Program-made: the position numbers and the translations under genes
NCBI GenBank assembly: GCA_026708035.1
Contig: JAPOVQ010000013.1
Span: forward strand, 73,372 to 137,371
Source: Chloroflexota bacterium
GTDB taxonomy: Bacteria > Chloroflexota > UBA11872
Length of the DNA: 64,000 bases
Direction: 5' to 3'
In this document: positions 1-64,000 of the stretch, piece by piece
Layout of the letters: every line of letters begins with the position of its first letter
Numbering within the stretch: the first letter of the stretch is position 1
The notes under the pieces: model-generated
The model's database searches: none
What the model was told of the DNA's origin: nothing
What the model saw: the letters and a program-made list of their open reading frames with translations, nothing else

Positions 1-1
1 G

Positions 2-1354
2 CGTAGCATTGGCGCCAAGCGGCAGGAACGTCTGCTGCGCGAGCTGCAGCGCTTCCGCGAACGCACGGCGCGCCATTTGCTGGGCGACGTGCTGCCGCTG
101 GCGGAGCATCTCGCGGCCCACGTTCGCGCGGCGCCTGGTGTGTCCGAGGCGACCTACGCCGGCAGCCTGCGCCGGATGCGGGAGACCATCGGCGACCTGG
201 ACATCCTGGCCGCCGCCGACGACCCGGATCCGGTGGTGCGGCACTTCCTCGACCACGAGGCCATTGACGAGGTGCTCGCATCGGGCTCGACCAAATCACG
301 CGTGCTGGTGGCCAACAACCTCCAGGTCGATCTGCTCGTCGTGCCGCCCGCCAGCTACGGAGCGGCGCTGGTCTATTTCACCGGCTCGAAGGAGCACAAC
401 ATCGAGTTGCGGCACCGGGCGCTCGCAATGGGCTTGTCGCTCAACGAGTGGGGGCTGGATGAGGTCGAGACGCAGGTGCGCCGACCAGCGCCCGGCGAGG
501 CCGACGTCTACGCGGCCCTGGGACTGCCGGTGATTCCGCCCGAGCTTCGCGAGAGCCGGGGCGAAATTGCCGCGGCGGCGGACGGCGCGCTGCCCGAACT
601 CATTGAGCTGTCCGACATCCGCGGTGAATTTCACGGACATTCGCTCTGGAGCGACGGTGCGGCGTCGGTCGCCGACATGGTCCAGGCGGCGCAGGCGGCC
701 GGATACGGCTTCATTGGCATCACGGACCACTCGGGCAGCTTGCAGGTCGCCAACGGCCTGTCACCGGAGCGGGTCAGGGCGCAGCGGGACGAAATCGAGC
801 AGGCGAGGGCCGATGTTTCCGACATTCGGGTGCTGCACGGCAGCGAGGTTGAGATTCTGAGCGACGGCGCTTTGGACTACGACGACGCCCTCTTGGCCGA
901 GCTCGACGTCGTGGTGGCGTCGATTCACAGCAACTTCAACCAACCGCGCGAAACCATGACGGCGCGGCTGGTCGCGGCGATTCGCAATCCGCACGTGGAT
1001 GTGATCGGCCATCCCACGGGGCGCATGCTCGGCTACCGCGACGGCTACGAGTTCGACCTCGACGCGGTGCTCACGGCGGCCGCCGAAACCGGCACGGCCA
1101 TGGAAATCAACGCCTCGCCGGAGCGCCTGGACTTGGACGACGTGATGGCCCGGCGCGCCAAGGAGCTGGGAGTGCCAATGGCCATCAACTCCGACGCCCA
1201 CCGTCCCGAGAGCCTGGCCTATATCCGCTACGGCGTGGCCACCGCGCGCCGCGCCTGGCTCACCGCCGGCGACGTGCTCAACACCATGACGCCGGAGGCG
1301 CTGACGGAGTGGCTGAGCCAACCCAAGCCGCGGCGCTGGTCGCCGCATCGCTAG
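2..1354 (+). CDS. polX: DNA polymerase X family protein with PHP domain, 5' end cut by window
   Basis: Family X DNA polymerase/3'-5' exonuclease of base-excision repair; only the C-terminal 450 residues lie inside the window, in frame from base 2. The palm is recognisable by the GDLDIL pair of metal-binding aspartates (near base 195), a third Asp in QVDLLVV (near 325) and FTGSKEHN. The second half is a PHP phosphoesterase domain with the metal-ligand segments FHGHSLWSDG, GITDHSG, ASIHSN, DVIGHP and NSDAHRP. This is the usual bacterial PolX layout (Pol beta-like plus PHP), and the helix-hairpin-helix N terminus lies upstream. The PHP ligands look intact, so processing activity is expected. The 3' end is followed by an interspersed repeat. 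Confidence 0.93.
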   Translation, partial: RSIGAKRQERLLRELQRFRERTARHLLGDVLPLAEHLAAHVRAAPGVSEATYAGSLRRMRETIGDLDILAAADDPDPVVRHFLDHEAIDEVLASGSTKSRVLVANNLQVDLLVVPPASYGAALVYFTGSKEHNIELRHRALAMGLSLNEWGLDEVETQVRRPAPGEADVYAALGLPVIPPELRESRGEIAAAADGALPELIELSDIRGEFHGHSLWSDGAASVADMVQAAQAAGYGFIGITDHSGSLQVANGLSPERVRAQRDEIEQARADVSDIRVLHGSEVEILSDGALDYDDALLAELDVVVASIHSNFNQPRETMTARLVAAIRNPHVDVIGHPTGRMLGYRDGYEFDLDAVLTAAAETGTAMEINASPERLDLDDVMARRAKELGVPMAINSDAHRPESLAYIRYGVATARRAWLTAGDVLNTMTPEALTEWLSQPKPRRWSPHR

Positions 1355-1410
1355 GAAAGGCCTAACGGGAAGCCCTTGCGCCACCCCTCCGGTGGCGACT
1401 GAAGAACAGG

Positions 1411-1456
1411 TCCGGTCCCCTCTCCCTTGATGGGAGAGGGTTAGGGTGAGGGTGAT
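1411..1456. repeat. Family A interspersed palindromic repeat, copy 1
   Basis: A short stem (CCCTCTCCC pairing with GGGAGAGGG) followed by a tail AGGGTGAGGGTG. The same unit recurs near 21705 (inside a gene), 26851, 26961 (inverted), 29671 (inverted) and 53083. It lies between convergent polX and the FAD oxidoreductase and could act as a bidirectional terminator-like hairpin, though no T-run follows. Confidence 0.75.
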
Positions 1457-1513
1457 TCAGGGCTCGGCTGTGGGGCCTCGGCGAGTTGTTCAAAGGTGTC
1501 CGAAGCCAGGAAT

Positions 1514-2617
1514 CTAACGATCGCTCAACCGATCGGGGCTGAACGGCTCGATCGGGTATTCAGGATCCTGGCCGCAAAGCAGGCGAGCCACGATCTGTCC
1601 CGTCAGCCAGCTCATCGTGACGCCGTGGGTGTGATGCCCGGTGGCCAGCATCACGCCGGTGCGGGAGTCGCGCCCGATCAACGGCAGGCCGTCATCGGGT
1701 TCCGGGCGGAAACCGGTCAATAACCCGGTGATCGACGCGCCCGTCAGCCCCGGCACCCCGGCGAATGCCGCGCCGAGCAGCGATTCGATGGCGCCTGCCT
1801 GCAATCGCCGGTCAAATCCCACGCGCTCCTTGGTGGCTCCAAAGATGAGGCGCCCATCGGATCGCTGGCTCAGCGTGCCGGCGGGCCGGTGGATGACGTG
1901 GCGGGTGCGGATATTGGGCGCCTCGAAGGTGATGATGTGGCCCTTGGACGGGACGACCGGGACCCAGGGCAGCAGCTCGCGCGCCCAGGGACCCGTGGCC
2001 AGCACGACGTGGTCGGAACTGACGGTGCCGCGTACGGTCCGAACCGACGCGCCGGCGCTGCCCGAAATCGCGACGACCTCCGCGCCCTGGTGCACGTCCA
2101 CGCCCGCGGCCAGGACGGCGCGATGCACGATCGGCGCCCACCGGTGCGTGTCGACCTGGCCGTCCGGGTAGATGGCGGCGCCGGTGACGTTGGGCGCCAG
2201 CACGGGTTCGCGACGGCGAGCTTCGTCCGGTTCGAGGAACTCGACGTCGAAGCCAGCCTCCCGCTGCGCGGCCACGCGCGCCAGGAGTCGCTCGCGCTCG
2301 TCGTCCGTCAGGGCGACGCCCATGGTGGGGCCCCGGAGATAGCCGACCGGAGCGCCGCCGAGCGCTTCCAATAGCTCCGCGAATTCGGGAAATCCGTCGC
2401 GTCCCGCCAATCGCAGCCGGACCAGTGGCGCGTCTCCGTCGGCGTCGTACTGCCCGCAGATAAGCCCCGCCGCCACGGACGACGCCTCGCCGCAGATGCG
2501 TCCGCGCTCCAGGATGGCCGCCGTGAGCCCGGCGCGACGCGCGGCCAGCGCCACGGCGCAGCCCACGATTCCGCCGCCCACGATCGCGACATCCACATTC
2601 CGCAAGTCGTTGCTCAT
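1514..2617 (-). CDS. FAD-dependent oxidoreductase, glycine oxidase (ThiO)-like
   Basis: DAO-family flavoprotein of 367 residues. The N-terminal Rossmann motif IVGGGIVGCAVA (residues 11-22) binds FAD; LATGPWAREL and the C-terminal GFRPEPDDGLPLIG and LATGHHTHG segments are typical of glycine/D-amino-acid oxidases such as ThiO, which supply iminoglycine for thiamine thiazole synthesis. No thiamine gene is adjacent, so the substrate could equally be sarcosine or another secondary or D-amino acid. Starts at ATG; no signal peptide, hence cytoplasmic. It stands alone, convergent with polX and about 100 bases beyond the end of the hydrolase gene upstream. Confidence 0.85.
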   Translation of the reverse strand: MSNDLRNVDVAIVGGGIVGCAVALAARRAGLTAAILERGRICGEASSVAAGLICGQYDADGDAPLVRLRLAGRDGFPEFAELLEALGGAPVGYLRGPTMGVALTDDERERLLARVAAQREAGFDVEFLEPDEARRREPVLAPNVTGAAIYPDGQVDTHRWAPIVHRAVLAAGVDVHQGAEVVAISGSAGASVRTVRGTVSSDHVVLATGPWARELLPWVPVVPSKGHIITFEAPNIRTRHVIHRPAGTLSQRSDGRLIFGATKERVGFDRRLQAGAIESLLGAAFAGVPGLTGASITGLLTGFRPEPDDGLPLIGRDSRTGVMLATGHHTHGVTMSWLTGQIVARLLCGQDPEYPIEPFSPDRLSDR

Positions 2618-2724
2618 GCCGCGCAGCCTCCCGGCGGGATTGACCGACGCGATCCCATCGACCTCGTCATGGCCACAGAAGGTAGGGCCTTTGTCTCATA
2701 AAGGACAACCGCGCGGCGCCTCAA

Positions 2725-3879
2725 TCACAGACCGTGCAGCGCGGCGAAGGTGAACCCAAACAGGCTTAACATGCCGGGCGCGAAGGTCCCCAGGAGGAAG
2801 TCGGGCGACAGCTGCACCTCATCCAGGAGCGCGTGCTCCAGCACGTCGGTTTGAACAAGCTGTGCCTGCTGGGGGCCCAGCCGACGCAGCAAGCGCTCGG
2901 ATTCACTGCTCGGAATGTAGGTATCGCCGAGATCGTGGAGCATGCGCACCTGTGTCCGGATCCCGTCCGCGGCTCCAATTGGCGACAGCGCGTCGAGATT
3001 GAGCGGCAGGTGGGCCTCCATCCGCCGAATGCGATACGTGGCCTGCGTCGGATCGCGGTTGACGAAGAGATCGAACACGGCCCGCCCCGCCGCCGTGAAG
3101 TCATCGAGGTCCGTGCGCGCCAGCGCGTCGCGGTCCGGCTCGGGCGAAGCGGCGGGAAAGAGGTCGTAGAGCATCCGCTGATCGTTCGCGTCCGGCAGAT
3201 GGCTGACCAGGGTGTTGCGCGCGACGCCCCACACGTAGCGGTGCGGGCTGAATGGTCGAAGACTGCCGTCTTCGAGAATGGTCCCGGTCGTAGCGGCCTG
3301 AAGGAGCGTCGCCAGGCTGTAGTAGGAGCCGACGGTGGCAACGAACGCGACGTCGTCGGCGATGCGCGGGTCGGCGGCGGCCACGAGCGACAGCGATCCG
3401 CCGGTGGACACGCCCACGAACGCGATCCGCTGGGGATCGACACTTGGTTGCCGTGCCAGAAACTCGAAGCCCGCCACCAGGGCGTCCGGGTCGCGGTCCA
3501 CCAGCCGGTAGGCCGCATTTCCGAGCTGCTCGGGTGCGAGCACCACGAATCCGGCACGCGCCAGCGACTCCGCAAAAGCGACCAGGACCGGATGCCGTCG
3601 CCCGGTGACTTCGACGCCGTTCACCAGGATCAGCGCCGGGCCGGGGCCGTCGGACGGCGGCACGTAGAGATCGGCGGGGACTTCATCGCCCGCGCTGCTC
3701 GTGTAGCTGACGCTCCGCGCGTTGGGTTCGGCAGTCTCCGACTGGTCCTCGCTGGGAATCAGCGATGCCAACGAGTTGCCAACGTTCACGGCCAGGCGCA
3801 GCTCGTCGCGGAGGCCAACCACCAGGCCGACCAGCGCAAGCGCGATGCCAAGCGCCACGAACCCGCCGACGGGGAGCAC
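2725..3879 (-). CDS. Membrane-anchored alpha/beta hydrolase
   Basis: 384-residue protein with an N-terminal hydrophobic helix (VGGFVALGIALALVGLVVGL, about residues 4-23), then an alpha/beta-hydrolase fold. The nucleophile elbow is GVSTGGS (Ser near residue 158), and a C-terminal His (LEHALL, near 350) may complete the triad; the C terminus is again hydrophobic. The layout suggests an extracytoplasmic esterase or dienelactone-hydrolase-like enzyme tethered to the membrane. The GTG start lies 20 bases after nrdR on the same strand, so the two are probably co-transcribed. No substrate can be read from the sequence. Confidence 0.75.
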   Translation of the reverse strand: MLPVGGFVALGIALALVGLVVGLRDELRLAVNVGNSLASLIPSEDQSETAEPNARSVSYTSSAGDEVPADLYVPPSDGPGPALILVNGVEVTGRRHPVLVAFAESLARAGFVVLAPEQLGNAAYRLVDRDPDALVAGFEFLARQPSVDPQRIAFVGVSTGGSLSLVAAADPRIADDVAFVATVGSYYSLATLLQAATTGTILEDGSLRPFSPHRYVWGVARNTLVSHLPDANDQRMLYDLFPAASPEPDRDALARTDLDDFTAAGRAVFDLFVNRDPTQATYRIRRMEAHLPLNLDALSPIGAADGIRTQVRMLHDLGDTYIPSSESERLLRRLGPQQAQLVQTDVLEHALLDEVQLSPDFLLGTFAPGMLSLFGFTFAALHGL

Positions 3880-3899
3880 CGTCCGCGCCGGCGCCGGAT

Positions 3900-4595
3900 T
3901 CAGGCGGACGACTCCGTCTCGTCCGCGACGAGTGGCAGGTTCGTCTCGCGAATCGATTGCAGCTCGCGGCGATCAAGCGTCTGGCGAATGACCGTCAGCA
4001 TCTCTTCCACCCCGCCGGGCTCGACGTAGCTGGAGGCGTAGCGCACCGAGGCAACCTCGTCGAGCGGTTGGAGCCGCTCGAGGACCATTTCAGCCAGCAG
4101 GGCCGAGCGCACCTCCGTCTGCCCCGTGTCCCGCAGCTCGGACTCAATGTCGTCGGCCAGCGTCAGCACGTCCTCGGTCGCCACCGGCCGCTTGGAGCAC
4201 GCCGCGCGCACCGCGCCGAAGAGCTTGCCGCCGCTGAACGGTTCGCGCCGTCCGTCGGCCTTGATCACGGAGATGTCGGGGCGCACCAAACCTTCGATGG
4301 TGCCGAAGATCAGACCGCAGCGACCGCAGCGGCGCGTGCGCGCCACGCCGCGCGCGCCGACGTCGGTGCCCTCGACGCGCGTCTCGGTGGAGGAGCAGCG
4401 TGGGCAGCCGAAGACCTCGCACCGCTCGTAGGTCGTGAACCGATGGCCCTCGCTGCACTCGCGACGCCGGCGCACGGCATCCGGCGCTTCGCGCGAGTCG
4501 ACCACCTGCAGGCGGTCCGTTCCACATTCCGGGCAGCGCAGCGGCTGTCTCCCAGCGCCCCAACGGCGCCCGAACCTAGCAAAGTTGCCGATCAC
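3900..4595 (-). CDS. nrdR: NrdR-like transcriptional repressor with a duplicated zinc ribbon
   Basis: NrdR is the Zn/ATP-cone repressor of ribonucleotide reductase genes and is normally 150-160 residues; this one is 231. Residues 20-60 form the usual N-terminal ribbon (RCPECG ... RRRRECSEGHRFTTYE), except that the last ligand pair is Cys plus His. A second ribbon follows at about 62-97 (CPRCSSTETRV ... RTRRCGRCGLIFGT) and looks like a copy of the first. An ATP-cone (SVIKADGRREPFSGGKLFGAVRAAC onward in pieces, about 105-195) completes it. The start is GTG at 4595; no better start precedes the first ribbon. No ribonucleotide reductase gene is in the window. The ribbon duplication might alter DNA-box spacing or oligomer geometry. 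Confidence 0.82.
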   Translation of the reverse strand: MIGNFARFGRRWGAGRQPLRCPECGTDRLQVVDSREAPDAVRRRRECSEGHRFTTYERCEVFGCPRCSSTETRVEGTDVGARGVARTRRCGRCGLIFGTIEGLVRPDISVIKADGRREPFSGGKLFGAVRAACSKRPVATEDVLTLADDIESELRDTGQTEVRSALLAEMVLERLQPLDEVASVRYASSYVEPGGVEEMLTVIRQTLDRRELQSIRETNLPLVADETESSA

Positions 4596-4646
4596 GCGGC
4601 TCCCCGGCGGCCTAGAATGCGGCTGTGCCTATCCGTCACTCGCCGT

Positions 4647-4798
4647 TGGGGCAGCTCTTGTGGCTGCCCTCGGCATCCGGCGGAACGGGCGCCCACAAGA
4701 GACGCCCCTACAGGAAACCCAATCCGGGGGTAGGGGCAGCCCTTGTGGCTGCCCTCGTCACCGGCGGAATGGGCGCCCGCAAGTGACGCCCCTACAGG
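4647..4798. repeat. Family B interspersed repeat, two tandem copies
   Basis: Two head-to-tail units of about 67 bases (4647-4714 and 4729-4798). Each starts near GGGGCAGC..CTTGTGGCTGCCCTCG and ends GGGCGCCC...ACGCCCCTACAGG, so the ends are roughly inverted. Shorter members occur near 19684, 26615 (inverted) and 28018. They fill the gap between divergent nrdR and the nucleotidyltransferase. Confidence 0.75.
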
Positions 4799-4872
4799 TT
4801 TCTGTAAACATCCCGTCAGGGGAGCCCGTGACGGCGCAATTCCCTGAAAGGGCCGAGGAGCAAGGGCCGACC

Positions 4873-5580
4873 ATGTATGCGGTGCTGATTGCCGGCGGCA
4901 AGGGCGAGCGACTGCGGCCGCTCACGGCGAATCGCCCGAAGCCCATGGTGGAGGTCGCGGGACGACCCATCATGGCGCGCCAGATCGACTGGTTGATCGG
5001 CCAGGGCGTCGATCGCTTCGTCGTGTCCTGCGGCGCCATGCACGAGATCATCGAGGACTACTTCGGCGACGGAAGCTCCCTGGGGGTCGAGATCACCTAC
5101 GAGGTGGAAGACACGCCCATGGGACGCGGTGGCGGCCTGCGGCTCGGCTGCGCCCAAATCCCCGCGACCGAGGAACTGTTTATCGCCACGAACGCCGACA
5201 TCCTCTCGGCCCAGGATCTGGCGCCGATGATTGCGCAGCACCGCGAGGACGGAAACACCGCCACCATTCTGCTCACGCCCTATGTGAGCCAGTTCGGCAT
5301 TGTGGAAATCGAGGGTCGGCGCGTGCGGCAATTCGCCACCAACCCGGTGCTGCCGCATTGGATCAACGGTGGCGTCTACGTGATGAGCCGCGGCATCGAG
5401 CAACTCTTGCCGGTCGTCGGCGACCACGAGGACTCGACGTTTCCCGACCTTGCGGCACGGGGGAAGCTCGGCGCGTTCACGTCCCGCGCCTGGTGGCGCT
5501 CCATGGAAAGCGTCAAAGACCACGCGCGACTCGAGCAAGAGCTTGGCGAGCACCCGTCGGGGTCCACCGGCGCGGGCTAG
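4873..5580 (+). CDS. Nucleotidyltransferase (NDP-sugar pyrophosphorylase family)
   Basis: 235-residue single-domain nucleotidyltransferase. The signature LIAGGKGERLRPLTANRPKPM at the N terminus binds NTP, followed by the acceptor residues PMVEVAGRPI, ATNADIL (metal-binding Asp) and HWINGGVYVM. It resembles GlmU/RfbA N-terminal domains and MurU-type enzymes that activate a sugar-1-phosphate. It has no left-handed beta-helix C terminus, so it is not bifunctional. GAGGAG at 4855-4860 supports the ATG at 4873; a GTG at 4828 would add 15 residues. Its 3' end overlaps the next gene, suggesting coupling. Confidence 0.85.
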   Translation: MYAVLIAGGKGERLRPLTANRPKPMVEVAGRPIMARQIDWLIGQGVDRFVVSCGAMHEIIEDYFGDGSSLGVEITYEVEDTPMGRGGGLRLGCAQIPATEELFIATNADILSAQDLAPMIAQHREDGNTATILLTPYVSQFGIVEIEGRRVRQFATNPVLPHWINGGVYVMSRGIEQLLPVVGDHEDSTFPDLAARGKLGAFTSRAWWRSMESVKDHARLEQELGEHPSGSTGAG

Positions 5581-6250
5581 GCAGACGCTGACGCTTTCGG
5601 AGCTCGGCTGGCCGTCGGACGCCGCCGGCGCCCGCGCGTTGCAGGCCCAACTAGCGTCCCGCGTCGTTGCGGCGGGATCGGCGAGCCACGCCAACCTCGT
5701 GGCGGGGGTCGACGTGCACGTGCGCAACGAGACGGCCATTGCGGTGGCGGCGCTGGTCCATGTGCCGACCCTGGATTTGCGCGAAACCGCCACGGCGGAG
5801 GAGCCGGTGCGGTTTCCCTACCTCACCGGCCTGCTGGCGTTTCGCGAGTTGCCGGCGGCGCTTGCCGCCGTGGAGCGTCTGCGCACGCCCCCCCAGGCGG
5901 TGCTCGTGGACGGGCACGGGCTGGCGCACCCGCGGCGCTTCGGCCTGGCCTGCCACCTTGGCCTGACGCTCGATCTGCCCACCGCCGGCTGCGCCAAGAC
6001 GCGCCTCGTGGGCGACTACCCGATGCCCGACGGGCCGCGCGGATCGCTTGCCGCGCTGACGCACCGAGGCGAGGTGGTGGGCGCCGTGCTGCGCACGCGG
6101 GCCGACATCTCGCCGGTGTTCGTGTCGGTGGGCCACCGGCTCTCGCTGCAAGCGGCGACGGCTCTGGTGCTGCGCTGCACGGGACGTTTTCGCCAGCCGG
6201 AGCCGCTGCGACAGGCGCACCTGGCCGCGCGCGCCCTTGCCCGCGCATGA
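5543..6250 (+). CDS. nfi: Endonuclease V (deoxyinosine 3' endonuclease)
   Basis: Endonuclease V nicks DNA near deoxyinosine and other deaminated bases. All family blocks are present: AGVDVHV (Asp57), PYLTGLLAFRELP (Glu102), LVDGHGLAHPRRFG (Asp123, His129), LDLPTAGCAKTRLVG and FVSVGHRLSLQAA. Numbering is from a TTG at 5543, which gives 235 residues, close to the usual 220-230; the frame is open further upstream but overlaps the preceding gene. The start is therefore uncertain. The next gene begins with an ATGA overlap, so the nucleotidyltransferase, nfi and the methyltransferase form one transcription unit. Confidence 0.88.
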   Translation: MASTRRGPPARARQTLTLSELGWPSDAAGARALQAQLASRVVAAGSASHANLVAGVDVHVRNETAIAVAALVHVPTLDLRETATAEEPVRFPYLTGLLAFRELPAALAAVERLRTPPQAVLVDGHGLAHPRRFGLACHLGLTLDLPTAGCAKTRLVGDYPMPDGPRGSLAALTHRGEVVGAVLRTRADISPVFVSVGHRLSLQAATALVLRCTGRFRQPEPLRQAHLAARALARA

Positions 6251-7044
6251 CCGCCGAGCCGCCATTCGCCGAAACCGGCTACGACCAGGCCGCGCGCGTC
6301 TACGACTTTGAATACCCCGACTGCACCGGCGACGAGTTGGAGTTTCTGGCGGCCGGCGCCGGTCCGGCGCCGGCGCGCATCCTCGAGCTGGCCACAGGCA
6401 CGGGACGGGTCGCGCTGGCGCTGGCGCGGCTCGGTCACGACGTCACGGGACTCGACATCTCGGACGGCATGCTGGCCCGGGCGCAGGCCAAGTGCGCGAT
6501 GTTGGACCCGGAGACTGCCGCCCGCGTGACATTGACGCACGGCGACATGGCGCAATTTCAGCTCGACACGACGTTCGACGTGATCGTCGCCGCGTTCAAC
6601 GCCCTCCTGCTGTTGCCCGACGCCAAGGCGCGAGCGTCGTGCCTGGCCGCATCGTTCGAGCACCTGCGGCCGGGCGGGAGCTTGGTGGTCGACGTGTTCG
6701 CGGCGAATGCGATCGACCGCACGCCGGACCACGAGACGGTGCAGTTTCTGGAGCGGGACCCGGAATCGAATCGGCTCGTCACGCGCGAGCGGTTCTACAC
6801 CTACGAACCGGAGACGGATCGAGGCCAAAGCCTGCTCATCTACCGTCTCCATGCGGACGCCGGCGAACCGCCGGAGGAGCTGCGGCTGGGATACAGCCTC
6901 GCCCTCATGAGCCGCGACCAGCTGGTAAGCGAGGTGCGCGCCGCGGGATTCGCCGACCTGGCGACCTACGGCGACTACCGGCGCGGGTCGTGGTCCGCCG
7001 ACTCGCCGAATCTCATCGTCTGCGCGCGTCGTCGCGCTCGTTGA
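6247..7044 (+). CDS. Class I SAM-dependent methyltransferase
   Basis: 265-residue methyltransferase with motif I ILELATGTGRVALALA (about 46-61), the acidic ribose-binding loop GLDISDGML, and motif IV FDVIVAAFNALLLL. Methyltransferase_25/UbiE-like fold; the substrate cannot be inferred. The ATG overlaps the nfi stop (ATGA), so translation is coupled. No membrane segment or signal. Confidence 0.85.
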   Translation: MTAEPPFAETGYDQAARVYDFEYPDCTGDELEFLAAGAGPAPARILELATGTGRVALALARLGHDVTGLDISDGMLARAQAKCAMLDPETAARVTLTHGDMAQFQLDTTFDVIVAAFNALLLLPDAKARASCLAASFEHLRPGGSLVVDVFAANAIDRTPDHETVQFLERDPESNRLVTRERFYTYEPETDRGQSLLIYRLHADAGEPPEELRLGYSLALMSRDQLVSEVRAAGFADLATYGDYRRGSWSADSPNLIVCARRRAR

Positions 7045-7109
7045 CAGACGCCCGCTCGGGTCAACAGAATTGCCACTGGCCGCGAGGGTCCCTGCGAGAA
7101 TTACCGCCC

Positions 7110-7412
7110 ATGTCTGACTCTGCCCGTCACCACATCCGAGTCTCCGAGTTGCGACTGCGCGTGCCGCGGCGCGAGAGCGACGGGTACTTCGAATTCCCCA
7201 AGCACATGCTGCATTGGTCACATGAGCTGCGCGACCCGGCCACCGGGGAGCTGTTTGATCGCGCCTATGTGCTGGCCGAGTTGGAAAAGCAAGGCTGGGA
7301 TCCGCACGAGCTGACCAAGGGCGAAGGCACCTTTCGCCAGCGCGTGCAGCGCCTGCCGTTGCCCGAAGGCGGTCAGTTCGCGCCCGGCGGCCCCCTGCAC
7401 CGCGAGGCGTAG
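7110..7412 (+). CDS. Conserved-looking hypothetical protein, 100 aa
   Basis: Small soluble, charged protein starting at ATG 7110, 65 bases after the methyltransferase and in the same direction. No motif is recognised. Visible features are a central FDRAYVLAELEKQGWDPHEL helix-rich stretch and a Gly/Pro-rich C terminus (LPEGGQFAPGGP). Codon usage matches its neighbours, which supports it as a gene, but no function is offered. Confidence 0.5.
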   Translation: MSDSARHHIRVSELRLRVPRRESDGYFEFPKHMLHWSHELRDPATGELFDRAYVLAELEKQGWDPHELTKGEGTFRQRVQRLPLPEGGQFAPGGPLHREA

Positions 7413-7506
7413 ACCCGATCTAGGCCCGAGCCAACCGCCCGTCTACGGTTCTTTCGCGAGACCTCCAGGCGGCGACGGCGTCTGGTTGACTCTTATCAGC
7501 GCGCGG

Positions 7507-8025
7507 CTAGGACCGGCCGAAGTCGTCCAGGTCGAGTTGGTCGATGAACTTGCGGAAGACTTCGAGCTTCTCCTCCGACACCGGTTCCGCGTCCCCGTCC
7601 GTGGACTCGGCGTCCTCCTGCGCCTGGTCTGGCTCGAACCCGGCCTGCCCGAGAACTTCCTCGTCGACGAGGATCGGCACGCTCACGCGCACCGCGAGCG
7701 CGATTGCGTCGCTGGGCCGGCAATCGACCTCCAGTTGCCGGCCGTTGAAGGTCATGGCGATGTTGGCGTAGTAGATCTGGTCGACCATCTTGGTGATCGA
7801 GACGTGCTGTACTCCGGCGCCAACCGTGTCGACCAGCGAGCGCAGCAGATCGTGAGTGAGCGGGCGCTGGACTTGCCGATCCTGCAGCTTGACGGCAATG
7901 GCGTCCGCCTCGGCGGTGCCGATCATGATGGCCAGGTAGCGAGCGCCGTCGCATTCCTTGAGGACGACTACCCGGCTCGGACTGACCAGGTTGACGCGCA
8001 CGCTGTCAACCATCATTTCGACCAT
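7507..8025 (-). CDS. Bifunctional nuclease family protein (DUF151/BFN)
   Basis: 172 residues. The BFN (bifunctional nuclease, DUF151) core occupies about residues 5-130: VVVLKECDGARYLAIMIG, AEADAIAVKL, RPLTHDLLRSLV, and DCRPSDAIALAVR are the family blocks. BFN proteins have DNase/RNase activity in plants and are widespread in bacteria with little defined function. The C-terminal tail (about 131-172) is acidic and ends in a short helix VFRKFIDQLDLDDF. Starts ATG at 8025, 92 bases beyond lysC on the same strand, and may be the last gene of the arg-lysC unit. Confidence 0.85.
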   Translation of the reverse strand: MVEMMVDSVRVNLVSPSRVVVLKECDGARYLAIMIGTAEADAIAVKLQDRQVQRPLTHDLLRSLVDTVGAGVQHVSITKMVDQIYYANIAMTFNGRQLEVDCRPSDAIALAVRVSVPILVDEEVLGQAGFEPDQAQEDAESTDGDAEPVSEEKLEVFRKFIDQLDLDDFGRS

Positions 8026-8117
8026 GTCGCGCCTGTCCCGTAAGCGACCGCGCCGCCTCCCGTGCGAGTCGGCCCGAGTTTACCAATGACCTCCGCGGTG
8101 GCTGTGTAGCTCACGCC

Positions 8118-9350
8118 TCACTGCGCCGCGTCCGAATCCAGCCCAAACGCCGTGTGGAGGGTCCGCGCCGCGTGCTCGACCTCGGCTTCGGCGACGAGGC
8201 AGGTGATGCGGATCTCGCTGGTCGTGATGCCCAGGATGTTGATGCCGGCGTCGGCGAGGGCGCCGAACGCGCGGGCCGCGATGCCGGGCGTGCTTTGAAT
8301 CCCCACTCCAACGATCCCGACCTTGCCCAGGCTGGCGTCGGCTGAAACTTCGCCCGCCCCGATCTCCGCGGCAATCGGCCGCACCAGGTCAACCGCCGGG
8401 GCCATGTCGGCCTTGCTGACGGTGAATGAAATGTCCGTCGCCCCGGCGTCGGACACGTTCTGGACGATGACGTCGATGTTGATGCCGTGATCGGCCAAGG
8501 GTTGAAAGATGCCGTGCGCCAAGCCCGGTCGGTCGCGAACCGCTCGCACGGTGATGCGCGCCACGTCGGTGTCATGGGCCACGCCGCGGACCAGCGCGAC
8601 GCTTTCGATCTCGACTGCTTCAGCCGCCATCATTGACGTCCCCGGTGAATCGACGAAACTGGAACGTACCACGACCGGCAGCCGGAAGCGCTGGGCAATG
8701 CCGACCGAGCGGTGCTGCATGACCTTGGCGCCAAGCTGCGCCATCTCCAGCATCTCCCCGTAGCCGATGGCGTCCAGCTTGTGCGCCTGTGGCACGCAGC
8801 GAGGGTCGGCGGTGTAGACGCCCTCGACGTCGGTGTAGATCTCGCAGCGGTCGGCGCGCAGCGCCGCGGCCAGCGACACCGCCGTCGTGTCCGACGCGCC
8901 GCGACCCAGCGTGACCATGTCGCCGTCCGGCCCGAGTCCCTGAAACCCGGCGACGATTGGAATCCGACCCGCATCCAACTCTCGCCGCACGCGCGCCGGG
9001 TCCACTCGCTCGATGCGGCCGCGTCCATACACCCCGTCGGTGACGACTCCGGCTTGTATCCCGCTCAGCGCCACGGCCTCCGGACCGTGCGCGCTGAGCG
9101 CCATCGCCACCAGGGCGGCGGAGGCCGTTTCACCGGTGGACATCAGCATGTCCAACTCGCGCGCGCGAGGCCGCGGGACGGTGTGCTCGGCCTCCTCGAT
9201 GAGTCGATCGGTGGCGTCGCCGCGTGCCGAGACGACAACAGCCAGGCGGTCCCCGCCCGCCGCGGCGTCGGCCACGCGCTCCGCCACCGCGGCGATGCGC
9301 TCACGCGTCGCCACGGACGTGCCGCCGAACTTACAGACCACAGTGGCCAC
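8118..9350 (-). CDS. lysC: Aspartate kinase
   Basis: Aspartokinase, first step from aspartate to lysine, threonine and methionine; 410 residues, the normal monofunctional length. N-terminal kinase motif VCKFGGTSVA, then LGRGASDTTAV and EIYTDVEGVYTADPR. Two C-terminal ACT domains (about 265-335 and 345-405, e.g. RPGLAHGIFQPLADHGINID and TPGIAARAFGALADAGINIL) predict allosteric feedback by lysine and/or threonine. GTG start at 9350. It follows argH by 63 bases on the same strand, placing lysine/threonine and arginine synthesis in one cluster. Confidence 0.95.
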   Translation of the reverse strand: MATVVCKFGGTSVATRERIAAVAERVADAAAGGDRLAVVVSARGDATDRLIEEAEHTVPRPRARELDMLMSTGETASAALVAMALSAHGPEAVALSGIQAGVVTDGVYGRGRIERVDPARVRRELDAGRIPIVAGFQGLGPDGDMVTLGRGASDTTAVSLAAALRADRCEIYTDVEGVYTADPRCVPQAHKLDAIGYGEMLEMAQLGAKVMQHRSVGIAQRFRLPVVVRSSFVDSPGTSMMAAEAVEIESVALVRGVAHDTDVARITVRAVRDRPGLAHGIFQPLADHGINIDVIVQNVSDAGATDISFTVSKADMAPAVDLVRPIAAEIGAGEVSADASLGKVGIVGVGIQSTPGIAARAFGALADAGINILGITTSEIRITCLVAEAEVEHAARTLHTAFGLDSDAAQ

Positions 9351-9413
9351 TAGCCGACCCCCACGCGCGATAGGCAGGCAAGAGTAGCAGCGAGAGTCAC
9401 CGCGCGGCCCGGC

Positions 9414-10838
9414 CTATCTCCAGGGGGTCAGCGCGGCGGGAAGCCCGCTCGTGGCGAGTTCCCGCAGGCGGCCGCGTTCCAGTTCGATGCGCCCCTGCGC
9501 GTCGGCGATGGCCAGGCTCACCCGGCGCGGCGCGGTGCCGCCCGGCACGTCCCGTCGCGCCACCGAGCTTTCCGCGGTGAGTCGTTCCCGGAGCTCGGGA
9601 CAAAGACGGCCATCGATGGCTTGCAGCTGGTGGTCGGTGAGCGCCACGAGTTCGACGCCGGCGGCGATCGCCGCGGAGACGACGCGGCCCGCAATCTCGT
9701 GGGCCTCGCGAAACGGCGCGCCCTGCTCGACCAGATAGTCGGCGACTTCGGTCGCCGTGGCGTAACCCGCCGTCGCCATCTGCGCCATGCGCTCGCGATT
9801 GAACCGCAGCGTGGCGATGGCCTCGCGCATGATCTCCAGCGTGGGAAGCACCACGTCCTCCATGCGAAACAAGGCCTGCTTGTCTTCCTGGAGGTCCAGG
9901 CCATACGTGAGCGGTACTCCCTTGACGGTAGCGGCCATGCCCGACGCGATGCCAATGGCCGTGCCCGCGCGCCCGCGCACCAGCTCGGCGATATCCGGAT
10001 TCTTCTTCTGCGGCATGATGCTGCTGCCGGTGGCGTAGGCATCGTCGAACTCGACCAGCGCGTATCCCGGCGAGACCCACACCACCAGGTCCTCGGCCCA
10101 CCGCGACAGGTGCAGCAGGATGCCCACGCCGAGATTGAGTAACCCCAGCAGGTAGTCCCGGTCGGCCACGGCGTCCATGCTGTTGCGGGTGATTTGGCTG
10201 AAGTGCAGGGCATGCGCTGCGTGCTCGCGATCGATGTCATAGGGCACGCCCGCCAGAGCGCCGCTCCCGAGCGGACATACGTCGGCCAGGGCGAACACCT
10301 GGTAGCAGCCGTCGAGGTCGCGGCTGAGCATTTCGTGAATCGCCAGCAGGCAGTGCCCCAGGGTGACCGGCTGACCCGATTGAAGATGAGTGAATCCCGG
10401 CGCGACCGTGTCCGGCTCGGCGCGGTCCACGAGCGCGGCCATCAGGTCCGCCAGCGCGCGCCCGATCCGAAGCGTCAAGCCCTTCACGTAGAGCCGCATG
10501 TCGGTGGCAACCTGGTCGTTGCGGCTGCGCGCGGTGTGCAAGCGGCGCCCGGGATCCCCGAGCCGCTCGATCAGGACGCGCTCCACGTAGCTGTGAATGT
10601 CCTCGTCGCCGGCGTCAACGGGACCGCCGGAGTCGTCGAGCTCTTGCAGCAGCCGGTCGAGCCCCTCAGTCAGCGCCTCGGCGTCGGACGCGTCGATGAT
10701 GCCCTGCGCGCCGAGCATGGCGGCGTGCGCCTGGCTGGCGACGATATCTTCGCGATAGAGCCGCCGGTCCCAGGGAAACGAGCGGGTGAAGGCCCGCGCC
10801 GCGTCGGCGGGCTCCGACTCGAAGCGCCCGCCCCACAT
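9414..10838 (-). CDS. argH: Argininosuccinate lyase
   Basis: Last step of arginine synthesis: argininosuccinate to arginine and fumarate. 474 residues, normal for the aspartase/fumarase superfamily. WGGRFE at the N terminus, HTARSRNDQVATDMRL, TPGFTHLQ-like segment PGFTHLQSGQPVTLGH, and the mobile signature loop GSSIMPQKKNPD with the catalytic Ser. Starts at ATG 10838, 41 bases after the argD stop. argG, expected upstream in the pathway, is not in this window. Confidence 0.95.
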   Translation of the reverse strand: MWGGRFESEPADAARAFTRSFPWDRRLYREDIVASQAHAAMLGAQGIIDASDAEALTEGLDRLLQELDDSGGPVDAGDEDIHSYVERVLIERLGDPGRRLHTARSRNDQVATDMRLYVKGLTLRIGRALADLMAALVDRAEPDTVAPGFTHLQSGQPVTLGHCLLAIHEMLSRDLDGCYQVFALADVCPLGSGALAGVPYDIDREHAAHALHFSQITRNSMDAVADRDYLLGLLNLGVGILLHLSRWAEDLVVWVSPGYALVEFDDAYATGSSIMPQKKNPDIAELVRGRAGTAIGIASGMAATVKGVPLTYGLDLQEDKQALFRMEDVVLPTLEIMREAIATLRFNRERMAQMATAGYATATEVADYLVEQGAPFREAHEIAGRVVSAAIAAGVELVALTDHQLQAIDGRLCPELRERLTAESSVARRDVPGGTAPRRVSLAIADAQGRIELERGRLRELATSGLPAALTPWR

Positions 10839-10879
10839 GCCGGCGATCTCAGCCCGTGCGCGGGGTCCGGCGCCCCGCG

Positions 10880-12073
10880 CTAGGCGCGCAGCGCCGCGCC
10901 AATGACTTCAAGGCCCGTGTCCAACTCGGCATCGCTGATGTTCAGCGCCGGCACCAGGCGAATCGTCGCCGCGGCGGCCTTGATCAACAGCACGCCGTGA
11001 TCCCGCGCGTACGCAATCACGTGATCGGCGCGCTCGGGGCCCGTGAGATCGAAACCCACCAGCAGCCCAAGCCCGCGCACGTCCGTGATCTCACCGGTCT
11101 CGCGGCCCAGGCGCCGCAACTCGGCGGCAGCGTGGTCGCCCTTGCGCGCCACGTCCGCCAAGAATCCCGGAGCCGTGACGTGATCGAAGACCACGCGGGC
11201 GCCGGCGCAGACGAGCGGGTTGCCGCTAAATGTCGATCCGTGGTCGCCTGGCCGCAGCACACTGCACCGCTCGGTGCTGAGCGCGGCCCCGATGGGCAGC
11301 CCGCCGCCAAGCCCCTTGGCCAGGGCCATCAGGTCGGGCGTGACGCCAAAGTGCTCGTAGGCAAACAGCTTGCCGGTGCGCCCGATGCCGGTCTGCACCT
11401 CGTCCAGAATCAGCAGGATGCCGTGCTCGTCGCAGAGTTCACGGAGTCCGGTTACGTAGTCCGCGTCGGCCACCCACACGCCGCCCTCGGCCTGGATGAG
11501 CTCCAGCATCACTGCGGCGGTGGAGTCGTCGATGGCGTCGCGCACCGCGTTCAGGTCGTTGTAGGGCACGTGGGTGAATCCGGCCGGCATCGGCTCGAAG
11601 GGCTCGTGATAGGCCGGCGTGCCGGTGGCCGCCGTCATGGCCAGCGAGCGCCCGTGAAAGCCGCGCAGCGTTGTGATCACACCCGTCGCGCGGTCGCGGT
11701 TTTGCCGGCCCCACTTGCGCGCGATCTTGACGCAGGTCTCGGTGGCCTCGCCGCCGCTGTTGACGAAAAACACCCGGTCCAGCGCCGAGTGACCGGTCAA
11801 CCGCTCGCCCAGCTCGACCTGGGGCGTGGTGTAGAAGAGGTTGGACACCTGGACCAGGGTGCGCGCCTGCTCGGCCACGGCATCGGCGATGTCGGGATTT
11901 GCGTGGCCGACGGCGTTCACCGCGATGCCCGCGGCGAAGTCCAGGTATTCGTTGCCGGCGTCGTCCCACACCCGCATGCCGCTGCCCCGAACCAGGGTGA
12001 CCGGAGCGCGGGCAAACGTCTGGTGATAGACCTGAGCTTCGCGTGCCTGCCAGTCCGTCGCTGATTGGGTCAT
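10880..12073 (-). CDS. argD: Acetylornithine aminotransferase
   Basis: Class III PLP aminotransferase, 397 residues, making N-acetylornithine from the semialdehyde. DEVQTGIGRTG positions the PLP Asp, and the Schiff-base Lys is in ALAKGLGGGLPIGA. The N-terminal VTLVRGSGMRVWDDAGNEYLDF and STFSGNPLVCA blocks are typical of ArgD. The same enzyme often also serves lysine synthesis (succinyl-DAP aminotransferase), plausible here because lysC is nearby. ATG start at 12073, 58 bases after argB. Confidence 0.93.
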   Translation of the reverse strand: MTQSATDWQAREAQVYHQTFARAPVTLVRGSGMRVWDDAGNEYLDFAAGIAVNAVGHANPDIADAVAEQARTLVQVSNLFYTTPQVELGERLTGHSALDRVFFVNSGGEATETCVKIARKWGRQNRDRATGVITTLRGFHGRSLAMTAATGTPAYHEPFEPMPAGFTHVPYNDLNAVRDAIDDSTAAVMLELIQAEGGVWVADADYVTGLRELCDEHGILLILDEVQTGIGRTGKLFAYEHFGVTPDLMALAKGLGGGLPIGAALSTERCSVLRPGDHGSTFSGNPLVCAGARVVFDHVTAPGFLADVARKGDHAAAELRRLGRETGEITDVRGLGLLVGFDLTGPERADHVIAYARDHGVLLIKAAAATIRLVPALNISDAELDTGLEVIGAALRA

Positions 12074-12131
12074 GGATGAACTCTAGCCGTGCGGGTTGGC
12101 AGGGATTATATGGCGATCCCAACCGCGCGCG

Positions 12132-12932
12132 TCAGGCAACGATACGCGTGCCCACGACGCCCCCGACCAGAGTTTGCCGGATGGCGTGAGCTTGCCGGCC
12201 GTCGGTGATCCAAACGGCGGCGACCGCGTCCAGCAAGTCCATCGCCGCACGGACCTTGGGCACCATGCCGTCGCGGATCACGCCCTCGGCGATCAGATCG
12301 GCGGCGCGTCCAGCCGGCAGGTCGCGAATCGGTTGTCCGTCGCCATCGAGAACCGCCGGCACGTCGGTGAGGAAGAGCAGGGCATCCGCGCGGACCGCGC
12401 GCGCCACGGCCCCGGCGACCTCGTCGCCGTTGACGTTGTAAAGCTCGCCGTCGGCTCCCAGGCCCAGCGGGGCGATGGTCGGCACGTGGCCGCGTTCGGT
12501 GAGGTCGTTCAACAACCCGCGCCGCACCTCGCGCACGCGACCCACGTATCCCAACGCCGGCGACTGCTGCTCGACCCGGATCACACCACCGTCATTTCCG
12601 GCGATGCCGACCGCCGAGACGCCGTTGGCCACAAGCTCGCCGATCAGCGCCGGAGCCACCATGCCGCGAAAGACCGTTACGGCGGCGTCGCGAGTGGCCG
12701 CGGACGTTACCCGCAGCCCGTCGATCCAGGTCGGAGTTTCTCCTCGCTGCGCCAGATAGTCGCTGAGCGCGTCGCCGCCGCCATGGGCAATGACGACCCG
12801 GGCGCCGGCCGCGACCAGGTCCCGCACGTCGGCGCCGATCCGCCCGCGCTCGACATCCGCCGTGCCGCCGACCTTGAGCACGACATAGCGTCCCCGGAAG
12901 TGGTCGAATCCTGAGCTCGGCGATGCGGCCAC
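12132..12932 (-). CDS. argB: Acetylglutamate kinase
   Basis: Amino-acid kinase family, 266 residues: phosphorylates N-acetylglutamate. Motifs are VVLKVGGTADV (P-loop-like, 22-31), VIAHGGGDALSDYL, GLRVTSAATRDA, GIAGNDGGVI and NVNGDEVAGAVARAV. It lacks the N-terminal helix that makes hexameric, arginine-inhibited forms, so feedback by arginine is uncertain. The HGGG region differs from the usual HGGGPEI. GTG start at 12932, only 3 bases after the argJ stop, so it is translationally coupled. The neighbours and the absence of a LysW carrier argue against a LysZ-type role. Confidence 0.9.
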   Translation of the reverse strand: MAASPSSGFDHFRGRYVVLKVGGTADVERGRIGADVRDLVAAGARVVIAHGGGDALSDYLAQRGETPTWIDGLRVTSAATRDAAVTVFRGMVAPALIGELVANGVSAVGIAGNDGGVIRVEQQSPALGYVGRVREVRRGLLNDLTERGHVPTIAPLGLGADGELYNVNGDEVAGAVARAVRADALLFLTDVPAVLDGDGQPIRDLPAGRAADLIAEGVIRDGMVPKVRAAMDLLDAVAAVWITDGRQAHAIRQTLVGGVVGTRIVA

Positions 12933-12935
12933 GAG

Positions 12936-14159
12936 CTAGGTCATGTACTCCGCGTTGATGGTGACGTAGTCGTGCGAGAGGTCGCCGGTCCAGGCTGTGG
13001 CCCTGGCCGGCCCCGCATGCAGATCGACCGCGATGCGGCACTCCGACTGGCGCAAGTGCGCGGCAACGTCCGGCTCGTGGTAGTCCTGGATGCGCCCGCC
13101 TTCGACGGTGCAGGTGTCCCCGATCCAGATGTCCAGGGCCTCGGGATCGAACTCGGCCCCGCTGTTCCCGAGCGCGCACACCACGCGTCCCCAATTGGGG
13201 TCGCCGCCGAATACCGCCGTCTTGACCAGCAGCGACGTGGAGATGCCGCGTCCGGCGCGCCGGGCATCGGCCGCGTCCACCGCGCCCCGAACCTCGATCG
13301 TGACCAGCTTGGTCACGCCCTCGCCGTTCCGCACGATTTCCCGCGCGAGATGCCGGCACACGGCGCCGAGCGCGTGAACGAACCGCTCCGCATCCCGGCC
13401 TTCCAATGGCGGTGTTCGGCTTGCGCCGTTGGCAAAAAGCAGCACCGTGTCGCTGGTGGACTGATCGCCGTCGATGGAAATCACGTTGAATGAGTCGTTG
13501 ACCGCCGCGCGCAGGGCGTCGCGGGCAACCGACGCGTCCATGGCGGCGTCGGTCGTAATGAACGAGTGCATGGTGGCCATGTTGGGGTGGATCATGCCGG
13601 CGCCCTTGGCGGCGCCGCCGATCCGCACCGTCCCGGTCGACAGCGGCACTTCGACCGCAATCGTCTTGGGATAGGCGTCGGTGGTCATCATGGCGGTGGC
13701 GACATCGATCCCGTCGACCGAGTTCAACTCGAGCCGCCGGATGCCGTCGGCCACGCGATCCATGGGCAGCCGAAACCCGATCACGCCGGTGGACGCCATC
13801 AGGATTTCCTCGGGCGCGACGCCTTGTCCCTCGGCAAACAGCTCCGCCATGCGCCGGGCATCGGCGCGCCCTTCGGGTCCCGTGTACGTGTTGGCGTTGC
13901 CGCTGTTGAAGACCACGCCGCGCGCCTGGCCATCCGCGACCCGCGCGCGGTTGATCTCCACATTCGAGGCCTTCACGCGGTTGGTGGTGAACGTCGCAGC
14001 CACCGTGCATGCGGCGACGGTGCTGAAGATGCCCCCAAGGTCAAGAGCGCCGCTGGCCTTGATGCCGGCGGCGATCGACCCGGCCTTGAACCCGCGCGAC
14101 GCCACCACGCCGCCGGGAATCACCGCGAATCCGTCAAGCGTTTCGGGAAGGGCGCCCAT
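12936..14159 (-). CDS. argJ: Ornithine acetyltransferase / N-acetylglutamate synthase
   Basis: ArgJ transfers the acetyl group from N-acetylornithine back to glutamate, closing the cyclic arginine pathway; it self-cleaves before an internal Thr. The cleavage/nucleophile site is at Ala195-Thr196 (HPNMATMHSF; canonical ATML has Met here). Other blocks: GGVVASRGFKAGSIAAG, ATFTTNRVKASNV, ASTGVIG, GDQSTSDTVLLFANG and GDPNWGR. 407 residues, normal. The ATG follows the argC stop with no gap. Whether it is bifunctional cannot be told from sequence; no separate argA or argE is seen here. Confidence 0.95.
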   Translation of the reverse strand: MGALPETLDGFAVIPGGVVASRGFKAGSIAAGIKASGALDLGGIFSTVAACTVAATFTTNRVKASNVEINRARVADGQARGVVFNSGNANTYTGPEGRADARRMAELFAEGQGVAPEEILMASTGVIGFRLPMDRVADGIRRLELNSVDGIDVATAMMTTDAYPKTIAVEVPLSTGTVRIGGAAKGAGMIHPNMATMHSFITTDAAMDASVARDALRAAVNDSFNVISIDGDQSTSDTVLLFANGASRTPPLEGRDAERFVHALGAVCRHLAREIVRNGEGVTKLVTIEVRGAVDAADARRAGRGISTSLLVKTAVFGGDPNWGRVVCALGNSGAEFDPEALDIWIGDTCTVEGGRIQDYHEPDVAAHLRQSECRIAVDLHAGPARATAWTGDLSHDYVTINAEYMT

Positions 14160-15188
14160 CTACGGATAGCCCGCCGGAATGCCGAGCCCCGCCTGCTCGT
14201 CGAGGCCCAGCATCAAGTTGGCGTTCTGCAGCGCGGCGCCCGCCGCGCCCTTGCCGAGGTTGTCAATGGCGCTCATGGCGATCAGGGTACCGGTGGCCTC
14301 GTCGGCCACCGCCTGCACGAAGCAGTGGTTGGTGCCGGTAGTCCACTTGGTGCGAGGCGGCTCGTCGGCCAGGTGCACGAACGGCTCGCCGCCGTAGCGG
14401 TCGTCGTACGCCGCGTCGACATCCGTGCTCGCAATGCCGTCCCGAATCCGCGCGTAGGTCGTCGAGAGGATGCCGCGCGTCATGGGCACCAGGTGGGGAA
14501 CGAACGTGACCTGCACTGGGGACCCCGCGAGCATGGTCAGCTCCTGCGCGATCTCGGGGCCGTGGCGGTGGGCGGCGACGTTGTAGGGCGCTGCGCTCTC
14601 GTTGATTTCGGAGTAGGTGAAGGCCGACTCGGCGCGCCGCCCGGCGCCCGAGACGCCGGTCTTCGAGTCCACGATCACCGCCGGCTCGACAAGCCCCGCC
14701 GCCAGGGCGGGTCCGATGGCCAGCTCCGCGGCGATGGCATGACAACCGGGATTGGCAACCAGGTTGGTGCGCCGCAGGTCGTCCCTCCGGAACTCGGTGA
14801 GGCCGTAGACCGCGTCGGCGATCCACTCCGACGCCGGGTGCTCGCCATACCACTGCCGATAGACCTCCAGGTCGTGCAGCCGGAAGTCGGCGCTCACGTC
14901 CACCACCGGCACGCCGTCGTCGAGCAGCGGCGCCAACTGCGCCGCGGACGCGTTGTGCGGCAGGCACGACACGACGGCGTCCACCGACCCGTCAAGTTCC
15001 GGCGTCAGCCGCAGGTCCGCGTAATCGGGCCGCGCCGTGGCCCGGACCCAGGGCAGCACCTCGCCGACGGTGCAGCCGGCCTGACTGCGGGCCGTAAGGC
15101 TCGTCAATTCCAGGTCGGGGTGGCCGGCCAGATAGCGGATCATCTCGCCGCCGGTGTAGCCGGTGGCGTTGAGAAGGCCCAGGCGCAT
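14160..15188 (-). CDS. argC: N-acetyl-gamma-glutamyl-phosphate reductase
   Basis: NADPH-dependent reductase of the arginine pathway, first gene of the cluster. Rossmann start LLNATGYTGGEMIRYL, active-site Cys149 in LVANPGCHA, then the GVSGAGRRAE and HRHGPEI segments that close the active site. 342 residues from the ATG at 15188; a TTG immediately before would add one codon. A leader with GAGGC lies just upstream and a TATAAT box at 15217-15222. The stop abuts the argJ ATG. Confidence 0.95.
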   Translation of the reverse strand: MRLGLLNATGYTGGEMIRYLAGHPDLELTSLTARSQAGCTVGEVLPWVRATARPDYADLRLTPELDGSVDAVVSCLPHNASAAQLAPLLDDGVPVVDVSADFRLHDLEVYRQWYGEHPASEWIADAVYGLTEFRRDDLRRTNLVANPGCHAIAAELAIGPALAAGLVEPAVIVDSKTGVSGAGRRAESAFTYSEINESAAPYNVAAHRHGPEIAQELTMLAGSPVQVTFVPHLVPMTRGILSTTYARIRDGIASTDVDAAYDDRYGGEPFVHLADEPPRTKWTTGTNHCFVQAVADEATGTLIAMSAIDNLGKGAAGAALQNANLMLGLDEQAGLGIPAGYP

Positions 15189-15216
15189 CAAGCGGTGCCT
15201 CAGGTGGCTAAACGCG

Positions 15217-15222
15217 ATTATA
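15217..15222 (-). promoter_or_regulatory. Candidate -10 box for the arg cluster
   Basis: Perfect TATAAT on the minus strand, 28 bases ahead of the argC ATG, in an otherwise very GC-rich stretch. No good -35 hexamer is seen at 16-18 bases, so an activator or extended contacts may be needed. No ARG-box palindrome was recognised. Confidence 0.4.
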
Positions 15223-15360
15223 CGGGCGCATTGGGGCGCCGCCGCAGTCGTGGACGATCAGAGCGGCCGGACTCCGGCGGAGTAGGGCCTGCCAGCGGCC
15301 CCGTGCCGTGGAGCAACCCTTAGAATTCTCGCTCCGCACGAAATGACATGGGGGGCGCCA

Positions 15361-16167
15361 TCAGGGCTGAAGGGCAAGCACCACGAGCGCCGCGGCGCCA
15401 AGCGCCACCCGGTAGGCGCCGAAGACGAGCAGGCTGTGGGCGGCTACGAACCAGAGCAAGACGCGAATGACGGCGACTCCGACCACTCCCGCCGTCAACG
15501 CACCGATGACCAGCGCGCCCACCACCGACTCGAAGGCGTCCGTGCCGGTGACGGAGGCGAGTTCCACGATGCCGATCGCCAACACGATCGGCGTCAGCAG
15601 CAGCAGCGAGAATCGCGCCCCGGCGTGGCGCTCGACGCCAAGAAGGCGCGCCACGGTCATGGTGATTCCGGAGCGCGACACGCCCGGGATCAGCGCCACA
15701 AGCTGACTCAGACCCACGAGGAGCCACACAGGCAGCCGCGTGCTGTCGTAGGTGGTGCGGGTGGGCGCCCAGCGATCGGCCGCGGCGAGCAGCAGACCGA
15801 ACGCGATCAGCGTGATCGAGGCGACCATCAGCGTCCGCGTCTCCGTCAGCACGTCACGCAGCGGGAACGCCACGGCGCCCACGAGCACCGTCGACCCCAC
15901 GATGGCCGCCGCCACGCGGCGCGACACGGCCACATCCGCTCCTCGTCCCACGACACCGAGCGCCAGCCGCCACCAGTCGCGCCACAGCGCCACGGCCAGC
16001 GCCAGCGCGGTGCCCAGATGCAAAGCCACGCTGAGCAGCAGGCCCGACAGAAACGGGTCGGTCCACCCCGCGAACTCGGGCGTCAGCAGCAGGTGGGCCG
16101 AGCTGCTCACAGGCAGAAACTCCGTGAGCGCCTGCACGGCGCCCAACAGAGCCGCCTCGACCAGCAC
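15361..16167 (-). CDS. uppP: Undecaprenyl-diphosphatase
   Basis: Integral membrane phosphatase (BacA/UppP) recycling undecaprenyl diphosphate for cell-wall synthesis. Both catalytic blocks are present: ALTEFLPVSSSAHLLL (about 13-28) and IPGVSRSGITMTVARLLG (about 160-177). The protein is almost entirely hydrophobic, with about eight membrane helices, and 268 residues is normal. GTG start. It is 9 bases downstream of the hppA stop, so the two may share a transcript. Confidence 0.93.
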   Translation of the reverse strand: MLVEAALLGAVQALTEFLPVSSSAHLLLTPEFAGWTDPFLSGLLLSVALHLGTALALAVALWRDWWRLALGVVGRGADVAVSRRVAAAIVGSTVLVGAVAFPLRDVLTETRTLMVASITLIAFGLLLAAADRWAPTRTTYDSTRLPVWLLVGLSQLVALIPGVSRSGITMTVARLLGVERHAGARFSLLLLTPIVLAIGIVELASVTGTDAFESVVGALVIGALTAGVVGVAVIRVLLWFVAAHSLLVFGAYRVALGAAALVVLALQP

Positions 16168-16176
16168 TGCCCCGGT

Positions 16177-18384
16177 TTACGCGGTCACGACAAAGACCGG
16201 CGCCAGAACCAAGGTGATCGTGCTGAGCAGCTTCACCAGCACGTGCAGCGAAGGACCCGCCGTGTCCTTGAACGGGTCGCCAACGGTGTCGCCGACCACT
16301 GACGCCGCATGCTCCGGCGTGCCCTTGCCGATCGGGTTGCCGTCTTCGTCCTTGAGGTTCCCCGCCTCGATGAATTTCTTGGCGTTGTCCCAGGCGCCGC
16401 CGCCGTTGTTCATCACCGTGGCCAGCAGCACGCCCGCGATGGTGCCCACCATCAGGAAGGCGGCTTCGGCCTCGGCGCGAAGCACCAGGCCCACGACCAC
16501 CGGCATAAGAACGGCCAGCAGGCCCGGCAGGATCATCTCTCGCAGCGCCGAGCGCGTGCTGATGTCAACCGCCTGGCTGTAGCTGGGCTCGACGGTGCCT
16601 TCGAGGATGCCCGGATTCTCGCGCCACTGCCGCCGAACCTCCTGGATCATCGTGCTCGCGGCGCGACCGACGGCGCGGATGGCCAGCGAGCTGAACAGGA
16701 ACACCAGCATGGCGCCCAGCATGGCGCCGATGAAGACCTCGACCTTGGCCAGGTCGACGCTGTGGAGGTCGGCCGTTTCCAAGTAGGCGCTGAACAGCAG
16801 GAACGCGGCCAACGCCGCCGAGGCGATGGCGTAGCCCTTGGTCAGCGCCTTGGTCGTGTTGCCGACTGCATCGAGCCCATCGGTGATTTCGCGCACGTCC
16901 TCGGGCGCCTCGGCCATCTCGGTGATGCCGCCCGCGTTGTCCGAGATCGGACCAAACGTATCCATGGCCAGGATGTAGGCGGCGCTCATGAGCATGCCCA
17001 TCGTGGCGACGGCGGTGCCGAAGACGCCGGCCTCGAACATGCCGATCGGGATGCCAAGCGCGGCGAAGCCCTCGACGCCGGTGTGGAACGAGGTCCACAG
17101 GGCAATCGAAATCACGATGATCGGCGCGGCAGTGTTCTCCAGGCCGAGCGCCATTCCCGAGATGATGTTGGTGGCGGGACCGGTGCGAGACGCCTCGGCG
17201 ATCTCACGCACCGGACGCCACGAGCCCGCGGTGTAGTACTGCGTGATGTAGACGAAGGCGACGCTCGTGAGAATGCCGATTACTCCGGAGAGGAAGAACC
17301 AGGCGGATTCCAGCATCACGAACACCGCAATCGCCATTCCAACAACCGAAAACAGCGCGGTGGTCCAATAGCCGATGTCGAGCGCTTTCTGCGCGTCGCG
17401 CACCTTCTCGGGCCGGATCACGAGCAGGCCAATGACCGACGCGATGGTGCCGAACGACCGCACCACCAGCGGGAACAGGATCCACTCGACGCCCGCTGTG
17501 CCGGGAGCCGCGGCCTCGATGGCCTTGAACACGGCCACACCCAGGATCATCGCGCCGATGCTCTCGGCGGCGGTCGATTCGAAAAGGTCCGCGCCACGTC
17601 CGGCGCAGTCGCCCACGTTGTCGCCGACCAGGTCGGCCACCACCGCGGGATTTCGCGGGTCGTCCTCGGGCAGGCCGGCCTCGACCTTGCCCACCAGGTC
17701 CGCGCCCACGTCGGCGGCCTTGGTGTAGATGCCGCCGCCCAGCTGCGCGAACAGCGCCACGAAGCTGGCGCCGAACCCGAAGCCGACGATCAACTCAGGG
17801 GCGCGCGTGGGATTGCCGAAGCCATCGAACAGGGCGAAGAGCACGAACACGCCCAGCAGGCTCAGCCCGACGATCAAGATGCCCGAAACCGCCCCGCCCC
17901 GCAGGGCCACCGTCAGCGCGTCGCCCAGTGACTTGGTGGCCGCGCTGGCGGTGCGCACGTTGGACTTGACCGCCACGATCATGCCGATGATGCCGGAGAG
18001 CGCGGAGGCGGCGGCGCCCACCAGGAACGAAACCCCGGTGCGCCAGGCAATGTCGCCCGCCTCGATGCCCTTGGCCTCGTTGGCGCCGAAGAAGAACAGC
18101 AGCACCGACAAGCCGGCCGCCGCGAACAACGCGAGAAACGCGATGGTGCGGTACTGCCGCCGCAGGAAGGCCGTGGCGCCTTCGTAGATGCGGTCACCGT
18201 TGAGTTGCATGGACGCGAACAGCCTGTTCCGCTCCGCGTCGTCCAACCCCTGGACCGCCGGAATCAATTCGGCGCTGCGGCCGCTCCGGTCGACCGGCCG
18301 CGTCAGGACATCACGAACCAGGTACCCGACCACGGCGACGGAAACCACGATGGCCGCCGGGACGACCCACACTAGACCTTCCAA
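16177..18384 (-). CDS. hppA: K+-independent membrane H+-translocating pyrophosphatase
   Basis: Membrane pyrophosphatase coupling PPi hydrolysis to ion pumping; 735 residues with about 16 membrane helices. The PPi site is intact: IYTKAADVGADLVGK, EDDPRNPAVVADLVGDNVGDCAGRG split across loop 5/6, and the C-terminal GGAWDNAKK and GDTVGDPFKDT. The segment GNTTKALTKG carries Lys where K+-dependent enzymes have Ala, which marks the K+-independent H+-pumping subclass. TTG start at 18384; internal GTG codons nearby are alternatives. It would conserve energy from PPi made in biosynthesis. Confidence 0.95.
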   Translation of the reverse strand: MEGLVWVVPAAIVVSVAVVGYLVRDVLTRPVDRSGRSAELIPAVQGLDDAERNRLFASMQLNGDRIYEGATAFLRRQYRTIAFLALFAAAGLSVLLFFFGANEAKGIEAGDIAWRTGVSFLVGAAASALSGIIGMIVAVKSNVRTASAATKSLGDALTVALRGGAVSGILIVGLSLLGVFVLFALFDGFGNPTRAPELIVGFGFGASFVALFAQLGGGIYTKAADVGADLVGKVEAGLPEDDPRNPAVVADLVGDNVGDCAGRGADLFESTAAESIGAMILGVAVFKAIEAAAPGTAGVEWILFPLVVRSFGTIASVIGLLVIRPEKVRDAQKALDIGYWTTALFSVVGMAIAVFVMLESAWFFLSGVIGILTSVAFVYITQYYTAGSWRPVREIAEASRTGPATNIISGMALGLENTAAPIIVISIALWTSFHTGVEGFAALGIPIGMFEAGVFGTAVATMGMLMSAAYILAMDTFGPISDNAGGITEMAEAPEDVREITDGLDAVGNTTKALTKGYAIASAALAAFLLFSAYLETADLHSVDLAKVEVFIGAMLGAMLVFLFSSLAIRAVGRAASTMIQEVRRQWRENPGILEGTVEPSYSQAVDISTRSALREMILPGLLAVLMPVVVGLVLRAEAEAAFLMVGTIAGVLLATVMNNGGGAWDNAKKFIEAGNLKDEDGNPIGKGTPEHAASVVGDTVGDPFKDTAGPSLHVLVKLLSTITLVLAPVFVVTA

Positions 18385-18424
18385 GACCTAATCCCCCCTC
18401 GACGCCCACCGGCGGTGGGCCATG

Positions 18425-19510
18425 TCACCTTGGATCGGTGTCACAAGATTGCGCCGCGCCGACCTCGTGCCCGAGCACGTCGCCGAACGCGGCCATGAAC
18501 GACTGCATGTCTTCCGCCGAGCCAATCGAGATCCGGAGCGCATTCGCGATGCGCGGATCGCCGGCAAAACGCCGGACCACAATGCGGCGATCTTCAAGCT
18601 GGCGCTGAACATCCGCGGCATCGTACCCGTCAAGTTCGACAAATACGAAGTTTGCCTCCGATGGATGGACTTTGAGCCCGAATCGCTCCTGTAACGTCGC
18701 GGCCAGCGCGTCCCGACGGCGACGAATCGCCGTCCAGTGGCGATCGGCCCACTCCAGGTCGCCCAGGGCCGCCAGCCCGGCGGCCTGCGCCAGGCGGCTG
18801 ACGTTGTAGGAGTCCTTCACCCGCAGCAGCGCGTCGGCAAGCTCGGGGCTTGCCAGCGCATAGCCAAGCCGCAATCCCGCCAGGCCGAAGCTCTTGGAGA
18901 ACGAGCGCGTCACGCACACGTTGTCGCACTCCCGCAGCAGATCGACGTTGTCGCGGTCGGCGAACTCGACGTACGCCTCGTCGATGACCAGCAGATTCAC
19001 GCGCGACGCCAGCCAGCGCAGGTCGTCGCCCCCGTAGTGCGTGCCCGCCGGGTTGTTGGGACTGGCGACGAAGGTGATCTTGCCGCGCGCCGCGGCCAGC
19101 TGGCGCACCGGCAGCGCGAAGTCGTCACCCAGCGGCACTTCGCGGATGTCGCAGCCGCCGATCGCGGCCAGCACCGGATAGAGCGAGTAGCTCGGCGTTG
19201 CCGCAACGACCCGGTCGCCCGGATCGCACGCCACGCGAATCAGCAGGTTAAGCAGATCGTCCGATCCGTTGCCGAAGACGACCTGCTCGGGCTGAAGGCC
19301 ATGGCGGCGGGCCGCCACTTCCCGCAACTCGCGGCTGATCGGATCGGGGTAAAGCCGGATCGACGCGCCGGCGGCCTCGCGCAGGGCGGCGACGGCCGCC
19401 GGGGAGGCCTCGGGGCTCTCATTGGTATTGAGCTTGATCCACCCGCCGTCGCCGGGCTGCAAGCCCGGCACGTATCCATGTATCGCCGCCATATCGCGTC
19501 GCAGCCGCAC
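18425..19510 (-). CDS. hisC: Histidinol-phosphate aminotransferase
   Basis: Class I/II PLP aminotransferase of histidine synthesis. Motifs: IKLNTNESPEASPAAVAAL, YPDPISRELREVAA, FGNGSDDLLNLL, ASPNNPAGTHYG, DEAYVEFAD and the PLP Lys in TRSFSKSFGLAGLRLGYA. The frame stays open upstream to 19666, but that extension encodes repeat sequence (Pro-rich). The GTG at 19510 with GGTGAG upstream gives 361 residues, the family norm; ATG 19492 or 19564 are alternatives. No other his gene is nearby, and the family also serves tyrosine/phenylalanine in some bacteria. Confidence 0.9.
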   Translation of the reverse strand: MRLRRDMAAIHGYVPGLQPGDGGWIKLNTNESPEASPAAVAALREAAGASIRLYPDPISRELREVAARRHGLQPEQVVFGNGSDDLLNLLIRVACDPGDRVVAATPSYSLYPVLAAIGGCDIREVPLGDDFALPVRQLAAARGKITFVASPNNPAGTHYGGDDLRWLASRVNLLVIDEAYVEFADRDNVDLLRECDNVCVTRSFSKSFGLAGLRLGYALASPELADALLRVKDSYNVSRLAQAAGLAALGDLEWADRHWTAIRRRRDALAATLQERFGLKVHPSEANFVFVELDGYDAADVQRQLEDRRIVVRRFAGDPRIANALRISIGSAEDMQSFMAAFGDVLGHEVGAAQSCDTDPR

Positions 19511-19606
19511 CAGTCGCTCACCGAGAATGAAATCAGGCCGCAGACACGGGCCCCGAACGCCCATGCTACCCATTCGCCACGCCCCCCACCACGGGAGCGC
19601 CTCTTG

Positions 19607-20040
19607 CTCCCTCCACCTGGAAGGGGGAGGGCTGGGGAGGGGGTCATCCGCGACCACGTCCGGCACGCCCGGAGGTATTCGGTGTAGGGGCGCCCCTAGT
19701 GGGCGCCCGACCCGCCCAACCCGTCACCCCGGCCTTGAGCCGGAATCCAGGCCCGCGGCTCGCACCCGAACCACCCACCCTGTCACTCCGAGCGCAGCAA
19801 GGAGTCTAATGCGGAGGCCATTGACCACCGCGCCTGTCAACTCTTCCCGGCCGTCGCCCCTCCGTCACTCCCGCGAAGGCGGGAATCTACCCCTCCGTCA
19901 CCTTCCCGCCCCTCGCCGTCTGGCGCCAGCCCGGGCACCTCTGTCACTCCGAGCGCAGCGAGGAGTCTCAAATACCCAGGCCCGGCCGCGTTCGCGATGC
20001 CCCCGCCCTCCCGTTCGTGGTAAGCCCGTCGAACCATGAA
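19607..20040. repeat. Cluster of short interspersed repeats
   Basis: A 690-base gap between hisC and the nucleotidyltransferase holds little but repeats: a CCTCCACCTGGAAGGGGGAGG unit (19607-19646; inverted copy near 27919), a family B unit (19684-19710), GTCACCCCGGCCTTGAGCC (near 19722; also near 26801), TCACTCCGAGCGCAGC-AGGAGTCT twice (19782-19809, 19942-19970; inverted near 27857), CACTCCCGCGAAGGCGGGAATC (19863-19889; inverted near 28134) and TTCGTGGT-AGCCCGTCGAACC (near 20012; also 20938). No gene seen. Confidence 0.7.
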
Positions 20041-20111
20041 CGGCCGCAGGCTTCCGTACCAAGCCCGAAGCGGCGACCGCCGACCTGGTCGCGGCGACGA
20101 CTAAGCCCAAT

Positions 20112-20176
20112 CGCGGGCCGCAACCGCGCCAAAGACCTTATCCTTGCCTACACGAACGCCCGCGCCGTCGGAAACA
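20112..20176 (+). pseudogene. Remnant of a type IIG restriction-modification gene 3' end
   Basis: About 65 bases that encode RAKDLILAYTNARAVGNTD, matching the C terminus of the large type IIG protein (RTKDLILAYMNALAAGDTE at about 25127-25185) at both protein and DNA level. It sits 87 bases before the ERxPLN-like start of the MNT gene; at 25133-25219 the spacing to a decayed MNT copy is 86 bases. It is therefore read as the tail of a lost tandem copy of the island. Confidence 0.6.
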
Positions 20177-20205
20177 CCGACGAGCGAACGGCCCCACATA
20201 CGCCA

Positions 20206-20550
20206 ATGCGCATCGTTGAAGACCCGCTCAACCGCGAGACTATCGAGGCCGTCACGCAGCTAATCGTCGAGCGCTTCGAGCCGGAGCAAATCATCATGTT
20301 CGGCAGCTGCGCCCGCGGCGATATCGACGAAAACAGCGATCTGGATCTCCTGGTCGTCCTGCGACACAACGACGAGAAGGGCCGCGACGGCTACGCCATC
20401 CGCCTCGCTATCGCCGAGCGCTTCCTACTCCCGGTCGACGTTCTGATCCGTTCAGCCGACGTAGTCGCCAAATACCGCCAGGACCCCAACTCCATGATCA
20501 GCCGCATGCTGGAAGACTCCGAAGTCCTCTATGACCGCCACGCCGCCTGA
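20206..20550 (+). CDS. MNT-type nucleotidyltransferase (antitoxin of HEPN/MNT pair)
   Basis: Minimal nucleotidyltransferase, 114 residues from ATG 20206. Catalytic signature GSCARGDIDENSDLDLLV (Gly33-Ser34, Asp45, Asp47) is intact. In MntA/HepT-like pairs the MNT protein AMPylates the HEPN toxin and neutralises it. The HEPN gene starts 20 bases before the MNT stop, so the pair is translationally coupled. A decayed second copy of this gene lies at 25207-25330. AT content is a little higher than in the biosynthetic neighbours. Confidence 0.85.
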   Translation: MRIVEDPLNRETIEAVTQLIVERFEPEQIIMFGSCARGDIDENSDLDLLVVLRHNDEKGRDGYAIRLAIAERFLLPVDVLIRSADVVAKYRQDPNSMISRMLEDSEVLYDRHAA

Positions 20551-20914
20551 GCAGGCTTGGTTCGACAAAGCCGACGAGGACTATGAGATTGCTCGCCGTG
20601 CACTCGGGCCCGACCGGCCGATTCCGGCCGCGGCCTGCTTCCACGCCCAGCAATGCGCGGAGAAATACCTCAAGGGCTATCTGGTCGCTCACGACGTCCC
20701 GTTCCGATTTGTCCACGACCTTGGCTATCTCATCGGACTATGTGCTGGCATCAATCCAGCCTTCGCGAACCTCAGACCTGCTGCCATCACCCTGAACCCA
20801 TACGTGGCGATGGCACGATATCCATCGGAAGCCGCTCAAGAGCCGGACATCGAAGCGGCCGAGAAGGCCATTGCAGTCGCTGAACGAATCGCCGCCGCGG
20901 TAGTCCGTCTTTAG
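20531..20914 (+). CDS. HEPN-domain protein (toxin of HEPN/MNT pair)
   Basis: 127-residue HEPN domain: FDKADEDYEIARRAL, the conserved FHAQQCAEKYLKGYLVAH helix, a VHDLGYLI His segment and MARYPSE. HEPN proteins of this type are ribonucleases or substrate-binding partners of MNT enzymes. Overlap with the MNT gene supports an HEPN/MNT toxin-antitoxin unit. I cannot point with certainty to a canonical R-x4-6-H RNase motif, so nuclease activity is inferred from family only. The type IIG gene follows 110 bases later. Confidence 0.82.
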   Translation: MTATPPEQAWFDKADEDYEIARRALGPDRPIPAAACFHAQQCAEKYLKGYLVAHDVPFRFVHDLGYLIGLCAGINPAFANLRPAAITLNPYVAMARYPSEAAQEPDIEAAEKAIAVAERIAAAVVRL

Positions 20915-20937
20915 CCTTCGTGTGCCACAGGCCGCCA

Positions 20938-20971
20938 CCGTTCGTGGTGAGCCTGTCGAACCATGAACGGT
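20938..20971. repeat. Family F repeat (TTCGTGGTGAGCC...GAACCATGAACG)
   Basis: Imperfect palindrome GTTCGTGGT ... ACCATGAAC between the HEPN and type IIG genes. Related copies lie near 20012, 34471, 63159 and in part 30978. Confidence 0.65.
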
Positions 20972-21024
20972 GGTACCGAGGCCGCCCCTCCACCGCCCAC
21001 CCCGTGCCACACTGACCAACTGAC

Positions 21025-24000
21025 GTGCAAGGCCAACTATTCACCCAGTACTTCCTCACCGACGCCATCAAGTCCACCGAGGACTGGCGTGCCACGCGCG
21101 CCCATCCCGACGCCTTCAACCAGTTCCGCGACGGCGCGCGCCGCCTGCTCGAAGACTTCGCCCACTACCAGGACCCCAACGAGGCGACTACCGAGCGGGA
21201 TCTGATCGGTCCCCTGCTTGAGCTACTCGGCTGGGCCGACTACCTGCCGCAGCAGAGCACCAGGCACGGCGAGGATGTTCCCGATTTGCTGCTGTTCGCA
21301 GATGCAGACGCCAAGATGCGGGCCGCATCGAACAGTAATTCGGACGACCGCTTCCTGGATGCCCTAGTCGTCGGCGAGAGCAAACGACTCGGCCGCCCGC
21401 TCGATGCTCCCGGCAGCCTGGAGATCCTCAAAGTGCGCGCCACACAGACCGCCATGCTCGATGTCCCTGCGGTGAGGCCACCACGACACCGGGATCCTGG
21501 GCCACACAGCCAGATGCTGCGTTATCTCAGGACGGCCGACTCCGTCACGGATGGCCGCTTGCACTGGGGGATTCTCACCAACGGCGGAGTCTGGCGGCTC
21601 TACGACCAGCGGGCGCGTCCCCGCGCCACCGGTTATTTCGAGGCCGACCTGGCGGCGCTCATTGCTGGCAGTGGCTCGGCCCCCTCCGTCAATCCGGCTC
21701 GGACTCCCTCTCCTGGGGGAGAGGGTCGGGGTAAGGGGGGTCCCTCCGCCGCCGATGGCCTCCGCACCTTCTTTCTTCTGTTCCGACGCGACGCCTTCGT
21801 GCAACAGCCGGGTGCGACAACCACATTTGTGGAATCCGCGCTGGCCGAGGGACGTCGCTACGAGCAGCGCGTCGCCGAGGACCTGTCCGGCGTGGTATTC
21901 GAGCGAGCCTTTCCCGACCTCATCGAGGCGCTGCTGGATGCCGGCGGCGGGAGCCTGGCCGACGCGCGGCAGGCGGCGCTGGTGCTGCTCTATCGCCTGC
22001 TCTTCGTGCTCTACGCCGAGGACCGCGGCCTGTTGCCGGTGAGCGACACCCGCTACGACGACTATGGGCTGCGCAAGCGCGTCCGCGACGACATCGCGCG
22101 GCGGATGCACGCCGGAGACACATTCTCTTCCCACGCCGGCAACTACTACGACCGTGTGATGACGCTGAGTCGCCAGATCGACGCCGGCGACGACTCCATT
22201 GGTCTGCCGCCATACAACGGCGGCCTGTTCGCCGCCGGCGCCGCGCCGCTGCTGGGCAAGGTGCGCCTATCCGACGCGGCTTTCGCCCCCATCGTCCACG
22301 ATCTGAGCCACACCGAAGCGGCGGGCCGGCGGCAGTTCGTCAACTACCGCGATATGACGGTGCAGCAGCTGGGCTCCATTTACGAGCGCCTGCTGGAGCG
22401 GGAGCCGGTTCGCAACAGCCGCGGCGAAATCGAGACTCGCCTCAATCCCTTCGCGCGCAAGGACAGCGGCAGCTTCTATACGCCGCAGGAGCTGGTGGAC
22501 CTGATCCTGGACCAGACTCTGAAACCGCAGGTCGAAGAGCGCCTGAAGGCGTTCGAGGAAAAGGCGATGCAACTCAAGGGCGACCGTCGGCGCAAGTCCG
22601 ATCGTAAAGCGGAGCTGCGACGTCTGGATCCCGCCGAGGCGGTGCTCGACCTGAAAGTGCTGGACCCGGCCATGGGCAGCGGTCACTTCCTCGTCACCGC
22701 CGTCGACTACCTGGCCGACTACGTCGCGGACCTGATCGAGTACGTCCCGGCGGTGCCGGATTGGTTGGACGGCGACGACGCCTACGAGTCGCCGCTGCTG
22801 GAGCGCGTGGCGCGAATTCGGGACGACTTGTTGCAGCGTGCGCGGAACCCCAAGTGGGTCATGGACGAGGCGCAGCTGAGCGACCAGAACATTATTCGCC
22901 GCATGGTGCTCAAGCGCTGCATTTACGGCGTGGACAAGAACCCGCTGACCGTGGAGCTGGCCAAGGTGTCGCTGTGGCTGCACAGCTTCACCGTTGGCGC
23001 GCCGCTGTCGTTCCTGGACCACCACCTGCGCTGCGGCGACTCGCTGCTGGGCCTGCGGGTGCTGGACGCGCGCCAGGACTTCCAGCGATTGGGCGGTCTC
23101 AGCGCCAGCACCCTCATCGCCGGGGCCGAAAACGCCACGGAGGGCATGCAGCGCATCGAGCGGCTCTCCGATGCCGACGTAGCCGAGGTGAAGGAATCGG
23201 CCGGGTTGTTCCAGGACGTCGAGCAAGCCACGGCGGACCTGCGCGGTGTGCTGGACTTCCTCTCCGGCCTGCGTTGGCAAACTGCCGGCCTCAAGAAGGG
23301 CGCGCAAGCTGACGTAAACCGTCTTCTCGCCGAGACGCTGGGACGCGAGTCGAGCATCGCCTTCGACCTGCTCGCCCGAGGCCCGGAGGCCGCCGATGAG
23401 ACCATCAGCCGGGACCTCGCTTGGGAGAGCTTTGCGGACCGCTGGACTCAGTCGCGGTCCGTCGCCGACCGCGAGGGGTTTCTGCACTGGGAGGTCGCCT
23501 TCCCCGGGGTGTGGCGCAACTGGCAGAGCCGCGAGCCGGTGGGCGGCTTCGACGCCGTAATCGGCAATCCGCCCTGGGACCAGATCGAACAGAAGGAAGT
23601 TGAGTGGTTTGCCCTACGCGACAATGAGGTGGCGCTCGCGAGTACTGGAGCTGCGCGCAAGGCCCTGATCGCGAAGCGATTGGACGCAGATGATGAGTTG
23701 GCTCTTGAGTACACGCGAGCTCGCGACAGGGCCACTGCGATGCGCATCTTTGCCAGGGCAGGTGGCCAATATCCGCTGCTGAGCAGCGGCCGAATCAATC
23801 TCTACTCCCTATTCGTCGAGCGCGCCATGGGCCTGGTCAAGCCCGACGGTTTCGTGGGCCTACTCACGCCTTCCGGCATCTACGCCGACAAGACCGCCGC
23901 CCGGTTCTTCAAGACCGTCTCCACGAGCGGGCGCGTCGGCGGCCTGTTCGACTTCGAGAACAAGAAGATCTTCTTCAAGGACATCCACGCGTCGTTCAAG

Positions 24001-25200
24001 TTCTGCGCCCTCGTCTTCGGCGGGGCCAAGCGCACGTTCGCCGAGACCCGGTGCGGCTTCTTCCTCCACGACGCCGAGACCATCAATGACCCCGACCGCT
24101 GCTTCGCGCTTTCCCCCGACGACTTCGCGCGGGTGAACCCAAACACCGGCACCGCGCCCATCTTTCGCACCCGCCGCGACGCCGAGATCACCCGCCGCAT
24201 CTACGCCAACCATCCCGTGCTGGTGGACCGATCCGGCCGCGAGGAGCGCCGAACCTGGCCCGTGCGGTACCTGCAAGGTCTGTTCAACATGACGTCCGAC
24301 TCCCACCTCTTCCGCACGGCAGCTCAGTTGGAGGAAGAGGGGTTTTATCCGCTGCAGGGCAATATCTGGAAGAAGGGGCCAGAGCAATACCTTCCGCTTT
24401 ACCAAGGACGGGTAATCCAGCACTTCGACCATCGGGCCAATTCAGTCCGCGTAAACCTTGAGAGCACGCACAATCCCTATCTGAGCGAGGAAGTGAGCGA
24501 AGCGCAGCACGAAGATCCACATTTCCATCCGAATGTCAGGCACTTCGTACCCGACCTCGAAGTAAGCCAGAAAATGCCTCGAAAATCGCCTTGGACCATT
24601 GCATATCGACCTATCGCTCGACCAACGGACATCAGGACCATGATTGCGACGATCGTGCCGCGAGCCGGATTCGGCCACAGCGTCTTTCTGTTGATGCCGG
24701 AGTCCGGCTTCGGCTCTCGCGAAGCCTGCCTTCTCACAGCCAATCTAAACAGCCACGCTTTTGACTTTGCGACGCGGCAGAAGATGCACGGAACCAACCT
24801 CAGTTGGTACCTCCTCGAACAGCTCCCCGTCATCGCACCCGACGCCTACGAACGCCGCTTGGGCGAGGTCACCGCCGCCGAGCTGGTGCGGGACCACGTG
24901 CTGCGCCTCATCTACACCGCGCACGACATGGAGCCCTTCGCCCGCGACCTCGGCTACGGCGGCCCGCCCTTCATCTGGGAACAGGTAGACCGCCGCCACC
25001 TTCGCGCCCGCCTCGACGCGCTCTACTTCCACCTCTACGGGCTCGACCGCGCCGACGCCGCCTACGTCCTCGACACCTTCCCCATCGTCCGCCGCGAAGA
25101 CCAAACCCAGTTCAACGGCCAATACCGCACCAAAGACCTCATCCTCGCCTACATGAACGCCCTGGCGGCGGGGGATACCGAAACTGTGGTGGCGGTGTAA
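21025..25200 (+). CDS. Type IIG restriction-modification protein (Eco57I-like methylase with N-terminal nuclease)
   Basis: Single 1391-residue polypeptide that should both cut and N6-adenine-methylate DNA. N-terminal PD-(D/E)xK-like site: Asp87 in DVPDLLLF, then Glu118-x-Lys120 in VVGESKRLG. The methylase core has motif I VLDPAMGSGHFLV (near 546) and motif IV IGNPPWD (near 848), with a target-recognition region after about 1050 and the family C terminus ending DLILAYMNAL. GTG start. A family A repeat is embedded in frame near residue 230, between the nuclease and the helical linker. PglX of BREX is similar, but no other BREX gene is present. It shares an island with HEPN/MNT genes. Confidence 0.85.
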   Translation: MQGQLFTQYFLTDAIKSTEDWRATRAHPDAFNQFRDGARRLLEDFAHYQDPNEATTERDLIGPLLELLGWADYLPQQSTRHGEDVPDLLLFADADAKMRAASNSNSDDRFLDALVVGESKRLGRPLDAPGSLEILKVRATQTAMLDVPAVRPPRHRDPGPHSQMLRYLRTADSVTDGRLHWGILTNGGVWRLYDQRARPRATGYFEADLAALIAGSGSAPSVNPARTPSPGGEGRGKGGPSAADGLRTFFLLFRRDAFVQQPGATTTFVESALAEGRRYEQRVAEDLSGVVFERAFPDLIEALLDAGGGSLADARQAALVLLYRLLFVLYAEDRGLLPVSDTRYDDYGLRKRVRDDIARRMHAGDTFSSHAGNYYDRVMTLSRQIDAGDDSIGLPPYNGGLFAAGAAPLLGKVRLSDAAFAPIVHDLSHTEAAGRRQFVNYRDMTVQQLGSIYERLLEREPVRNSRGEIETRLNPFARKDSGSFYTPQELVDLILDQTLKPQVEERLKAFEEKAMQLKGDRRRKSDRKAELRRLDPAEAVLDLKVLDPAMGSGHFLVTAVDYLADYVADLIEYVPAVPDWLDGDDAYESPLLERVARIRDDLLQRARNPKWVMDEAQLSDQNIIRRMVLKRCIYGVDKNPLTVELAKVSLWLHSFTVGAPLSFLDHHLRCGDSLLGLRVLDARQDFQRLGGLSASTLIAGAENATEGMQRIERLSDADVAEVKESAGLFQDVEQATADLRGVLDFLSGLRWQTAGLKKGAQADVNRLLAETLGRESSIAFDLLARGPEAADETISRDLAWESFADRWTQSRSVADREGFLHWEVAFPGVWRNWQSREPVGGFDAVIGNPPWDQIEQKEVEWFALRDNEVALASTGAARKALIAKRLDADDELALEYTRARDRATAMRIFARAGGQYPLLSSGRINLYSLFVERAMGLVKPDGFVGLLTPSGIYADKTAARFFKTVSTSGRVGGLFDFENKKIFFKDIHASFKFCALVFGGAKRTFAETRCGFFLHDAETINDPDRCFALSPDDFARVNPNTGTAPIFRTRRDAEITRRIYANHPVLVDRSGREERRTWPVRYLQGLFNMTSDSHLFRTAAQLEEEGFYPLQGNIWKKGPEQYLPLYQGRVIQHFDHRANSVRVNLESTHNPYLSEEVSEAQHEDPHFHPNVRHFVPDLEVSQKMPRKSPWTIAYRPIARPTDIRTMIATIVPRAGFGHSVFLLMPESGFGSREACLLTANLNSHAFDFATRQKMHGTNLSWYLLEQLPVIAPDAYERRLGEVTAAELVRDHVLRLIYTAHDMEPFARDLGYGGPPFIWEQVDRRHLRARLDALYFHLYGLDRADAAYVLDTFPIVRREDQTQFNGQYRTKDLILAYMNALAAGDTETVVAV
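21705..21742. repeat. Family A palindromic repeat inserted in frame in the type IIG gene
   Basis: CCCTCTCCTGGGGGAGAGGG plus the G-rich tail, the same unit found in intergenic regions. Here it is translated as a Gly/Pro-rich linker (RTPSPGGEGRGKGGP, residues about 228-242) without breaking the frame. Confidence 0.7.
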
Positions 25201-25206
25201 ACGTCC

Positions 25207-25330
25207 ACGCGCACCATTGAAGACGCTCTGAGTGCGAACGCCATTCAAGCCTAGACGCGGCTCACCACGAAGCGATTCGCGCCGGAGCAAATTGCTCTCT
25301 TCGGCAGTTGCACCAACGGATCACCGCGGC
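25207..25330 (+). pseudogene. Decayed copy of the MNT nucleotidyltransferase gene
   Basis: Begins CGCACCATTGAAGACGCTCT, matching CGCATCGTTGAAGACCCGCT at the MNT start, and later has CGCCGGAGCAAATTGCTCTC TTCGGCAG, matching the codons for EPEQIIMFGS. An in-frame TAG near 25251 and loss of everything after the GS motif show that it is dead. Its position right after the type IIG stop mirrors the remnant at 20112-20176 and indicates a former tandem repeat of the module. Confidence 0.65.
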
Positions 25331-25340
25331 ATTCGCCACT

Positions 25341-25961
25341 CTAAGGATATCGCTTGACTTCTTCTCTTATGCTCAATATGTCTTTTCGATCATCATCGTC
25401 TATGGCAATTGATAATAGATGATCGGTAACAATTCTAATCTTTTCAGCGTCCATCAAGGCTCGGAATATCTTGAACAAGATCGGCAGCATAGCACCGAGA
25501 GAAACGATCGCTGCCCCAATCGCAAATCCGGCAGGAAAATCTGGCTTGGAGCTAATGCCTTGAGCAATCAACCCGGTCCAGACAACAAAGTAGTAAAGTA
25601 GGAGCAAGAAGCTATGTCTAGGAAGCGACTTTGACAACTTGCTAGTAAACGAATCCCGTCTGCGAAATGCAAGAATGGTGAAGATCAAAATGGCAAACAC
25701 AAGATGCAGTGAACTTCTATCCGCTACTCCTGCGAAGATTAAAGCGCTGTAAACAATTCCGGGACAGTTCGCGAGGAGGAATGCAATTCGACCAACCGTA
25801 ACCTGTTTCTTGGCAACTTTAGCTATTAGCTGCATGCGCCCCGGCAAGATTTGCAACTGTGGGAATCTTCGGCAATTCTCGGCTTCGACCGCAGCGGCCG
25901 CTGAAGCCGCAGCCTTGGGAGCCTTTAGTATTTCCCAACGTACGAGCCAAATAGCTCGCAA
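25341..25961 (-). CDS. Hypothetical multi-pass membrane protein
   Basis: 206 residues if read from a TTG at 25961, or 164 from ATG 25835 (MQLIAKVAKK). Four likely membrane helices: RIAFLLANCPGIVYSALIF, LHLVFAILIFTILAF, FLLLLYYFVVWTGLIA and FAIGAAIVSLGAMLPILF, followed by an acidic cytoplasmic tail (IAIDDDDRKDILSIREE). Base composition is clearly more AT-rich than the flanks, a sign of recent acquisition. It follows the PadR gene and a small membrane ORF on the same strand. Function not recognised. Confidence 0.55.
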   Translation of the reverse strand: MRAIWLVRWEILKAPKAAASAAAAVEAENCRRFPQLQILPGRMQLIAKVAKKQVTVGRIAFLLANCPGIVYSALIFAGVADRSSLHLVFAILIFTILAFRRRDSFTSKLSKSLPRHSFLLLLYYFVVWTGLIAQGISSKPDFPAGFAIGAAIVSLGAMLPILFKIFRALMDAEKIRIVTDHLLSIAIDDDDRKDILSIREEVKRYP

Positions 25962-26018
25962 TGTGGCCCGAGTCGCATCCGATCCATCGTCGCGTTCAGA
26001 TCTATAGCGATCCCGAAA

Positions 26019-26210
26019 TCACTCTTCAATTTCATAAGTCCGGTCACGCACTCTCTGTCGATTTGCCCGACCACATATGCACGACCAAAGACCAATCCAG
26101 CGGCCAATGAGCCAAGTCACGCTCTCCGGTAACGACGCGGCGAGCATCCACAGCGCTATGCCTGCGACGACTATTCCAGCGACCGGAATAAGGAATTGGG
26201 GAAAACCCAC
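26019..26210 (-). CDS. Small membrane protein, possibly frameshifted
   Basis: 63-codon frame starting with GTG overlapping the PadR stop (TAGTG), hence translationally coupled. N-terminal helix FLIPVAGIVVAGIALWMLAA is a clear membrane segment. After about residue 38 the neighbouring frame (GLVFGRAYVVGQIDREC ... to 25925) looks more protein-like than the annotated one, so a one-base indel near 26100 may have broken a longer protein. PadR-linked small membrane proteins are common; no function assigned. Confidence 0.4.
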   Translation of the reverse strand: MGFPQFLIPVAGIVVAGIALWMLAASLPESVTWLIGRWIGLWSCICGRANRQRVRDRTYEIEE

Positions 26211-26521
26211 TACGCACCCTCTTGGGCTGGCCGCCCTAGGGTTGCGCCCGACGTGCCGAACATCGCCGACCGGTGACGCTCAAGCGCCGTAGCGCCCAGG
26301 CCGGTCACCTCGAAGGTTCGGCGGGCGCGAGGCCCACTGACGGTCGTGTCGCGGCTGCTGCGCACGAAGCCCTTGGACTCCAGTCGGTACAGCGCGTCAT
26401 ACACGCTCGACTTGCCAATTGCGTCACGCAGATCGCACAGGATGGCGTAGCCGTGGGAAGGTCCGCGACTAACCAAGTAGTCGAGAATCAAGGCCTGAAT
26501 CGTCGGCAACAAGTCCTTCAT
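26210..26521 (-). CDS. PadR-family transcriptional regulator
   Basis: 103 residues from ATG 26521; the frame is open further upstream, but the family begins with MKDLLPTIQALILDYL. Winged-helix features: GPSHGYAI, IGKSSVYDALYRLESKGFV (recognition helix and wing) and RARRTFEVTGLG. PadR proteins repress adjacent membrane or transporter genes, and here two small membrane genes follow at once, with a TAGTG coupling. The putative -10 lies 6 bases ahead of the ATG, so the mRNA may be leaderless. Confidence 0.85.
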   Translation of the reverse strand: MKDLLPTIQALILDYLVSRGPSHGYAILCDLRDAIGKSSVYDALYRLESKGFVRSSRDTTVSGPRARRTFEVTGLGATALERHRSAMFGTSGATLGRPAQEGA

Positions 26522-26527
26522 GCCTCC

Positions 26528-26557
26528 ACTATATACCAATAACTGGACTATCTGCAA
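26528..26557 (-). promoter_or_regulatory. Candidate leaderless promoter of the PadR operon
   Basis: Minus strand TTGCAG (26552-26557), 18-base spacer, TATAGT (26528-26533), then 6 bases to the ATG at 26521. That distance is what a leaderless transcript needs. The spacer contains CCAGTTATTGG, a weak dyad that could be the PadR operator. Confidence 0.4.
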
Positions 26558-26614
26558 GTGCGCCCCACGCTCTTGGCCGGCCCAACGCTGCACGCAGCGC
26601 GGGCCACCGGACTC

Positions 26615-26995
26615 GGGCGCCCACTACGGACGCCCCTACAGCGGATTGGAGGTTGCGCCGAGTGTGGTGTGGATTGCTTGGTGGTCATTCGGCGTGGCTC
26701 TTTATTTCGTCGTCGAAGTTAAACCCCGAACACGCCAAAAAACTCCAGGCCTCCAGGTTCGGGACCGCGTCGCGCGCACCCTCCGCAGGCTGCTGAGACA
26801 CCCGTCATACCGTCCTTGAGCCGGAATCCAGCCCCCTTCGTGCGGTGCCGGTCCGGCCCCCTCTCCCTGGGGGAGAGGGCTGGGGTGAGGGTGTCCGGTG
26901 GCCCAGGCGGCACGCCGCGTGGGGGTTCCAACGTGGCCCGACGCGTCGGACCGGAATCCCCTCATCCTCACCTTCTCCCCCAGGGAGAAGGGATC
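26615..26995. repeat. Interspersed repeats between PadR and HAD genes
   Basis: The 520-base gap before 27045 contains an inverted family B unit (26615-26641), a GTCATACCGTCCTTGAGCC unit (near 26801-26831), a family A unit (26851-26896) and an inverted family A-like unit (26961-26995). Apparent frames through it are translations of the repeats. No gene is supported. Confidence 0.65.
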
Positions 26996-27044
26996 AGAGG
27001 CGCGCCCGGCGGTTGAGGCCAGCGCCGCTCGTTAGACTCGCGGC

Positions 27045-27797
27045 ATGGCGATTCGGGGTGTGCTGTTCGATCTGGGCGATACGTTGGTCACGCAGGAGGC
27101 CTTGGTCGGGTCTCCCAGCAACCGGCAGGGCGCGGCGCAGGTTGCCGAGGCGTTGGGACAGCTGACGGAGGTCGCGCCGACGGCGGAGCAGCTCACCGAC
27201 CCGCTGGGAGAAACCCTGCAAGAGGCGCTGATCGAGTCCTATCAGGGCGAGTGCGCCGTCCCGGATGCGCGGCGGGCGTTCCTGGAGGTCCTCGATCGCT
27301 TCGACCTGGAGCCGCCGTCCGAGCTCATCGACCTGCTGCTGCCGATGTATTTCGGGCCGCACTACGCGCGGATGACCGTCGATCCGCTCGCGGTCCGCAC
27401 GCTCGAGCTGCTGCGCCGGGCCGACGTGCGCACGGCCATCGTGGGCAACCTGATCCATGGCGAAGAGCTGCTGGTCGAGCGCCTGCGCGCGTTCGATTTG
27501 CTGCGGCTGGTGGACGCGCTGGTGCTGAGCACCGAATCCGGCTGGATGAAGCCGCATCCCGTGGCCTACCGCGAGGCGCTGCGCCGTCTCGACGTCCCGG
27601 CTGCAGACGCGGTCATGGTGGGCGACGACCTGGAAGTCGACGTGCGCGCGCCGCAGGCGCTCGGTCTGCGGGCCATCTGGCTGCGCCGCGACGCCCCATC
27701 CGGCCCCGCATCAGTCACGCCGGACGCAATCATCAACGACCTGGGGGGCCTGATCCCGGCCATCGCGGAGTTGGACGCCGCCGAGGCGCCGTCTTGA
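27045..27797 (+). CDS. HAD-superfamily hydrolase
   Basis: 250-residue haloacid-dehalogenase-like phosphatase. Motif I VLFDLGDTLV (nucleophile Asp9), motif II IVGNL, motif III Lys in WMKPHPVAYREAL, motif IV VMVGDDLEVDV. A helical cap between about 20 and 110 places it in subfamily IA, with small phosphorylated metabolites as likely substrates. ATG start at 27045. It is isolated by repeats on both sides. Confidence 0.85.
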   Translation: MAIRGVLFDLGDTLVTQEALVGSPSNRQGAAQVAEALGQLTEVAPTAEQLTDPLGETLQEALIESYQGECAVPDARRAFLEVLDRFDLEPPSELIDLLLPMYFGPHYARMTVDPLAVRTLELLRRADVRTAIVGNLIHGEELLVERLRAFDLLRLVDALVLSTESGWMKPHPVAYREALRRLDVPAADAVMVGDDLEVDVRAPQALGLRAIWLRRDAPSGPASVTPDAIINDLGGLIPAIAELDAAEAPS

Positions 27798-27856
27798 AGG
27801 GCTGAGAGCTGACTTCCGCGAGGAGGCGACAGGCGTTGTGCCAATCTGCCTGCCCC

Positions 27857-28160
27857 TTAGATTCCTCGCTGCGCTCGGAATGACAGGAAAACGGCGCTCA
27901 CGGTGGCAAGTGCCGGAAGACCCCCTCCCCATCCCTCCCCCTTTCAGGTGGAGGGGGGCAGAACCCTTCCTTCTCAGCGCGTGCGGGATCGTGGGTTTCC
28001 GCCTTCGGTGGACCCACGTAGGGGCGTCCCTCGTGGGCGCCCGTGTCCGGTAGCCCGCGCTGCGCGCAGCGTGGGATAGGCCGCGGATGAATCTCCCAGG
28101 CGGCCCGGTGCCTGGGCCATCGGGTCGAGACCTTAGATTCCCGTCTTCGCGGGAATGACG
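27857..28160. repeat. Interspersed repeats in a 410-base gap
   Basis: Contains inverted copies of units listed near 19.6-20.0 kb: TTAGATTCCTCGCTGCGCTC (27857-27884), CCCCTCCCCATCCCTCCCCC (27919-27956), the family B unit GTAGGGGCGTCCCTCGTGGG (28018-28043), CCGCGCTGCGCGCAGCG and TTAGATTCCCGTCTTCGCGG (28134-28160). No gene seen. Confidence 0.65.
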
Positions 28161-28207
28161 AATGTGGGACGCTCCCTGCGGCACCGGGCCGCTCCGACCT
28201 CCGCGTC

Positions 28208-29545
28208 CTAGCGCGGCAGCCAGGCGTCGTCGAGGACTTCGTCCGTGAGCCGCTTGCCGAGCAGATAGGTCGTGTTGTCGGGATACCAGAGCACCTGCTC
28301 GCCCGCGTAGTCGGTGAAGCTGCCGTAGATGGGCATGCCGCCGCCGCGTCCGGTCACGGAGTGGACGGCGTATTTGTTGTCGGCCAGCACGTGCGGGCGC
28401 CCAAACACCAGCGGCTGGCCGCCGGGGTTGTCGATCTCGCGACCGACGCTGACGCACACCGGCCGGCGCGCCTTGCCGTCGCCGGGTCCGTCGGCCCCAT
28501 GCGCGGTGCCGTCGTTGTTGTGGAAGAAGAGCAGAAACCGACCGTCGCGCAGCTTGTGTAGCGGGCAGGGCGACGAGGGATGCGGGATGGGCGGTCCGCC
28601 GGGCTGAAACCGCAGCGGGGCCGCCTCCGTCCACGACTCGCCGTAGTCCTCCGAAACCGAATACCAGACCCAGCCGGTCATAGTGCGCATGACGGCCAGG
28701 ATGCGGCCGTCCGAGAGGTTCTGGATGGACGGCTCCATGGCGCAGCTGATGCGCGGGTCGCGCGGATGCTCCACCTGGATGCCGTGATCGGCGTCCGGCC
28801 ACGTCGTCACCACGAGGTCCGCCGGGTCGTCGACCGTCATCACGTTGTCGAAGCGCAGGAACCAGCCCTCGTGATGGCGGGCGTTGAATCCGATCTCGGA
28901 CGTCACCGTCTCGAATTGGCGCTGATAGTGGTTGGAGGCCCAGCGCGTCATCGGGCAGATCACCTGGCCGCGGCGGTTCACGATGGGCGCCTGCCAGCCG
29001 GTCGGCACCCAGCTGCTGAGCATGGCGGGGTCGGGATCGTCGATGGCCCCACGCCCGATCACCGCGTCGTGCCGCTCGCCCCAGGTGACGCCGTCGTCGT
29101 CCGAGACGCGCCAGGACAGCACGCCCGTCATCCCGCGGTCGAAGTCCACCGGGCCGGTGTTGCGGTGATAGAAGAGCCAGACGCGGCCGCTGTGCGGCAC
29201 GACCACCGGCACCGACCACACCGGCGTCTTGCCGGAGTCGTCGGGCGGCGCCTCGATCACGGTCGGACGGCTCCAGGTGCGCCCACGGTCCTCGCTGCGG
29301 GCCGTCACTATCCGCACATTCACCCCGTGGAAGTGGTCCCCGGCCTGCGTCCAGGTGGCCAGGAAGGCCCCCGTGGTCGTGACCGTGACGATGAAGTGGG
29401 TATTGCCGTTGTCCCACGGCCCGTCCGGCCGCGGCCCGGTGTCGTGTTCCGGCGTGTCGTCGTCGGCCGGCACGTAGACGACGTAGTCGGGATTCGTGCG
29501 GAGGGCGTCGCGCCAGCGGGCGGCGGCGGTGGATTTCGGAGGCAT
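28208..29545 (-). CDS. Sialidase-like (BNR/Asp-box) protein
   Basis: 445-residue six-bladed beta-propeller candidate of the non-viral sialidase superfamily. Asp-box motifs (SxDxGxTW) are seen as SEDRGRTW, SDDDGVTW and SEDYGESW. An acidic MEPSIQNL segment lies where exo-sialidases carry the catalytic Glu. No signal peptide is visible, so it would act in the cytoplasm. ATG 29545 preceded by GAGGGTG is preferred to a TTG 15 bases upstream. It is distant in sequence from the four tandem paralogues at 36.4-41.4 kb. The substrate is unknown. Confidence 0.75.
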   Translation of the reverse strand: MPPKSTAAARWRDALRTNPDYVVYVPADDDTPEHDTGPRPDGPWDNGNTHFIVTVTTTGAFLATWTQAGDHFHGVNVRIVTARSEDRGRTWSRPTVIEAPPDDSGKTPVWSVPVVVPHSGRVWLFYHRNTGPVDFDRGMTGVLSWRVSDDDGVTWGERHDAVIGRGAIDDPDPAMLSSWVPTGWQAPIVNRRGQVICPMTRWASNHYQRQFETVTSEIGFNARHHEGWFLRFDNVMTVDDPADLVVTTWPDADHGIQVEHPRDPRISCAMEPSIQNLSDGRILAVMRTMTGWVWYSVSEDYGESWTEAAPLRFQPGGPPIPHPSSPCPLHKLRDGRFLLFFHNNDGTAHGADGPGDGKARRPVCVSVGREIDNPGGQPLVFGRPHVLADNKYAVHSVTGRGGGMPIYGSFTDYAGEQVLWYPDNTTYLLGKRLTDEVLDDAWLPR

Positions 29546-29670
29546 GGAGAGCACCCTCAAAGGCGGGACGCCGCGGCCGGCAGCGCCGGTGGACCGGTCA
29601 CGGCCAACGCCATCCCGACGAAAGCGCCCCCATCATCCCACCCTGGCCGAGACCACGCCTAAGTCCCGGA

Positions 29671-29716
29671 TCACCCTCACCCTTGCCCTCTCCCGTCAAG
29701 GGAGAGGGGGCCGGAT
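29671..29716. repeat. Family A repeat, inverted copy
   Basis: CACCCTCACCCTTGCCCTCT followed by CCCGTCAAGGGAGAGGG, the reverse complement of the unit at 1411-1456, in the divergent gap between the sialidase-like and HAD genes. Confidence 0.7.
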
Positions 29717-29780
29717 TCGCTCCCCGCACCCGACTAGAGGGGCTTTGCATGGGTCTTCGTCGCTGGTGGTAGGTTCCGCG

Positions 29781-30539
29781 GTGACCACCTCGCACCCGGC
29801 GGCCGTGTTTTTCGACGCCTACGGCACGCTGATCCACTTTCCGGACGATCCCTCGCCCTTCGACTACATGGCCGACGTCCTGCAGCGGGAGAGGGTTGAC
29901 CTGCCGCGCCCCCACCTCGACGACGCCCTGCACGCGGAGATGCGCTACTACAAGGCGCACTACGCCTCGGTGCGCACGGCCGACGACCTCGAACGGCTCC
30001 GCATCGAGGACGCCCGTGTCTACCTGGAGGCGCTGGGCGACACCGGGGCCGTGCCGCTGGACTTGAATCTCGTTGCGGACGAGCTGGCGGCGGCCTTCGA
30101 GAGCCGCGTGCTTCCCGACGCGCATGCGGCCATCGACCTTGTGCGAACGTCGGGCGTGCGCACCGCCGTTCTCAGCAACTTCAGCTACCTGCTACCGCTG
30201 GTCCTCGACGAGGTCGGACTTGGCGATGGGCTGGACCCAATCGTCTTCTCGGCGGCCGTCGGCGCCGAGAAGCCCGACCCGCGCATCTTCGCCGCGGCAG
30301 CCGCCGCGGTCGATGCCGACCTTGGCGACTGCGTGCTCATCGGCGACGACTTCAAGAACGACGTCGGCGGCGCGCAGCGTTGCGGCATGCCCGTGGTCTG
30401 GCTGGCGCGGGATGGATCGGACGCGCCGCCGGGCGTGGCCGTGGCCCGGAACCTGGTGGACGCCGTGCATCTCGCGTTGGGGCCCGGGTGGCGCGAATTG
30501 TCCCTCAGCGGGCACACGCCGCCATCGGCGAACGCCTGA
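29781..30539 (+). CDS. HAD-superfamily hydrolase (subfamily IA)
   Basis: 252 residues from GTG 29781. Motif I VFFDAYGTL (nucleophile Asp), motif II VLSNFS, motif III Lys in VGAEKPDPRIF, motif IV CVLIGDDFKNDV. The cap is helical. It resembles REG-2/HDHD3-like phosphatases. Upstream in-frame sequence is repeat-derived, so the GTG is chosen. The next gene starts two bases after its stop, indicating an operon with the YjbQ-like gene. Confidence 0.82.
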   Translation: MTTSHPAAVFFDAYGTLIHFPDDPSPFDYMADVLQRERVDLPRPHLDDALHAEMRYYKAHYASVRTADDLERLRIEDARVYLEALGDTGAVPLDLNLVADELAAAFESRVLPDAHAAIDLVRTSGVRTAVLSNFSYLLPLVLDEVGLGDGLDPIVFSAAVGAEKPDPRIFAAAAAAVDADLGDCVLIGDDFKNDVGGAQRCGMPVVWLARDGSDAPPGVAVARNLVDAVHLALGPGWRELSLSGHTPPSANA

Positions 30540-30540
30540 C

Positions 30541-30942
30541 ATGCGTCCGGTCACGCTGCGCGTCGCCACCTCCGCGCGAACGTCCGTGCACCCTATCGGA
30601 CGGCCGATCCAGGCGGCCCTTGACCGGCAGGAGGTCGGCGATGGCCTGCTGCTGGTCAGCGTGCCGCACACCACCTGCGCCGTGACCCTCAATGAGCCTG
30701 AATCAGGCCTGCTCGACGACCTGGCGCAAGCGCTGGAGCAATTGGTGCCCTGGCGCGGTTCCTACGCCCACAACCGGGGATCGGAGGACAACGCGGCGGC
30801 CCACGTCCGCGCCGCCCTGCTGGGTCATCAGCTGCTCGTGCCCATCGTCGATGGACGGCTTCAGGTCGGCGTGTGGCAGGACGTGCTGCTTGTCGAGTGC
30901 GACGGTCCCCGCACGCGCACGGTCGAGCTGCGCCTGGTCTAG
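30541..30942 (+). CDS. YjbQ/UPF0047 family protein
   Basis: 133 residues, compact beta-rich YjbQ fold. Conserved blocks: LLLVSVPHTTCAVTLNEPE (His in HTT), a SYAHNRGSEDNAAAHVRAALLG segment in pieces, and VGVWQDVLLVECDGPRTR. Family members show weak thiamine-phosphate synthase activity in vitro; the true role is unknown. Coupled to the HAD gene (1-base gap). Confidence 0.85.
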   Translation: MRPVTLRVATSARTSVHPIGRPIQAALDRQEVGDGLLLVSVPHTTCAVTLNEPESGLLDDLAQALEQLVPWRGSYAHNRGSEDNAAAHVRAALLGHQLLVPIVDGRLQVGVWQDVLLVECDGPRTRTVELRLV

Positions 30943-30977
30943 GCAAGGTCGGAACAAGGCGGTGGGCTTCACCCCAA

Positions 30978-31018
30978 TCCCTTCGCGCTGAGCTTGTCGA
31001 AGGGGGATCGAACGGATT
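30978..31018. repeat. Partial family F palindrome
   Basis: CCCTTCGCGCTGAGCTTGTC followed by GAAGGGGGATCGAACG between the convergent YjbQ and xylulokinase genes; may serve as a hairpin terminator for both. Confidence 0.45.
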
Positions 31019-31042
31019 GGGGTCCTTGAGATCGCGGCCGGA

Positions 31043-32560
31043 TCACTCCTGGAGCGACGCCACCCTGGCAAACGAATCGGCCAGTGCCGGGTATAGCTCG
31101 TGGTAGAGGCGGTAGGTCGCCTCGTAGACAGCGTGCGTGTCTCGGCCAGGTTCTATTTCTTGGGTTCGGCTCCCGGTCGCTGCGCACGCCTCCTCCACCG
31201 ACGCGTACACCCCGACGGCAACTCCGGCTAGCAAAGCCGCGCCGAAAGCCGGGCCGCGGTCCTCGGGCTCGAGGCTGATCGGAAGCCCGAGCACGTCGGC
31301 CACGATCTGCCGCCAGAGCGGGCTGCGCGCGCCGCCCCCGGCGATCTTGACCCGGCGTGCGGGCAGGCCGAGGTCCTGGATGATCTCCAGTCCGTCGCGC
31401 AGGCTGAACGCCACGCCTTCGAGCACGGATCGCACCACGTCGCCGCGCCCGTGGGCGGTCGTCAGGCCGAACAGCACGCCGCGCGCGTTGGGATCGAGGT
31501 GCGGCGTGCGCTCGCCCTGCAGATAGGGCAGCCAGATCAATCCTCGACTCCCGGCGGGAGATGTGGCCGCCTCGCGGGTCAGCGCGTCGTAGGCTACGCC
31601 GCCGCTCGCGTCCGACGCGCCCAGAGTGTCCCGCACCCAGCGCAGCGAGATTCCCGCGCCCTGGGTCACGCCCATCACGTGCCACGTCTCCGGCAGCGCG
31701 TGACAGAAGGTGTGCACGCGACCGGCAGGATCGATCCGCGGCCGGTCGCCGGCCACGAACACCACGCCCGACGACCCGATGGTCACGAGCGCGTCGCCCG
31801 CGGCGACAATTCCCGCCGCCACTCCGCCGGCGGCCTGATCACCCGCGCCCGCGGCGACAGGCAGGCCGGCCGGCAGGCCCAAGGCTTCCGCCGCTGCCGG
31901 GGTGAGTGCGCCGGCCGTTTCGGGTGACTCGACCACGCGCGGCAGCCACTCCAGCGGAATCTCCAGGTCGCGCGCCATGGCTTCGGACCACTTGCGCTTG
32001 GCCACGTCAAAGAGCGCCGTACCCGAGGCGTCGGCGACGTCGGCGGCGGCCTCGCCCGTGAGGCGCAGGCGAATGAAGTCCTTGGGCAGCAGGACGCGTC
32101 GAATCCGGGCGTAGGCGTCGGGCTCGTGCTCGCGCACCCACAAGAGCTTGGGCGCGGTGAATCCTTCCAGCGGCGGGTTGGCGGTGCGCGCGATGACCTC
32201 GGCCAGCCCGATGTCGCGCTCGACGGCTTGGCGTTGCGCGCCGGTTCGCTGGTCGCACCAGAGAATGGCGGGCCGGATCGATTGGTCACGCTCGTCGAGA
32301 AGCGTCGCGCCGTGCATCTGCCCGGTGAGCCCGATCCCACGAATGGCCGCTGGGTCCGGCGCGGCCCGGACGCACGCACCGAGCGCCTCCACCGCCGCCC
32401 GTTCCCACGTATCGGGATCCTGCTCGGCCCAGCCCGGATGCGGCGTGTGCATTGGGTATTCCGCCGCGTGAGTGGCCAGAATGTGACCGTCGCGAGCCGT
32501 CAGCACCGCCCGAGCGCTGGTGGTGCCGAGGTCGAGGCCCAGCAGCAGGTCGTCGGTCAT
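31043..32560 (-). CDS. xylB: Xylulokinase-like FGGY carbohydrate kinase
   Basis: FGGY kinase, 505 residues. N-terminal ATPase fold LLGLDLGTTSARAVL, substrate segment TGQMHGATLLDE and WCDQRTGAQ (as in D-xylulokinase), then the phosphate motif GAGDQAAGGVAAG and C-terminal IAGGGARSPLWRQIVADVLG. Best match by motif is XylB, phosphorylating D-xylulose. ATG 32560 is chosen; a GTG 15 bases earlier is possible. With the polyol dehydrogenase and SDR encoded just upstream on the same strand, it would feed xylulose 5-phosphate into the pentose phosphate pathway. Confidence 0.88.
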   Translation of the reverse strand: MTDDLLLGLDLGTTSARAVLTARDGHILATHAAEYPMHTPHPGWAEQDPDTWERAAVEALGACVRAAPDPAAIRGIGLTGQMHGATLLDERDQSIRPAILWCDQRTGAQRQAVERDIGLAEVIARTANPPLEGFTAPKLLWVREHEPDAYARIRRVLLPKDFIRLRLTGEAAADVADASGTALFDVAKRKWSEAMARDLEIPLEWLPRVVESPETAGALTPAAAEALGLPAGLPVAAGAGDQAAGGVAAGIVAAGDALVTIGSSGVVFVAGDRPRIDPAGRVHTFCHALPETWHVMGVTQGAGISLRWVRDTLGASDASGGVAYDALTREAATSPAGSRGLIWLPYLQGERTPHLDPNARGVLFGLTTAHGRGDVVRSVLEGVAFSLRDGLEIIQDLGLPARRVKIAGGGARSPLWRQIVADVLGLPISLEPEDRGPAFGAALLAGVAVGVYASVEEACAATGSRTQEIEPGRDTHAVYEATYRLYHELYPALADSFARVASLQE

Positions 32561-32590
32561 GGCGAGCGCGGACACTTTAGCCGCACCCGC

Positions 32591-33364
32591 TCACCAGGCC
32601 GTGACGCCGCCGTCGACGACCAGGTCGTGGCCGGTCACGTAGGCCGCGGCGTCGCTGGCCAGGAACACCACCGCCCCCTGGATCTCCTCGATCTCCGCCA
32701 TGCGCCCCATGGGCGTGTCGCGCGTCCAGATCGGCCGGGCGGGAATCATGTGCGGCGCGTTGACCATCTCGGTGCGGGTGTAGCCGGGGCTCACCGCATT
32801 GACGCGCACGCCGTGCTCCGCCCACTCGGCGGCCAGCGCGCGCGTGAGGTGGACGACGCCGGCCTTCGAGGCGCTGTAGTGGGCCTGCTGCTGCGGGCGG
32901 TTGATGATCTGCGCCGAGATCGATGCCACGTTGACGATGGCCCCGCGCCCCTGCGGAATCATCACGCGGGCGGCCTCCTGCGAGCACAGGAATACGCCCT
33001 TGAGGTTGGTGTCGAGCACGCGGTCCCAGTCGTCCTCGGGCATGTCTACGGCGTCGACCCAGGTGGTGATCCCGGCGTTGTTGACCGCGATGTCGAGGCT
33101 GCCCCACTCATCGACCACGGACTGCACCGCGGCGCGAACGTCGTCGGCGCTGGTCACGTCGGCGTGGATGGCCTTGGCGCGGGCGCCGCGCGACTCGACC
33201 TCGGCAACGGTGCGCTCGAGGGTGTCCTGGGTGCGCCCGCAGACGGCCACGTCGGCGCCGGCCTCGGCCAGCGCTTGCGCCAGGCCCTTGCCGATGCCGG
33301 TGCCGCCGCCGGTCACGAGCGCGCGGCGGCCGTCGAGGCGGAAGCGGTCGAGGACGCTCATCAT
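32591..33364 (-). CDS. Short-chain dehydrogenase/reductase
   Basis: Classical SDR of 257 residues: cofactor motif VTGGGTGIGKGLAQAL, NNAG in VNNAGIT, catalytic Ser/Tyr/Lys in VASISAQ and YSASKAG, and the C-terminal GHDLVVDGG. GRTQ after beta-2 hints at NADP(H) preference. Overlaps the stop of the zinc dehydrogenase (ATGATGA arrangement), so it is translationally coupled. Likely oxidises a sugar or polyol in the xylulose module. Confidence 0.88.
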   Translation of the reverse strand: MMSVLDRFRLDGRRALVTGGGTGIGKGLAQALAEAGADVAVCGRTQDTLERTVAEVESRGARAKAIHADVTSADDVRAAVQSVVDEWGSLDIAVNNAGITTWVDAVDMPEDDWDRVLDTNLKGVFLCSQEAARVMIPQGRGAIVNVASISAQIINRPQQQAHYSASKAGVVHLTRALAAEWAEHGVRVNAVSPGYTRTEMVNAPHMIPARPIWTRDTPMGRMAEIEEIQGAVVFLASDAAAYVTGHDLVVDGGVTAW

Positions 33365-34377
33365 GGCTCGACCATGACCTTGATGCACGCGTCCTTGCGC
33401 GATCGCGCGAAGTCCATGGCGTCCTGCACGTCGTCGAGCGGGTAGCGCGCCGAGACGAGCGGCTCGAGGTCGACGCGCCCCGACGCCACCAGCTCGATGG
33501 CCTTGGGCCAGGTGTGGGCGTAGCGGAACACACCCACCACGTCCAGCCCCTTGTCGATGATGTGGTTGGTGTCGATCGGCGCGGAGTCGTCGGGGCTGAG
33601 CCCGACCAGGACCACGCGGCCGCCGCGCGCGGCCAGTCGAATCGTCTGCACCACCGTGGCCGGCGCGCCGGCAGTCTCGAAGACCACGTCGAAGCTGTCG
33701 GCAAGCTCCGCGTCGACATCGACTTCGCGGGCATCCACGGTCCGCTCGGCGCCCAGCGCGCGGGCCTTCTCGAGACGAAAGTCGACGACGTCGACGACGG
33801 TCACGGCGTCGATGCCCTGGCTCTTCAGGCTCAGCAGGGTCACCAGCCCGATGGGCCCGGCTCCCAGGACGACCGCCCGATCGCCCAGGACGGCGCGACC
33901 GCGCTCGACGGCGTAGAGCCCGACCGAGAGCGGCTCGATGAGCGCCGCGGCGTCGTAGCTCATACCGTCGGGAATCTTGAAGCAGCGCGAGGCCGGGTGC
34001 GCCACGTATTCCGCGAACGCCCCATGCACCGGCGGCGTGGCCATGAACACCACGTCGGGGCACAGGTTGTAGCGACCGGCCTGGCAGTGCTCGCACGCAT
34101 GGCAAGGGACTCCGGGCTCGATGGACACCCGGTCGCCGGGCTCGAGGTGTGCGACTGCCGCGCCGACGGCGACGATCTCGCCGGATGGCTCGTGGCCCAG
34201 GATCAGCGGCTGCTCCACCACGAAGCGCCCGATGCGCCCGTGCTCGTAGTAGTGAATGTCGGACGCGCAGATGCCGACGGATCGAACGCGAACCAATGCC
34301 TCATGGGCCGCCGGTGCAGGGACGGCGCTCTCGCGAACCCGGATGTCGGCGGTCCCTTCGAGATACGCGGCCTTCAT
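33361..34377 (-). CDS. Zinc-dependent polyol (sorbitol/xylitol) dehydrogenase
   Basis: MDR-family alcohol dehydrogenase, 338 residues. Catalytic zinc ligands in GICASDIHYY and LGHEPSGEI, structural zinc Cys cluster PCHACEHCQAGRYNLC, Rossmann GAGPIGLVTLL. HYYEHGRIGRFVVEQP is characteristic of sorbitol/xylitol dehydrogenases. With xylB the module would convert a polyol to D-xylulose and then xylulose 5-phosphate. ATG start, divergent from fhs. Confidence 0.87.
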   Translation of the reverse strand: MKAAYLEGTADIRVRESAVPAPAAHEALVRVRSVGICASDIHYYEHGRIGRFVVEQPLILGHEPSGEIVAVGAAVAHLEPGDRVSIEPGVPCHACEHCQAGRYNLCPDVVFMATPPVHGAFAEYVAHPASRCFKIPDGMSYDAAALIEPLSVGLYAVERGRAVLGDRAVVLGAGPIGLVTLLSLKSQGIDAVTVVDVVDFRLEKARALGAERTVDAREVDVDAELADSFDVVFETAGAPATVVQTIRLAARGGRVVLVGLSPDDSAPIDTNHIIDKGLDVVGVFRYAHTWPKAIELVASGRVDLEPLVSARYPLDDVQDAMDFARSRKDACIKVMVEP

Positions 34378-34470
34378 GCTCGGTTCCCACTCACCTGCGC
34401 CAGCCGGACTTCCTGCACGATACCGCGCGGCGGCTCAAGCGCGGACTTGGCCCGGCTCGTGGTGGTTCGA

Positions 34471-34531
34471 CTCCGTTTGTGGTGAGCCCTTCGACACGCT
34501 CCGAGCCCGCCCCGAGTTAGCCGAAGGGGCG
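34471..34531. repeat. Family F repeat
   Basis: TTTGTGGTGAGCCCTTCGAC followed by ACGCTCCGAGCC and CCGAAGGGGCGAC; imperfect inverted repeat in the divergent gap before fhs. Confidence 0.6.
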
Positions 34532-34616
34532 ACCGGCATGGGGGGCGGCTGCAGCCTGCGGTTTAATGGGAATCGGCGCCGATCGTGTCGTGCCGCGAGC
34601 CAGCGCGGGAGAGCGT

Positions 34617-36299
34617 ATGAGCCCTTCGCAACCGCCGGACATCGAAATCGCGCAGGCGGCCAGGCTGCGTCCCATCGAGGAGATCGCGGCGCAGGTCGGT
34701 CTGACCGGCGATGAGATCGAGACATATGGCCGCACCAAGGCCAAGGTGACGCAGGCGGCAATGGCTGCTCGGCAGGACGCGCCGGACGGCGACCTGGTCC
34801 TGGTCACGGCCGTCACGCCCACGGCGGCCGGCGAGGGCAAGACGACTACGACGATCGGGCTGACGCAGGCCCTGCAGCGCCTCGGACACCGCGCCATCAG
34901 CGCCACGCGCGAGCCCTCGCTGGGGCCGGTGTTCGGCGTCAAGGGCGGCGCGGCGGGGGGCGGCTACGCGCAGGTGGTGCCGATGGAGGACATCAACCTG
35001 CATTTCACCGGCGACTTCGCGGCGGTCACCTCGGCGCACAACCTGCTGGCGGCCATGCTGGACAACCACCTGCACCAGGGCAACGCGCTCGACATCGACG
35101 CGCGGCGCGTGCTGTGGCGGCGGGTGATGGACATGAATGACCGCGCGCTGCATGACATCGTGGTTGGGCTTGGCGGGCGCACGCGCGGCGTGCCGCGTGA
35201 AACCGGATTCGATATCACGCCGGCCTCCGAAGTGATGGCCATCCTGTGCCTCGCGCGCGACCTGGAGGACCTGAAGGACCGCTGCGCACGCATCGCCGTA
35301 GCCGACCGCGGGCGCGGCGCCTTCGTGACGGCCGCTGAGCTGGAGGCGCAGGGCGCCATGGCCGTGCTGCTGCGCGACGCGGTGCTGCCCAACCTGGTGC
35401 AGAACCTGGAGGGCGGCCCGGCGCTGATTCACGGCGGGCCGTTCGGCAACATCGCGCACGGGTGCAGCACGCTGATCGCGACCAAGCTGGCGCTGAAGCT
35501 GGCGGACGTGGCGGTGACCGAAGCCGGGTTCGGGGCCGATCTCGGCGCGGAGAAGTTTCTCAACATCAAGTGCCCGGCGGGCGGGCTGCGGCCCCGGCTG
35601 GCGGTGCTGGTGGCCACGGTGCGCGCGCTCAAGCTGCACGGCGGCGCCGACCGCCGTGAGCTGGACGCCGAGGACCTGGCGGCGCTGCGCGCGGGCCTGC
35701 CAAACCTGGAAGCGCACGCGGAGAACATGGCCAAGTTCGGATTACCGGTGGTCGTGGCGGTCAATCGTTTCCCCAGCGACACGGACGCCGAGGTGGATGT
35801 GGTGATGAAGGCGGCCGCCGCGATGGGCGTGCCGGCGGCGGAGTCAACCGTGTTCGCCGACGGCGCCGCGGGCGGCGAGGAATTGGCGCGGCAGGTGCTG
35901 CGCGCGCTTGAGGCCGGCGGCGACAACTTCGCGCCGCTGTACGAGCCTGAAGCCACCCTGACCGAGAAGATCGAGACCGTCGCCCGCGAGGTCTACGGGG
36001 CGGACGGCGTGGACTACGCGGCGGGCGTGGAACGGCGGCTGCGGCGCATGGATCGCGGCGTGGCGCGCGGGTTCCCGGTCTGCATGGCGAAGACGCAGTA
36101 CTCCCTGTCCGATAACGCGTCGCTCCGAGGTCGGCCCGAGGGCTTCCGCATCACGGTGCGCGACGTGCGGCTGTCGGCGGGCGCGGGGTTCGTGGTGCCG
36201 CTGACGGGCGACATCTTGACGATGCCGGGGCTGCCGCGGCGGCCGTTTGCGGTGGGCATGGACGTGACGCCGGACGGGACGATTTCGGGGCTGGCGTAG
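34617..36299 (+). CDS. fhs: Formate--tetrahydrofolate ligase
   Basis: ATP-dependent 10-formyl-THF synthetase, 560 residues, the normal length. P-loop TPTAAGEGKTTTTIGL (about 61-76), then REPSLGPVFGVKGGAAGGGYAQV in pieces, HLTGD-like NLHFTGDFAAVTSAHNLL, and the C-terminal PLTGDILTMPGLP. Feeds C1 units to purines or runs in reverse during formate-producing or acetogenic one-carbon flow. ATG 34617 has GGGAGAG upstream. Stands alone, divergent from the polyol module. Confidence 0.95.
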   Translation: MSPSQPPDIEIAQAARLRPIEEIAAQVGLTGDEIETYGRTKAKVTQAAMAARQDAPDGDLVLVTAVTPTAAGEGKTTTTIGLTQALQRLGHRAISATREPSLGPVFGVKGGAAGGGYAQVVPMEDINLHFTGDFAAVTSAHNLLAAMLDNHLHQGNALDIDARRVLWRRVMDMNDRALHDIVVGLGGRTRGVPRETGFDITPASEVMAILCLARDLEDLKDRCARIAVADRGRGAFVTAAELEAQGAMAVLLRDAVLPNLVQNLEGGPALIHGGPFGNIAHGCSTLIATKLALKLADVAVTEAGFGADLGAEKFLNIKCPAGGLRPRLAVLVATVRALKLHGGADRRELDAEDLAALRAGLPNLEAHAENMAKFGLPVVVAVNRFPSDTDAEVDVVMKAAAAMGVPAAESTVFADGAAGGEELARQVLRALEAGGDNFAPLYEPEATLTEKIETVAREVYGADGVDYAAGVERRLRRMDRGVARGFPVCMAKTQYSLSDNASLRGRPEGFRITVRDVRLSAGAGFVVPLTGDILTMPGLPRRPFAVGMDVTPDGTISGLA

Positions 36300-36367
36300 G
36301 CGTTTCCAGCCGCCGCCGACCGCCGCGCCATTCCTTCAATCGGATAGCGGATCCATATCCCGTGGCC

Positions 36368-36392
36368 CAATTCGGCGCGCGGCGACGAATTG
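36368..36392. promoter_or_regulatory. 25-bp dyad, candidate operator of the sialidase-like operon
   Basis: CAATTCG (36368-36374), 11-base spacer, CGAATTG (36386-36392): a perfect 7-bp inverted repeat, 67 bases ahead of the first tandem sialidase-like gene. Size and symmetry fit a LacI- or GntR-type operator. No regulator gene is adjacent. Confidence 0.4.
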
Positions 36393-36459
36393 AGGCATGG
36401 TAGGGCGCAAATGGGATCGGCCCGCGCAAGCGCGCGGCGGCTGACTGGGGAGCGCGCCG

Positions 36460-37665
36460 ATGATCACCGAGGCCACCTACACCCGCGACGGGCGCACCGC
36501 GACGATCCGCGTCGAGCGCATCGACACCTGGGTCGAAGACACCGCGAGCATCGTGAACTTTCCGGGAATCCTCGAGCTGGACGGCCGGCTCATCCTGAGC
36601 TTCGCCCGCTCGCGCCACGGCGCCGAGCACTCCCACAAAGAGGACCCTGGGCGCAGCCTGGAGTCGTTCGACGATGGCGAGACCTGGCAACCCGCACCGA
36701 ACGACGAACCACTCGTCACCTACGACCCTCTCAGCGGCCATAAGAATGATGGCTTCGGCGGTGGGTGCGGGCGACTCCGCGACGGCACGATCGTCCACAT
36801 GAGCCACAGCACGGTGGTCCACCTCGACAACGGCTATGACCGCGCGAAGGGTCACATGCACGAGCAGTTCCAGCAGGACGATCCCACATTCCGCTTTCAG
36901 CGAGCTACGAGCGACGGTCAACTGCTCGAGCGGTTTCCGTTCAAGGTTGCCGGCATGCCGTGGGGTCGCCGGTCGTATCAGGTCTACTCGCCGATCCTCG
37001 AAATGGACGACGGCGATCTGCTGGCGGCGATGGAGTGGGTCGAGCTGCTGCCCGAGGAGCGGTGGCGTCGCGAGGCCCACGGCCGCGTGTGGAAATACCT
37101 CTTTGGCGTGTTCATCGTGCGCTCCGGCGACGGCGGCCGCACCTGGGACTACGTGACCCAGTTCGATCCCGGCGAAGTCAAGCCGGTCTATGGGATCAGC
37201 GACCGGCCGGTCGACGAGGGCTTCGACGAAGCCCACATGGCCACGCTGCCGAACGGCGACATCTTCTGCGTGATGCGCACCGGCTCCTATTCGCCCCTGT
37301 GGCAAACGCGGTCGCGCGACGGCGGTCGGACCTGGGACACGCCGGAGTCGATGGGGTGGCCCGGGGCCAAGCCGCAGCTGCAGGTCCTGCCGAACGGCGT
37401 GCTTGCGTGCGCCTCGGGACGCGGGTCCTACGGCCATCCCCAGGTGACGCACGTGATGATCAGCATCGACGGCACTGGGCATCAGTGGGAAGCGCCCTTC
37501 AACTTCCACACCGGTCCGGGCTGCTCCTACACGACCACCATGCAACGCGACGGCAAGCTGCACGTGATCTGCTCGGACTCGGATTTCACCCGCGACATGG
37601 GGACGCACGGGCTGCCCGTGCAGCGCATTCGCCGCGCCGTCATCGACATCTCGACCGACGCATGA
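36460..37665 (+). CDS. Sialidase-like (Asp-box) protein, tandem copy 1
   Basis: 401-residue beta-propeller protein of the non-viral sialidase superfamily. Asp-boxes: SFDDGETW, SGDGGRTW and SRDGGRTW. Shared family blocks include SIVNFPGILEL near the N terminus, FARSRHGAE, YQVYSPILEMDDGDLLAAMEWV, LPNGD and HTGPGCSYTTTMQRDGK. No signal peptide or anchor. SD GGGGAG precedes the ATG. Its stop overlaps the start of copy 2 (ATGA). Substrate unknown; with the isomerase and oxidoreductase opposite, a role in carbohydrate breakdown is inferred. Confidence 0.78.
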   Translation: MITEATYTRDGRTATIRVERIDTWVEDTASIVNFPGILELDGRLILSFARSRHGAEHSHKEDPGRSLESFDDGETWQPAPNDEPLVTYDPLSGHKNDGFGGGCGRLRDGTIVHMSHSTVVHLDNGYDRAKGHMHEQFQQDDPTFRFQRATSDGQLLERFPFKVAGMPWGRRSYQVYSPILEMDDGDLLAAMEWVELLPEERWRREAHGRVWKYLFGVFIVRSGDGGRTWDYVTQFDPGEVKPVYGISDRPVDEGFDEAHMATLPNGDIFCVMRTGSYSPLWQTRSRDGGRTWDTPESMGWPGAKPQLQVLPNGVLACASGRGSYGHPQVTHVMISIDGTGHQWEAPFNFHTGPGCSYTTTMQRDGKLHVICSDSDFTRDMGTHGLPVQRIRRAVIDISTDA

Positions 37666-38870
37666 TCCGCCAGGCCCGCTACAGCGACGGGACCCGCAGC
37701 GCCACCGTCACGCTCGAGCGCATCGACACCTGGGTCGAAGACACCGAGAGCATCGTGAACTTTCCGGGAATCCTGGAGCTGGACGACCGGCTGGTGCTCT
37801 ACCACGCGCGCTCGCGCCACGGCGCCGAGGACTCTCACAAAGAGGATCCCAATCGCATCCTGGAGTCCTATGACGACGGGGAGACCTGGCAGCCCAGACC
37901 GGACGACGACCCGCTCGTCACTTACGACCCCTTCAGCGGCCACAAGAATGACGACTTCGGCGTCGTCGGGTCCGGACGTCTTCGCGACGGCACGATCGTC
38001 CACATGAGCCACAACACGATGATGCACTTCGAGAACGGCTATGACCGCTCCCGGGGGCATATGCACGAGCAGTTCCAGCAGGACGACCCCACGTTCCGCT
38101 TTCAGCGGGCTTCGAGCGACGGCCAGCTGCTCGAGCGGTTTCCGTTCAAGGTTTCCGGCATGCCCTGGGGGCGCAGGGCATATCAGGTCTACTCGCCGAT
38201 CCTCGAAATGGACGACGGCGATCTGCTGGCGGCGATGGAGTGGGTCAAGCTGCTCCCGGAGGATCGGTGGCGCCACGAGGCCCACGGGCGCATCTGGAAG
38301 TACCTCATCGGCACGTTCATCGTGCGCTCCGGCGACGGCGGTCGCACCTGGGACTACGTGACCCAGTTCGATCCCGACGAGGTCAAGCCGGTCTACGGCA
38401 TCACCGACAGGCCCCCCGACGATGGCATCGACGAAGCCCACTTGGCCAAGCTGCCGAACGGCGACATCCTCTGTGTGATGCGCACCGGCGCCTATTCGCC
38501 CCTGTGGCAAGCGCGATCGCGCGACGGCGGTCGTACCTGGGACGCTCCCGAGTCCATGGGGTGGCCCGGGGTCAAGCCGCAGCTGGAGGTCCTGCCGAAC
38601 GGCGTGCTCGCGTGCGCCTCGGGACGCGGGTCCTACGGCCACCCGCAGGTGACCCACGTGATGATCAGCATCGACGGCACCGGGCATCAGTGGGAACCGC
38701 CCTTCAACTTCCACACCGGTCCGGGCTGCTCCTACACCACGACCATGCAACGCGACGGCAAGCTGTACGTGATCTACTCGGACTCCGACTTCACGCGCGA
38801 CATGGGAACGCACGGGCTGCCCGTGCAACGCATTCGCCGCGCCGTCATCGATATCTCGACCGACGCATGA
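37662..38870 (+). CDS. Sialidase-like (Asp-box) protein, tandem copy 2
   Basis: 402 residues, begins MIRQARYSDGTRSATVTLER. Very close to copy 1 throughout (same Asp-boxes SYDDGETW, SGDGGRTW, SRDGGRTW; same HTGPGCSYTTTMQRDGK and FTRDMGTHGLPVQRIRR ends), so the pair arose by recent tandem duplication or is kept alike by gene conversion. Translationally coupled to copy 1 by a 4-base overlap; copy 3 follows after 34 bases. Confidence 0.78.
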   Translation: MIRQARYSDGTRSATVTLERIDTWVEDTESIVNFPGILELDDRLVLYHARSRHGAEDSHKEDPNRILESYDDGETWQPRPDDDPLVTYDPFSGHKNDDFGVVGSGRLRDGTIVHMSHNTMMHFENGYDRSRGHMHEQFQQDDPTFRFQRASSDGQLLERFPFKVSGMPWGRRAYQVYSPILEMDDGDLLAAMEWVKLLPEDRWRHEAHGRIWKYLIGTFIVRSGDGGRTWDYVTQFDPDEVKPVYGITDRPPDDGIDEAHLAKLPNGDILCVMRTGAYSPLWQARSRDGGRTWDAPESMGWPGVKPQLEVLPNGVLACASGRGSYGHPQVTHVMISIDGTGHQWEPPFNFHTGPGCSYTTTMQRDGKLYVIYSDSDFTRDMGTHGLPVQRIRRAVIDISTDA

Positions 38871-38904
38871 GCACGGCTCGCCAAGTCCCACGCAGGGAGC
38901 ACGC

Positions 38905-40107
38905 ATGATCCGCCAAGCTCGCTACAACGACGGGACCCGCAGCGCCACCGTCACCCTGGAGCGCATCAACACCTGGGTCCAAGACACCGAGAGCATCGTG
39001 AACTTTCCGGGAGTCCTGGAGCTGAACGACCGGCTGGTGCTGTACCACGCGCGCTCGCGCCACGGCGCCGAGCACACCGCAACCGAGGACCCGAACCGCA
39101 TCCTGGAGTCCTATGACGACGGCGAGACCTGGCAACCCGCCCCGGACGACTTTCCGCTCTCGTTTAAGGATCCGATGACGGGCCGCCAGATCGACGCATT
39201 CGGCGGGTCCATCGGCTATCTCCGCGACGGAACCATCGTGCACATCGGCCACAACACGCAGCTGCAGCACGACGTGGGCTACGACGGGTCCCGCATGCAC
39301 GACCGGTTCCAGCAGGACGATCCCACCTTCCGCTTTCAGCGGGCGTCGGGCGACGGCCGGCTGATCGAAGAGATCAAGTTCAAAGTGCCCGGCATGTCGT
39401 GGGGGCGCAGGTCCTACCAGGTCTACTCGCCCATCGTTGAACTGGACGACGGCGATCTGCTGGCGGCCATGGAGTGGGTCAAGATGCTGCCGGAGGAGCG
39501 GTGGCGCCATGAGGCTCACGGCCGCATCTGGAAATACCTCTTCGGCGTCTTCATCGTGCGCTCCGGCGACGGCGGGCACACCTGGGAGTACGTGACCCAG
39601 TTCGATCCCGACGAGGTCAAGCCGGTCTACGGGATCAGCGATCGGACCGTCGACGAGGGCTTCGACGAAGCCCACCTGGCCAGGCTGCCCAACGGCGACA
39701 TTCTCTGCATGCTCCGGACCGGCTCGTATTCGCCCCTGTGGCAAGCGCGGTCGCGGGACGGCGGTCGGACCTGGGACGCGCCCGAGTCGACCGGGTGGCA
39801 GGCGGTGAAGCCGCAATTGCAGGTGCTGCCGAACGGCGTGCTGGCGTGCTCCTCCGGGCGCGGGGCCTACGGCCATCCGCAGGTGACGCACGTGATGATC
39901 AGCATCGACGGCACCGGGCATCGCTGGGAAGCGCCCTTCTACTTCCACACCGGCCCCGGCTGCTCCTACACCACCACCATGCAGCGTGACGGCAAGCTGC
40001 ACGTGATCTTTTCGGACTCCGACTTCACGCGCGACATGGGGACGCACGGGATTCCCGTGCAACGCATTCGCCGCGCCATCATCGACATCTCGACCGACGC
40101 CGCGTGA
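38905..40107 (+). CDS. Sialidase-like (Asp-box) protein, tandem copy 3
   Basis: 400 residues. N terminus almost identical to copy 2 (MIRQARYNDGTRSATVTLER), but the region around residues 75-120 differs (FPLSFKDPMTGRQIDAFGG, HNTQLQHDVGYD), which is where substrate contacts would vary. Asp-boxes SYDDGETW, SGDGGHTW, SRDGGRTW. An upstream CAGGGAG serves as ribosome-binding site. Confidence 0.78.
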   Translation: MIRQARYNDGTRSATVTLERINTWVQDTESIVNFPGVLELNDRLVLYHARSRHGAEHTATEDPNRILESYDDGETWQPAPDDFPLSFKDPMTGRQIDAFGGSIGYLRDGTIVHIGHNTQLQHDVGYDGSRMHDRFQQDDPTFRFQRASGDGRLIEEIKFKVPGMSWGRRSYQVYSPIVELDDGDLLAAMEWVKMLPEERWRHEAHGRIWKYLFGVFIVRSGDGGHTWEYVTQFDPDEVKPVYGISDRTVDEGFDEAHLARLPNGDILCMLRTGSYSPLWQARSRDGGRTWDAPESTGWQAVKPQLQVLPNGVLACSSGRGAYGHPQVTHVMISIDGTGHRWEAPFYFHTGPGCSYTTTMQRDGKLHVIFSDSDFTRDMGTHGIPVQRIRRAIIDISTDAA

Positions 40108-40141
40108 GCACCGCTCACTCAGCCCCAAGCAGGGAGAACCC

Positions 40142-41353
40142 ATGATCAACCAGGCCATCTACAGCGACGGCGCCCGCACCGCCACCATCACCCTCGAGCG
40201 CATCGACACGTGGCTCGAAGAGGACCAAACGGTCATCAACTTCCCCGGCGTCGTCCCGCTCGACGGCGACCGGCTGTTCATGACGATTCACTGGTCGCGC
40301 CACGGTGACGAGGGCAAGTTTGGCGATCCCACCCGCGCTTACCTTTCCGATGACGCTGGCGAGACGTGGTCCCAAGCCCCGCGAGACTTCCCCATGGTCA
40401 CCCGCGACCCCCGCACCGGTTGGATGACCGAGAACTGGGACTCGGGCGCGTGGGGATTCCTGCGCGACGGCTCGATCGCGCGCGTCGACCACAACACGCA
40501 CAAGCAGCACACGCTGGGCCACGACCGCTCGCAGGGGCACATGCACGAGCGCTTCCAGCAGGAGGACCCGGAATTCCGCTGGCATCGCTACGCCCGCGAC
40601 GGCTCGAAGCTGGAGCACTGGACGTTCAAGGTCCCCGAGTTGCCGCGCGAACGGGCGTCGTATCAGTGCTATTCCCGCATCCTGGAGCTGGACGACGGCG
40701 ACATCCTGGTGGCGCTGGAGTGGGTGGACCTGCTCTCCGAATCCGAACAGCACATCGATGGGAGCGGGCGGGTGCGCAAGTTCCGCTTCGGAACCTTCAT
40801 CGTGCGTTCCAGCGACCGCGGGCGGACGTGGAAGTCCGTCGCGACGTTCGATCCGGCGGTGGTCAACCCGGTCTACGGCATATTCGACCGCGGGGTGGAC
40901 GAGGGGCTGGATGAGGCCGATCTGGCGGTGCTGCCGAACGGCGACATCCTCTGCGTGATGCGTACCGACTCGTACGCGCCGATGTTCCAGGCGCGCTCAA
41001 CCGACGGCGGCCACACCTGGAGCGAGCCGGAGTCGACCGGCTGGCAGGGCGTCAAGCCGCGGCTGGAAGTGCTGCCAAACGGCGTCCTGGCCTGCGCGGC
41101 GGGGCGCGGCGCCTACGGACAACCCCAGGTGACGCACGTGATGCTGAGCCTCGACGGCACGGGCAACCACTGGGAGGCGCCGTTCTACTTCCACACCGGC
41201 CCCGGCTGCTCCTACACCACCACCATGCAGCGCGACGGCAAGCTGCACGTGATGTTCTCCCACTCCGACTTCACCCGCGAAATGGGCACCCACGCCCTGC
41301 CAAATCAGAAGATCCGGCGAGCGGTGCTGGACGTGCAGCTGAGCGAGGGGTAG
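40142..41353 (+). CDS. Sialidase-like (Asp-box) protein, tandem copy 4 (divergent)
   Basis: 403 residues, the most divergent member: begins MINQAIYSDGARTATITLER, has MTIHWSRHGDEGKFGDP in place of YHARSRHGAE, and Asp-boxes SDDAGETW, SSDRGRTW, STDGGHTW. C-terminal half retains HTGPGCSYTTTMQRDGK. Last gene of the operon, convergent with the sugar isomerase gene 21 bases further on. Confidence 0.78.
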   Translation: MINQAIYSDGARTATITLERIDTWLEEDQTVINFPGVVPLDGDRLFMTIHWSRHGDEGKFGDPTRAYLSDDAGETWSQAPRDFPMVTRDPRTGWMTENWDSGAWGFLRDGSIARVDHNTHKQHTLGHDRSQGHMHERFQQEDPEFRWHRYARDGSKLEHWTFKVPELPRERASYQCYSRILELDDGDILVALEWVDLLSESEQHIDGSGRVRKFRFGTFIVRSSDRGRTWKSVATFDPAVVNPVYGIFDRGVDEGLDEADLAVLPNGDILCVMRTDSYAPMFQARSTDGGHTWSEPESTGWQGVKPRLEVLPNGVLACAAGRGAYGQPQVTHVMLSLDGTGNHWEAPFYFHTGPGCSYTTTMQRDGKLHVMFSHSDFTREMGTHALPNQKIRRAVLDVQLSEG

Positions 41354-41374
41354 CCGGGAATCGGCCGGCTCGCT

Positions 41375-42373
41375 CTACGAGTCGGCTGGTGTCCGAGCGG
41401 CAGCGTCGAAATAGGTGGGGAAATACCGCGCGCAGTGCTCTCCCAGCCAATCGATGCTGAGCCGCATCCAGAGCTGCGGGTCGTAGTCGGGGAGGCAAGG
41501 CGGCTCCAGGCAGACTGGAATGGCGTCGGGGTCGGGCGCGCCCGCTTGCAGGATCGCGAAGATCTCGGCGATCTCGACGCTGCCGTGGCCCACGGGCGCG
41601 TGAAAGAACTTGGGCTCGCCGGTAGTGGTGATGGACTGCACGCGCATGTCGCGAAGGTGGGCCATGGCGAGATAGGGCGCCGCAAGCCGAGCCGCTTCGA
41701 CCTGGTCTTCGACGACCGCCAGGCTGTTGGCGAAGTCGTAGTTGATCCGCAGCCAGGGCGACGCGACGCCTTGAACGACCGGCACGATCTCGCTGATCCG
41801 GTAGTCCATGTGGTTCTCGAAGGCCAGCACGATCCCCAGGTCGGCGGCGACGGGGACGAGGTCGCGCAAGTTCTCGATCATGCAGTCGATCTGGACGGCG
41901 ATCGGCACCTCGCGGCTGAAGTGGCCGAAGCGCAATCCGCCGTTGGGCACCGGCTGGCCGGGCGGCCCCGGCGGATCGGCGTTGACGATCTCGGTGAGCC
42001 GGCAGCCGCCGGCGTGCAGAATCTCCAGGCTTCGAACGGCGGCCGCGCGGACGGGCGGCCACTCGTCACGAGGAACCGCCCACGCGCCGCTGACGGACCC
42101 GACCCACTCGAGGCCGTGCTCGGCCATGCGGCGGCCGGTGGGCGCGGCGGCCTCGGCGTCGGCGAACCAGCTACTGCCCATGTGCAGCGCCTCGAAGTTG
42201 TGCTCGACACAGCGGTCGATCCACCAGTCCACGTGGTCGTCGAGTCTCACCGGGCCGACCGTGGTGGTGCCGTAGGGGTACGCCATGCCGCGGAAGCCGA
42301 ACTCGGGACGGTCGATGCGCAGGTCGGGATACGACACCCAGCGATACGCCGCCTGCGACCCGCCGAGCCTCAT
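41375..42373 (-). CDS. Sugar phosphate isomerase/epimerase (xylose-isomerase-like TIM barrel)
   Basis: 332 residues, AP endonuclease-2 / IolE-like fold. Candidate metal ligands lie in LAFENHMDYR (Glu), INYDFANSL (Asp), MAHLRDMR (His) and VCLEPPCLPDYD (Glu). Such proteins isomerise or epimerise keto-sugars. It lies 25 bases after the Gfo/Idh/MocA gene on the same strand, and the two are a common catabolic pairing. Substrate unknown. Confidence 0.82.
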   Translation of the reverse strand: MRLGGSQAAYRWVSYPDLRIDRPEFGFRGMAYPYGTTTVGPVRLDDHVDWWIDRCVEHNFEALHMGSSWFADAEAAAPTGRRMAEHGLEWVGSVSGAWAVPRDEWPPVRAAAVRSLEILHAGGCRLTEIVNADPPGPPGQPVPNGGLRFGHFSREVPIAVQIDCMIENLRDLVPVAADLGIVLAFENHMDYRISEIVPVVQGVASPWLRINYDFANSLAVVEDQVEAARLAAPYLAMAHLRDMRVQSITTTGEPKFFHAPVGHGSVEIAEIFAILQAGAPDPDAIPVCLEPPCLPDYDPQLWMRLSIDWLGEHCARYFPTYFDAAARTPADS

Positions 42374-42398
42374 GACGCGGCCCCCCTAACTACGGCCG

Positions 42399-43445
42399 CT
42401 AAACCCACCCGTGCTCGGGGTGAATGGGCGTGCCGCTGGTTTGGTGGGTCCACTCGGTACCGCCCTCGAGCAGGACTTCCCGGCCCGTGATGGCCGACTG
42501 CTCGGCGGCGAACAGGATCTCCATGATGTGCCGCGCATACGGCCCGTGCGTCGGCGGCTCGATGTCGCGCGCGATGCTATCGGCAAAGTCCCGCCACTCG
42601 TTGGTGAACTCGGCGGGCGGACGCGTGAATGGCACGTCTTCCCATACGTCGTCCTTGCCGACGCGCACGTATTCCTCGTAGTGGTGGCTGAACTTCAGGG
42701 TGCCGTTGGCGCAGATGACGTGGCCAGAATAGTCTGACGCGCCGTCGGCGAATCCCACGGCGACGGCGACGCCCGCGCGGCCGTTCTTGTAGCGCACGAA
42801 AATCACATCCGAGTCGTCGCTGGCCTGGTAGTGCGCGTGGGTGCCGATGGCCGCGGACACGGACACGGCCTGAGAGCCCATGAGCCAGGTCAATCGGTCG
42901 ACGACGTGCACGCCGTTGGCCAGCAACATGCCGCCGCCGTGAAAGCGGCTGCGGTACTGGGGGCGGCGGCCCTCGTAGGTCCAATTCTTGGACATGTAGC
43001 AGACGGCGGTGATCACCGGTCCGAGCTGCCCCGAATCGAGAATCGACTTGGCGGCGATGCTCGTCGGATAAAAGTGCTGCGAGAGCCCGACCATGAGCTT
43101 GCGGTTGTTGGCGTCGGCGGCGGCGATCATGGCGTCGCACTGGTCCAGGCTGAGGGCCATGGGCTTCTCGACCAGCACGTGCTTGCCCGCGTTGAGCGCG
43201 TCGATGGTGAGGCGGTGGTGCAGCTGATGCCCGAGCACGACGGCCACGGCGTCGACGTCGTCGTCCTGGAGCAACTCGGTGTGTGAAACGTAGCCCCGGG
43301 GGATGTCGTACTCGCGCATGTAGCGCTGCCGAGGTTCTTCCAGCAGGTCGGCCACGGCAATGACCCGCACGTCGTCCAGCGTGGCGATGGCCTCGCAGTG
43401 CGTCCGCGCTATCCCTCCAAGGCCGATGATTCCGACGTTCAGCAT
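42399..43445 (-). CDS. Gfo/Idh/MocA-family oxidoreductase
   Basis: 348 residues. N-terminal NAD(P)-binding fold VGIIGLGGIARTHCEAI, the family EKP motif in HVLVEKPMALSLDQCD, and the C-terminal alpha/beta domain with GGGMLLANGVHVVDRLTWLMG (His as likely catalytic residue). Oxidises or reduces a sugar, inositol or similar polyol. First gene of a two-gene operon with the isomerase, convergent with the sialidase-like array. Confidence 0.87.
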   Translation of the reverse strand: MLNVGIIGLGGIARTHCEAIATLDDVRVIAVADLLEEPRQRYMREYDIPRGYVSHTELLQDDDVDAVAVVLGHQLHHRLTIDALNAGKHVLVEKPMALSLDQCDAMIAAADANNRKLMVGLSQHFYPTSIAAKSILDSGQLGPVITAVCYMSKNWTYEGRRPQYRSRFHGGGMLLANGVHVVDRLTWLMGSQAVSVSAAIGTHAHYQASDDSDVIFVRYKNGRAGVAVAVGFADGASDYSGHVICANGTLKFSHHYEEYVRVGKDDVWEDVPFTRPPAEFTNEWRDFADSIARDIEPPTHGPYARHIMEILFAAEQSAITGREVLLEGGTEWTHQTSGTPIHPEHGWV

Positions 43446-43538
43446 GGGGCCACCATCCCTAACCGCCCGGCCAACCTGCCGGACGGTTCAAGGATGCCCT
43501 CTCGCCTACTCCTCATACCAGCCGGATCCGATGGATGC

Positions 43539-43693
43539 CTACTCGAGCCTCACGTATTGACCTTGGGCCCAGTTGCCATCCACGAGCTCGTACCAACGGA
43601 CGCCGTCGATGTCCTGGTAGACACCCGTCAGGTACAGCTGCTCCCCGGCCCGCGGAACGTACTGCACGCCCTCGTTGGGCTGGTCGCGAATTT
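43539..43693 (-). pseudogene. Out-of-frame SH3b-like tail of the Cache protein
   Basis: Immediately after the Cache gene stop, the adjacent minus-strand frame reads KRRVKIRDQPNEG ... GVRWYELVDG ... WAQGQYVRLE-stop, a bacterial SH3 signature. The offset from the upstream gene corresponds to one missing base. A few bases further (43510-43530) the strand encodes GSGWYEE-stop, which echoes the GSGWYE end of each Cache repeat. I read this as a former C-terminal domain cut off by a frameshift. Confidence 0.5.
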
Positions 43694-45073
43694 TCACCCG
43701 TCGCTTGGAACTACCACCGCCGCAAGCTGGTCCTCGCCGGAGACGGGAAGCTGGTCCTCGCCTGAGACGAACTCATACCACCCCGACCCGAAGAGGAGAC
43801 CGTCGTGCCGCAGGACCCAGGAGTGCTTGACCTGGGGCTGCCCGTTTGCGGGGTTCGCGAATACGTAGCTCACCCAGATACCGTCCTCGTCGGCCTGGAG
43901 CATCTCGAGACCGAACACACGCCCCGTGATGTCCGTTCCCAGCGGACCCTTCAAGTCGTCGCCGAGCAGACTCGGGTCGGGATGCGTGAGCAGGCGGTCG
44001 GCTTCGTCGAAAATGAAGACGTACCACTGGCCCTCGAGACTCTCGGGCGTGTTGTAGTGCGCCACGGTGGCGTCCAGTCCCTCCGCGTCGTAGCGGCTGA
44101 GGGCCCGGGCCACGAATGCCTGGGTGAACGTCGCTGGGTCGTCCTCCCGCGAAATGGGTTCGTACCAGCCCGAGGCGAATGACAAACCGTCGTGCTTGAT
44201 GACCCAGGTGTGCTTGCGCTCGGGCTCGCCGGTGACCGGGTTGACGAACACGTAGTCCACCCAGCGCCCGTTCTCGTCGGCCGCCACCACTTCCAGTCCG
44301 TAGGGCTTGCCGGTGATGTCCGACCGGACGGCGGGCGTGGTGCCCACGAAGTCCGGGCGCGCGGGATTGGCCAGGACGTAGCCGTCTTCGTCCAACAGGA
44401 ACACGTACCACGGCCCGTCGATGCTCTCTGTGGACTGGTGATAGGCGATGGACGCCTCGCGTCCCTCGGCCGCATAGCGGCTGATGGCCGAGGCCACCGC
44501 GGCCTGCGTGTAGGTCGCCGGATCGTCCGCGCGCGAGATTGGCTCGTACCAGCCCGAGGCGAAGGACAGGCCGTCGTGCTTGATGACCCAGGTATGTTTG
44601 CGCTCGGGCACGCCGGTCGCCGGGTTTATGAACACGTAGTCCACCCAGCGCCCGTTCTCGTCCGCCGCCACTACTTCCAGCCCGTAGGGCTTGCCGGTGA
44701 TATCCGACCGGACGGCTGGCGTGGTGCCCACGAAGTCCGGGCGAGCGGGATTGGCTATCACAAAGCCGTTTTCGTCCAGCAGGAACACGTACCACGGGCC
44801 GTCGATGCTTTCCTTCGACAGGTGGTAGGCGATAGAGGCGTCACGCCCCTCGGCGTCGTAGCGATCGATCGCTTCCTGCACCACGCGCTGGGTGTAGCCG
44901 GCCGGATCGGCCACGCGCGCGACGGCGTCGTCGACCATCTCCTGGGCTTCCTCGCGCGTGACCCCCGTAGTCCCGGCGATTGCGATGATGAGTGCGACGA
45001 TCGCGAGGATGCCGGCAACCGTCGCCAGGATCGAATCTCCGTTGGCCCTTGTGCGTTCCCAGATTTCCTGCAT
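43694..45073 (-). CDS. Membrane-anchored protein with three tandem Cache domains
   Basis: 459 residues from ATG 45073 (GAGGAA six bases upstream); longer starts exist at 45091 and 45124. One N-terminal membrane helix (ILATVAGILAIVALIIAIAG), then three extracellular Cache-type sensor repeats of about 128 residues. Repeats 1 and 2 are nearly identical (DITGKPYGLEVVAADENGRW, HTWVIKHDGLSFASGWYEP); repeat 3 is diverged (DITGRVFGLEMLQADEDGIW). Each would bind a small ligand. There is no cytoplasmic kinase, cyclase or chemotaxis domain. The C terminus repeats GEDQLPVSGEDQL and then stops, with an SH3b-like segment out of frame behind it. A transposon sits 93 bases upstream of the start. Confidence 0.72.
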   Translation of the reverse strand: MQEIWERTRANGDSILATVAGILAIVALIIAIAGTTGVTREEAQEMVDDAVARVADPAGYTQRVVQEAIDRYDAEGRDASIAYHLSKESIDGPWYVFLLDENGFVIANPARPDFVGTTPAVRSDITGKPYGLEVVAADENGRWVDYVFINPATGVPERKHTWVIKHDGLSFASGWYEPISRADDPATYTQAAVASAISRYAAEGREASIAYHQSTESIDGPWYVFLLDEDGYVLANPARPDFVGTTPAVRSDITGKPYGLEVVAADENGRWVDYVFVNPVTGEPERKHTWVIKHDGLSFASGWYEPISREDDPATFTQAFVARALSRYDAEGLDATVAHYNTPESLEGQWYVFIFDEADRLLTHPDPSLLGDDLKGPLGTDITGRVFGLEMLQADEDGIWVSYVFANPANGQPQVKHSWVLRHDGLLFGSGWYEFVSGEDQLPVSGEDQLAAVVVPSDG

Positions 45074-45195
45074 CGCCCGTTCCTCACGCATTTGCCGGTC
45101 GCCGTCGACCGGAAGCCGAGTCATGCGCCTATCTTGCCACCGGATGTCAACCGGTCGACGGGTTGGGTAGTGCCTCACTTTGACTTTCTCGCGCC

Positions 45196-45224
45196 TTGTC
45201 CAAAATTTCTGGACAGGCTATGGT
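45196..45224 (+). promoter_or_regulatory. Left-end promoter with palindromic operator in the transposon
   Basis: TTGTCC (45196-45201), 17-base spacer, TATGGT (45219-45224). Overlapping it is a perfect inverted repeat TGTCCA (45197-45202) / TGGACA (45210-45215) separated by AAATTTC. A repressor bound here would block the -35 box, as in the control regions of many mobile restriction-modification units. Confidence 0.5.
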
Positions 45225-45264
45225 CCGAGGGTATCCGGTTAACGCGATGGCGAAGGTGATCGTC

Positions 45265-45516
45265 ATGGCTAAGCAGAAGGCACACACTGGCCCGCTCGAC
45301 TTCAGCGAGACGGCCCACGGCATGATGCAGCGCATCATCGCCAAGGCCGACCCTGACGCCGACGTGGACGCCGACGAAGACCCCGCGCCCGAGTCGCCGC
45401 ACGTGGACGCCGGGCGCAAGGGCGGCCAGGCGCGGGCCGCCTCACTGAGCGCCTCGGAGCGGTCCGCCATCGCGGCCAAGGGCGGGGAGGCTCGCTGGGC
45501 CGCCAGTTCGGAGTAG
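45265..45516 (+). CDS. Small transposon-borne protein with GGxARA/ARW motif
   Basis: 83 residues from ATG 45265 (AAGGTG upstream); an in-frame ATG at 45247 is the alternative. N-terminal half includes PLDFSETAHGMMQRII, then an acidic stretch (DPDADVDADEDP), then the basic C terminus GRKGGQARAASLSASERSAIAAKGGEARW split in two blocks. This C-terminal pattern recurs in small proteins of mobile elements and could bind nucleic acid. Lying before the methyltransferase and behind a palindrome, it might be the controller of the cargo, but this is inference. Confidence 0.6.
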   Translation: MAKQKAHTGPLDFSETAHGMMQRIIAKADPDADVDADEDPAPESPHVDAGRKGGQARAASLSASERSAIAAKGGEARWAASSE

Positions 45517-45522
45517 GCCGCC

Positions 45523-47107
45523 GTGCAGCCGTCCGCCAATGCCCTGTACTACGGCGACTGCCTCGACTGGATGGGCCAGTGGGACGACCAGACCGTTGAC
45601 CTGATCTACCTGGACCCGCCCTTCAACTCCAATGCCGACTACAACATGCTGTACTCGGATAGCATCGAGGGGGGGGGCGCAGTACCGCGCGTTCGTTGAC
45701 ACGTGGAAGTGGGATACAGCAGCCGCCGATCGATCTGAGGCGTACCGCCGCGCCATAGCACGACCCGCGCACAACGTCTTGGATGGCCTGGAGCGGATCC
45801 TCGGCCCGTCGGGAATGCTGGCCTATTTGTCGTACATGGCCGAGCGCCTTGAACATTGCCGCCGATTGTTGAAGCCCACTGGCAGTCTCTACTTGCACTG
45901 TGACCCGACGGCTTCGCACTATCTCAAGATCGTTTTAGATGGCATATTCGGTGCCAACGGATACACCAACGAACTCAGTTGGAAGCGCACAACAACGAAA
46001 GGGGATTATCGGCAAGGCGCTCGCAATTGGCCGCGCGTTCGAGATGTGGTCTTACACTACGTACGCAACCCAAATGCTCAAGCAGTATTTAACCAACCAT
46101 TCGGCCAATATGCTGATCGATATATCAAAAGCCATTACAGCCGTGTTGAGACGGGCAGTGGGCGGCGCTACCGACTCGATAACTTGACGGCACCCGGAGC
46201 CGGGGCGCGAGGCCATCCAAAGTACGAATTTATGGGTGTCACTCGATACTGGCGATACAGCGAAGAGAAAATGAAAGGCCTGCTCGACGCTGGCCGGGTC
46301 GTACAGACTGCCCCTGGTCGTGTTCCGTCCTACAAGCGATATCTTGACGAAATGCCAGGCGTCGCCATCGGCGATGCATGGGAGGACATCGCGCCGCTCA
46401 ATTCGCAGGCTAAGGAGCGGCTTGGTTATCCAACACAGAAGCCCGTCGCCCTGCTCGAACGGATTATTGAGGCATCCAGTAACCCTGGCGACGTGGTGTT
46501 GGACCCCTTTTGTGGTTGCGGGACGACCATCGCGGCGGCCCGGAACCTTGACCGGCAGTGGATCGGTGTCGATATCGACGCCTTTGCCATCGACATAATC
46601 CGCGAACGTCTCGAAGACCCCGGCATCCCAGCGCACGGCATCCCCTACGATCTGGCGGGCGCCTCGAAGTTGGCGACCGAGCGACCATTTGCGTTTGAGA
46701 CCTGGGCGGTGCGGCGGCTCAGTGGATTCGTGCCGAACACCAAGCAGGTCGCCGATGGTGGCGTCGATGGCCGGGGGACAGTTTGGGAGCAACCCGACGA
46801 TGATGTCACCAAGCTGGCGCTCGCCCAGGTGAAGGGCGGAGCGTTCAGCAGTGATAGCCTCCGAGGTTTTGGCCGCGTCATTAATCGAAACCGCGCCGCA
46901 CTCGGGTGCTATCTCACGCTTGAACCAGTGGACACGCCGTCGGCCCGAGTTGAGGCGTCCGATATGGGTAGCGTGTGCATAGATGGTGTGACGTACCCGC
47001 GGCTCCAACGCTGGTCCATGGCGGAGTATTTCGAGAACCGTCCGCCGCTCCTTCCGCTGATGGCGGACCCCTACACCGGCAAGCCATTACAGCCCCGTTT
47101 GATTTGA
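45523..47107 (+). CDS. Beta-class DNA methyltransferase fused to Mrr-like nuclease; frame broken at G9 tract
   Basis: Starts at GTG 45523: NALYYGDCLDWM, then motif IV LIYLDPPFNSNADYN. At 45669-45677 a run of nine G shifts the frame, so the product ends near base 45699. Removing one G restores about 528 residues: AQYRAFVDTWKWD, then motif I VLDPFCGCGTTIAAARNLDR and GVDIDAFAIDII (order IV-I marks the beta class; N6-adenine or N4-cytosine). After about residue 370 comes an Mrr-like nuclease domain: FETWAVRRLSG, ADGGVDGRG and LAQVKGGAFSS (D...QxK). It could be a one-chain restriction-modification enzyme. The G tract may be phase-variable, a lesion or a sequencing error. Confidence 0.7.
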
Positions 47108-47132
47108 CACTGCCTCCAGTCTAAATCATAAT
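47104..47132 (+). promoter_or_regulatory. Transposase promoter
   Basis: TTGACA (47104-47109), 17-base spacer, CATAAT (47127-47132): close to the sigma-70 consensus. The -35 box overlaps the methyltransferase stop, and the leader to the transposase ATG is AT-rich, unlike its surroundings. Confidence 0.6.
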
Positions 47133-47164
47133 ATAGGCGTTAGCTTAGCCATTAGGGATAGGGC

Positions 47165-48070
47165 ATGCGCCGCCTCAGCCGCGAGCAACGGGCACAGATT
47201 CTGGCCCTCCAAGTCGAGGGCAACTCCCTGCGAGCCACGTCACGCCTCACGGGCCGCTCGCTGAACACCGTCACCCGTCTCGTCGTTGAGGCCGGGCAAG
47301 CGTGCGCCGCCGCTCACGGGGCGCTGGTGCGCGACCTACGCTCGCAGCGCGTCCAGTGCGACGAGCTGTGGGCGTTCGTGGCCATGAAGGCCCGCAACGT
47401 GCCGCAGGAGCGGCGCGGCGAGTTTGGCGTCGGCGACGTGTGGACGTTCACGGCGCTGGACGCGGACTCGAAGCTGATCGTGACGTGGCTGATCGGCAAG
47501 CGCGACACGGCGACGGCGCGGCACTTCCTGATGGACGTGGGCCGCCGGATCGCGGGCCGGTTCCAACTCACGACGGACGGCGCGAACTTCTACCGCGAGG
47601 CCGCCGCCGAGGCATTCGGCGCGGCCATCGACTACGCGCAACTCCAGAAGCTCTACGGGCAAGCGCCCGAGGCCGAGCGGCGCTACAGCCCGCCGGTGTG
47701 CGTCGGCACGCGAGCCGAGATCGTCCAGGGCGTCCCGAACATGGAGCATGTCAGCACGTCGCACGTGGAGCGCCACAACCTCACCGTGCGGATGGGTTCG
47801 CGCCGCTACACGCGCCTCACGAACGCCTTCTCCAAGAAGGTCTACAACCACTCATGCGCGTCGGCCCTGCTGATGTTCCACTACAACTACGTGCGCCCGC
47901 ACACGACGCTCACGAAGCGCGCGAACGGCAAGCCGACCACGCCAGCGATGGCGTCGGGACTGGCAACGCGCCCGTGGACCATGGCGGACCTGGTGGAGCT
48001 GGTCGAGGAGCGCGAGGACACGGCGGCCGACGTGGCGAAGCGGCGCAAAGACCGCCGCAAGTCAAAGTGA
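47165..48070 (+). CDS. IS1-family-like DDE transposase
   Basis: 301 residues. N-terminal helix-turn-helix (SREQRAQILALQVEGNSLRA, TSRLTGRSLNTVTRLV) and a DDE core: QCDELWAFV (first Asp, with the IS1-type DExW), LTTDGANFY (second Asp) and SHVERHNLTVRMGSRRY (Glu). Basic C terminus KRRKDRRKSK. The TGA lies within the right inverted repeat. With perfect termini and the target duplication the enzyme is probably active. The family assignment is from motif only. Confidence 0.85.
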   Translation: MRRLSREQRAQILALQVEGNSLRATSRLTGRSLNTVTRLVVEAGQACAAAHGALVRDLRSQRVQCDELWAFVAMKARNVPQERRGEFGVGDVWTFTALDADSKLIVTWLIGKRDTATARHFLMDVGRRIAGRFQLTTDGANFYREAAAEAFGAAIDYAQLQKLYGQAPEAERRYSPPVCVGTRAEIVQGVPNMEHVSTSHVERHNLTVRMGSRRYTRLTNAFSKKVYNHSCASALLMFHYNYVRPHTTLTKRANGKPTTPAMASGLATRPWTMADLVELVEEREDTAADVAKRRKDRRKSK

Positions 48071-48163
48071 GGCACTACCACGGGTTGAAGGTCGCGAATC
48101 TTGGTTACGAGGTGGGCATCCCGACCCACCTCGACCGCGGGCGCTGCACTCCCGCTTAAGCGT

Positions 48164-48775
48164 CTACGCCCAGCGGTGCTCGTCGGCGGGGGCTTCGACC
48201 ACTCCCAGCGCCTGCAACATGCGGTCCACCAGCGCGTCCACGATTTCGCTGACCTTCGACGGTCGCAGGTAAAACGCCGGCTCCGGGGGCAGAACCGTGG
48301 CGCCGGCCTCGGCGAGCGTGAGCAGGTTGCGCAAGTGGATGATGGAGAGCGGCGTCTCCCGCGGCACGACGACCAGGCGGCGCTTCTCCTTGAGCGTCAC
48401 GTCGGCGGCGCGATGGAGCAGGTTGGTGCCCGCGCCGCTGGCCAGCGCGCCAAGCGTGGCCATGCTGCACGGAACGATCAGCATGCCGCGCACCGGGTAG
48501 CTGCCGCTCGAGATCGGCGCCGCGACGTCCTGCGGTCGGTGGACGGTCAGGTCGCCATGGGACGCCCAGCGGGCCGTGGCGTCGCGAAAGCGCTCTTGCA
48601 TCTCGTGGTGCCACATCAGCTCGCCGTAGTCACTGCACACCACGTCGAGCCGCTCGCCACGATCCAACAGGGCCTTGGCCGCCGCGTCGGCCAGCACCGC
48701 GCCCGTCGCCCCCGAAATCCCCAGGATCAGACTGGGGCGCGGCCCTCCGTGGTCAGGCAACCCACACGCCGGCAA
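48164..48775 (-). CDS. ubiX: UbiX-family flavin prenyltransferase
   Basis: 203 residues. Makes prenylated FMN, the cofactor of UbiD decarboxylases. Motifs: LILGISGATGAVLADAAAKAL, SGSYPVRGMLIVPCSMATLGALASG in pieces, and PRETPLSIIHLRNLLTLAEAGA. The start is uncertain: TTG at 48775 overlaps ubiA by 23 bases; TTG 48760 is possible. Encoded with ubiA and ubiD, as in futalosine-pathway menaquinone synthesis, where it would be the MqnM-type partner. Confidence 0.92.
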   Translation of the reverse strand: MPACGLPDHGGPRPSLILGISGATGAVLADAAAKALLDRGERLDVVCSDYGELMWHHEMQERFRDATARWASHGDLTVHRPQDVAAPISSGSYPVRGMLIVPCSMATLGALASGAGTNLLHRAADVTLKEKRRLVVVPRETPLSIIHLRNLLTLAEAGATVLPPEPAFYLRPSKVSEIVDALVDRMLQALGVVEAPADEHRWA

Positions 48776-49619
48776 TGGTGAACACCAGCGCGGTGATCGC
48801 CACGTAGCCGTTCATGTTGAAAAAGGCCAGGTTGAGCCGCGACAGGTCGTTGCGCAGCAGCGCGTGTTCATAGATGAGCAGCGCGCCGATCAGGCCAACG
48901 CCGACCCAATAGGGCCATGACAGCGGGGCGATCAGACCCAACACGATCAGCGTTACCACCGTCATCGCGTGCGATCCCCGTGCGATCTGCAGCGCGCGAC
49001 GCGTGCCAAATCGCGCCGGAACTGAATGCAGCCCGCGCTTACGGTCGAATCCCAAATCCTGGAGGGAATAGAGCACGTCGAACCCCGCAATCCAGAACAT
49101 CACCACCAGCGCCAAGACGATGGCCTCCGCGCCGATGTCGCCGCGCACGGCGATCCAGCCGCCCACGGGCGCGATGCCGTCGGCGAGTCCCAAGATCCAA
49201 TGGCTCAACCATGTGAACCGCTTGGTGAAGGAGTAGAGCGTGACGGTGACCATGGCCACCGGCGCCAGCGCCAGCGCCAGCAGGTTGAGCTGCCACGCAG
49301 CGATGTGCAGCAGGGCAAAGCCCGCCGACGCTAGCCCCAGCATCTCCACGCGCGACATCCGGCCCGCGGGCAGGGCGCGTTCGGCCGTGCGCGGGTTGGC
49401 CGCGTCGATTCGTGCGTCGATCAGCCGGTTGGCCGCCATGGCGCCCGTGCGCGCGCCGGCCATCGCCACGGTGATCCACAGGAAGGTGCGCCACCCGGGC
49501 CAGCCGTCCTGCGCCAGCACCATCCCCAGAAAGGCAAACGGCAACGCGAAGATCGTGTGCTCGAACTTGATCGCGTCGAGATACAAGCGCAGACGCATAG
49601 CGGCGGCGGCCGGGTTCAT
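48753..49619 (-). CDS. ubiA: UbiA-family prenyltransferase
   Basis: 288 residues, eight to nine membrane helices. The two Asp-rich prenyl-diphosphate/Mg sites are NRLIDARIDAANPRT (about 65-79) and DVLYSLQDLGFDRKRG (about 186-201). Attaches a polyprenyl chain to an aromatic acid: 4-hydroxybenzoate or, in futalosine organisms, 1,4-dihydroxy-6-naphthoate (MqnP). Sandwiched between ubiD and ubiX. ATG start. Confidence 0.9.
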   Translation of the reverse strand: MNPAAAAMRLRLYLDAIKFEHTIFALPFAFLGMVLAQDGWPGWRTFLWITVAMAGARTGAMAANRLIDARIDAANPRTAERALPAGRMSRVEMLGLASAGFALLHIAAWQLNLLALALAPVAMVTVTLYSFTKRFTWLSHWILGLADGIAPVGGWIAVRGDIGAEAIVLALVVMFWIAGFDVLYSLQDLGFDRKRGLHSVPARFGTRRALQIARGSHAMTVVTLIVLGLIAPLSWPYWVGVGLIGALLIYEHALLRNDLSRLNLAFFNMNGYVAITALVFTIAGVWVA

Positions 49620-49694
49620 TCGCGGCTCGTGCGGTCGGGTGGAGCTACCCAGAGCCTAGCGCGTCGCGCGGCGGCGCACATCCCAGTTTTCTTC

Positions 49695-51146
49695 CTAGAT
49701 GCCATAGCTGGTCCACCGTTCGTCGACCCGGCGTACGACGTCCTCGTCCATCACGATGTCCGGCGGCCACTCCCGTGGAAAGCCTTCCTCGGGCAGCTTG
49801 CGCGTGGCGTCGATGCCGAGCTTGCCGCCCACATTCGCGTGCGTGGTGGCGAACTCCAGCGCATCCATCACTCCCTGGGCGTGCTCCGTGTCGCGGCCGG
49901 GGTCGGTGTTCGCCCCGACGCGCCATAGAACCTCGCTCAAATCATGCACGTCCACGTCGGCGTCCACCACGATCACGTATTTGGTGAACATGAGCTGACC
50001 GGTGCCCCAGATGGCGTGCATGACCTTGCGCGCCTGCCCCGGATAGCGTTTGCGAATCGATACGATCGCGAAGTTGTGAAACACGCCGTGGACGGGCAGG
50101 TTCATGTCCACGATTTCGGGGATGACGAGGCGCACCAGCGGCAAAAAGAGTCGCTCGGTGGCCTTGCCGATCCAGCCGTCCTCCATCGGCGGCCGCCCAA
50201 CGATGGTGGAGACGTAGACTGGATCGCGCCGCCGCGTGACCGCCGTCAGATGAAACACCGGATAGGGCTCCGCGAGCGAGTAGTAGCCGACGTGGTCCCC
50301 GAACGGCCCTTCCATCCGCGACTCCGCGGGGTCGACGTATCCCTCGAGCACGATTTCGGCGCGGGCTGGGACCAGGATGTCCACCGTCTGCGCCGGCACC
50401 ATCTCAACCGATGAGCCCCGCAGGAATCCGGCAAACACCAGCTCGTCCACGTCCGGCGGCAAGGGCGCCGTGGCGGAGTACAAGAGCACCGGGTCGGCGC
50501 CGATGGCGATGGCCACTTCCATGCGGGTGCTCGCCTCGCCGCTGCGCCGCCAGTGCTCCGCCCCGCCCTTGTGCAGTTGCCAGTGCATGCCCAGCGTCTG
50601 CGAGTCGAAGACCTGCAAGCGGTACATGCCCATGTTGCGCTTGCCGCTGGCCGGATCGTGGGTGAACACCAGCGGCATGGTGATGTAGGGGCCGCCGTCC
50701 TCCGGCCAGCAAGTCGGAATGGGCAGGCCGTCCAGCGTGGGAGCGGACGTCTCGACGACGTCCTGCACCGGACCGGCGCGCACCGTGCGCGGGCCGATGC
50801 GGCCGATGTGCACGATCTCGCCAAGGGTCCGCAGCTTGCCCCAGATGCCGGCGGGCGGCGGGCTCATGGCGAGGTTCAGCAGGTGCTCGATGCGGGTTTC
50901 CAATTCGGACCAGTCGTCCATGCCCAGGGCCCAGGCCATCCGCTGCTGAGTGCCAAGCAGGTTGATCGCCAGCGGCACGTCTGAGCCCTTCACATTCTCG
51001 AAGAGCAGCGCCGGTCCGTCCGCCTTCATGACCCGGTCGGCAATCTCGGTAATCTCGAGATGGGGGTCCACTTCGACCTGGATCCGGCGCAGTTGCCCCT
51101 GCTGCTCGATGTGGTCGATGAAGGCGCGCAGGTCTTGGAATGCCAT
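49695..51146 (-). CDS. ubiD: UbiD-family decarboxylase
   Basis: 483 residues, the usual length. Prenyl-FMN-dependent decarboxylase of ubiquinone or menaquinone (MqnL) synthesis. Recognisable blocks: PALLFENVKG, LPIPTCWPEDGGPYITMPLVFT in pieces, NMGMYRLQVFD, EGPFGDHVGYYS (catalytic Glu region) and MHAIWGTGQLMFTKYVIVVD in pieces. First of three genes for head-group decarboxylation and prenylation, following a HAD gene by 6 bases. Confidence 0.93.
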   Translation of the reverse strand: MAFQDLRAFIDHIEQQGQLRRIQVEVDPHLEITEIADRVMKADGPALLFENVKGSDVPLAINLLGTQQRMAWALGMDDWSELETRIEHLLNLAMSPPPAGIWGKLRTLGEIVHIGRIGPRTVRAGPVQDVVETSAPTLDGLPIPTCWPEDGGPYITMPLVFTHDPASGKRNMGMYRLQVFDSQTLGMHWQLHKGGAEHWRRSGEASTRMEVAIAIGADPVLLYSATAPLPPDVDELVFAGFLRGSSVEMVPAQTVDILVPARAEIVLEGYVDPAESRMEGPFGDHVGYYSLAEPYPVFHLTAVTRRRDPVYVSTIVGRPPMEDGWIGKATERLFLPLVRLVIPEIVDMNLPVHGVFHNFAIVSIRKRYPGQARKVMHAIWGTGQLMFTKYVIVVDADVDVHDLSEVLWRVGANTDPGRDTEHAQGVMDALEFATTHANVGGKLGIDATRKLPEEGFPREWPPDIVMDEDVVRRVDERWTSYGI

Positions 51147-51152
51147 TGGTTG

Positions 51153-52007
51153 CTACATCCCGACCAACGCGGGCAGCGGCAGGTCGTACAGCGACTCGAT
51201 GACGTGGTCCGGCCGTTGGTCGGCGGGTGCGGCGGCGGCCTCGGTGGCCGACGTGGTGCCGGTGAGGACCAGCACCGACTCGGCGCCGACGGCGCGGGCC
51301 CCGGCGATGTCCGCGGTCAACATGTCGCCCAGCACCACCAGGTCGGCGGCATCCACCCCGGCGCGTTCCATGATGACCCGAAACATGTGGGCCGAGGGCT
51401 TGCCCACGATGACCGGCGGCCGCCCGGTCACGGCCGCGACGGCGGCCGTCATCGCGCCGGCGCCCGGTATGGGGCCGCTGGGTGTGGGGTATTGCGGGTC
51501 GGTGTTCACGGCCAGGTACTCGGCGCCGTCCAGCATGATGGCGCGGGTCGCGCGCCGCAGCCTGTCGTAGGTCAGTCCAAAGTCCACGCCGACCACGACG
51601 ACCTCCGGAACGTCGTCGCCGTCCCACGTCGCCATCTCGTAGCCGGCGTCCGCAATCTGTGTTGCTAGGCTCTCGCCGCCCAGCACGAGCACCCGGCACG
51701 GCGCTGGGTGGTGCGCGCGCAGGTAGGACACGGTGGCGACCACCGCCGACACGATGCTCTCGGGACCCGCGTCGATGCCCAGGCCTTGCAGCTTGGCCGC
51801 CAGCTCCACCGGGTTCTGGCGCGAGTTGTTGGTGATGAAGAGCGTCGGGAGACCCAGGTGCTGCACCGCGGCCACGGCTTCGGCCGCGCCTGGAATCAGC
51901 TCGGGGCCGCGATAGACCACGCCGTCCATGTCGAAAGCGAAGGCGCGCCTCCGGATCGGAACGAGCGCCGGCTCGCAGTCGTGCCGGTGCGGCGCAGCCG
52001 ATGGCAT
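51153..52007 (-). CDS. HAD-superfamily IIA phosphatase (NagD-like)
   Basis: 284 residues. Motif I AFDMDGVVYRGPELIPGA (nucleophile Asp), motif II FITNNSRQ, Lys in VIVGKPSAHMF, motif IV VVLGDMLTADIAGA. This is the NagD/phosphoglycolate-phosphatase layout with an alpha/beta C2 cap. Start overlaps the dehydrogenase stop (TGATG). May clear a phosphorylated by-product such as phosphoglycolate. Confidence 0.88.
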   Translation of the reverse strand: MPSAAPHRHDCEPALVPIRRRAFAFDMDGVVYRGPELIPGAAEAVAAVQHLGLPTLFITNNSRQNPVELAAKLQGLGIDAGPESIVSAVVATVSYLRAHHPAPCRVLVLGGESLATQIADAGYEMATWDGDDVPEVVVVGVDFGLTYDRLRRATRAIMLDGAEYLAVNTDPQYPTPSGPIPGAGAMTAAVAAVTGRPPVIVGKPSAHMFRVIMERAGVDAADLVVLGDMLTADIAGARAVGAESVLVLTGTTSATEAAAAPADQRPDHVIESLYDLPLPALVGM

Positions 52008-52987
52008 CAGTCCGAGTAGAGGCCGTTCACGACCATCTCGCGCCGCCAGGAACCCTGCAAGACATCGACGATGTTCTGCGCGGCCATGTCGGCCATGCGC
52101 GACACGCAGTCGGTGGAGATGCCCGCCACGTGGGGTGTGGCAATCACGTTCGGCAACTGGGCCAGCCCATGGTCCGACGGCGGCTCTTGCGCGCGCACGT
52201 CCAGCGCGGCGCCCGCGATGACGCCCTGTGTCAACGCCGCGTAGAGCGCGTCTTCGTCCACCAGACCTCCGCGGGCGGTGTTCACGAGATAGGCGGTGGA
52301 CTTCATCAGTCCCAGCCGTCGCTCGTTCACGAGGTTGACGGTGTCCGGCGTCGTATTCACGTGCAGGGTCACGTAGTCCGAACGTTGGAATAGATCGTCG
52401 ACCTCCACCAGCTCGATGCCGTATTGCTCCACGAACTCCTGGTCGGGATAGGGCTCGGCGGCGAGGAGCACTGGATCGAACCCGGCCAGGCGCCGCACCA
52501 CGCTCTTGCCGATGCGGCCCAGGCCCACCACGCCAATGGTCTTGTCGCGGATTTCGTTCATCAGGCCGCGCGACCAGTCGCCCTCGGCGGTATTCGTGAC
52601 GTAGGCATATAGCTCGCGCGCCAGGGCCAGGATCATCGCCACGGCCGACTCGGCGACCGTGGTGTCGTTGGAGCCCGCGGCGATCATGGCCACCACGTCG
52701 TGGTCGGCCGCCGCGGCGGTGTCGATGGCGTCGTAGCCCACCCCCACGCGCGAGACTACGCGCAGCTCGGGCGCGCTCTCGAAGACTGCTCGGGTATACG
52801 ACTCGCTGCTTGCCACCGTGGCCGTGATTCCCTGCAGCAGATCCTTGAGCTGCTCCTCGGTGGGATACATCTGCTCCTGCGGAACCTGGGCGATGACCAC
52901 CTCATGGCCGGCCTGCTCCAGCAGGTCGCGCCAGGTGGTGTCGAGGGACTTTACAGCGAGCCGAGAGGTCACGAGGACGCGAGCCAC
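52007..52987 (-). CDS. D-isomer-specific 2-hydroxyacid dehydrogenase
   Basis: 326 residues. NAD motif GVVGLGRIGKSVVRRLAGFDP, the catalytic Arg in VNTARGGLVDEDAL, Glu in QEPPSDH and His in TPHVAGIS. Similar to phosphoglycerate dehydrogenase but without ACT or ASB regulatory domains, so hydroxypyruvate/glyoxylate reductase or short SerA are both possible. GTG start; coupled to the HAD gene (TGATG), an arrangement compatible with phosphoglycolate/glyoxylate salvage. Confidence 0.87.
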   Translation of the reverse strand: MARVLVTSRLAVKSLDTTWRDLLEQAGHEVVIAQVPQEQMYPTEEQLKDLLQGITATVASSESYTRAVFESAPELRVVSRVGVGYDAIDTAAAADHDVVAMIAAGSNDTTVAESAVAMILALARELYAYVTNTAEGDWSRGLMNEIRDKTIGVVGLGRIGKSVVRRLAGFDPVLLAAEPYPDQEFVEQYGIELVEVDDLFQRSDYVTLHVNTTPDTVNLVNERRLGLMKSTAYLVNTARGGLVDEDALYAALTQGVIAGAALDVRAQEPPSDHGLAQLPNVIATPHVAGISTDCVSRMADMAAQNIVDVLQGSWRREMVVNGLYSD

Positions 52988-53082
52988 AGGGTGCTCCTAA
53001 CGCAATGGCGTGTGAGCGGTCATTCTAACGGCGCAAGCGATGAGCGGCCTTTGCGAAATGCTTCCAGTGGAGATTGGAGAGC

Positions 53083-53130
53083 CGGTCCGGTCACCTCTCC
53101 CATGATGGGAGAGGGTCAGGGTGAGGGTGA
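53083..53130. repeat. Family A repeat
   Basis: CCTCTCCCATGATGGGAGAGG plus AGGGTGAGGGTGA, closely matching the unit at 1411-1456, between the dehydrogenase gene and the end of fabZ. Confidence 0.72.
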
Positions 53131-53221
53131 TCCGCGGCTTGGGCGAGGGATGTCGACCGCGTATGCAAGGGTCTCCGAAGGCGGGTATTCATCCGGCCCA
53201 CGTCGCCGAAGTGCGGGGCAG

Positions 53222-53695
53222 CTACCGGCCGAACTCCGCGGGCCGGTCCACGATGGCGAAGCTGATCTCGCCCTCGGCGACCAGCGCATCGCCAATCGTC
53301 GCCCGTCCGCGACCGCGCCCGAAGTTGGCGCGCACCCGCAGCAGCTCCGTCTCCAACCGCACCTGGTCGCCGGGACGCGCCGGCGTGCGGAACTTCCACT
53401 TGTCCAGCCCGGTGAGCATGGCGATCTTGTCGCAATTCTCCGGCAGCCCCAGCGCCGCCACCCCGCCCACCTGGGCCAGCGCTTCGACGATGATCACGCC
53501 CGGCATCACCGGAAACCCGGGAAAGTGGCCCCGCAACACGTTGGCCTGCAGCGACCCGACGTCGTCGATGTACCCCACCGCGCGCCGCCCGTACTCGATC
53601 TCCACGATGCGGTCCACGAAGAGAAACGGCTCCCGATGGGGGATGACCGCCTCGATGGCGGCGCGGTCCAGCGGCGGCTCCGTCATGCACGGCAT
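53222..53695 (-). CDS. fabZ: 3-hydroxyacyl-[acyl-carrier-protein] dehydratase
   Basis: 157 residues, hot-dog fold. IPHREPFLFVDRI at the N terminus; catalytic His in LRGHFPGFPVMPGVIIVEALAQ with Glu 14 residues on; LDKWKFRTPARPGDQV. Dehydrates beta-hydroxyacyl-ACP in fatty-acid synthesis. ATG at 53695 or 53686; neither has a clear Shine-Dalgarno. No other fab gene is adjacent. Confidence 0.92.
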   Translation of the reverse strand: MPCMTEPPLDRAAIEAVIPHREPFLFVDRIVEIEYGRRAVGYIDDVGSLQANVLRGHFPGFPVMPGVIIVEALAQVGGVAALGLPENCDKIAMLTGLDKWKFRTPARPGDQVRLETELLRVRANFGRGRGRATIGDALVAEGEISFAIVDRPAEFGR

Positions 53696-53829
53696 CTCGG
53701 GGACTCGGCCGGCGGCATTGTGGCATGTCTTGGGTCACCGCATGGCCGTGCCGAAAGAGCTGCTGCCGCCAACGACATTCCGCGTTCCACAATTCACTAT
53801 CATGGCTTGATGTCGGCCAAACTATCAGC

Positions 53830-54822
53830 GTGTCACCTCAAACACCGAGTGTCGTGAAGTCCCCCTACATATACTCGCGTCAGCGGCGACTACTCGGACT
53901 AGTCGGCGCTCTCGACGGAATGGTCGAGAATCTCGACTTTCAAAAGCTGCTGTTTCTGCACTGTAAAGAAATAGAGTCTCTCGGCGAGGCTGGTCAAGCC
54001 GCAGATCTATACGAATTCGTGCCCTATCGCTACGGAGCTTTTTCTTTCACGTGCTATTCCGATCGCCGTCGGCTCGTCGATCGAGGATTGCTCGCGAACG
54101 ACGATCAGCATTGGGTCCTTACGGAGACGGGTGAGACAATCGCGCACGAAGCTTGCGACGTGGAGATGAGGCGATTTGCGATCCGTCATAGGGGACTACG
54201 CGGCGACGCGCTCATTGCGGAGACGTATCGCCGCTATCCCTACTTCGCAATCCGCAGCGAGATTGCCGAACGCGTGCTGCAGAATGACCAGGGTGCGCTC
54301 CGTAAGATCGCGGCGGCTTGCCCCCCACGCCGCTCCGCCAGGATTCTTACTATTGGGTACGAGAGGCGAACGTTGGAAAGCTATCTAAGCAAGCTGATTC
54401 AGTCGAGCGTAACGATACTGTGCGACGTTCGGCGAAACGCCATCAGTCGCAAGTACGGGTTTTCGAAGACCACGCTTGCCAACGCGTGCGATGGAGTAGG
54501 CATTCGCTACGAGCACTTCCCCGAGCTCGGCATTGAGTCGCAGCGGCGGCAGGGACTAAAGACTCAGGCGGATGTTGACGGCCTCTTTAGGTGCTACCGC
54601 CGAGACACTCTTCCGATGCAGGGCCACGCACTCAACCGAATTCATTCGTGGCTGCGCTCTGGCCAGTCAGTCGCACTCACCTGCTATGAACGTGAGGCTT
54701 CGCAGTGTCACCGCCACTGTGTCGCCGATGCTCTCGGGCGGCGGAGTGATCCAACGAATGTGAGCCAGCAGCCCGTGGGGACCTTGGATTCTGAGGAAAC
54801 CTACATCGTGCGACACCTATGA
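53830..54822 (+). CDS. DUF488 protein with N-terminal Panacea/SocA-like region
   Basis: 330 residues from GTG 53830 (GTG 53854 possible). Residues about 10-150 form a helical module (GMVENLDFQKLLFLHCKE, YEFVPYRYGAFSFTCYSDRR, WVLTETGE) resembling SocA/Panacea-type antitoxin-like domains. Residues about 175-310 are DUF488: ILTIGYERRTLESYL, LCDVRRNAISRKYGFSK, YEHFPELGI and ALTCYEREASQCHRHCVA. The conserved Arg/Glu/Cys-His residues suggest an enzyme. GC is clearly lower than in neighbours. Coupled to the next gene by ATGA. Probably a stress- or defence-related accessory unit. Confidence 0.7.
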   Translation: MSPQTPSVVKSPYIYSRQRRLLGLVGALDGMVENLDFQKLLFLHCKEIESLGEAGQAADLYEFVPYRYGAFSFTCYSDRRRLVDRGLLANDDQHWVLTETGETIAHEACDVEMRRFAIRHRGLRGDALIAETYRRYPYFAIRSEIAERVLQNDQGALRKIAAACPPRRSARILTIGYERRTLESYLSKLIQSSVTILCDVRRNAISRKYGFSKTTLANACDGVGIRYEHFPELGIESQRRQGLKTQADVDGLFRCYRRDTLPMQGHALNRIHSWLRSGQSVALTCYEREASQCHRHCVADALGRRSDPTNVSQQPVGTLDSEETYIVRHL

Positions 54823-55649
54823 CGACTGCCGACAAAGCACGAATCCTAATCACGGTGAAGACTTATCCAACGCTGTCAACTAAATACGGCGAGACTGTAT
54901 GTACGGCTGGTGTCAAGGAGGATGGAACTTGGGTTCGAATCTACCCGGTGCCATTTCGCCGTCTCGATCAGACTGAGCAGTATCGAAAGTTTGACTGGAT
55001 TGATTGTCGGCTAGTGCGGCGAGACGCCGACCGTCGACCGGAGTCACACATACCCATGGATCTTCGTGAATTCACGCCGGTTGGACACGTTGGAACAGCG
55101 AACAAATGGGGCGAGCGTCGCCGTATCCTACTCGAGAGCGCGCGAGTCTACGATAAGCTTGACGAGCTCATCGACCGTGCTAAGGAAAATGCGGTGTCGC
55201 TCGCAGTCTTTAGGCCCACGAGGGTTACTGGATTCATTTGGGAGAGCGAGGATCGAGAATGGAATCCCAATAGACTCCAAAAGATGCGCGACTTACACAG
55301 CCAACTCGACATGTTTGAGAACGACAGCTGGCGTCGGACGTTTGAGTTGATCCCGAAATTGCCGTACAGCTTCTCGTATCAATTTGAGGACGCGAACAAT
55401 CGACGCAGCGAACTTCAAGTGCTTGACTGGGAAGTCGGTGCGCTCTATTGGAATTGCCTAAGGTCGGCAAATGGCAATGAATCCGACGCGCTGGAAATGG
55501 TGCGGAACAAGTATCTCGATGAATTCTTAAATCGAGACCTACACTTCTTTCTTGGGACGACTCAGCAGTTTCACCAGTGGGCGCCAAATCCCTGGGTCAT
55601 TGTCGGAGTTTTTCCGATTCCTTTTGACGCCCAGGTTCGCCTCCTTTAG
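54819..55649 (+). CDS. Uncharacterised partner of the DUF488 protein
   Basis: 276 residues, soluble, no recognised domain. Begins ILITVKTYPTLSTKYGETVCTAGV, KEDGTWVRIYPVPFRRL; a middle WESEDREWNPNRLQKM; C-terminal RNKYLDEFLNRDLHFFLGTTQQFH and NPWVIVGVFPIP. The ATG overlaps the DUF488 stop (ATGA), so the two act together. AT-richer than the surrounding chromosome, like its partner. No function is offered. Confidence 0.65.
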   Translation: MTTADKARILITVKTYPTLSTKYGETVCTAGVKEDGTWVRIYPVPFRRLDQTEQYRKFDWIDCRLVRRDADRRPESHIPMDLREFTPVGHVGTANKWGERRRILLESARVYDKLDELIDRAKENAVSLAVFRPTRVTGFIWESEDREWNPNRLQKMRDLHSQLDMFENDSWRRTFELIPKLPYSFSYQFEDANNRRSELQVLDWEVGALYWNCLRSANGNESDALEMVRNKYLDEFLNRDLHFFLGTTQQFHQWAPNPWVIVGVFPIPFDAQVRLL

Positions 55650-55798
55650 CGAGACCAGTAAGGGGCCAGTCTGAGCGGATCATCCGTACCCTGAAGTCGA
55701 TCGCCTGCCTGTGTTCGCCGTTGAGATGCGAGATGACTCCGGAGGAAAGGACGACGGTCGCGCTGCTTTGCGCCTTAGCAGCGGAGTCGTGGGAGTGA

Positions 55799-56179
55799 TT
55801 ACACCTGAAAACCGAGCTCCGCGGCCGCTGCCTGCTGTCGCTCGTCGCGCGTGACGAAGGCGATCTGGCCGGGCTCGGGCGCGGCGTAAAGGGCCATCGC
55901 GACGTGCCATAGGTCGGCGCCGCGCAAGTGGCCGGACTCGAGAACGGCCGCCATCTCGGGCGCCAGGGGCCGGTCCGGCAGCACCCAATCGATGCCGGCG
56001 ACCAGTTTGGGCGCGAAGTCGAGGCGCTCGCGTGCAAACACGGCGCGCAACTCGGCCTCTAGGAGATTCGAGGCGAGCAGGCGCGAGCACTCATCGAGAC
56101 GCCCGGCAATCGCCGTCCCGGACCGATCATCGAAGGCGACGGCGACCAGCGCGGATGTGTCGACGTAGGCGACGCTCAC
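55799..56179 (-). CDS. PIN-domain toxin (VapC-like)
   Basis: 126 residues. PIN RNase with acidic residues in AYVDTSALV (Asp6), EAELRAVFARE (Glu), GADLWHVAMAL (Asp) and FVTRDERQ (Asp). GTG start overlapping the antitoxin stop (GTGA). It cleaves RNA when free of the antitoxin. All catalytic acids seem present. Confidence 0.88.
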   Translation of the reverse strand: MSVAYVDTSALVAVAFDDRSGTAIAGRLDECSRLLASNLLEAELRAVFARERLDFAPKLVAGIDWVLPDRPLAPEMAAVLESGHLRGADLWHVAMALYAAPEPGQIAFVTRDERQQAAAAELGFQV

Positions 56180-56451
56180 TCGTTGCGCTCGGTGAGAAAT
56201 CGCTCCACGGCGCCGTCGCGGCGGGCCACCACTTGCAGCGGGCGACGCGCCAGGCTTGAGCGAACCAGGACCCCACGCCGCTCCAGGTCCTCCAGCCGTT
56301 CTTCGATCGTGGCCGGTTCCGGCTGGAGCGGCCGGATCTCGGCTACCGGCTCGCCGCGATAGGACACCGTGACGGTCTTCCCCTCGCGCACCTGCCGCAT
56401 GACTTCGGCGAAGCGCGCCTTGGCTTCATAGGTCGAATAGGTAATGCCCAT
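56176..56451 (-). CDS. Phd/YefM-family antitoxin
   Basis: 91 residues. N-terminal DNA-binding fold: TYSTYEAKARFAEVMRQVREGKTVTVSYRGEPVAEI in pieces; C-terminal part is a flexible toxin-binding tail. First gene of the toxin-antitoxin operon and probably autorepressor; two ACTAGT palindromes lie just upstream in the promoter. No leader between the -10 and ATG. Confidence 0.87.
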   Translation of the reverse strand: MGITYSTYEAKARFAEVMRQVREGKTVTVSYRGEPVAEIRPLQPEPATIEERLEDLERRGVLVRSSLARRPLQVVARRDGAVERFLTERNE

Positions 56452-56458
56452 GCGCGGG

Positions 56459-56488
56459 AGTATAACTAGTCAGACTAGTCAATTCCAA
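56459..56488 (-). promoter_or_regulatory. Leaderless promoter/operator of the Phd-VapC operon
   Basis: Minus strand TTGGAA, 18-base spacer, TATACT (56459-56464), then 7 bases to the antitoxin ATG at 56451. The spacer holds two copies of TGACTAGT, each with an ACTAGT palindrome (56465-56470 and 56474-56479), 9 bases apart: a likely antitoxin operator. Confidence 0.55.
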
Positions 56489-56606
56489 TCGCGGCCCTGG
56501 ATGCGTGAGGATCCTGCCGTTGTCGTCACAGCCGCCGCCCTCCGCGTCGGTGTTCCCGCGATTGGCGCTATACGCATCACTCAACTGCTGTCGGAGTAGT
56601 CCGTAT

Positions 56607-56633
56607 GGTAGAAACGGCCTCCATGCTTCTACC
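56607..56633. promoter_or_regulatory. Inverted repeat, candidate VapB operator
   Basis: GGTAGAA (56607-56613), 13-base spacer, TTCTACC (56627-56633), ending 12 bases ahead of the VapB-like start. Placement fits autoregulation. Confidence 0.4.
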
Positions 56634-56645
56634 CTAAGGACCCCG

Positions 56646-56903
56646 ATGAGCCTCAACATCAAAAACGAAGAGACCTGCCGCTTGGCGCGGGAGTTGGCGA
56701 AGCTGACGGGCGAGACCATGACCGGCGCGATTACGGTTGCGCTGGAGGAGCGTCTGCGCCGCGAACAAAGCGCGCGCCAAGCGGACACCGTGGCCCGAGA
56801 TCTGCAAGCCATCGGCGAGCGCTGCGCCAGCCTGCTCGGCGACGGCCCATCCGCTGTCGACCACGGCGACCTGCTCTACGACGAGCGGGGCCTGCCGAAG
56901 TGA
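56646..56903 (+). CDS. VapB-type antitoxin (Rv0623-like)
   Basis: 85 residues. N-terminal MSLNIKNEETCRLARELAKLTGETMTGAI in pieces is the Rv0623/PSK ribbon-helix-helix pattern; the middle is helical (LEERLRREQSARQ) and the tail ends YDERGLPK. Overlaps its toxin (GTGA). The toxin is broken, so this antitoxin may be orphaned. Confidence 0.85.
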   Translation: MSLNIKNEETCRLARELAKLTGETMTGAITVALEERLRREQSARQADTVARDLQAIGERCASLLGDGPSAVDHGDLLYDERGLPK

Positions 56904-57286
56904 TCGTCGATACCTCGGCAGTCCTGGCGGTCCTGTTCGCCGAACCTGATGCGGCACGCTACGCAAGGGCCATGGGGCGCGCCTCGACCTGCCGTATGTC
57001 GGCCGCTGGTTTTCTGGAAGCGGCTATCGTGGCCGAAAGCCGCGGCGGGTCGGCGGCCGCGCATGCGCTCGATGTCTTCATGGAACGAGCAGGTATGGAA
57101 CTGGTCCCGGTCAGTCCCGACTAGGCGCGGGCAGCGCGCGCGGCGTGGCGGCGGTTCGGTCGGGGCAACCACCCGGCCGGACTGAACTTCGGCGACTGCT
57201 TCAGCTATGCCCTGGCGGAGACTGCGCGCGAGCCATTGCTGTTCAAGGGCGAAGACTTCGCGCTAACCGACGTCGAGGCGGCCTGA
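56900..57286 (+). pseudogene. VapC toxin interrupted by an amber codon
   Basis: GTG start MIVDTSAVLAVLF, then a PIN domain that stops at TAG 57122-57124. The same frame continues without shift to TGA 57284: [29 protein letters not shown] in pieces and [13 protein letters not shown], the normal C-terminal half with the fourth PIN acid in FGDCF. The residue before ARAA is usually Gln, so CAG to TAG is the simplest change. The shortened 74-residue product lacks part of the active site. Confidence 0.82.
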
Positions 57287-57400
57287 CCACTCGCGGCCTC
57301 GAACGAGCCGCCGGCATTCCGGGCTTGGCCTGAGGTCCTGTCGCACCTGAAGTCACCGCGCTGCCCATGTCCAACATCCGTCACCATCCGCCCGATCATG

Positions 57401-57429
57401 TTGTGTGAAATTGTCAGATGCCGTATAAC
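57401..57429 (+). promoter_or_regulatory. Candidate promoter of the MarR gene
   Basis: TTGTGT (57401-57406), 17-base spacer, TATAAC (57424-57429), about 90 bases ahead of the ATG. The rest of the 235-base gap shows no gene. Confidence 0.45.
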
Positions 57430-57522
57430 GAAACAGGCACGGCGACCTAGCCGTTTGCACACTCCCCGCGCGCGACCACGCGATAGCTACGCGCCGGGGC
57501 ACCAAAGGAGAGACCTGCGGGT

Positions 57523-57981
57523 ATGAGCACGCGAAGCCACAGCAACGGAAAAACGGACCTCGTCATCCACCGGGTATTGATCGGGTCCCATCAGGTTTCC
57601 GAGTACCTCAACTCGGCCTGCGAGCGGGCGGGTGTATCGCTGCCGCTGGCGCGTGCATTGCAGTTTCTGGCCGAGGCCGAAGGCCCGGTCACGCCCACGG
57701 AGCTTTCGCGCGAGCTCGGACGCAGCCCGGCGGCCACCTCCGAACTGGTGAAGCGGCTTGTCAACAGCGAGCAGATCACCGCGGACATCGACCCCAACGA
57801 CCGCCGCTCGTTTCAGCTGGCGCTCACCAGCCGCGGCCACTCCAAGTGGCAGGGCGTGCGCGCGGAGCTTGAGGCCGCGGAGGCATTCATTACCCGCCGC
57901 TACGGCAAGCGACAGTTGACCGATCTTGCCGGCGCCATCGACGACTTGGCCGCGGCGCTCAACGGAGCCGCTTCAGGCTAG
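57523..57981 (+). CDS. MarR-family transcriptional regulator
   Basis: 152 residues. Winged helix: LARALQFLAEAEGPVTPTEL, SRELGRSPAATSELVKRLVN (recognition helix) and the wing DPNDRRSFQLALTSRG. Preceded by AAAGGAG. Its last four bases overlap the 3' end of pafA on the other strand. It might respond to a small ligand; the target is not evident. Confidence 0.87.
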   Translation: MSTRSHSNGKTDLVIHRVLIGSHQVSEYLNSACERAGVSLPLARALQFLAEAEGPVTPTELSRELGRSPAATSELVKRLVNSEQITADIDPNDRRSFQLALTSRGHSKWQGVRAELEAAEAFITRRYGKRQLTDLAGAIDDLAAALNGAASG

Positions 57982-59471
57982 GGGCGCAGATAGCCGCCGA
58001 GCTTGTCGGCGAATTCCTCGGCGGCGGCGGTGTAGCTCTCAAACGGATTGGGTAGCTCGCAGAGCTTTCCGCGCACCCCGATGCCGGTCCAGTCGATCAG
58101 GTAGGGAATGACATCCCAGCCGCCGTAGGCGTCGAGCTCGTGCCAGTCCTCGATGTACTGGTAGACGAGGAAGAGCTGGTCGTTCCAGTTCGTCAGCGCG
58201 CCGAGGTTGCGGTGGACGTCTTTCCAGTCGATCAGCGAGTCGGCCTGCGCTTCCACCAGCGCCCGCACGATGCGGCCGCGGGCGCGCGCCCGCGTGCCGG
58301 ATGGCACCGCGAGCGGATTCACGTCCCCCTGCGTGCGCCGTGGCGCCACGCCGCGGCGCTGCAGCTCGGCAAAGAGGCTCACCGTGGGATCGATGTGGTG
58401 GTAGGCCAGGTCCACCTTCACCAGGTCGGGATCGCCCCAACCGTCGGGCGAGTCGTCGGCGAAGCGGCGCAGCTGCTCGAGCTTGGTCACCCAGTCGACC
58501 TTGCCCACCAGCACCGTCGGGTCGCCTTCTAGACCATCCAGACACTCGGACCACGCGTCGAGCGTCCAGTCGGTGTCGCTGTCGCGTCCGCGGAAGGCGC
58601 GGTCGGCGGCATCGTGATATATGCGCTGAACGTCGAGGGCCGACAGGCTTTGGCCGTCCGCCAGTTCGACCGACCAGGGGCCGGCCGGATTGCTTGAAAT
58701 CTCCTTGAGCGTCTGTACCGGCGCGTGCAGCACAAGGTCCGGATTCCAGCCACTTTCCAGGAGCTGCGCCACCAGCGCCGTTGAGCCGATCTTCAGCGCG
58801 GTGGCGAACTCGCTGCGGTTGGCGTCGCCGACGATCACGTGCAGTCGCCGCAGCCCGGCCTCCTCGGTCAGGGGCTCGTCGCGCAAATTGACGATGGGCC
58901 GACCGCCAAAGCGCACGCGCTGGCTCATATCGATCGTCACGAACGCCGCGCGCTGCGAGATGTGAAACGGCAGGCCGCCGTCGTCCCGGTCGCTGATCGT
59001 CATACCGGCGCCGGCATAGAGCTGACGCGTGGTCAGGAAAGGCATCAGCCCCGTCGCCATGTCGAGACTGAGGGGACTGCGCCGCACGGCGTAGTTCTCG
59101 TGGTAGCCGAAGGTGTTTCCCAGGTAGTCGGTGTTGTTCTTGATGAAGAACAGGCGGCGATTCAGCTCCTGGCTTTCCACGGCATCCAGCAGCACGGCGT
59201 CCGCCGCGTTCTCCTGCTCCACGATGTCGTCCAGCGTGCGGCACTCGGCCGTGGCGTACTCGATGTGGCCGGAGTCCAGGTAGAGCCGCGCGCCGTTGAA
59301 CAGGAAGCCGCCGTTCCCCGGGGTTTCGTCCCACTCCCGGGGCGCCGGGTCGATGATGCCGAAGCGGCGCTCGGCGAAGATCACGTTCTTGACCAGCGTG
59401 GCGGCCCGCGACGGTGGCATCTCACCGGCGCTGGCGTACTCGATCTCCGTGCCGAACAGCGCGTCCTTCAT
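57978..59471 (-). CDS. pafA: Pup ligase-like protein (PafA/Dop family)
   Basis: 497 residues of the glutamine-synthetase-like Pup ligase/depupylase family. GTEIEY (Glu9 as metal ligand), GARLYLDSGHIEYATAEC with the catalytic Asp66, FFIKNNTDYLGNTFGYHENY, PFLTTRQLYAGAG, RPIVNLRDEPL, and RLHVIVGDANRSEFAT. PafA joins the C-terminal Glu of Pup to substrate lysines using ATP. It lacks the Dop-type insertion before the catalytic Asp and reads GARLYLD, so it is called the ligase. Unusual: HIEY replaces the near-invariant HPEY. It starts 12 bases after the pup-like stop. Confidence 0.82.
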   Translation of the reverse strand: MKDALFGTEIEYASAGEMPPSRAATLVKNVIFAERRFGIIDPAPREWDETPGNGGFLFNGARLYLDSGHIEYATAECRTLDDIVEQENAADAVLLDAVESQELNRRLFFIKNNTDYLGNTFGYHENYAVRRSPLSLDMATGLMPFLTTRQLYAGAGMTISDRDDGGLPFHISQRAAFVTIDMSQRVRFGGRPIVNLRDEPLTEEAGLRRLHVIVGDANRSEFATALKIGSTALVAQLLESGWNPDLVLHAPVQTLKEISSNPAGPWSVELADGQSLSALDVQRIYHDAADRAFRGRDSDTDWTLDAWSECLDGLEGDPTVLVGKVDWVTKLEQLRRFADDSPDGWGDPDLVKVDLAYHHIDPTVSLFAELQRRGVAPRRTQGDVNPLAVPSGTRARARGRIVRALVEAQADSLIDWKDVHRNLGALTNWNDQLFLVYQYIEDWHELDAYGGWDVIPYLIDWTGIGVRGKLCELPNPFESYTAAAEEFADKLGGYLRP

Positions 59472-59483
59472 CGGCCGCGCGGG

Positions 59484-59657
59484 CTACTCCCCGCCGGGCT
59501 GCGGCGTCGGATCCGGGATCTCACGAATGATTCGCCGAACGTGCTCGCCCAGGTCGTCATCTTCCGCTGGCGCGGTCTCTTCGTCCGGGGCCGTCTTGGC
59601 GGGATCGGGCGGCGCCTCGATCTCACCTAGCGGCACCGGCCACCACGTGATGTTCAT
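59484..59657 (-). CDS. pup: Divergent Pup (prokaryotic ubiquitin-like protein)
   Basis: 57 residues, between and coupled to the two Pup-handling enzymes: the ATG lies 3 bases after the dop stop with AGGAGG 8 bases upstream, and pafA starts 12 bases after the TAG. The protein is acidic (14 Asp/Glu, 4 Lys/Arg), with one Lys (Lys21), and ends Pro-Gly-Gly-Glu, the mature Pup ending. A short amphipathic helix, DDDLGEHVRRIIREI (33-47), stands where Pup has its enzyme-binding helix. Odd points are a Trp-Trp pair at 5-6, 11 prolines, and a Pro-rich stretch in place of the usual helical approach to GGE. Identity rests on position, size and C terminus. Confidence 0.75.
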   Translation of the reverse strand: MNITWWPVPLGEIEAPPDPAKTAPDEETAPAEDDDLGEHVRRIIREIPDPTPQPGGE

Positions 59658-59660
59658 TGC

Positions 59661-61145
59661 TCATCCTCCTTCGGCGTCAAGCGCGGCCACTACATCATCG
59701 ATGGTTGCGGCATTCTCAACCAGGGCGTAAAGCCGGTCGATCTCAGGTCCGGCGACCTCGGGCAACCGCACCGTGACGTCAACGCCATTGCGATGCAAGC
59801 GCACCCGATCCCACTCCATCGCCGTGATCGCCGGTCCAAACCTGGCCAGCAACGTGCCCCGCACGGCGGCCCTGGTGCCTGCCGGCGGCGTGGTGCGGGC
59901 TCCCGCGACCTGCGCCGGCGTCACCAGCGTGCGCATACGTCCCCCATCCGTCAGCCACTGGTGCACGCTGAGGCTCGGGTCCAGCAGGTGATACCCGAAG
60001 TCGAGGCGGCGCGCCGCCTCGGGCTCCGGATCGAGTTCCCGGAGAAGCGCTAGCTTGGCTGCCCAGTCGACTCGGTCGGACACGGACGTTGCGTCGGCGC
60101 GCAGATCGGCCAGCACTTGTCGCCACTCATCCAGCACCCAGTCCGTCTCGGCGTCGCGTCCCTGGAAGCGCTCGCAGGCGTCGAGCCACCACCGCTGGAC
60201 GTCCAGGGGCGACACCGGGCGACGGTCATCGAGTTCGATGCCCGAGCCCAGCGAGAGATCGTGGGAGATCTGCTGGACCGCCGCGACGGGATCGCGCAGC
60301 CGGATGGGCGCCCGCCATCCGGATTCGACCGCGTCGAGCACCAGCGCGGTCGTCGCCGCCTTCATCCCCGTCGCCCACTCGCTGCGATTGGCATCTCCGG
60401 CGATTACGTGCAGCCGCCGGTACCGAGTTCGGTCGGCGTGCGGCTCGTCGCGCGTGTTGAAGATGGGCCGGCGCGCCGTCGTGTTGATCCCCACCACGGT
60501 TTCGAAGAAGTCGGCCCGCTGGGAAAGCTGCAGTGCGCCCGCATCGCCGCCTTCGATGCCTACGCGACCCGCGCCGGCGAAGACCTGGCGCGTCGCCAGG
60601 AACGGCACTAGCGCCTCAACCAGGTCGTCGAGCGGCACCTTGCGCAGCGTCAGGTAGTTCTCGTGGCAGCCGTAGCTGCGCCCGTGATAGTCCGTGTTGT
60701 TCTTCACCAGCCGCACCCGGCCGCCGTCCAGGCGAGCGTTGTGGGCGTTCTCCGCCGCATGCATCAGCGCCTCACCCGCGCGGTCCTGCGCCACCAGGTC
60801 CGTCACCGTGTGGCAGGCGTCGGTGCAGTACTCGGGGTGGTTGTGATCGTTGTAGAGCCGCGCGCCGTTCAGCAGCACGGTGTCGGCCAGCAGCTCGTCG
60901 CGGGTCATGCGCGAGCTCTGGGCCGTGGAGCCCAGGTGGTCGTTCGGATCGTGCTTCAGGGCGTCCACGCGGTTCCCGCGCAGGTCGCGACGCGGATCCT
61001 CGTCGGTGTAGTCCCAGCCGCGAAAGGCGACCGGCAGCGGCGCCGCGTGAATCAGCATTGCCGACTCAAACGCGAAGTCGGGCGGACCCGCAAATCCCTC
61101 GCAGTTGAGGCCGTATTCCGTCTCGATGCCGACCGGTCGGTTCAT
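59661..61145 (-). CDS. dop: Depupylase/deamidase-like protein (Dop)
   Basis: 494 residues. GIETEYG (Glu8), then a Dop-type insertion (about 40-80: GWDYTDEDPRRDLRG), GARLYNDHNHPEYCTDAC with catalytic Asp100, LVKNNTDYHGRSYGCHENYL, NTRDEPHADRTRYRRLHVIAGDANRSEW in pieces, and FAGAGRVGI. Dop deamidates Pup-Gln and removes Pup from proteins. Because the Pup here already ends in Glu, only depupylation would be needed. The frame is open upstream to 61361, but that part overlaps the cyclodeaminase gene; ATG 61145 is the family start, 20 bases after the upstream stop. pup follows at once. Confidence 0.88.
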   Translation of the reverse strand: MNRPVGIETEYGLNCEGFAGPPDFAFESAMLIHAAPLPVAFRGWDYTDEDPRRDLRGNRVDALKHDPNDHLGSTAQSSRMTRDELLADTVLLNGARLYNDHNHPEYCTDACHTVTDLVAQDRAGEALMHAAENAHNARLDGGRVRLVKNNTDYHGRSYGCHENYLTLRKVPLDDLVEALVPFLATRQVFAGAGRVGIEGGDAGALQLSQRADFFETVVGINTTARRPIFNTRDEPHADRTRYRRLHVIAGDANRSEWATGMKAATTALVLDAVESGWRAPIRLRDPVAAVQQISHDLSLGSGIELDDRRPVSPLDVQRWWLDACERFQGRDAETDWVLDEWRQVLADLRADATSVSDRVDWAAKLALLRELDPEPEAARRLDFGYHLLDPSLSVHQWLTDGGRMRTLVTPAQVAGARTTPPAGTRAAVRGTLLARFGPAITAMEWDRVRLHRNGVDVTVRLPEVAGPEIDRLYALVENAATIDDVVAALDAEGG

Positions 61146-61164
61146 TCGGCGGCTCCGCTGTGTG

Positions 61165-62121
61165 CTATTTCCCGATTGGGGTTCCGACGTCGGCGGCTTC
61201 GGCGCGTTCGAGCACGACCTGGCCCAGCGCGATGTCCCACAGCGCAATGCCCTGCGACTCGAACAGCGTGATCTCTTCGGGGCTGGTGCGACCGGGCGCG
61301 CGTCCGGCCACCACCTGGCCGAAGTCGACCGCCTCGCCCCACTGAAACGCCCCGTCCTCAACGGCGCAGATCAGGTCGCCGCACTCAATCTTCGCGCCTT
61401 CCAGGTCGTCAACGAAGACCCGGTCGGCGCGGGCAATCGCGGCGCTGTCCAGCTCTCGATGCTGCGGGTGGTTGGTGCCCATGGCGACCACGTGCGTTCC
61501 GGGCTCGATCCAGTCGGCCTCGACGACGGGATCCGCGGCGTTGGTGGCCGTGATGACGACCTGCGCGCCCCGCACCGCCGCCTCGGCCGTGGCTGCCGGC
61601 TCCACCTCGACATCGAGCGTGGGCGACACCTCGGCAATCAACTGCTTAACGTTCGCCGGGTTGCGCGAATAGACCCGCACCGGCGCCGACGGTCGCACCG
61701 CGCACACGGCCTCGAGCTGCGTCCGCGCCTGCCGGCCCGAGCCGATGATGCCGATGGCTTCAACCTCCGGCGCTGCCAGGTATTTCACCGACACCCCGCT
61801 CGCGGCGCCGGTGCGAAGACCGCTCAGGCGCCCGGCTTCGATGACGGCGCTCAGGGCTCCGCTGACCGCGTCGAACAGCACCACGACGAAGCTGATGCGC
61901 CCGCCCGGAATGCTCGGATAGAGCTTGGCGCCCATGGCGCCGAGCTCGGGATCGGCCGCGCCCATGAGCTGCAGCGCGCCCTGCGTCGTGCGCGCTCGTC
62001 GGCGACCGACGTTCGCCGACGTCCCGCGGCCCTGCCGCTCAAAGGACGCCTCGATGACGCGCAGCGCCAGGTCCATATCGGCCAGGCGATCGACGTCCGC
62101 TTCGGTCAGATACCTCGCCAT
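61165..62121 (-). CDS. Ornithine cyclodeaminase/mu-crystallin family protein
   Basis: 318 residues. Rossmann motif AIGIIGSGRQARTQLEAVCAV, RLSGLRTGAASGVSVKYLA with the Arg/Lys pair, VVITATNAADPVVEADWI and VVAMGTNHPQHRELD. Family members make proline from ornithine, or reduce imines, so the substrate is open. First gene before dop on the same strand with a 19-base gap, so it may head the dop-pup-pafA transcript. Arginine genes elsewhere in the window make ornithine a plausible substrate. Confidence 0.87.
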   Translation of the reverse strand: MARYLTEADVDRLADMDLALRVIEASFERQGRGTSANVGRRRARTTQGALQLMGAADPELGAMGAKLYPSIPGGRISFVVVLFDAVSGALSAVIEAGRLSGLRTGAASGVSVKYLAAPEVEAIGIIGSGRQARTQLEAVCAVRPSAPVRVYSRNPANVKQLIAEVSPTLDVEVEPAATAEAAVRGAQVVITATNAADPVVEADWIEPGTHVVAMGTNHPQHRELDSAAIARADRVFVDDLEGAKIECGDLICAVEDGAFQWGEAVDFGQVVAGRAPGRTSPEEITLFESQGIALWDIALGQVVLERAEAADVGTPIGK

Positions 62122-62188
62122 CTCGCTCCGTCCGTCTCATGTGGGGTTTGCCACCCACGGTGCCGCAGCCGACCATGCCGCGAACGCC

Positions 62189-63088
62189 ATGGGCTTTCTC
62201 GTCGCGCACATTCTATTCGTGGTGGGCTTTGCGCTCGCCCTGCGCCGGGCGCAGACCCGTGGCTACGACTTTTTCCTCATGACCGGGACGAACTACGCCA
62301 CCGGCCTCGTCATCGGCGTCGTTTGGCTGGCCGTTGCCGGAACCGCGACCGTGGACGCCCCGACCGTGCTGCTGGGGATCGTGCAGGGCGCGCGCTTTTC
62401 GCTGGCCGTCGTGGCGATCTATCTGCTGCTGGTGCGCACCGGCGTCGGCATCACCTTCGTGCTGTTGCGCATGTCGGTCATCGTGCCCACCGTGGCCTCA
62501 ATCGTGTGGTTCGGCGAACGGCCCGATCCGCCGACCGTGGTCGGCATTGCGCTGCTGCTGGCCGCGCTGCCGCTGCTCACGCGCAGCGGCCGCAGCGAGG
62601 ACGCCCAGCTGCGCGTCTGGTGGTACTGGCCGGTCGTCATCGGCACGCTCAGCGTCACCGGCGCCGGCCTCATTGCCGCCAAAGCGTTCGTCGAGGTCGC
62701 CCCCATGGAGAATCTGCCGCTCTACGCCACGTCCACCTTCGCCGCGGCGACGGCCATAGCGCTGGCGACCTACATCATGCGGCGGCGGATTCAACCGGAA
62801 GCGCGGCTCGTGGTCGACCAGCCCGCATCGCTCGGCTTCGGCCGCGCCTTCTTCCGGGAGCCTCTGGCCCTCGGCGTCGTCACCGGCGGCGTCAACATGG
62901 GCCAGCTGGTGCTCATTCTGCTGGCGCTGCGCGACGTGCCGGGCACGATCGTGTTTCCGGCCCAGAGTGCCGGTTCCGCGCTGCTCACCATCGCGGCGGG
63001 ATACCTGCTGTGGCACGAGCGTCACAGCCGCGGGACCTTGGCGGGAGCCGGGCTGGCCGCGGTCGGGCTGGTGCTCGTCAGCGTTTAA
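62189..63088 (+). CDS. EamA/DMT-type membrane transporter
   Basis: 299 residues with about ten membrane helices (FLVAHILFVVGFALAL, YATGLVIGVVWLAVAG, SLAVVAIYLLLV, FVLLRMSVIVPTVASIVWFGE, VGIALLLAALPLL and so on in two halves), the duplicated drug/metabolite transporter fold. The RxSVIVPTxASIVWFGE pattern matches EamA repeats. ATG 62189 is chosen because earlier in-frame residues are hydrophilic. Divergent from the cyclodeaminase gene. Substrate unknown. Confidence 0.82.
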   Translation: MGFLVAHILFVVGFALALRRAQTRGYDFFLMTGTNYATGLVIGVVWLAVAGTATVDAPTVLLGIVQGARFSLAVVAIYLLLVRTGVGITFVLLRMSVIVPTVASIVWFGERPDPPTVVGIALLLAALPLLTRSGRSEDAQLRVWWYWPVVIGTLSVTGAGLIAAKAFVEVAPMENLPLYATSTFAAATAIALATYIMRRRIQPEARLVVDQPASLGFGRAFFREPLALGVVTGGVNMGQLVLILLALRDVPGTIVFPAQSAGSALLTIAAGYLLWHERHSRGTLAGAGLAAVGLVLVSV

Positions 63089-63124
63089 GTCAGTCCGCAT
63101 CTGGTTCTGGTGCTGGCGAGCCCT

Positions 63125-63142
63125 CATGCACGTACGTGCATG
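63125..63142. promoter_or_regulatory. 18-bp perfect palindrome
   Basis: CATGCACGTACGTGCATG, with no spacer, 36 bases after the transporter stop and about 190 bases ahead of the enolase-superfamily gene. Suits a dimeric repressor site; no T-run follows, so a terminator is less likely. Confidence 0.5.
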
Positions 63143-63158
63143 CAGGCAAGCTCCTCCC

Positions 63159-63257
63159 GTTCGTGGTGAGCCCTTCGGCAGGCTCAGGACAGGCTCTGTC
63201 GAACCACGCCCCTTCGACAAGCTCAGAGCCTGCCCTGAGTTCACCGAAGGGGCGAAC
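63159..63257. repeat. Family F repeat, longest copy
   Basis: TTCGTGGTGAGCCCTTCGGC through CAGGACAGGCTCTGTCGAACC to CCTGAGTTCACCGAAGGGGC: two nested inverted segments of the family also seen at 20938 and 34471. Confidence 0.65.
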
Positions 63258-63333
63258 GGGCTGGCGGCCCGTTCTGGCCGCCGCCCGCGTCGGGCGGCTA
63301 GCCTACGCCTGTCGGCTTTCCTGGAAGCAGCGC

Positions 63334-64000
63334 ATGAAGATCACCAAGCTGCAATGCGATTTCATCTGGACCGGCAGCCGCAACTGGCTCATCGTGCGCG
63401 TGCACACCGACGCGGGCATCACCGGCATCGGTGAAGCCTTTCCCATCGGACCCGATCGCGCGATAGCCGAGACGGTGGACTACTTCCAATCGTGGATCGG
63501 AGGCTGGGACCCGTTCGACATCGAGCGCGTCTGGCATGAGCTCTACGCCGGCAGCCGCTTCCCCACCGGCTCGATCATCACGTCAGCCATCAGCGGCATC
63601 GACCAGGCGTTGTGGGACATCAAGGGCCGGGCGCTCGGCGTGCCGGTCTATGAGCTGCTCGGCGGCAAGGTCCGCGACCGCATTCGCGTCTATCAGTCGC
63701 CGGAGGGCGATACGCCCGCCGCGCTGGCCGACGACGCGCGCCGCCTGGTCGAGCGCTACGGATTCACCGCCCTCAAGATCGGCCCCTTCGCCGCGGCCGC
63801 CGACGCCTGGCCGTGGAGCCGACAGGTCGATAGCGCCGAGGAGCGCCTGGCGGCCGTGCGCGACGCCGTCGGCCCCGACATCGACATCGGCGTCGATCCC
63901 CACGCCAAGATCTTCGAGCCCGTGCGCGCGCTGGAGATGGCGGAGCGCCTCAAGCCCTATCGCCCCATGTTCTTCGAGGAACCGGTGCGGCCAGAAAACT
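63334..64000 (+). CDS. Enolase-superfamily (mandelate racemase/muconate lactonising) protein, 3' end beyond window
   Basis: First 222 residues from ATG 63334. N-terminal capping domain (MKITKLQCDFIWTGSRNWLI), VHTDAGITGIGEA, SAISGIDQALWDIKGRALGVPVYELLGG in pieces, then the barrel with FTALKIGP (Lys near residue 149) and DIDIGVDPHAKI (metal-ligand Asp region) and MFFEEPV (Glu). Acid-sugar dehydratases and racemases share this plan; the catalytic His region is outside the window. A palindrome and a family F repeat lie upstream. Confidence 0.87.
   Translation, partial: MKITKLQCDFIWTGSRNWLIVRVHTDAGITGIGEAFPIGPDRAIAETVDYFQSWIGGWDPFDIERVWHELYAGSRFPTGSIITSAISGIDQALWDIKGRALGVPVYELLGGKVRDRIRVYQSPEGDTPAALADDARRLVERYGFTALKIGPFAAAADAWPWSRQVDSAEERLAAVRDAVGPDIDIGVDPHAKIFEPVRALEMAERLKPYRPMFFEEPVRPEN

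Follow-up and report, generated by a model that had tools for sequence, protein, structure and literature searches.

A putative divergent Pup-like tag encoded between dop- and pafA-type genes in a class of Chloroflexota without a detected proteasome

A small gene lying between two genes of the Pup ligase family in a Chloroflexota genome very probably encodes a divergent Pup-like lysine tag, which a PafA-type enzyme would attach to its targets and a Dop-type enzyme would remove and mature, without a proteasome; the conjugation chemistry, the enzyme roles and the targets are inferred. The gene was analysed within a stretch of 64,000 nucleotides (hereafter the window) and in the 41 genomes of the class to which the genome belongs.

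The tag gene (57 codons followed by TAG) occupies positions 59484..59657 of the minus strand, and its product, MNITWWPVPLGEIEAPPDPAKTAPDEETAPAEDDDLGEHVRRIIREIPDPTPQPGGE, ends on Gly-Gly-Glu; the plus strand across 59484-59657 is interrupted by a stop. An AGGAGG ribosome-binding site (59665..59670, minus strand) is located inside the end of dop, with a spacing of 7 bases to the ATG of the tag. The first-pass annotation had placed a short gene, preceded by AGGAGG, in the space between dop (3 bases away) and pafA (12 bases away); these spacings, counted from the dop stop and to the pafA ATG, were confirmed, and the strand, which had been left unstated, is the minus strand. Computation from the sequence also reproduced the acidic product of 57 residues, with Trp5-Trp6, eleven prolines and a GGE end, and gave a net charge of −10. 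Across members the length is 47–96 residues, depending on the start codon chosen. Alignment and substitution rates divide the product into two parts: a near-invariant C-terminal motif (codons 42-57, RIIREIPDPTPQPGGE; 59487..59534, minus strand), which is expected to enter the PafA/Dop active site, and a variable, Pro-rich, acidic N-terminal part (codons 1-41; 59535..59657, minus strand), expected to be disordered from the AlphaFold2 prediction. The residues beyond Arg45, a trypsin site, are EIPDPTPQPGGE. The AlphaFold2 model of the free tag (pLDDT 62) had no stable fold and no stable helix. In this predicted lack of a fold the tag resembles Pup, which is disordered.

Conservation was assessed in the gaps between the two ligase-family genes. 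The 41 class genomes searched include 39 with at least two Pup_ligase (PF03136) matches, and the gap count rests on those 39. In 38 of them the gap holds a frame that ends in [I/V]RE[I/V/M]P[D/G]PTPQPGG[E/Q] directly before the stop. The sole exception (G015, contig L084) lacks the dop end, the tag and the pafA start together, which looks like a collapsed assembly. The motif scan required a terminal E or Q; yet every intact gap yielded the frame, so no other ending was overlooked. All members' tags end in GGE or GGQ, the final residue being Glu in 24 and Gln in 14 of the 38 distinct sequences and nothing else, as expected if Dop deamidates the tag. Thirteen alignment columns were invariant among 21 representatives. 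For the window's genus the dN/dS ratio, obtained from simple pairwise counts without a tree-based model, was 0.008 over the last 17 codons and 0.23 upstream of them; for the sister genus the two values were 0.001 and 0.34, and its last 17 codons accounted for 388 synonymous pairwise changes versus 1 nonsynonymous change. Two outcomes had been named in advance as refuting the earlier interpretation, namely the lack of a conserved frame in related gaps and the lack of purifying selection at the C-terminal GGE. The survey gave the contrary result on both counts, selection at GG[EQ] being extreme. Because frames with the same ending fill 38 of 39 gaps and are under purifying selection at the C terminus, the small frame is not a chance frame but a real gene. 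The Trp-Trp pair is not conserved (TWR or SWR occurs within the same genus) and therefore does not define the tag; its defining feature is the PDPTPQPGG[EQ] tail. The spacing downstream of the tag varies, and in genus g8 (L098, L099, L100) the pup-pafA gap measures 245–498 bases versus 6–144 elsewhere.

The Pfam models for Pup (PF05639) and UBact (PF20513) matched none of 21 tag members at E <= 10, and no other Pfam or NCBIfam model gave a credible match to these members, only scattered noise. This profile search had been proposed as a check, and its outcome supports the earlier view that the branch is new or has been poorly described. The Pup model found nothing in the own genome, while the C. 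glutamicum control matched; the UBact model found nothing there either, a result that is weak by itself since no control genome matched. Comparison of the tag profile with M. tuberculosis Pup by hhalign was not significant (probability 1.6%). A C-terminally anchored shuffle test against two actinobacterial Pups scored slightly above the shuffles (p 0.007–0.044), and the tag and actinobacterial Pups have in common a Q-x-G-G-[EQ] end and hydrophobic positions at Pup-like spacings. Membership of Pfam Pup or UBact is thus not supported by sequence. As homology to Pup at the sequence level has not been demonstrated, the kinship of the tag to Pup rests on gene order, enzymes and terminus; the family membership proposed earlier stands on these three grounds and not on sequence. 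Because neither sequence model matches, the tag is not filed as Pup or UBact; it would work like Pup, with the conjugation chemistry inferred. Two published Pup criteria (PMC2588565), a length of 50–90 residues with a G[EQ] end and an adjoining PafA-family gene, are met, the first by the 57-residue tag of the window and the second by its position between two PF03136 genes in 38 of 39 genomes. The Pro-rich approach to the C terminus, which had already been remarked upon, consists of prolines at −10, −8, −6 and −4 within the conserved tail, where Pup has its second enzyme-binding helix; in Pup bound to Dop and PafA, helix 2 is closely followed by the terminal residues (PMC8599861). A helix 2 is unlikely in the tag because of these prolines, and from its sequence the tail should bind the enzyme in an extended form. 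A helix-1-like stretch remains plausible.

The first gene of the cassette, dop (59661..61145, minus strand), encodes a protein of 494 aa of the depupylase/deamidase type (PF03136, E=1e-139). Its best NCBIfam model is Dop, at 391.8 bits and under the TIGR03688 cut-off of 492 bits, and its alignment with Dop of A. cellulolyticus (PDB 5lrt; E=6e-97) runs over the full length. The Dop type is marked by a Dop-loop of ~40 residues, absent from PafA (PMC7947786); a WDY..EDP..DLRG segment meeting this criterion is present in the upstream enzyme only (residues ~41-87; 60885..61025, minus strand). The same alignment with A. cellulolyticus Dop places the catalytic aspartate equivalent at D100 (NGARLYND; 60846..60848, minus strand).

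The downstream gene, pafA (57978..59471, minus strand), encodes a Pup-ligase-type protein of 497 aa without Dop-loop (PF03136, E=8e-105). PafA is its best NCBIfam model (280.8 bits, under the TIGR03686 cut-off of 551 bits), and it matches the PafA structure 4b0t with E=1e-63. The PafA ATP-binding motif GhExE (named in PMC7947786) reads GTEIE at residues 7-11 (59439..59453, minus strand; G7, E9 and E11 invariant); the catalytic aspartate equivalent, D66 (NGARLYLD; 59274..59276, minus strand), is invariant in 20 sequences and aligns with the Asn position of 4bjr. Several further PafA-type residues are present. The one-residue PafA insertion after the catalytic Asp is missing (positions from PMC7947786), and the alpha-loop region fits neither the PafA nor the Dop type well. 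The AlphaFold2 model (pLDDT 83) gave Z values of 32–42 to PafA/Dop structures, a comparison that does not tell PafA from Dop, and in the tree the orthology of the downstream enzyme to actinobacterial PafA was unresolved (support 43/67). Both enzymes fulfil the criterion for the Pup ligase superfamily (PF03136), with a model match and conserved GhExE and catalytic Asp. The labels ligase and depupylase are well grounded by sequence comparison but not proven, because both proteins score under the NCBIfam equivalog cut-offs. A third Pup_ligase-family protein, a frame of 486 aa, was observed away from the cassette in one genome (L082:8938-9894, minus strand; G040:C77). In the tree it joins the PafA-type group through a long branch, and no small frame ending in GGE or GGQ was found in the 11 kb covered at this locus.

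Not noted in the first-pass annotation is that neither a proteasome nor Mpa/ARC was found in the genome. No 20S core subunit (PF00227) was detected in the own genome, which is 96% complete, and across the 41 class genomes PF00227 gave three weak matches, none convincing as a 20S subunit. The matches in G008 and G014 proved to be a sporadic protein of 246 aa, and the match in G038 gave no proteasome-like frame. The 246-aa protein (L032:1243-1983, minus strand; L033:1492-2232, plus strand) occurs in 2 of 41 class genomes and is unlinked to the cassette. The Mpa/ARC model TIGR03689 had no match above cut-off in the 41 genomes; its matches in the own genome are FtsH and an FtsH-like protein, and the PF16450 matches in G020 and G023 sit in a protein of 415 aa that has no AAA core. 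Both models match in C. glutamicum, which served as positive control. The absence of 20S and Mpa/ARC thus recurs across the class, beyond a single genome.

Beside the cassette, no 20S proteasome or Mpa/ARC gene was found, and neighbourhoods of up to 20 kb held no linked reader or other neighbour gene common to all families. Near the cassette no Rfam family was detected, nor any promoter that exceeded chance. Just beyond the cassette the window carries two adjacent, divergent PIN-domain toxin-antitoxin pairs (55799-56451, minus strand, and 56505-57124, plus strand), of the Phd/YefM-PIN and Rv0623-type-PIN kinds. Further on (53725-55649, plus strand), a DUF488 protein that carries an additional segment at its N terminus overlaps by 4 bases with a 276-aa protein that has no Pfam match, the two forming a possible two-gene unit.

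The distribution of the cassette is narrow. When 84,980 species genomes were scanned for the motif with its stop, 35 stretches were found, of which 34 are the tag gene in metagenome-assembled genomes labelled Chloroflexi or Chloroflexota (two of them Thermoflexus). The remaining one (HRbin10, outside Chloroflexota) lies within a gene for an amidohydrolase and is a chance frame. Among 400 Chloroflexota genomes sampled, 39 carried PF03136, all of them members of the window's class of 41 genomes; the other ~359 had none. The class consists of uncultured Chloroflexota bacteria, many from sponges. It is most likely the UBA2235/UBA11872 lineage of PMC10608941, as inferred from contig names, and one member is UBA2235 itself; UBA11872 has been detected only in corals and sponges (PMC10608941). 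The dop-pup-pafA cassette is present in all five families of the class with its gene order kept. Within either enzyme, the grouping of the families in the tree is largely consistent, and this suggests that the cassette was inherited from the class ancestor. One genome of the same order as the window (G021, 93% complete, 1.9 Mb) has no Pup_ligase gene, apparently through loss. Searches for a viral origin gave no viral relative of Dop and no tag motif in viral contigs, and plasmid searches returned only actinobacterial Dop/PafA.

The preferred reading is that dop-pup-pafA is a self-contained cassette for reversible protein tagging. The PafA-type ligase, using ATP, would phosphorylate the gamma-carboxylate of the C-terminal Glu of the tag and couple the activated residue to lysines of target proteins; the Dop-type enzyme would detach the tag again and, in species that encode Gln, would first deamidate the tag to its Glu form. 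The enzymes may recognize the tag by its ~23 conserved C-terminal residues, made up of a short amphipathic segment followed by PDPTPQPGG, with the variable Pro-rich N-terminal part as a spacer or lineage-specific interaction surface. Tagged proteins may change their behaviour or may be handed to an ordinary AAA+ protease (Clp or FtsH); they would not be sent to a 20S proteasome, since none was found. This chemistry is inferred from what is established for the PafA/Dop mechanism and from residue conservation, without experiment, and the assignment of ligase versus depupylase and the targets and their fate are inferences as well. The gene order in five families and the invariance of the C-terminal amino acids, while their codons vary freely, speak for a tagging cassette; against it stand that no conjugate has been seen, that the homology between tag and Pup is not significant by sequence and that the enzymes fall below the equivalog cut-offs. 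For the whole class we rather favour Pup-type tagging with a distinct proline-tailed modifier and no proteasome or Mpa/ARC; the tag would then either regulate its targets as a reversible mark or be passed to a reader that is not known.

Two fates of the tagged proteins can be considered within this reading. The tag could act as a non-degradative regulator, as in the pupylation of C. glutamicum (PMC12288473), here without the ARC unfoldase. We regard this as an even chance: no 20S or Mpa/ARC was found, and the retention of both ligase-type and depupylase-type enzymes is what one would expect of a reversible switch, but no target or phenotype is known, and ARC, undetected in the class, is still in use in C. 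glutamicum. Alternatively, the tag could be a degradation signal read by ClpC/ClpX-ClpP or FtsH via the disordered N-terminal part. The own genome has three Clp_N-domain proteins and FtsH, and the N-terminal part, which looks disordered in the AlphaFold2 model, could serve as an initiation region; however, no protease gene was found linked to the cassette across families and the poor conservation of this part leaves no specific docking motif visible, so that degradation is possible but the less likely fate.

LysW-type carriers hold small molecules on a C-terminal Glu in a comparable manner. In principle, the tag could be an amino-group carrier, to whose C-terminal Glu the ligase joins a small amine and from which Dop releases it. 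The fold family does include gamma-glutamyl ligases whose substrates are small molecules, and no partner for degradation was detected, but the families have no biosynthetic neighbour in common, and the interchange of terminal E and Q and the Dop-loop fit the Pup pathway; we consider a carrier improbable. A chance or decaying frame between the enzyme genes, which the shortness of the gene and its lack of any family-model match might suggest, is ruled out for practical purposes by its presence in 38 of 39 gaps and the near-zero C-terminal dN/dS.

In the current understanding, pupylation leads its targets to the proteasome. The one well-studied exception is Corynebacterium, yet it retains the tag-reading ATPase (PMC3511204). 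No description was found in the open literature (subscription literature was not covered) of a tagging cassette that has both types of enzyme, ligase and depupylase, but lacks proteasome and Mpa/ARC. In the present class the writer, the eraser and the tag are retained in five families under strong selection without a detected proteasome or ATPase, which raises the question of what reads the tag. If it acts as inferred, the tag proposed here would belong to a post-translational modification system whose reversible tagging is separate from the machinery by which pupylation is defined. The data extend Pup-like tags to a lineage that the family models miss and suggest that other dop-pafA gaps hold overlooked tags.

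UBact occurs in several Gram-negative phyla as a small tag with Dop/PafA homologues outside Actinomycetota, and the known UBact systems come with a proteasome. Unlike UBact, the class has no proteasome that could be found, and 0/21 of its tags match the UBact model. The Pup loci of Plesiocystis and Rhodopirellula resemble the cassette in that Pup and ligase are unlinked to proteasome genes (PMC2588565). In those loci the ligases have a membrane insertion of four helices, and a gene for a membrane protein is linked to them (PMC2588565), whereas the class has two enzymes, one with a Dop-loop, and no common membrane-protein neighbour was found. Closer is C. glutamicum, which has Pup, PafA and Dop without 20S subunits and in which pup directly precedes pafA (PMC3511204, PMC12288473). 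Proteasome-lacking actinobacteria such as corynebacteria retain the ATPase (reviewed in PMC3511204), which has a non-degradative use in Corynebacterium (PMC12288473); the corynebacterial ARC/Mpa acts on pupylated ferritin, and in contrast none was found in the class. From the actinobacterial Pup-proteasome system (Pup PF05639, Dop, PafA, Mpa/ARC, PrcBA) the class differs in a tag unmatched by the Pup model, with PDPTPQP in place of the second helix region, in a divergent PafA-type enzyme and in having no detected 20S proteasome or Mpa/ARC. With that system it has in common a small tag ending in GG[EQ], the dop-pup-...-pafA order and two ligase-family enzymes with conserved active-site residues, one of which carries the Dop-loop.
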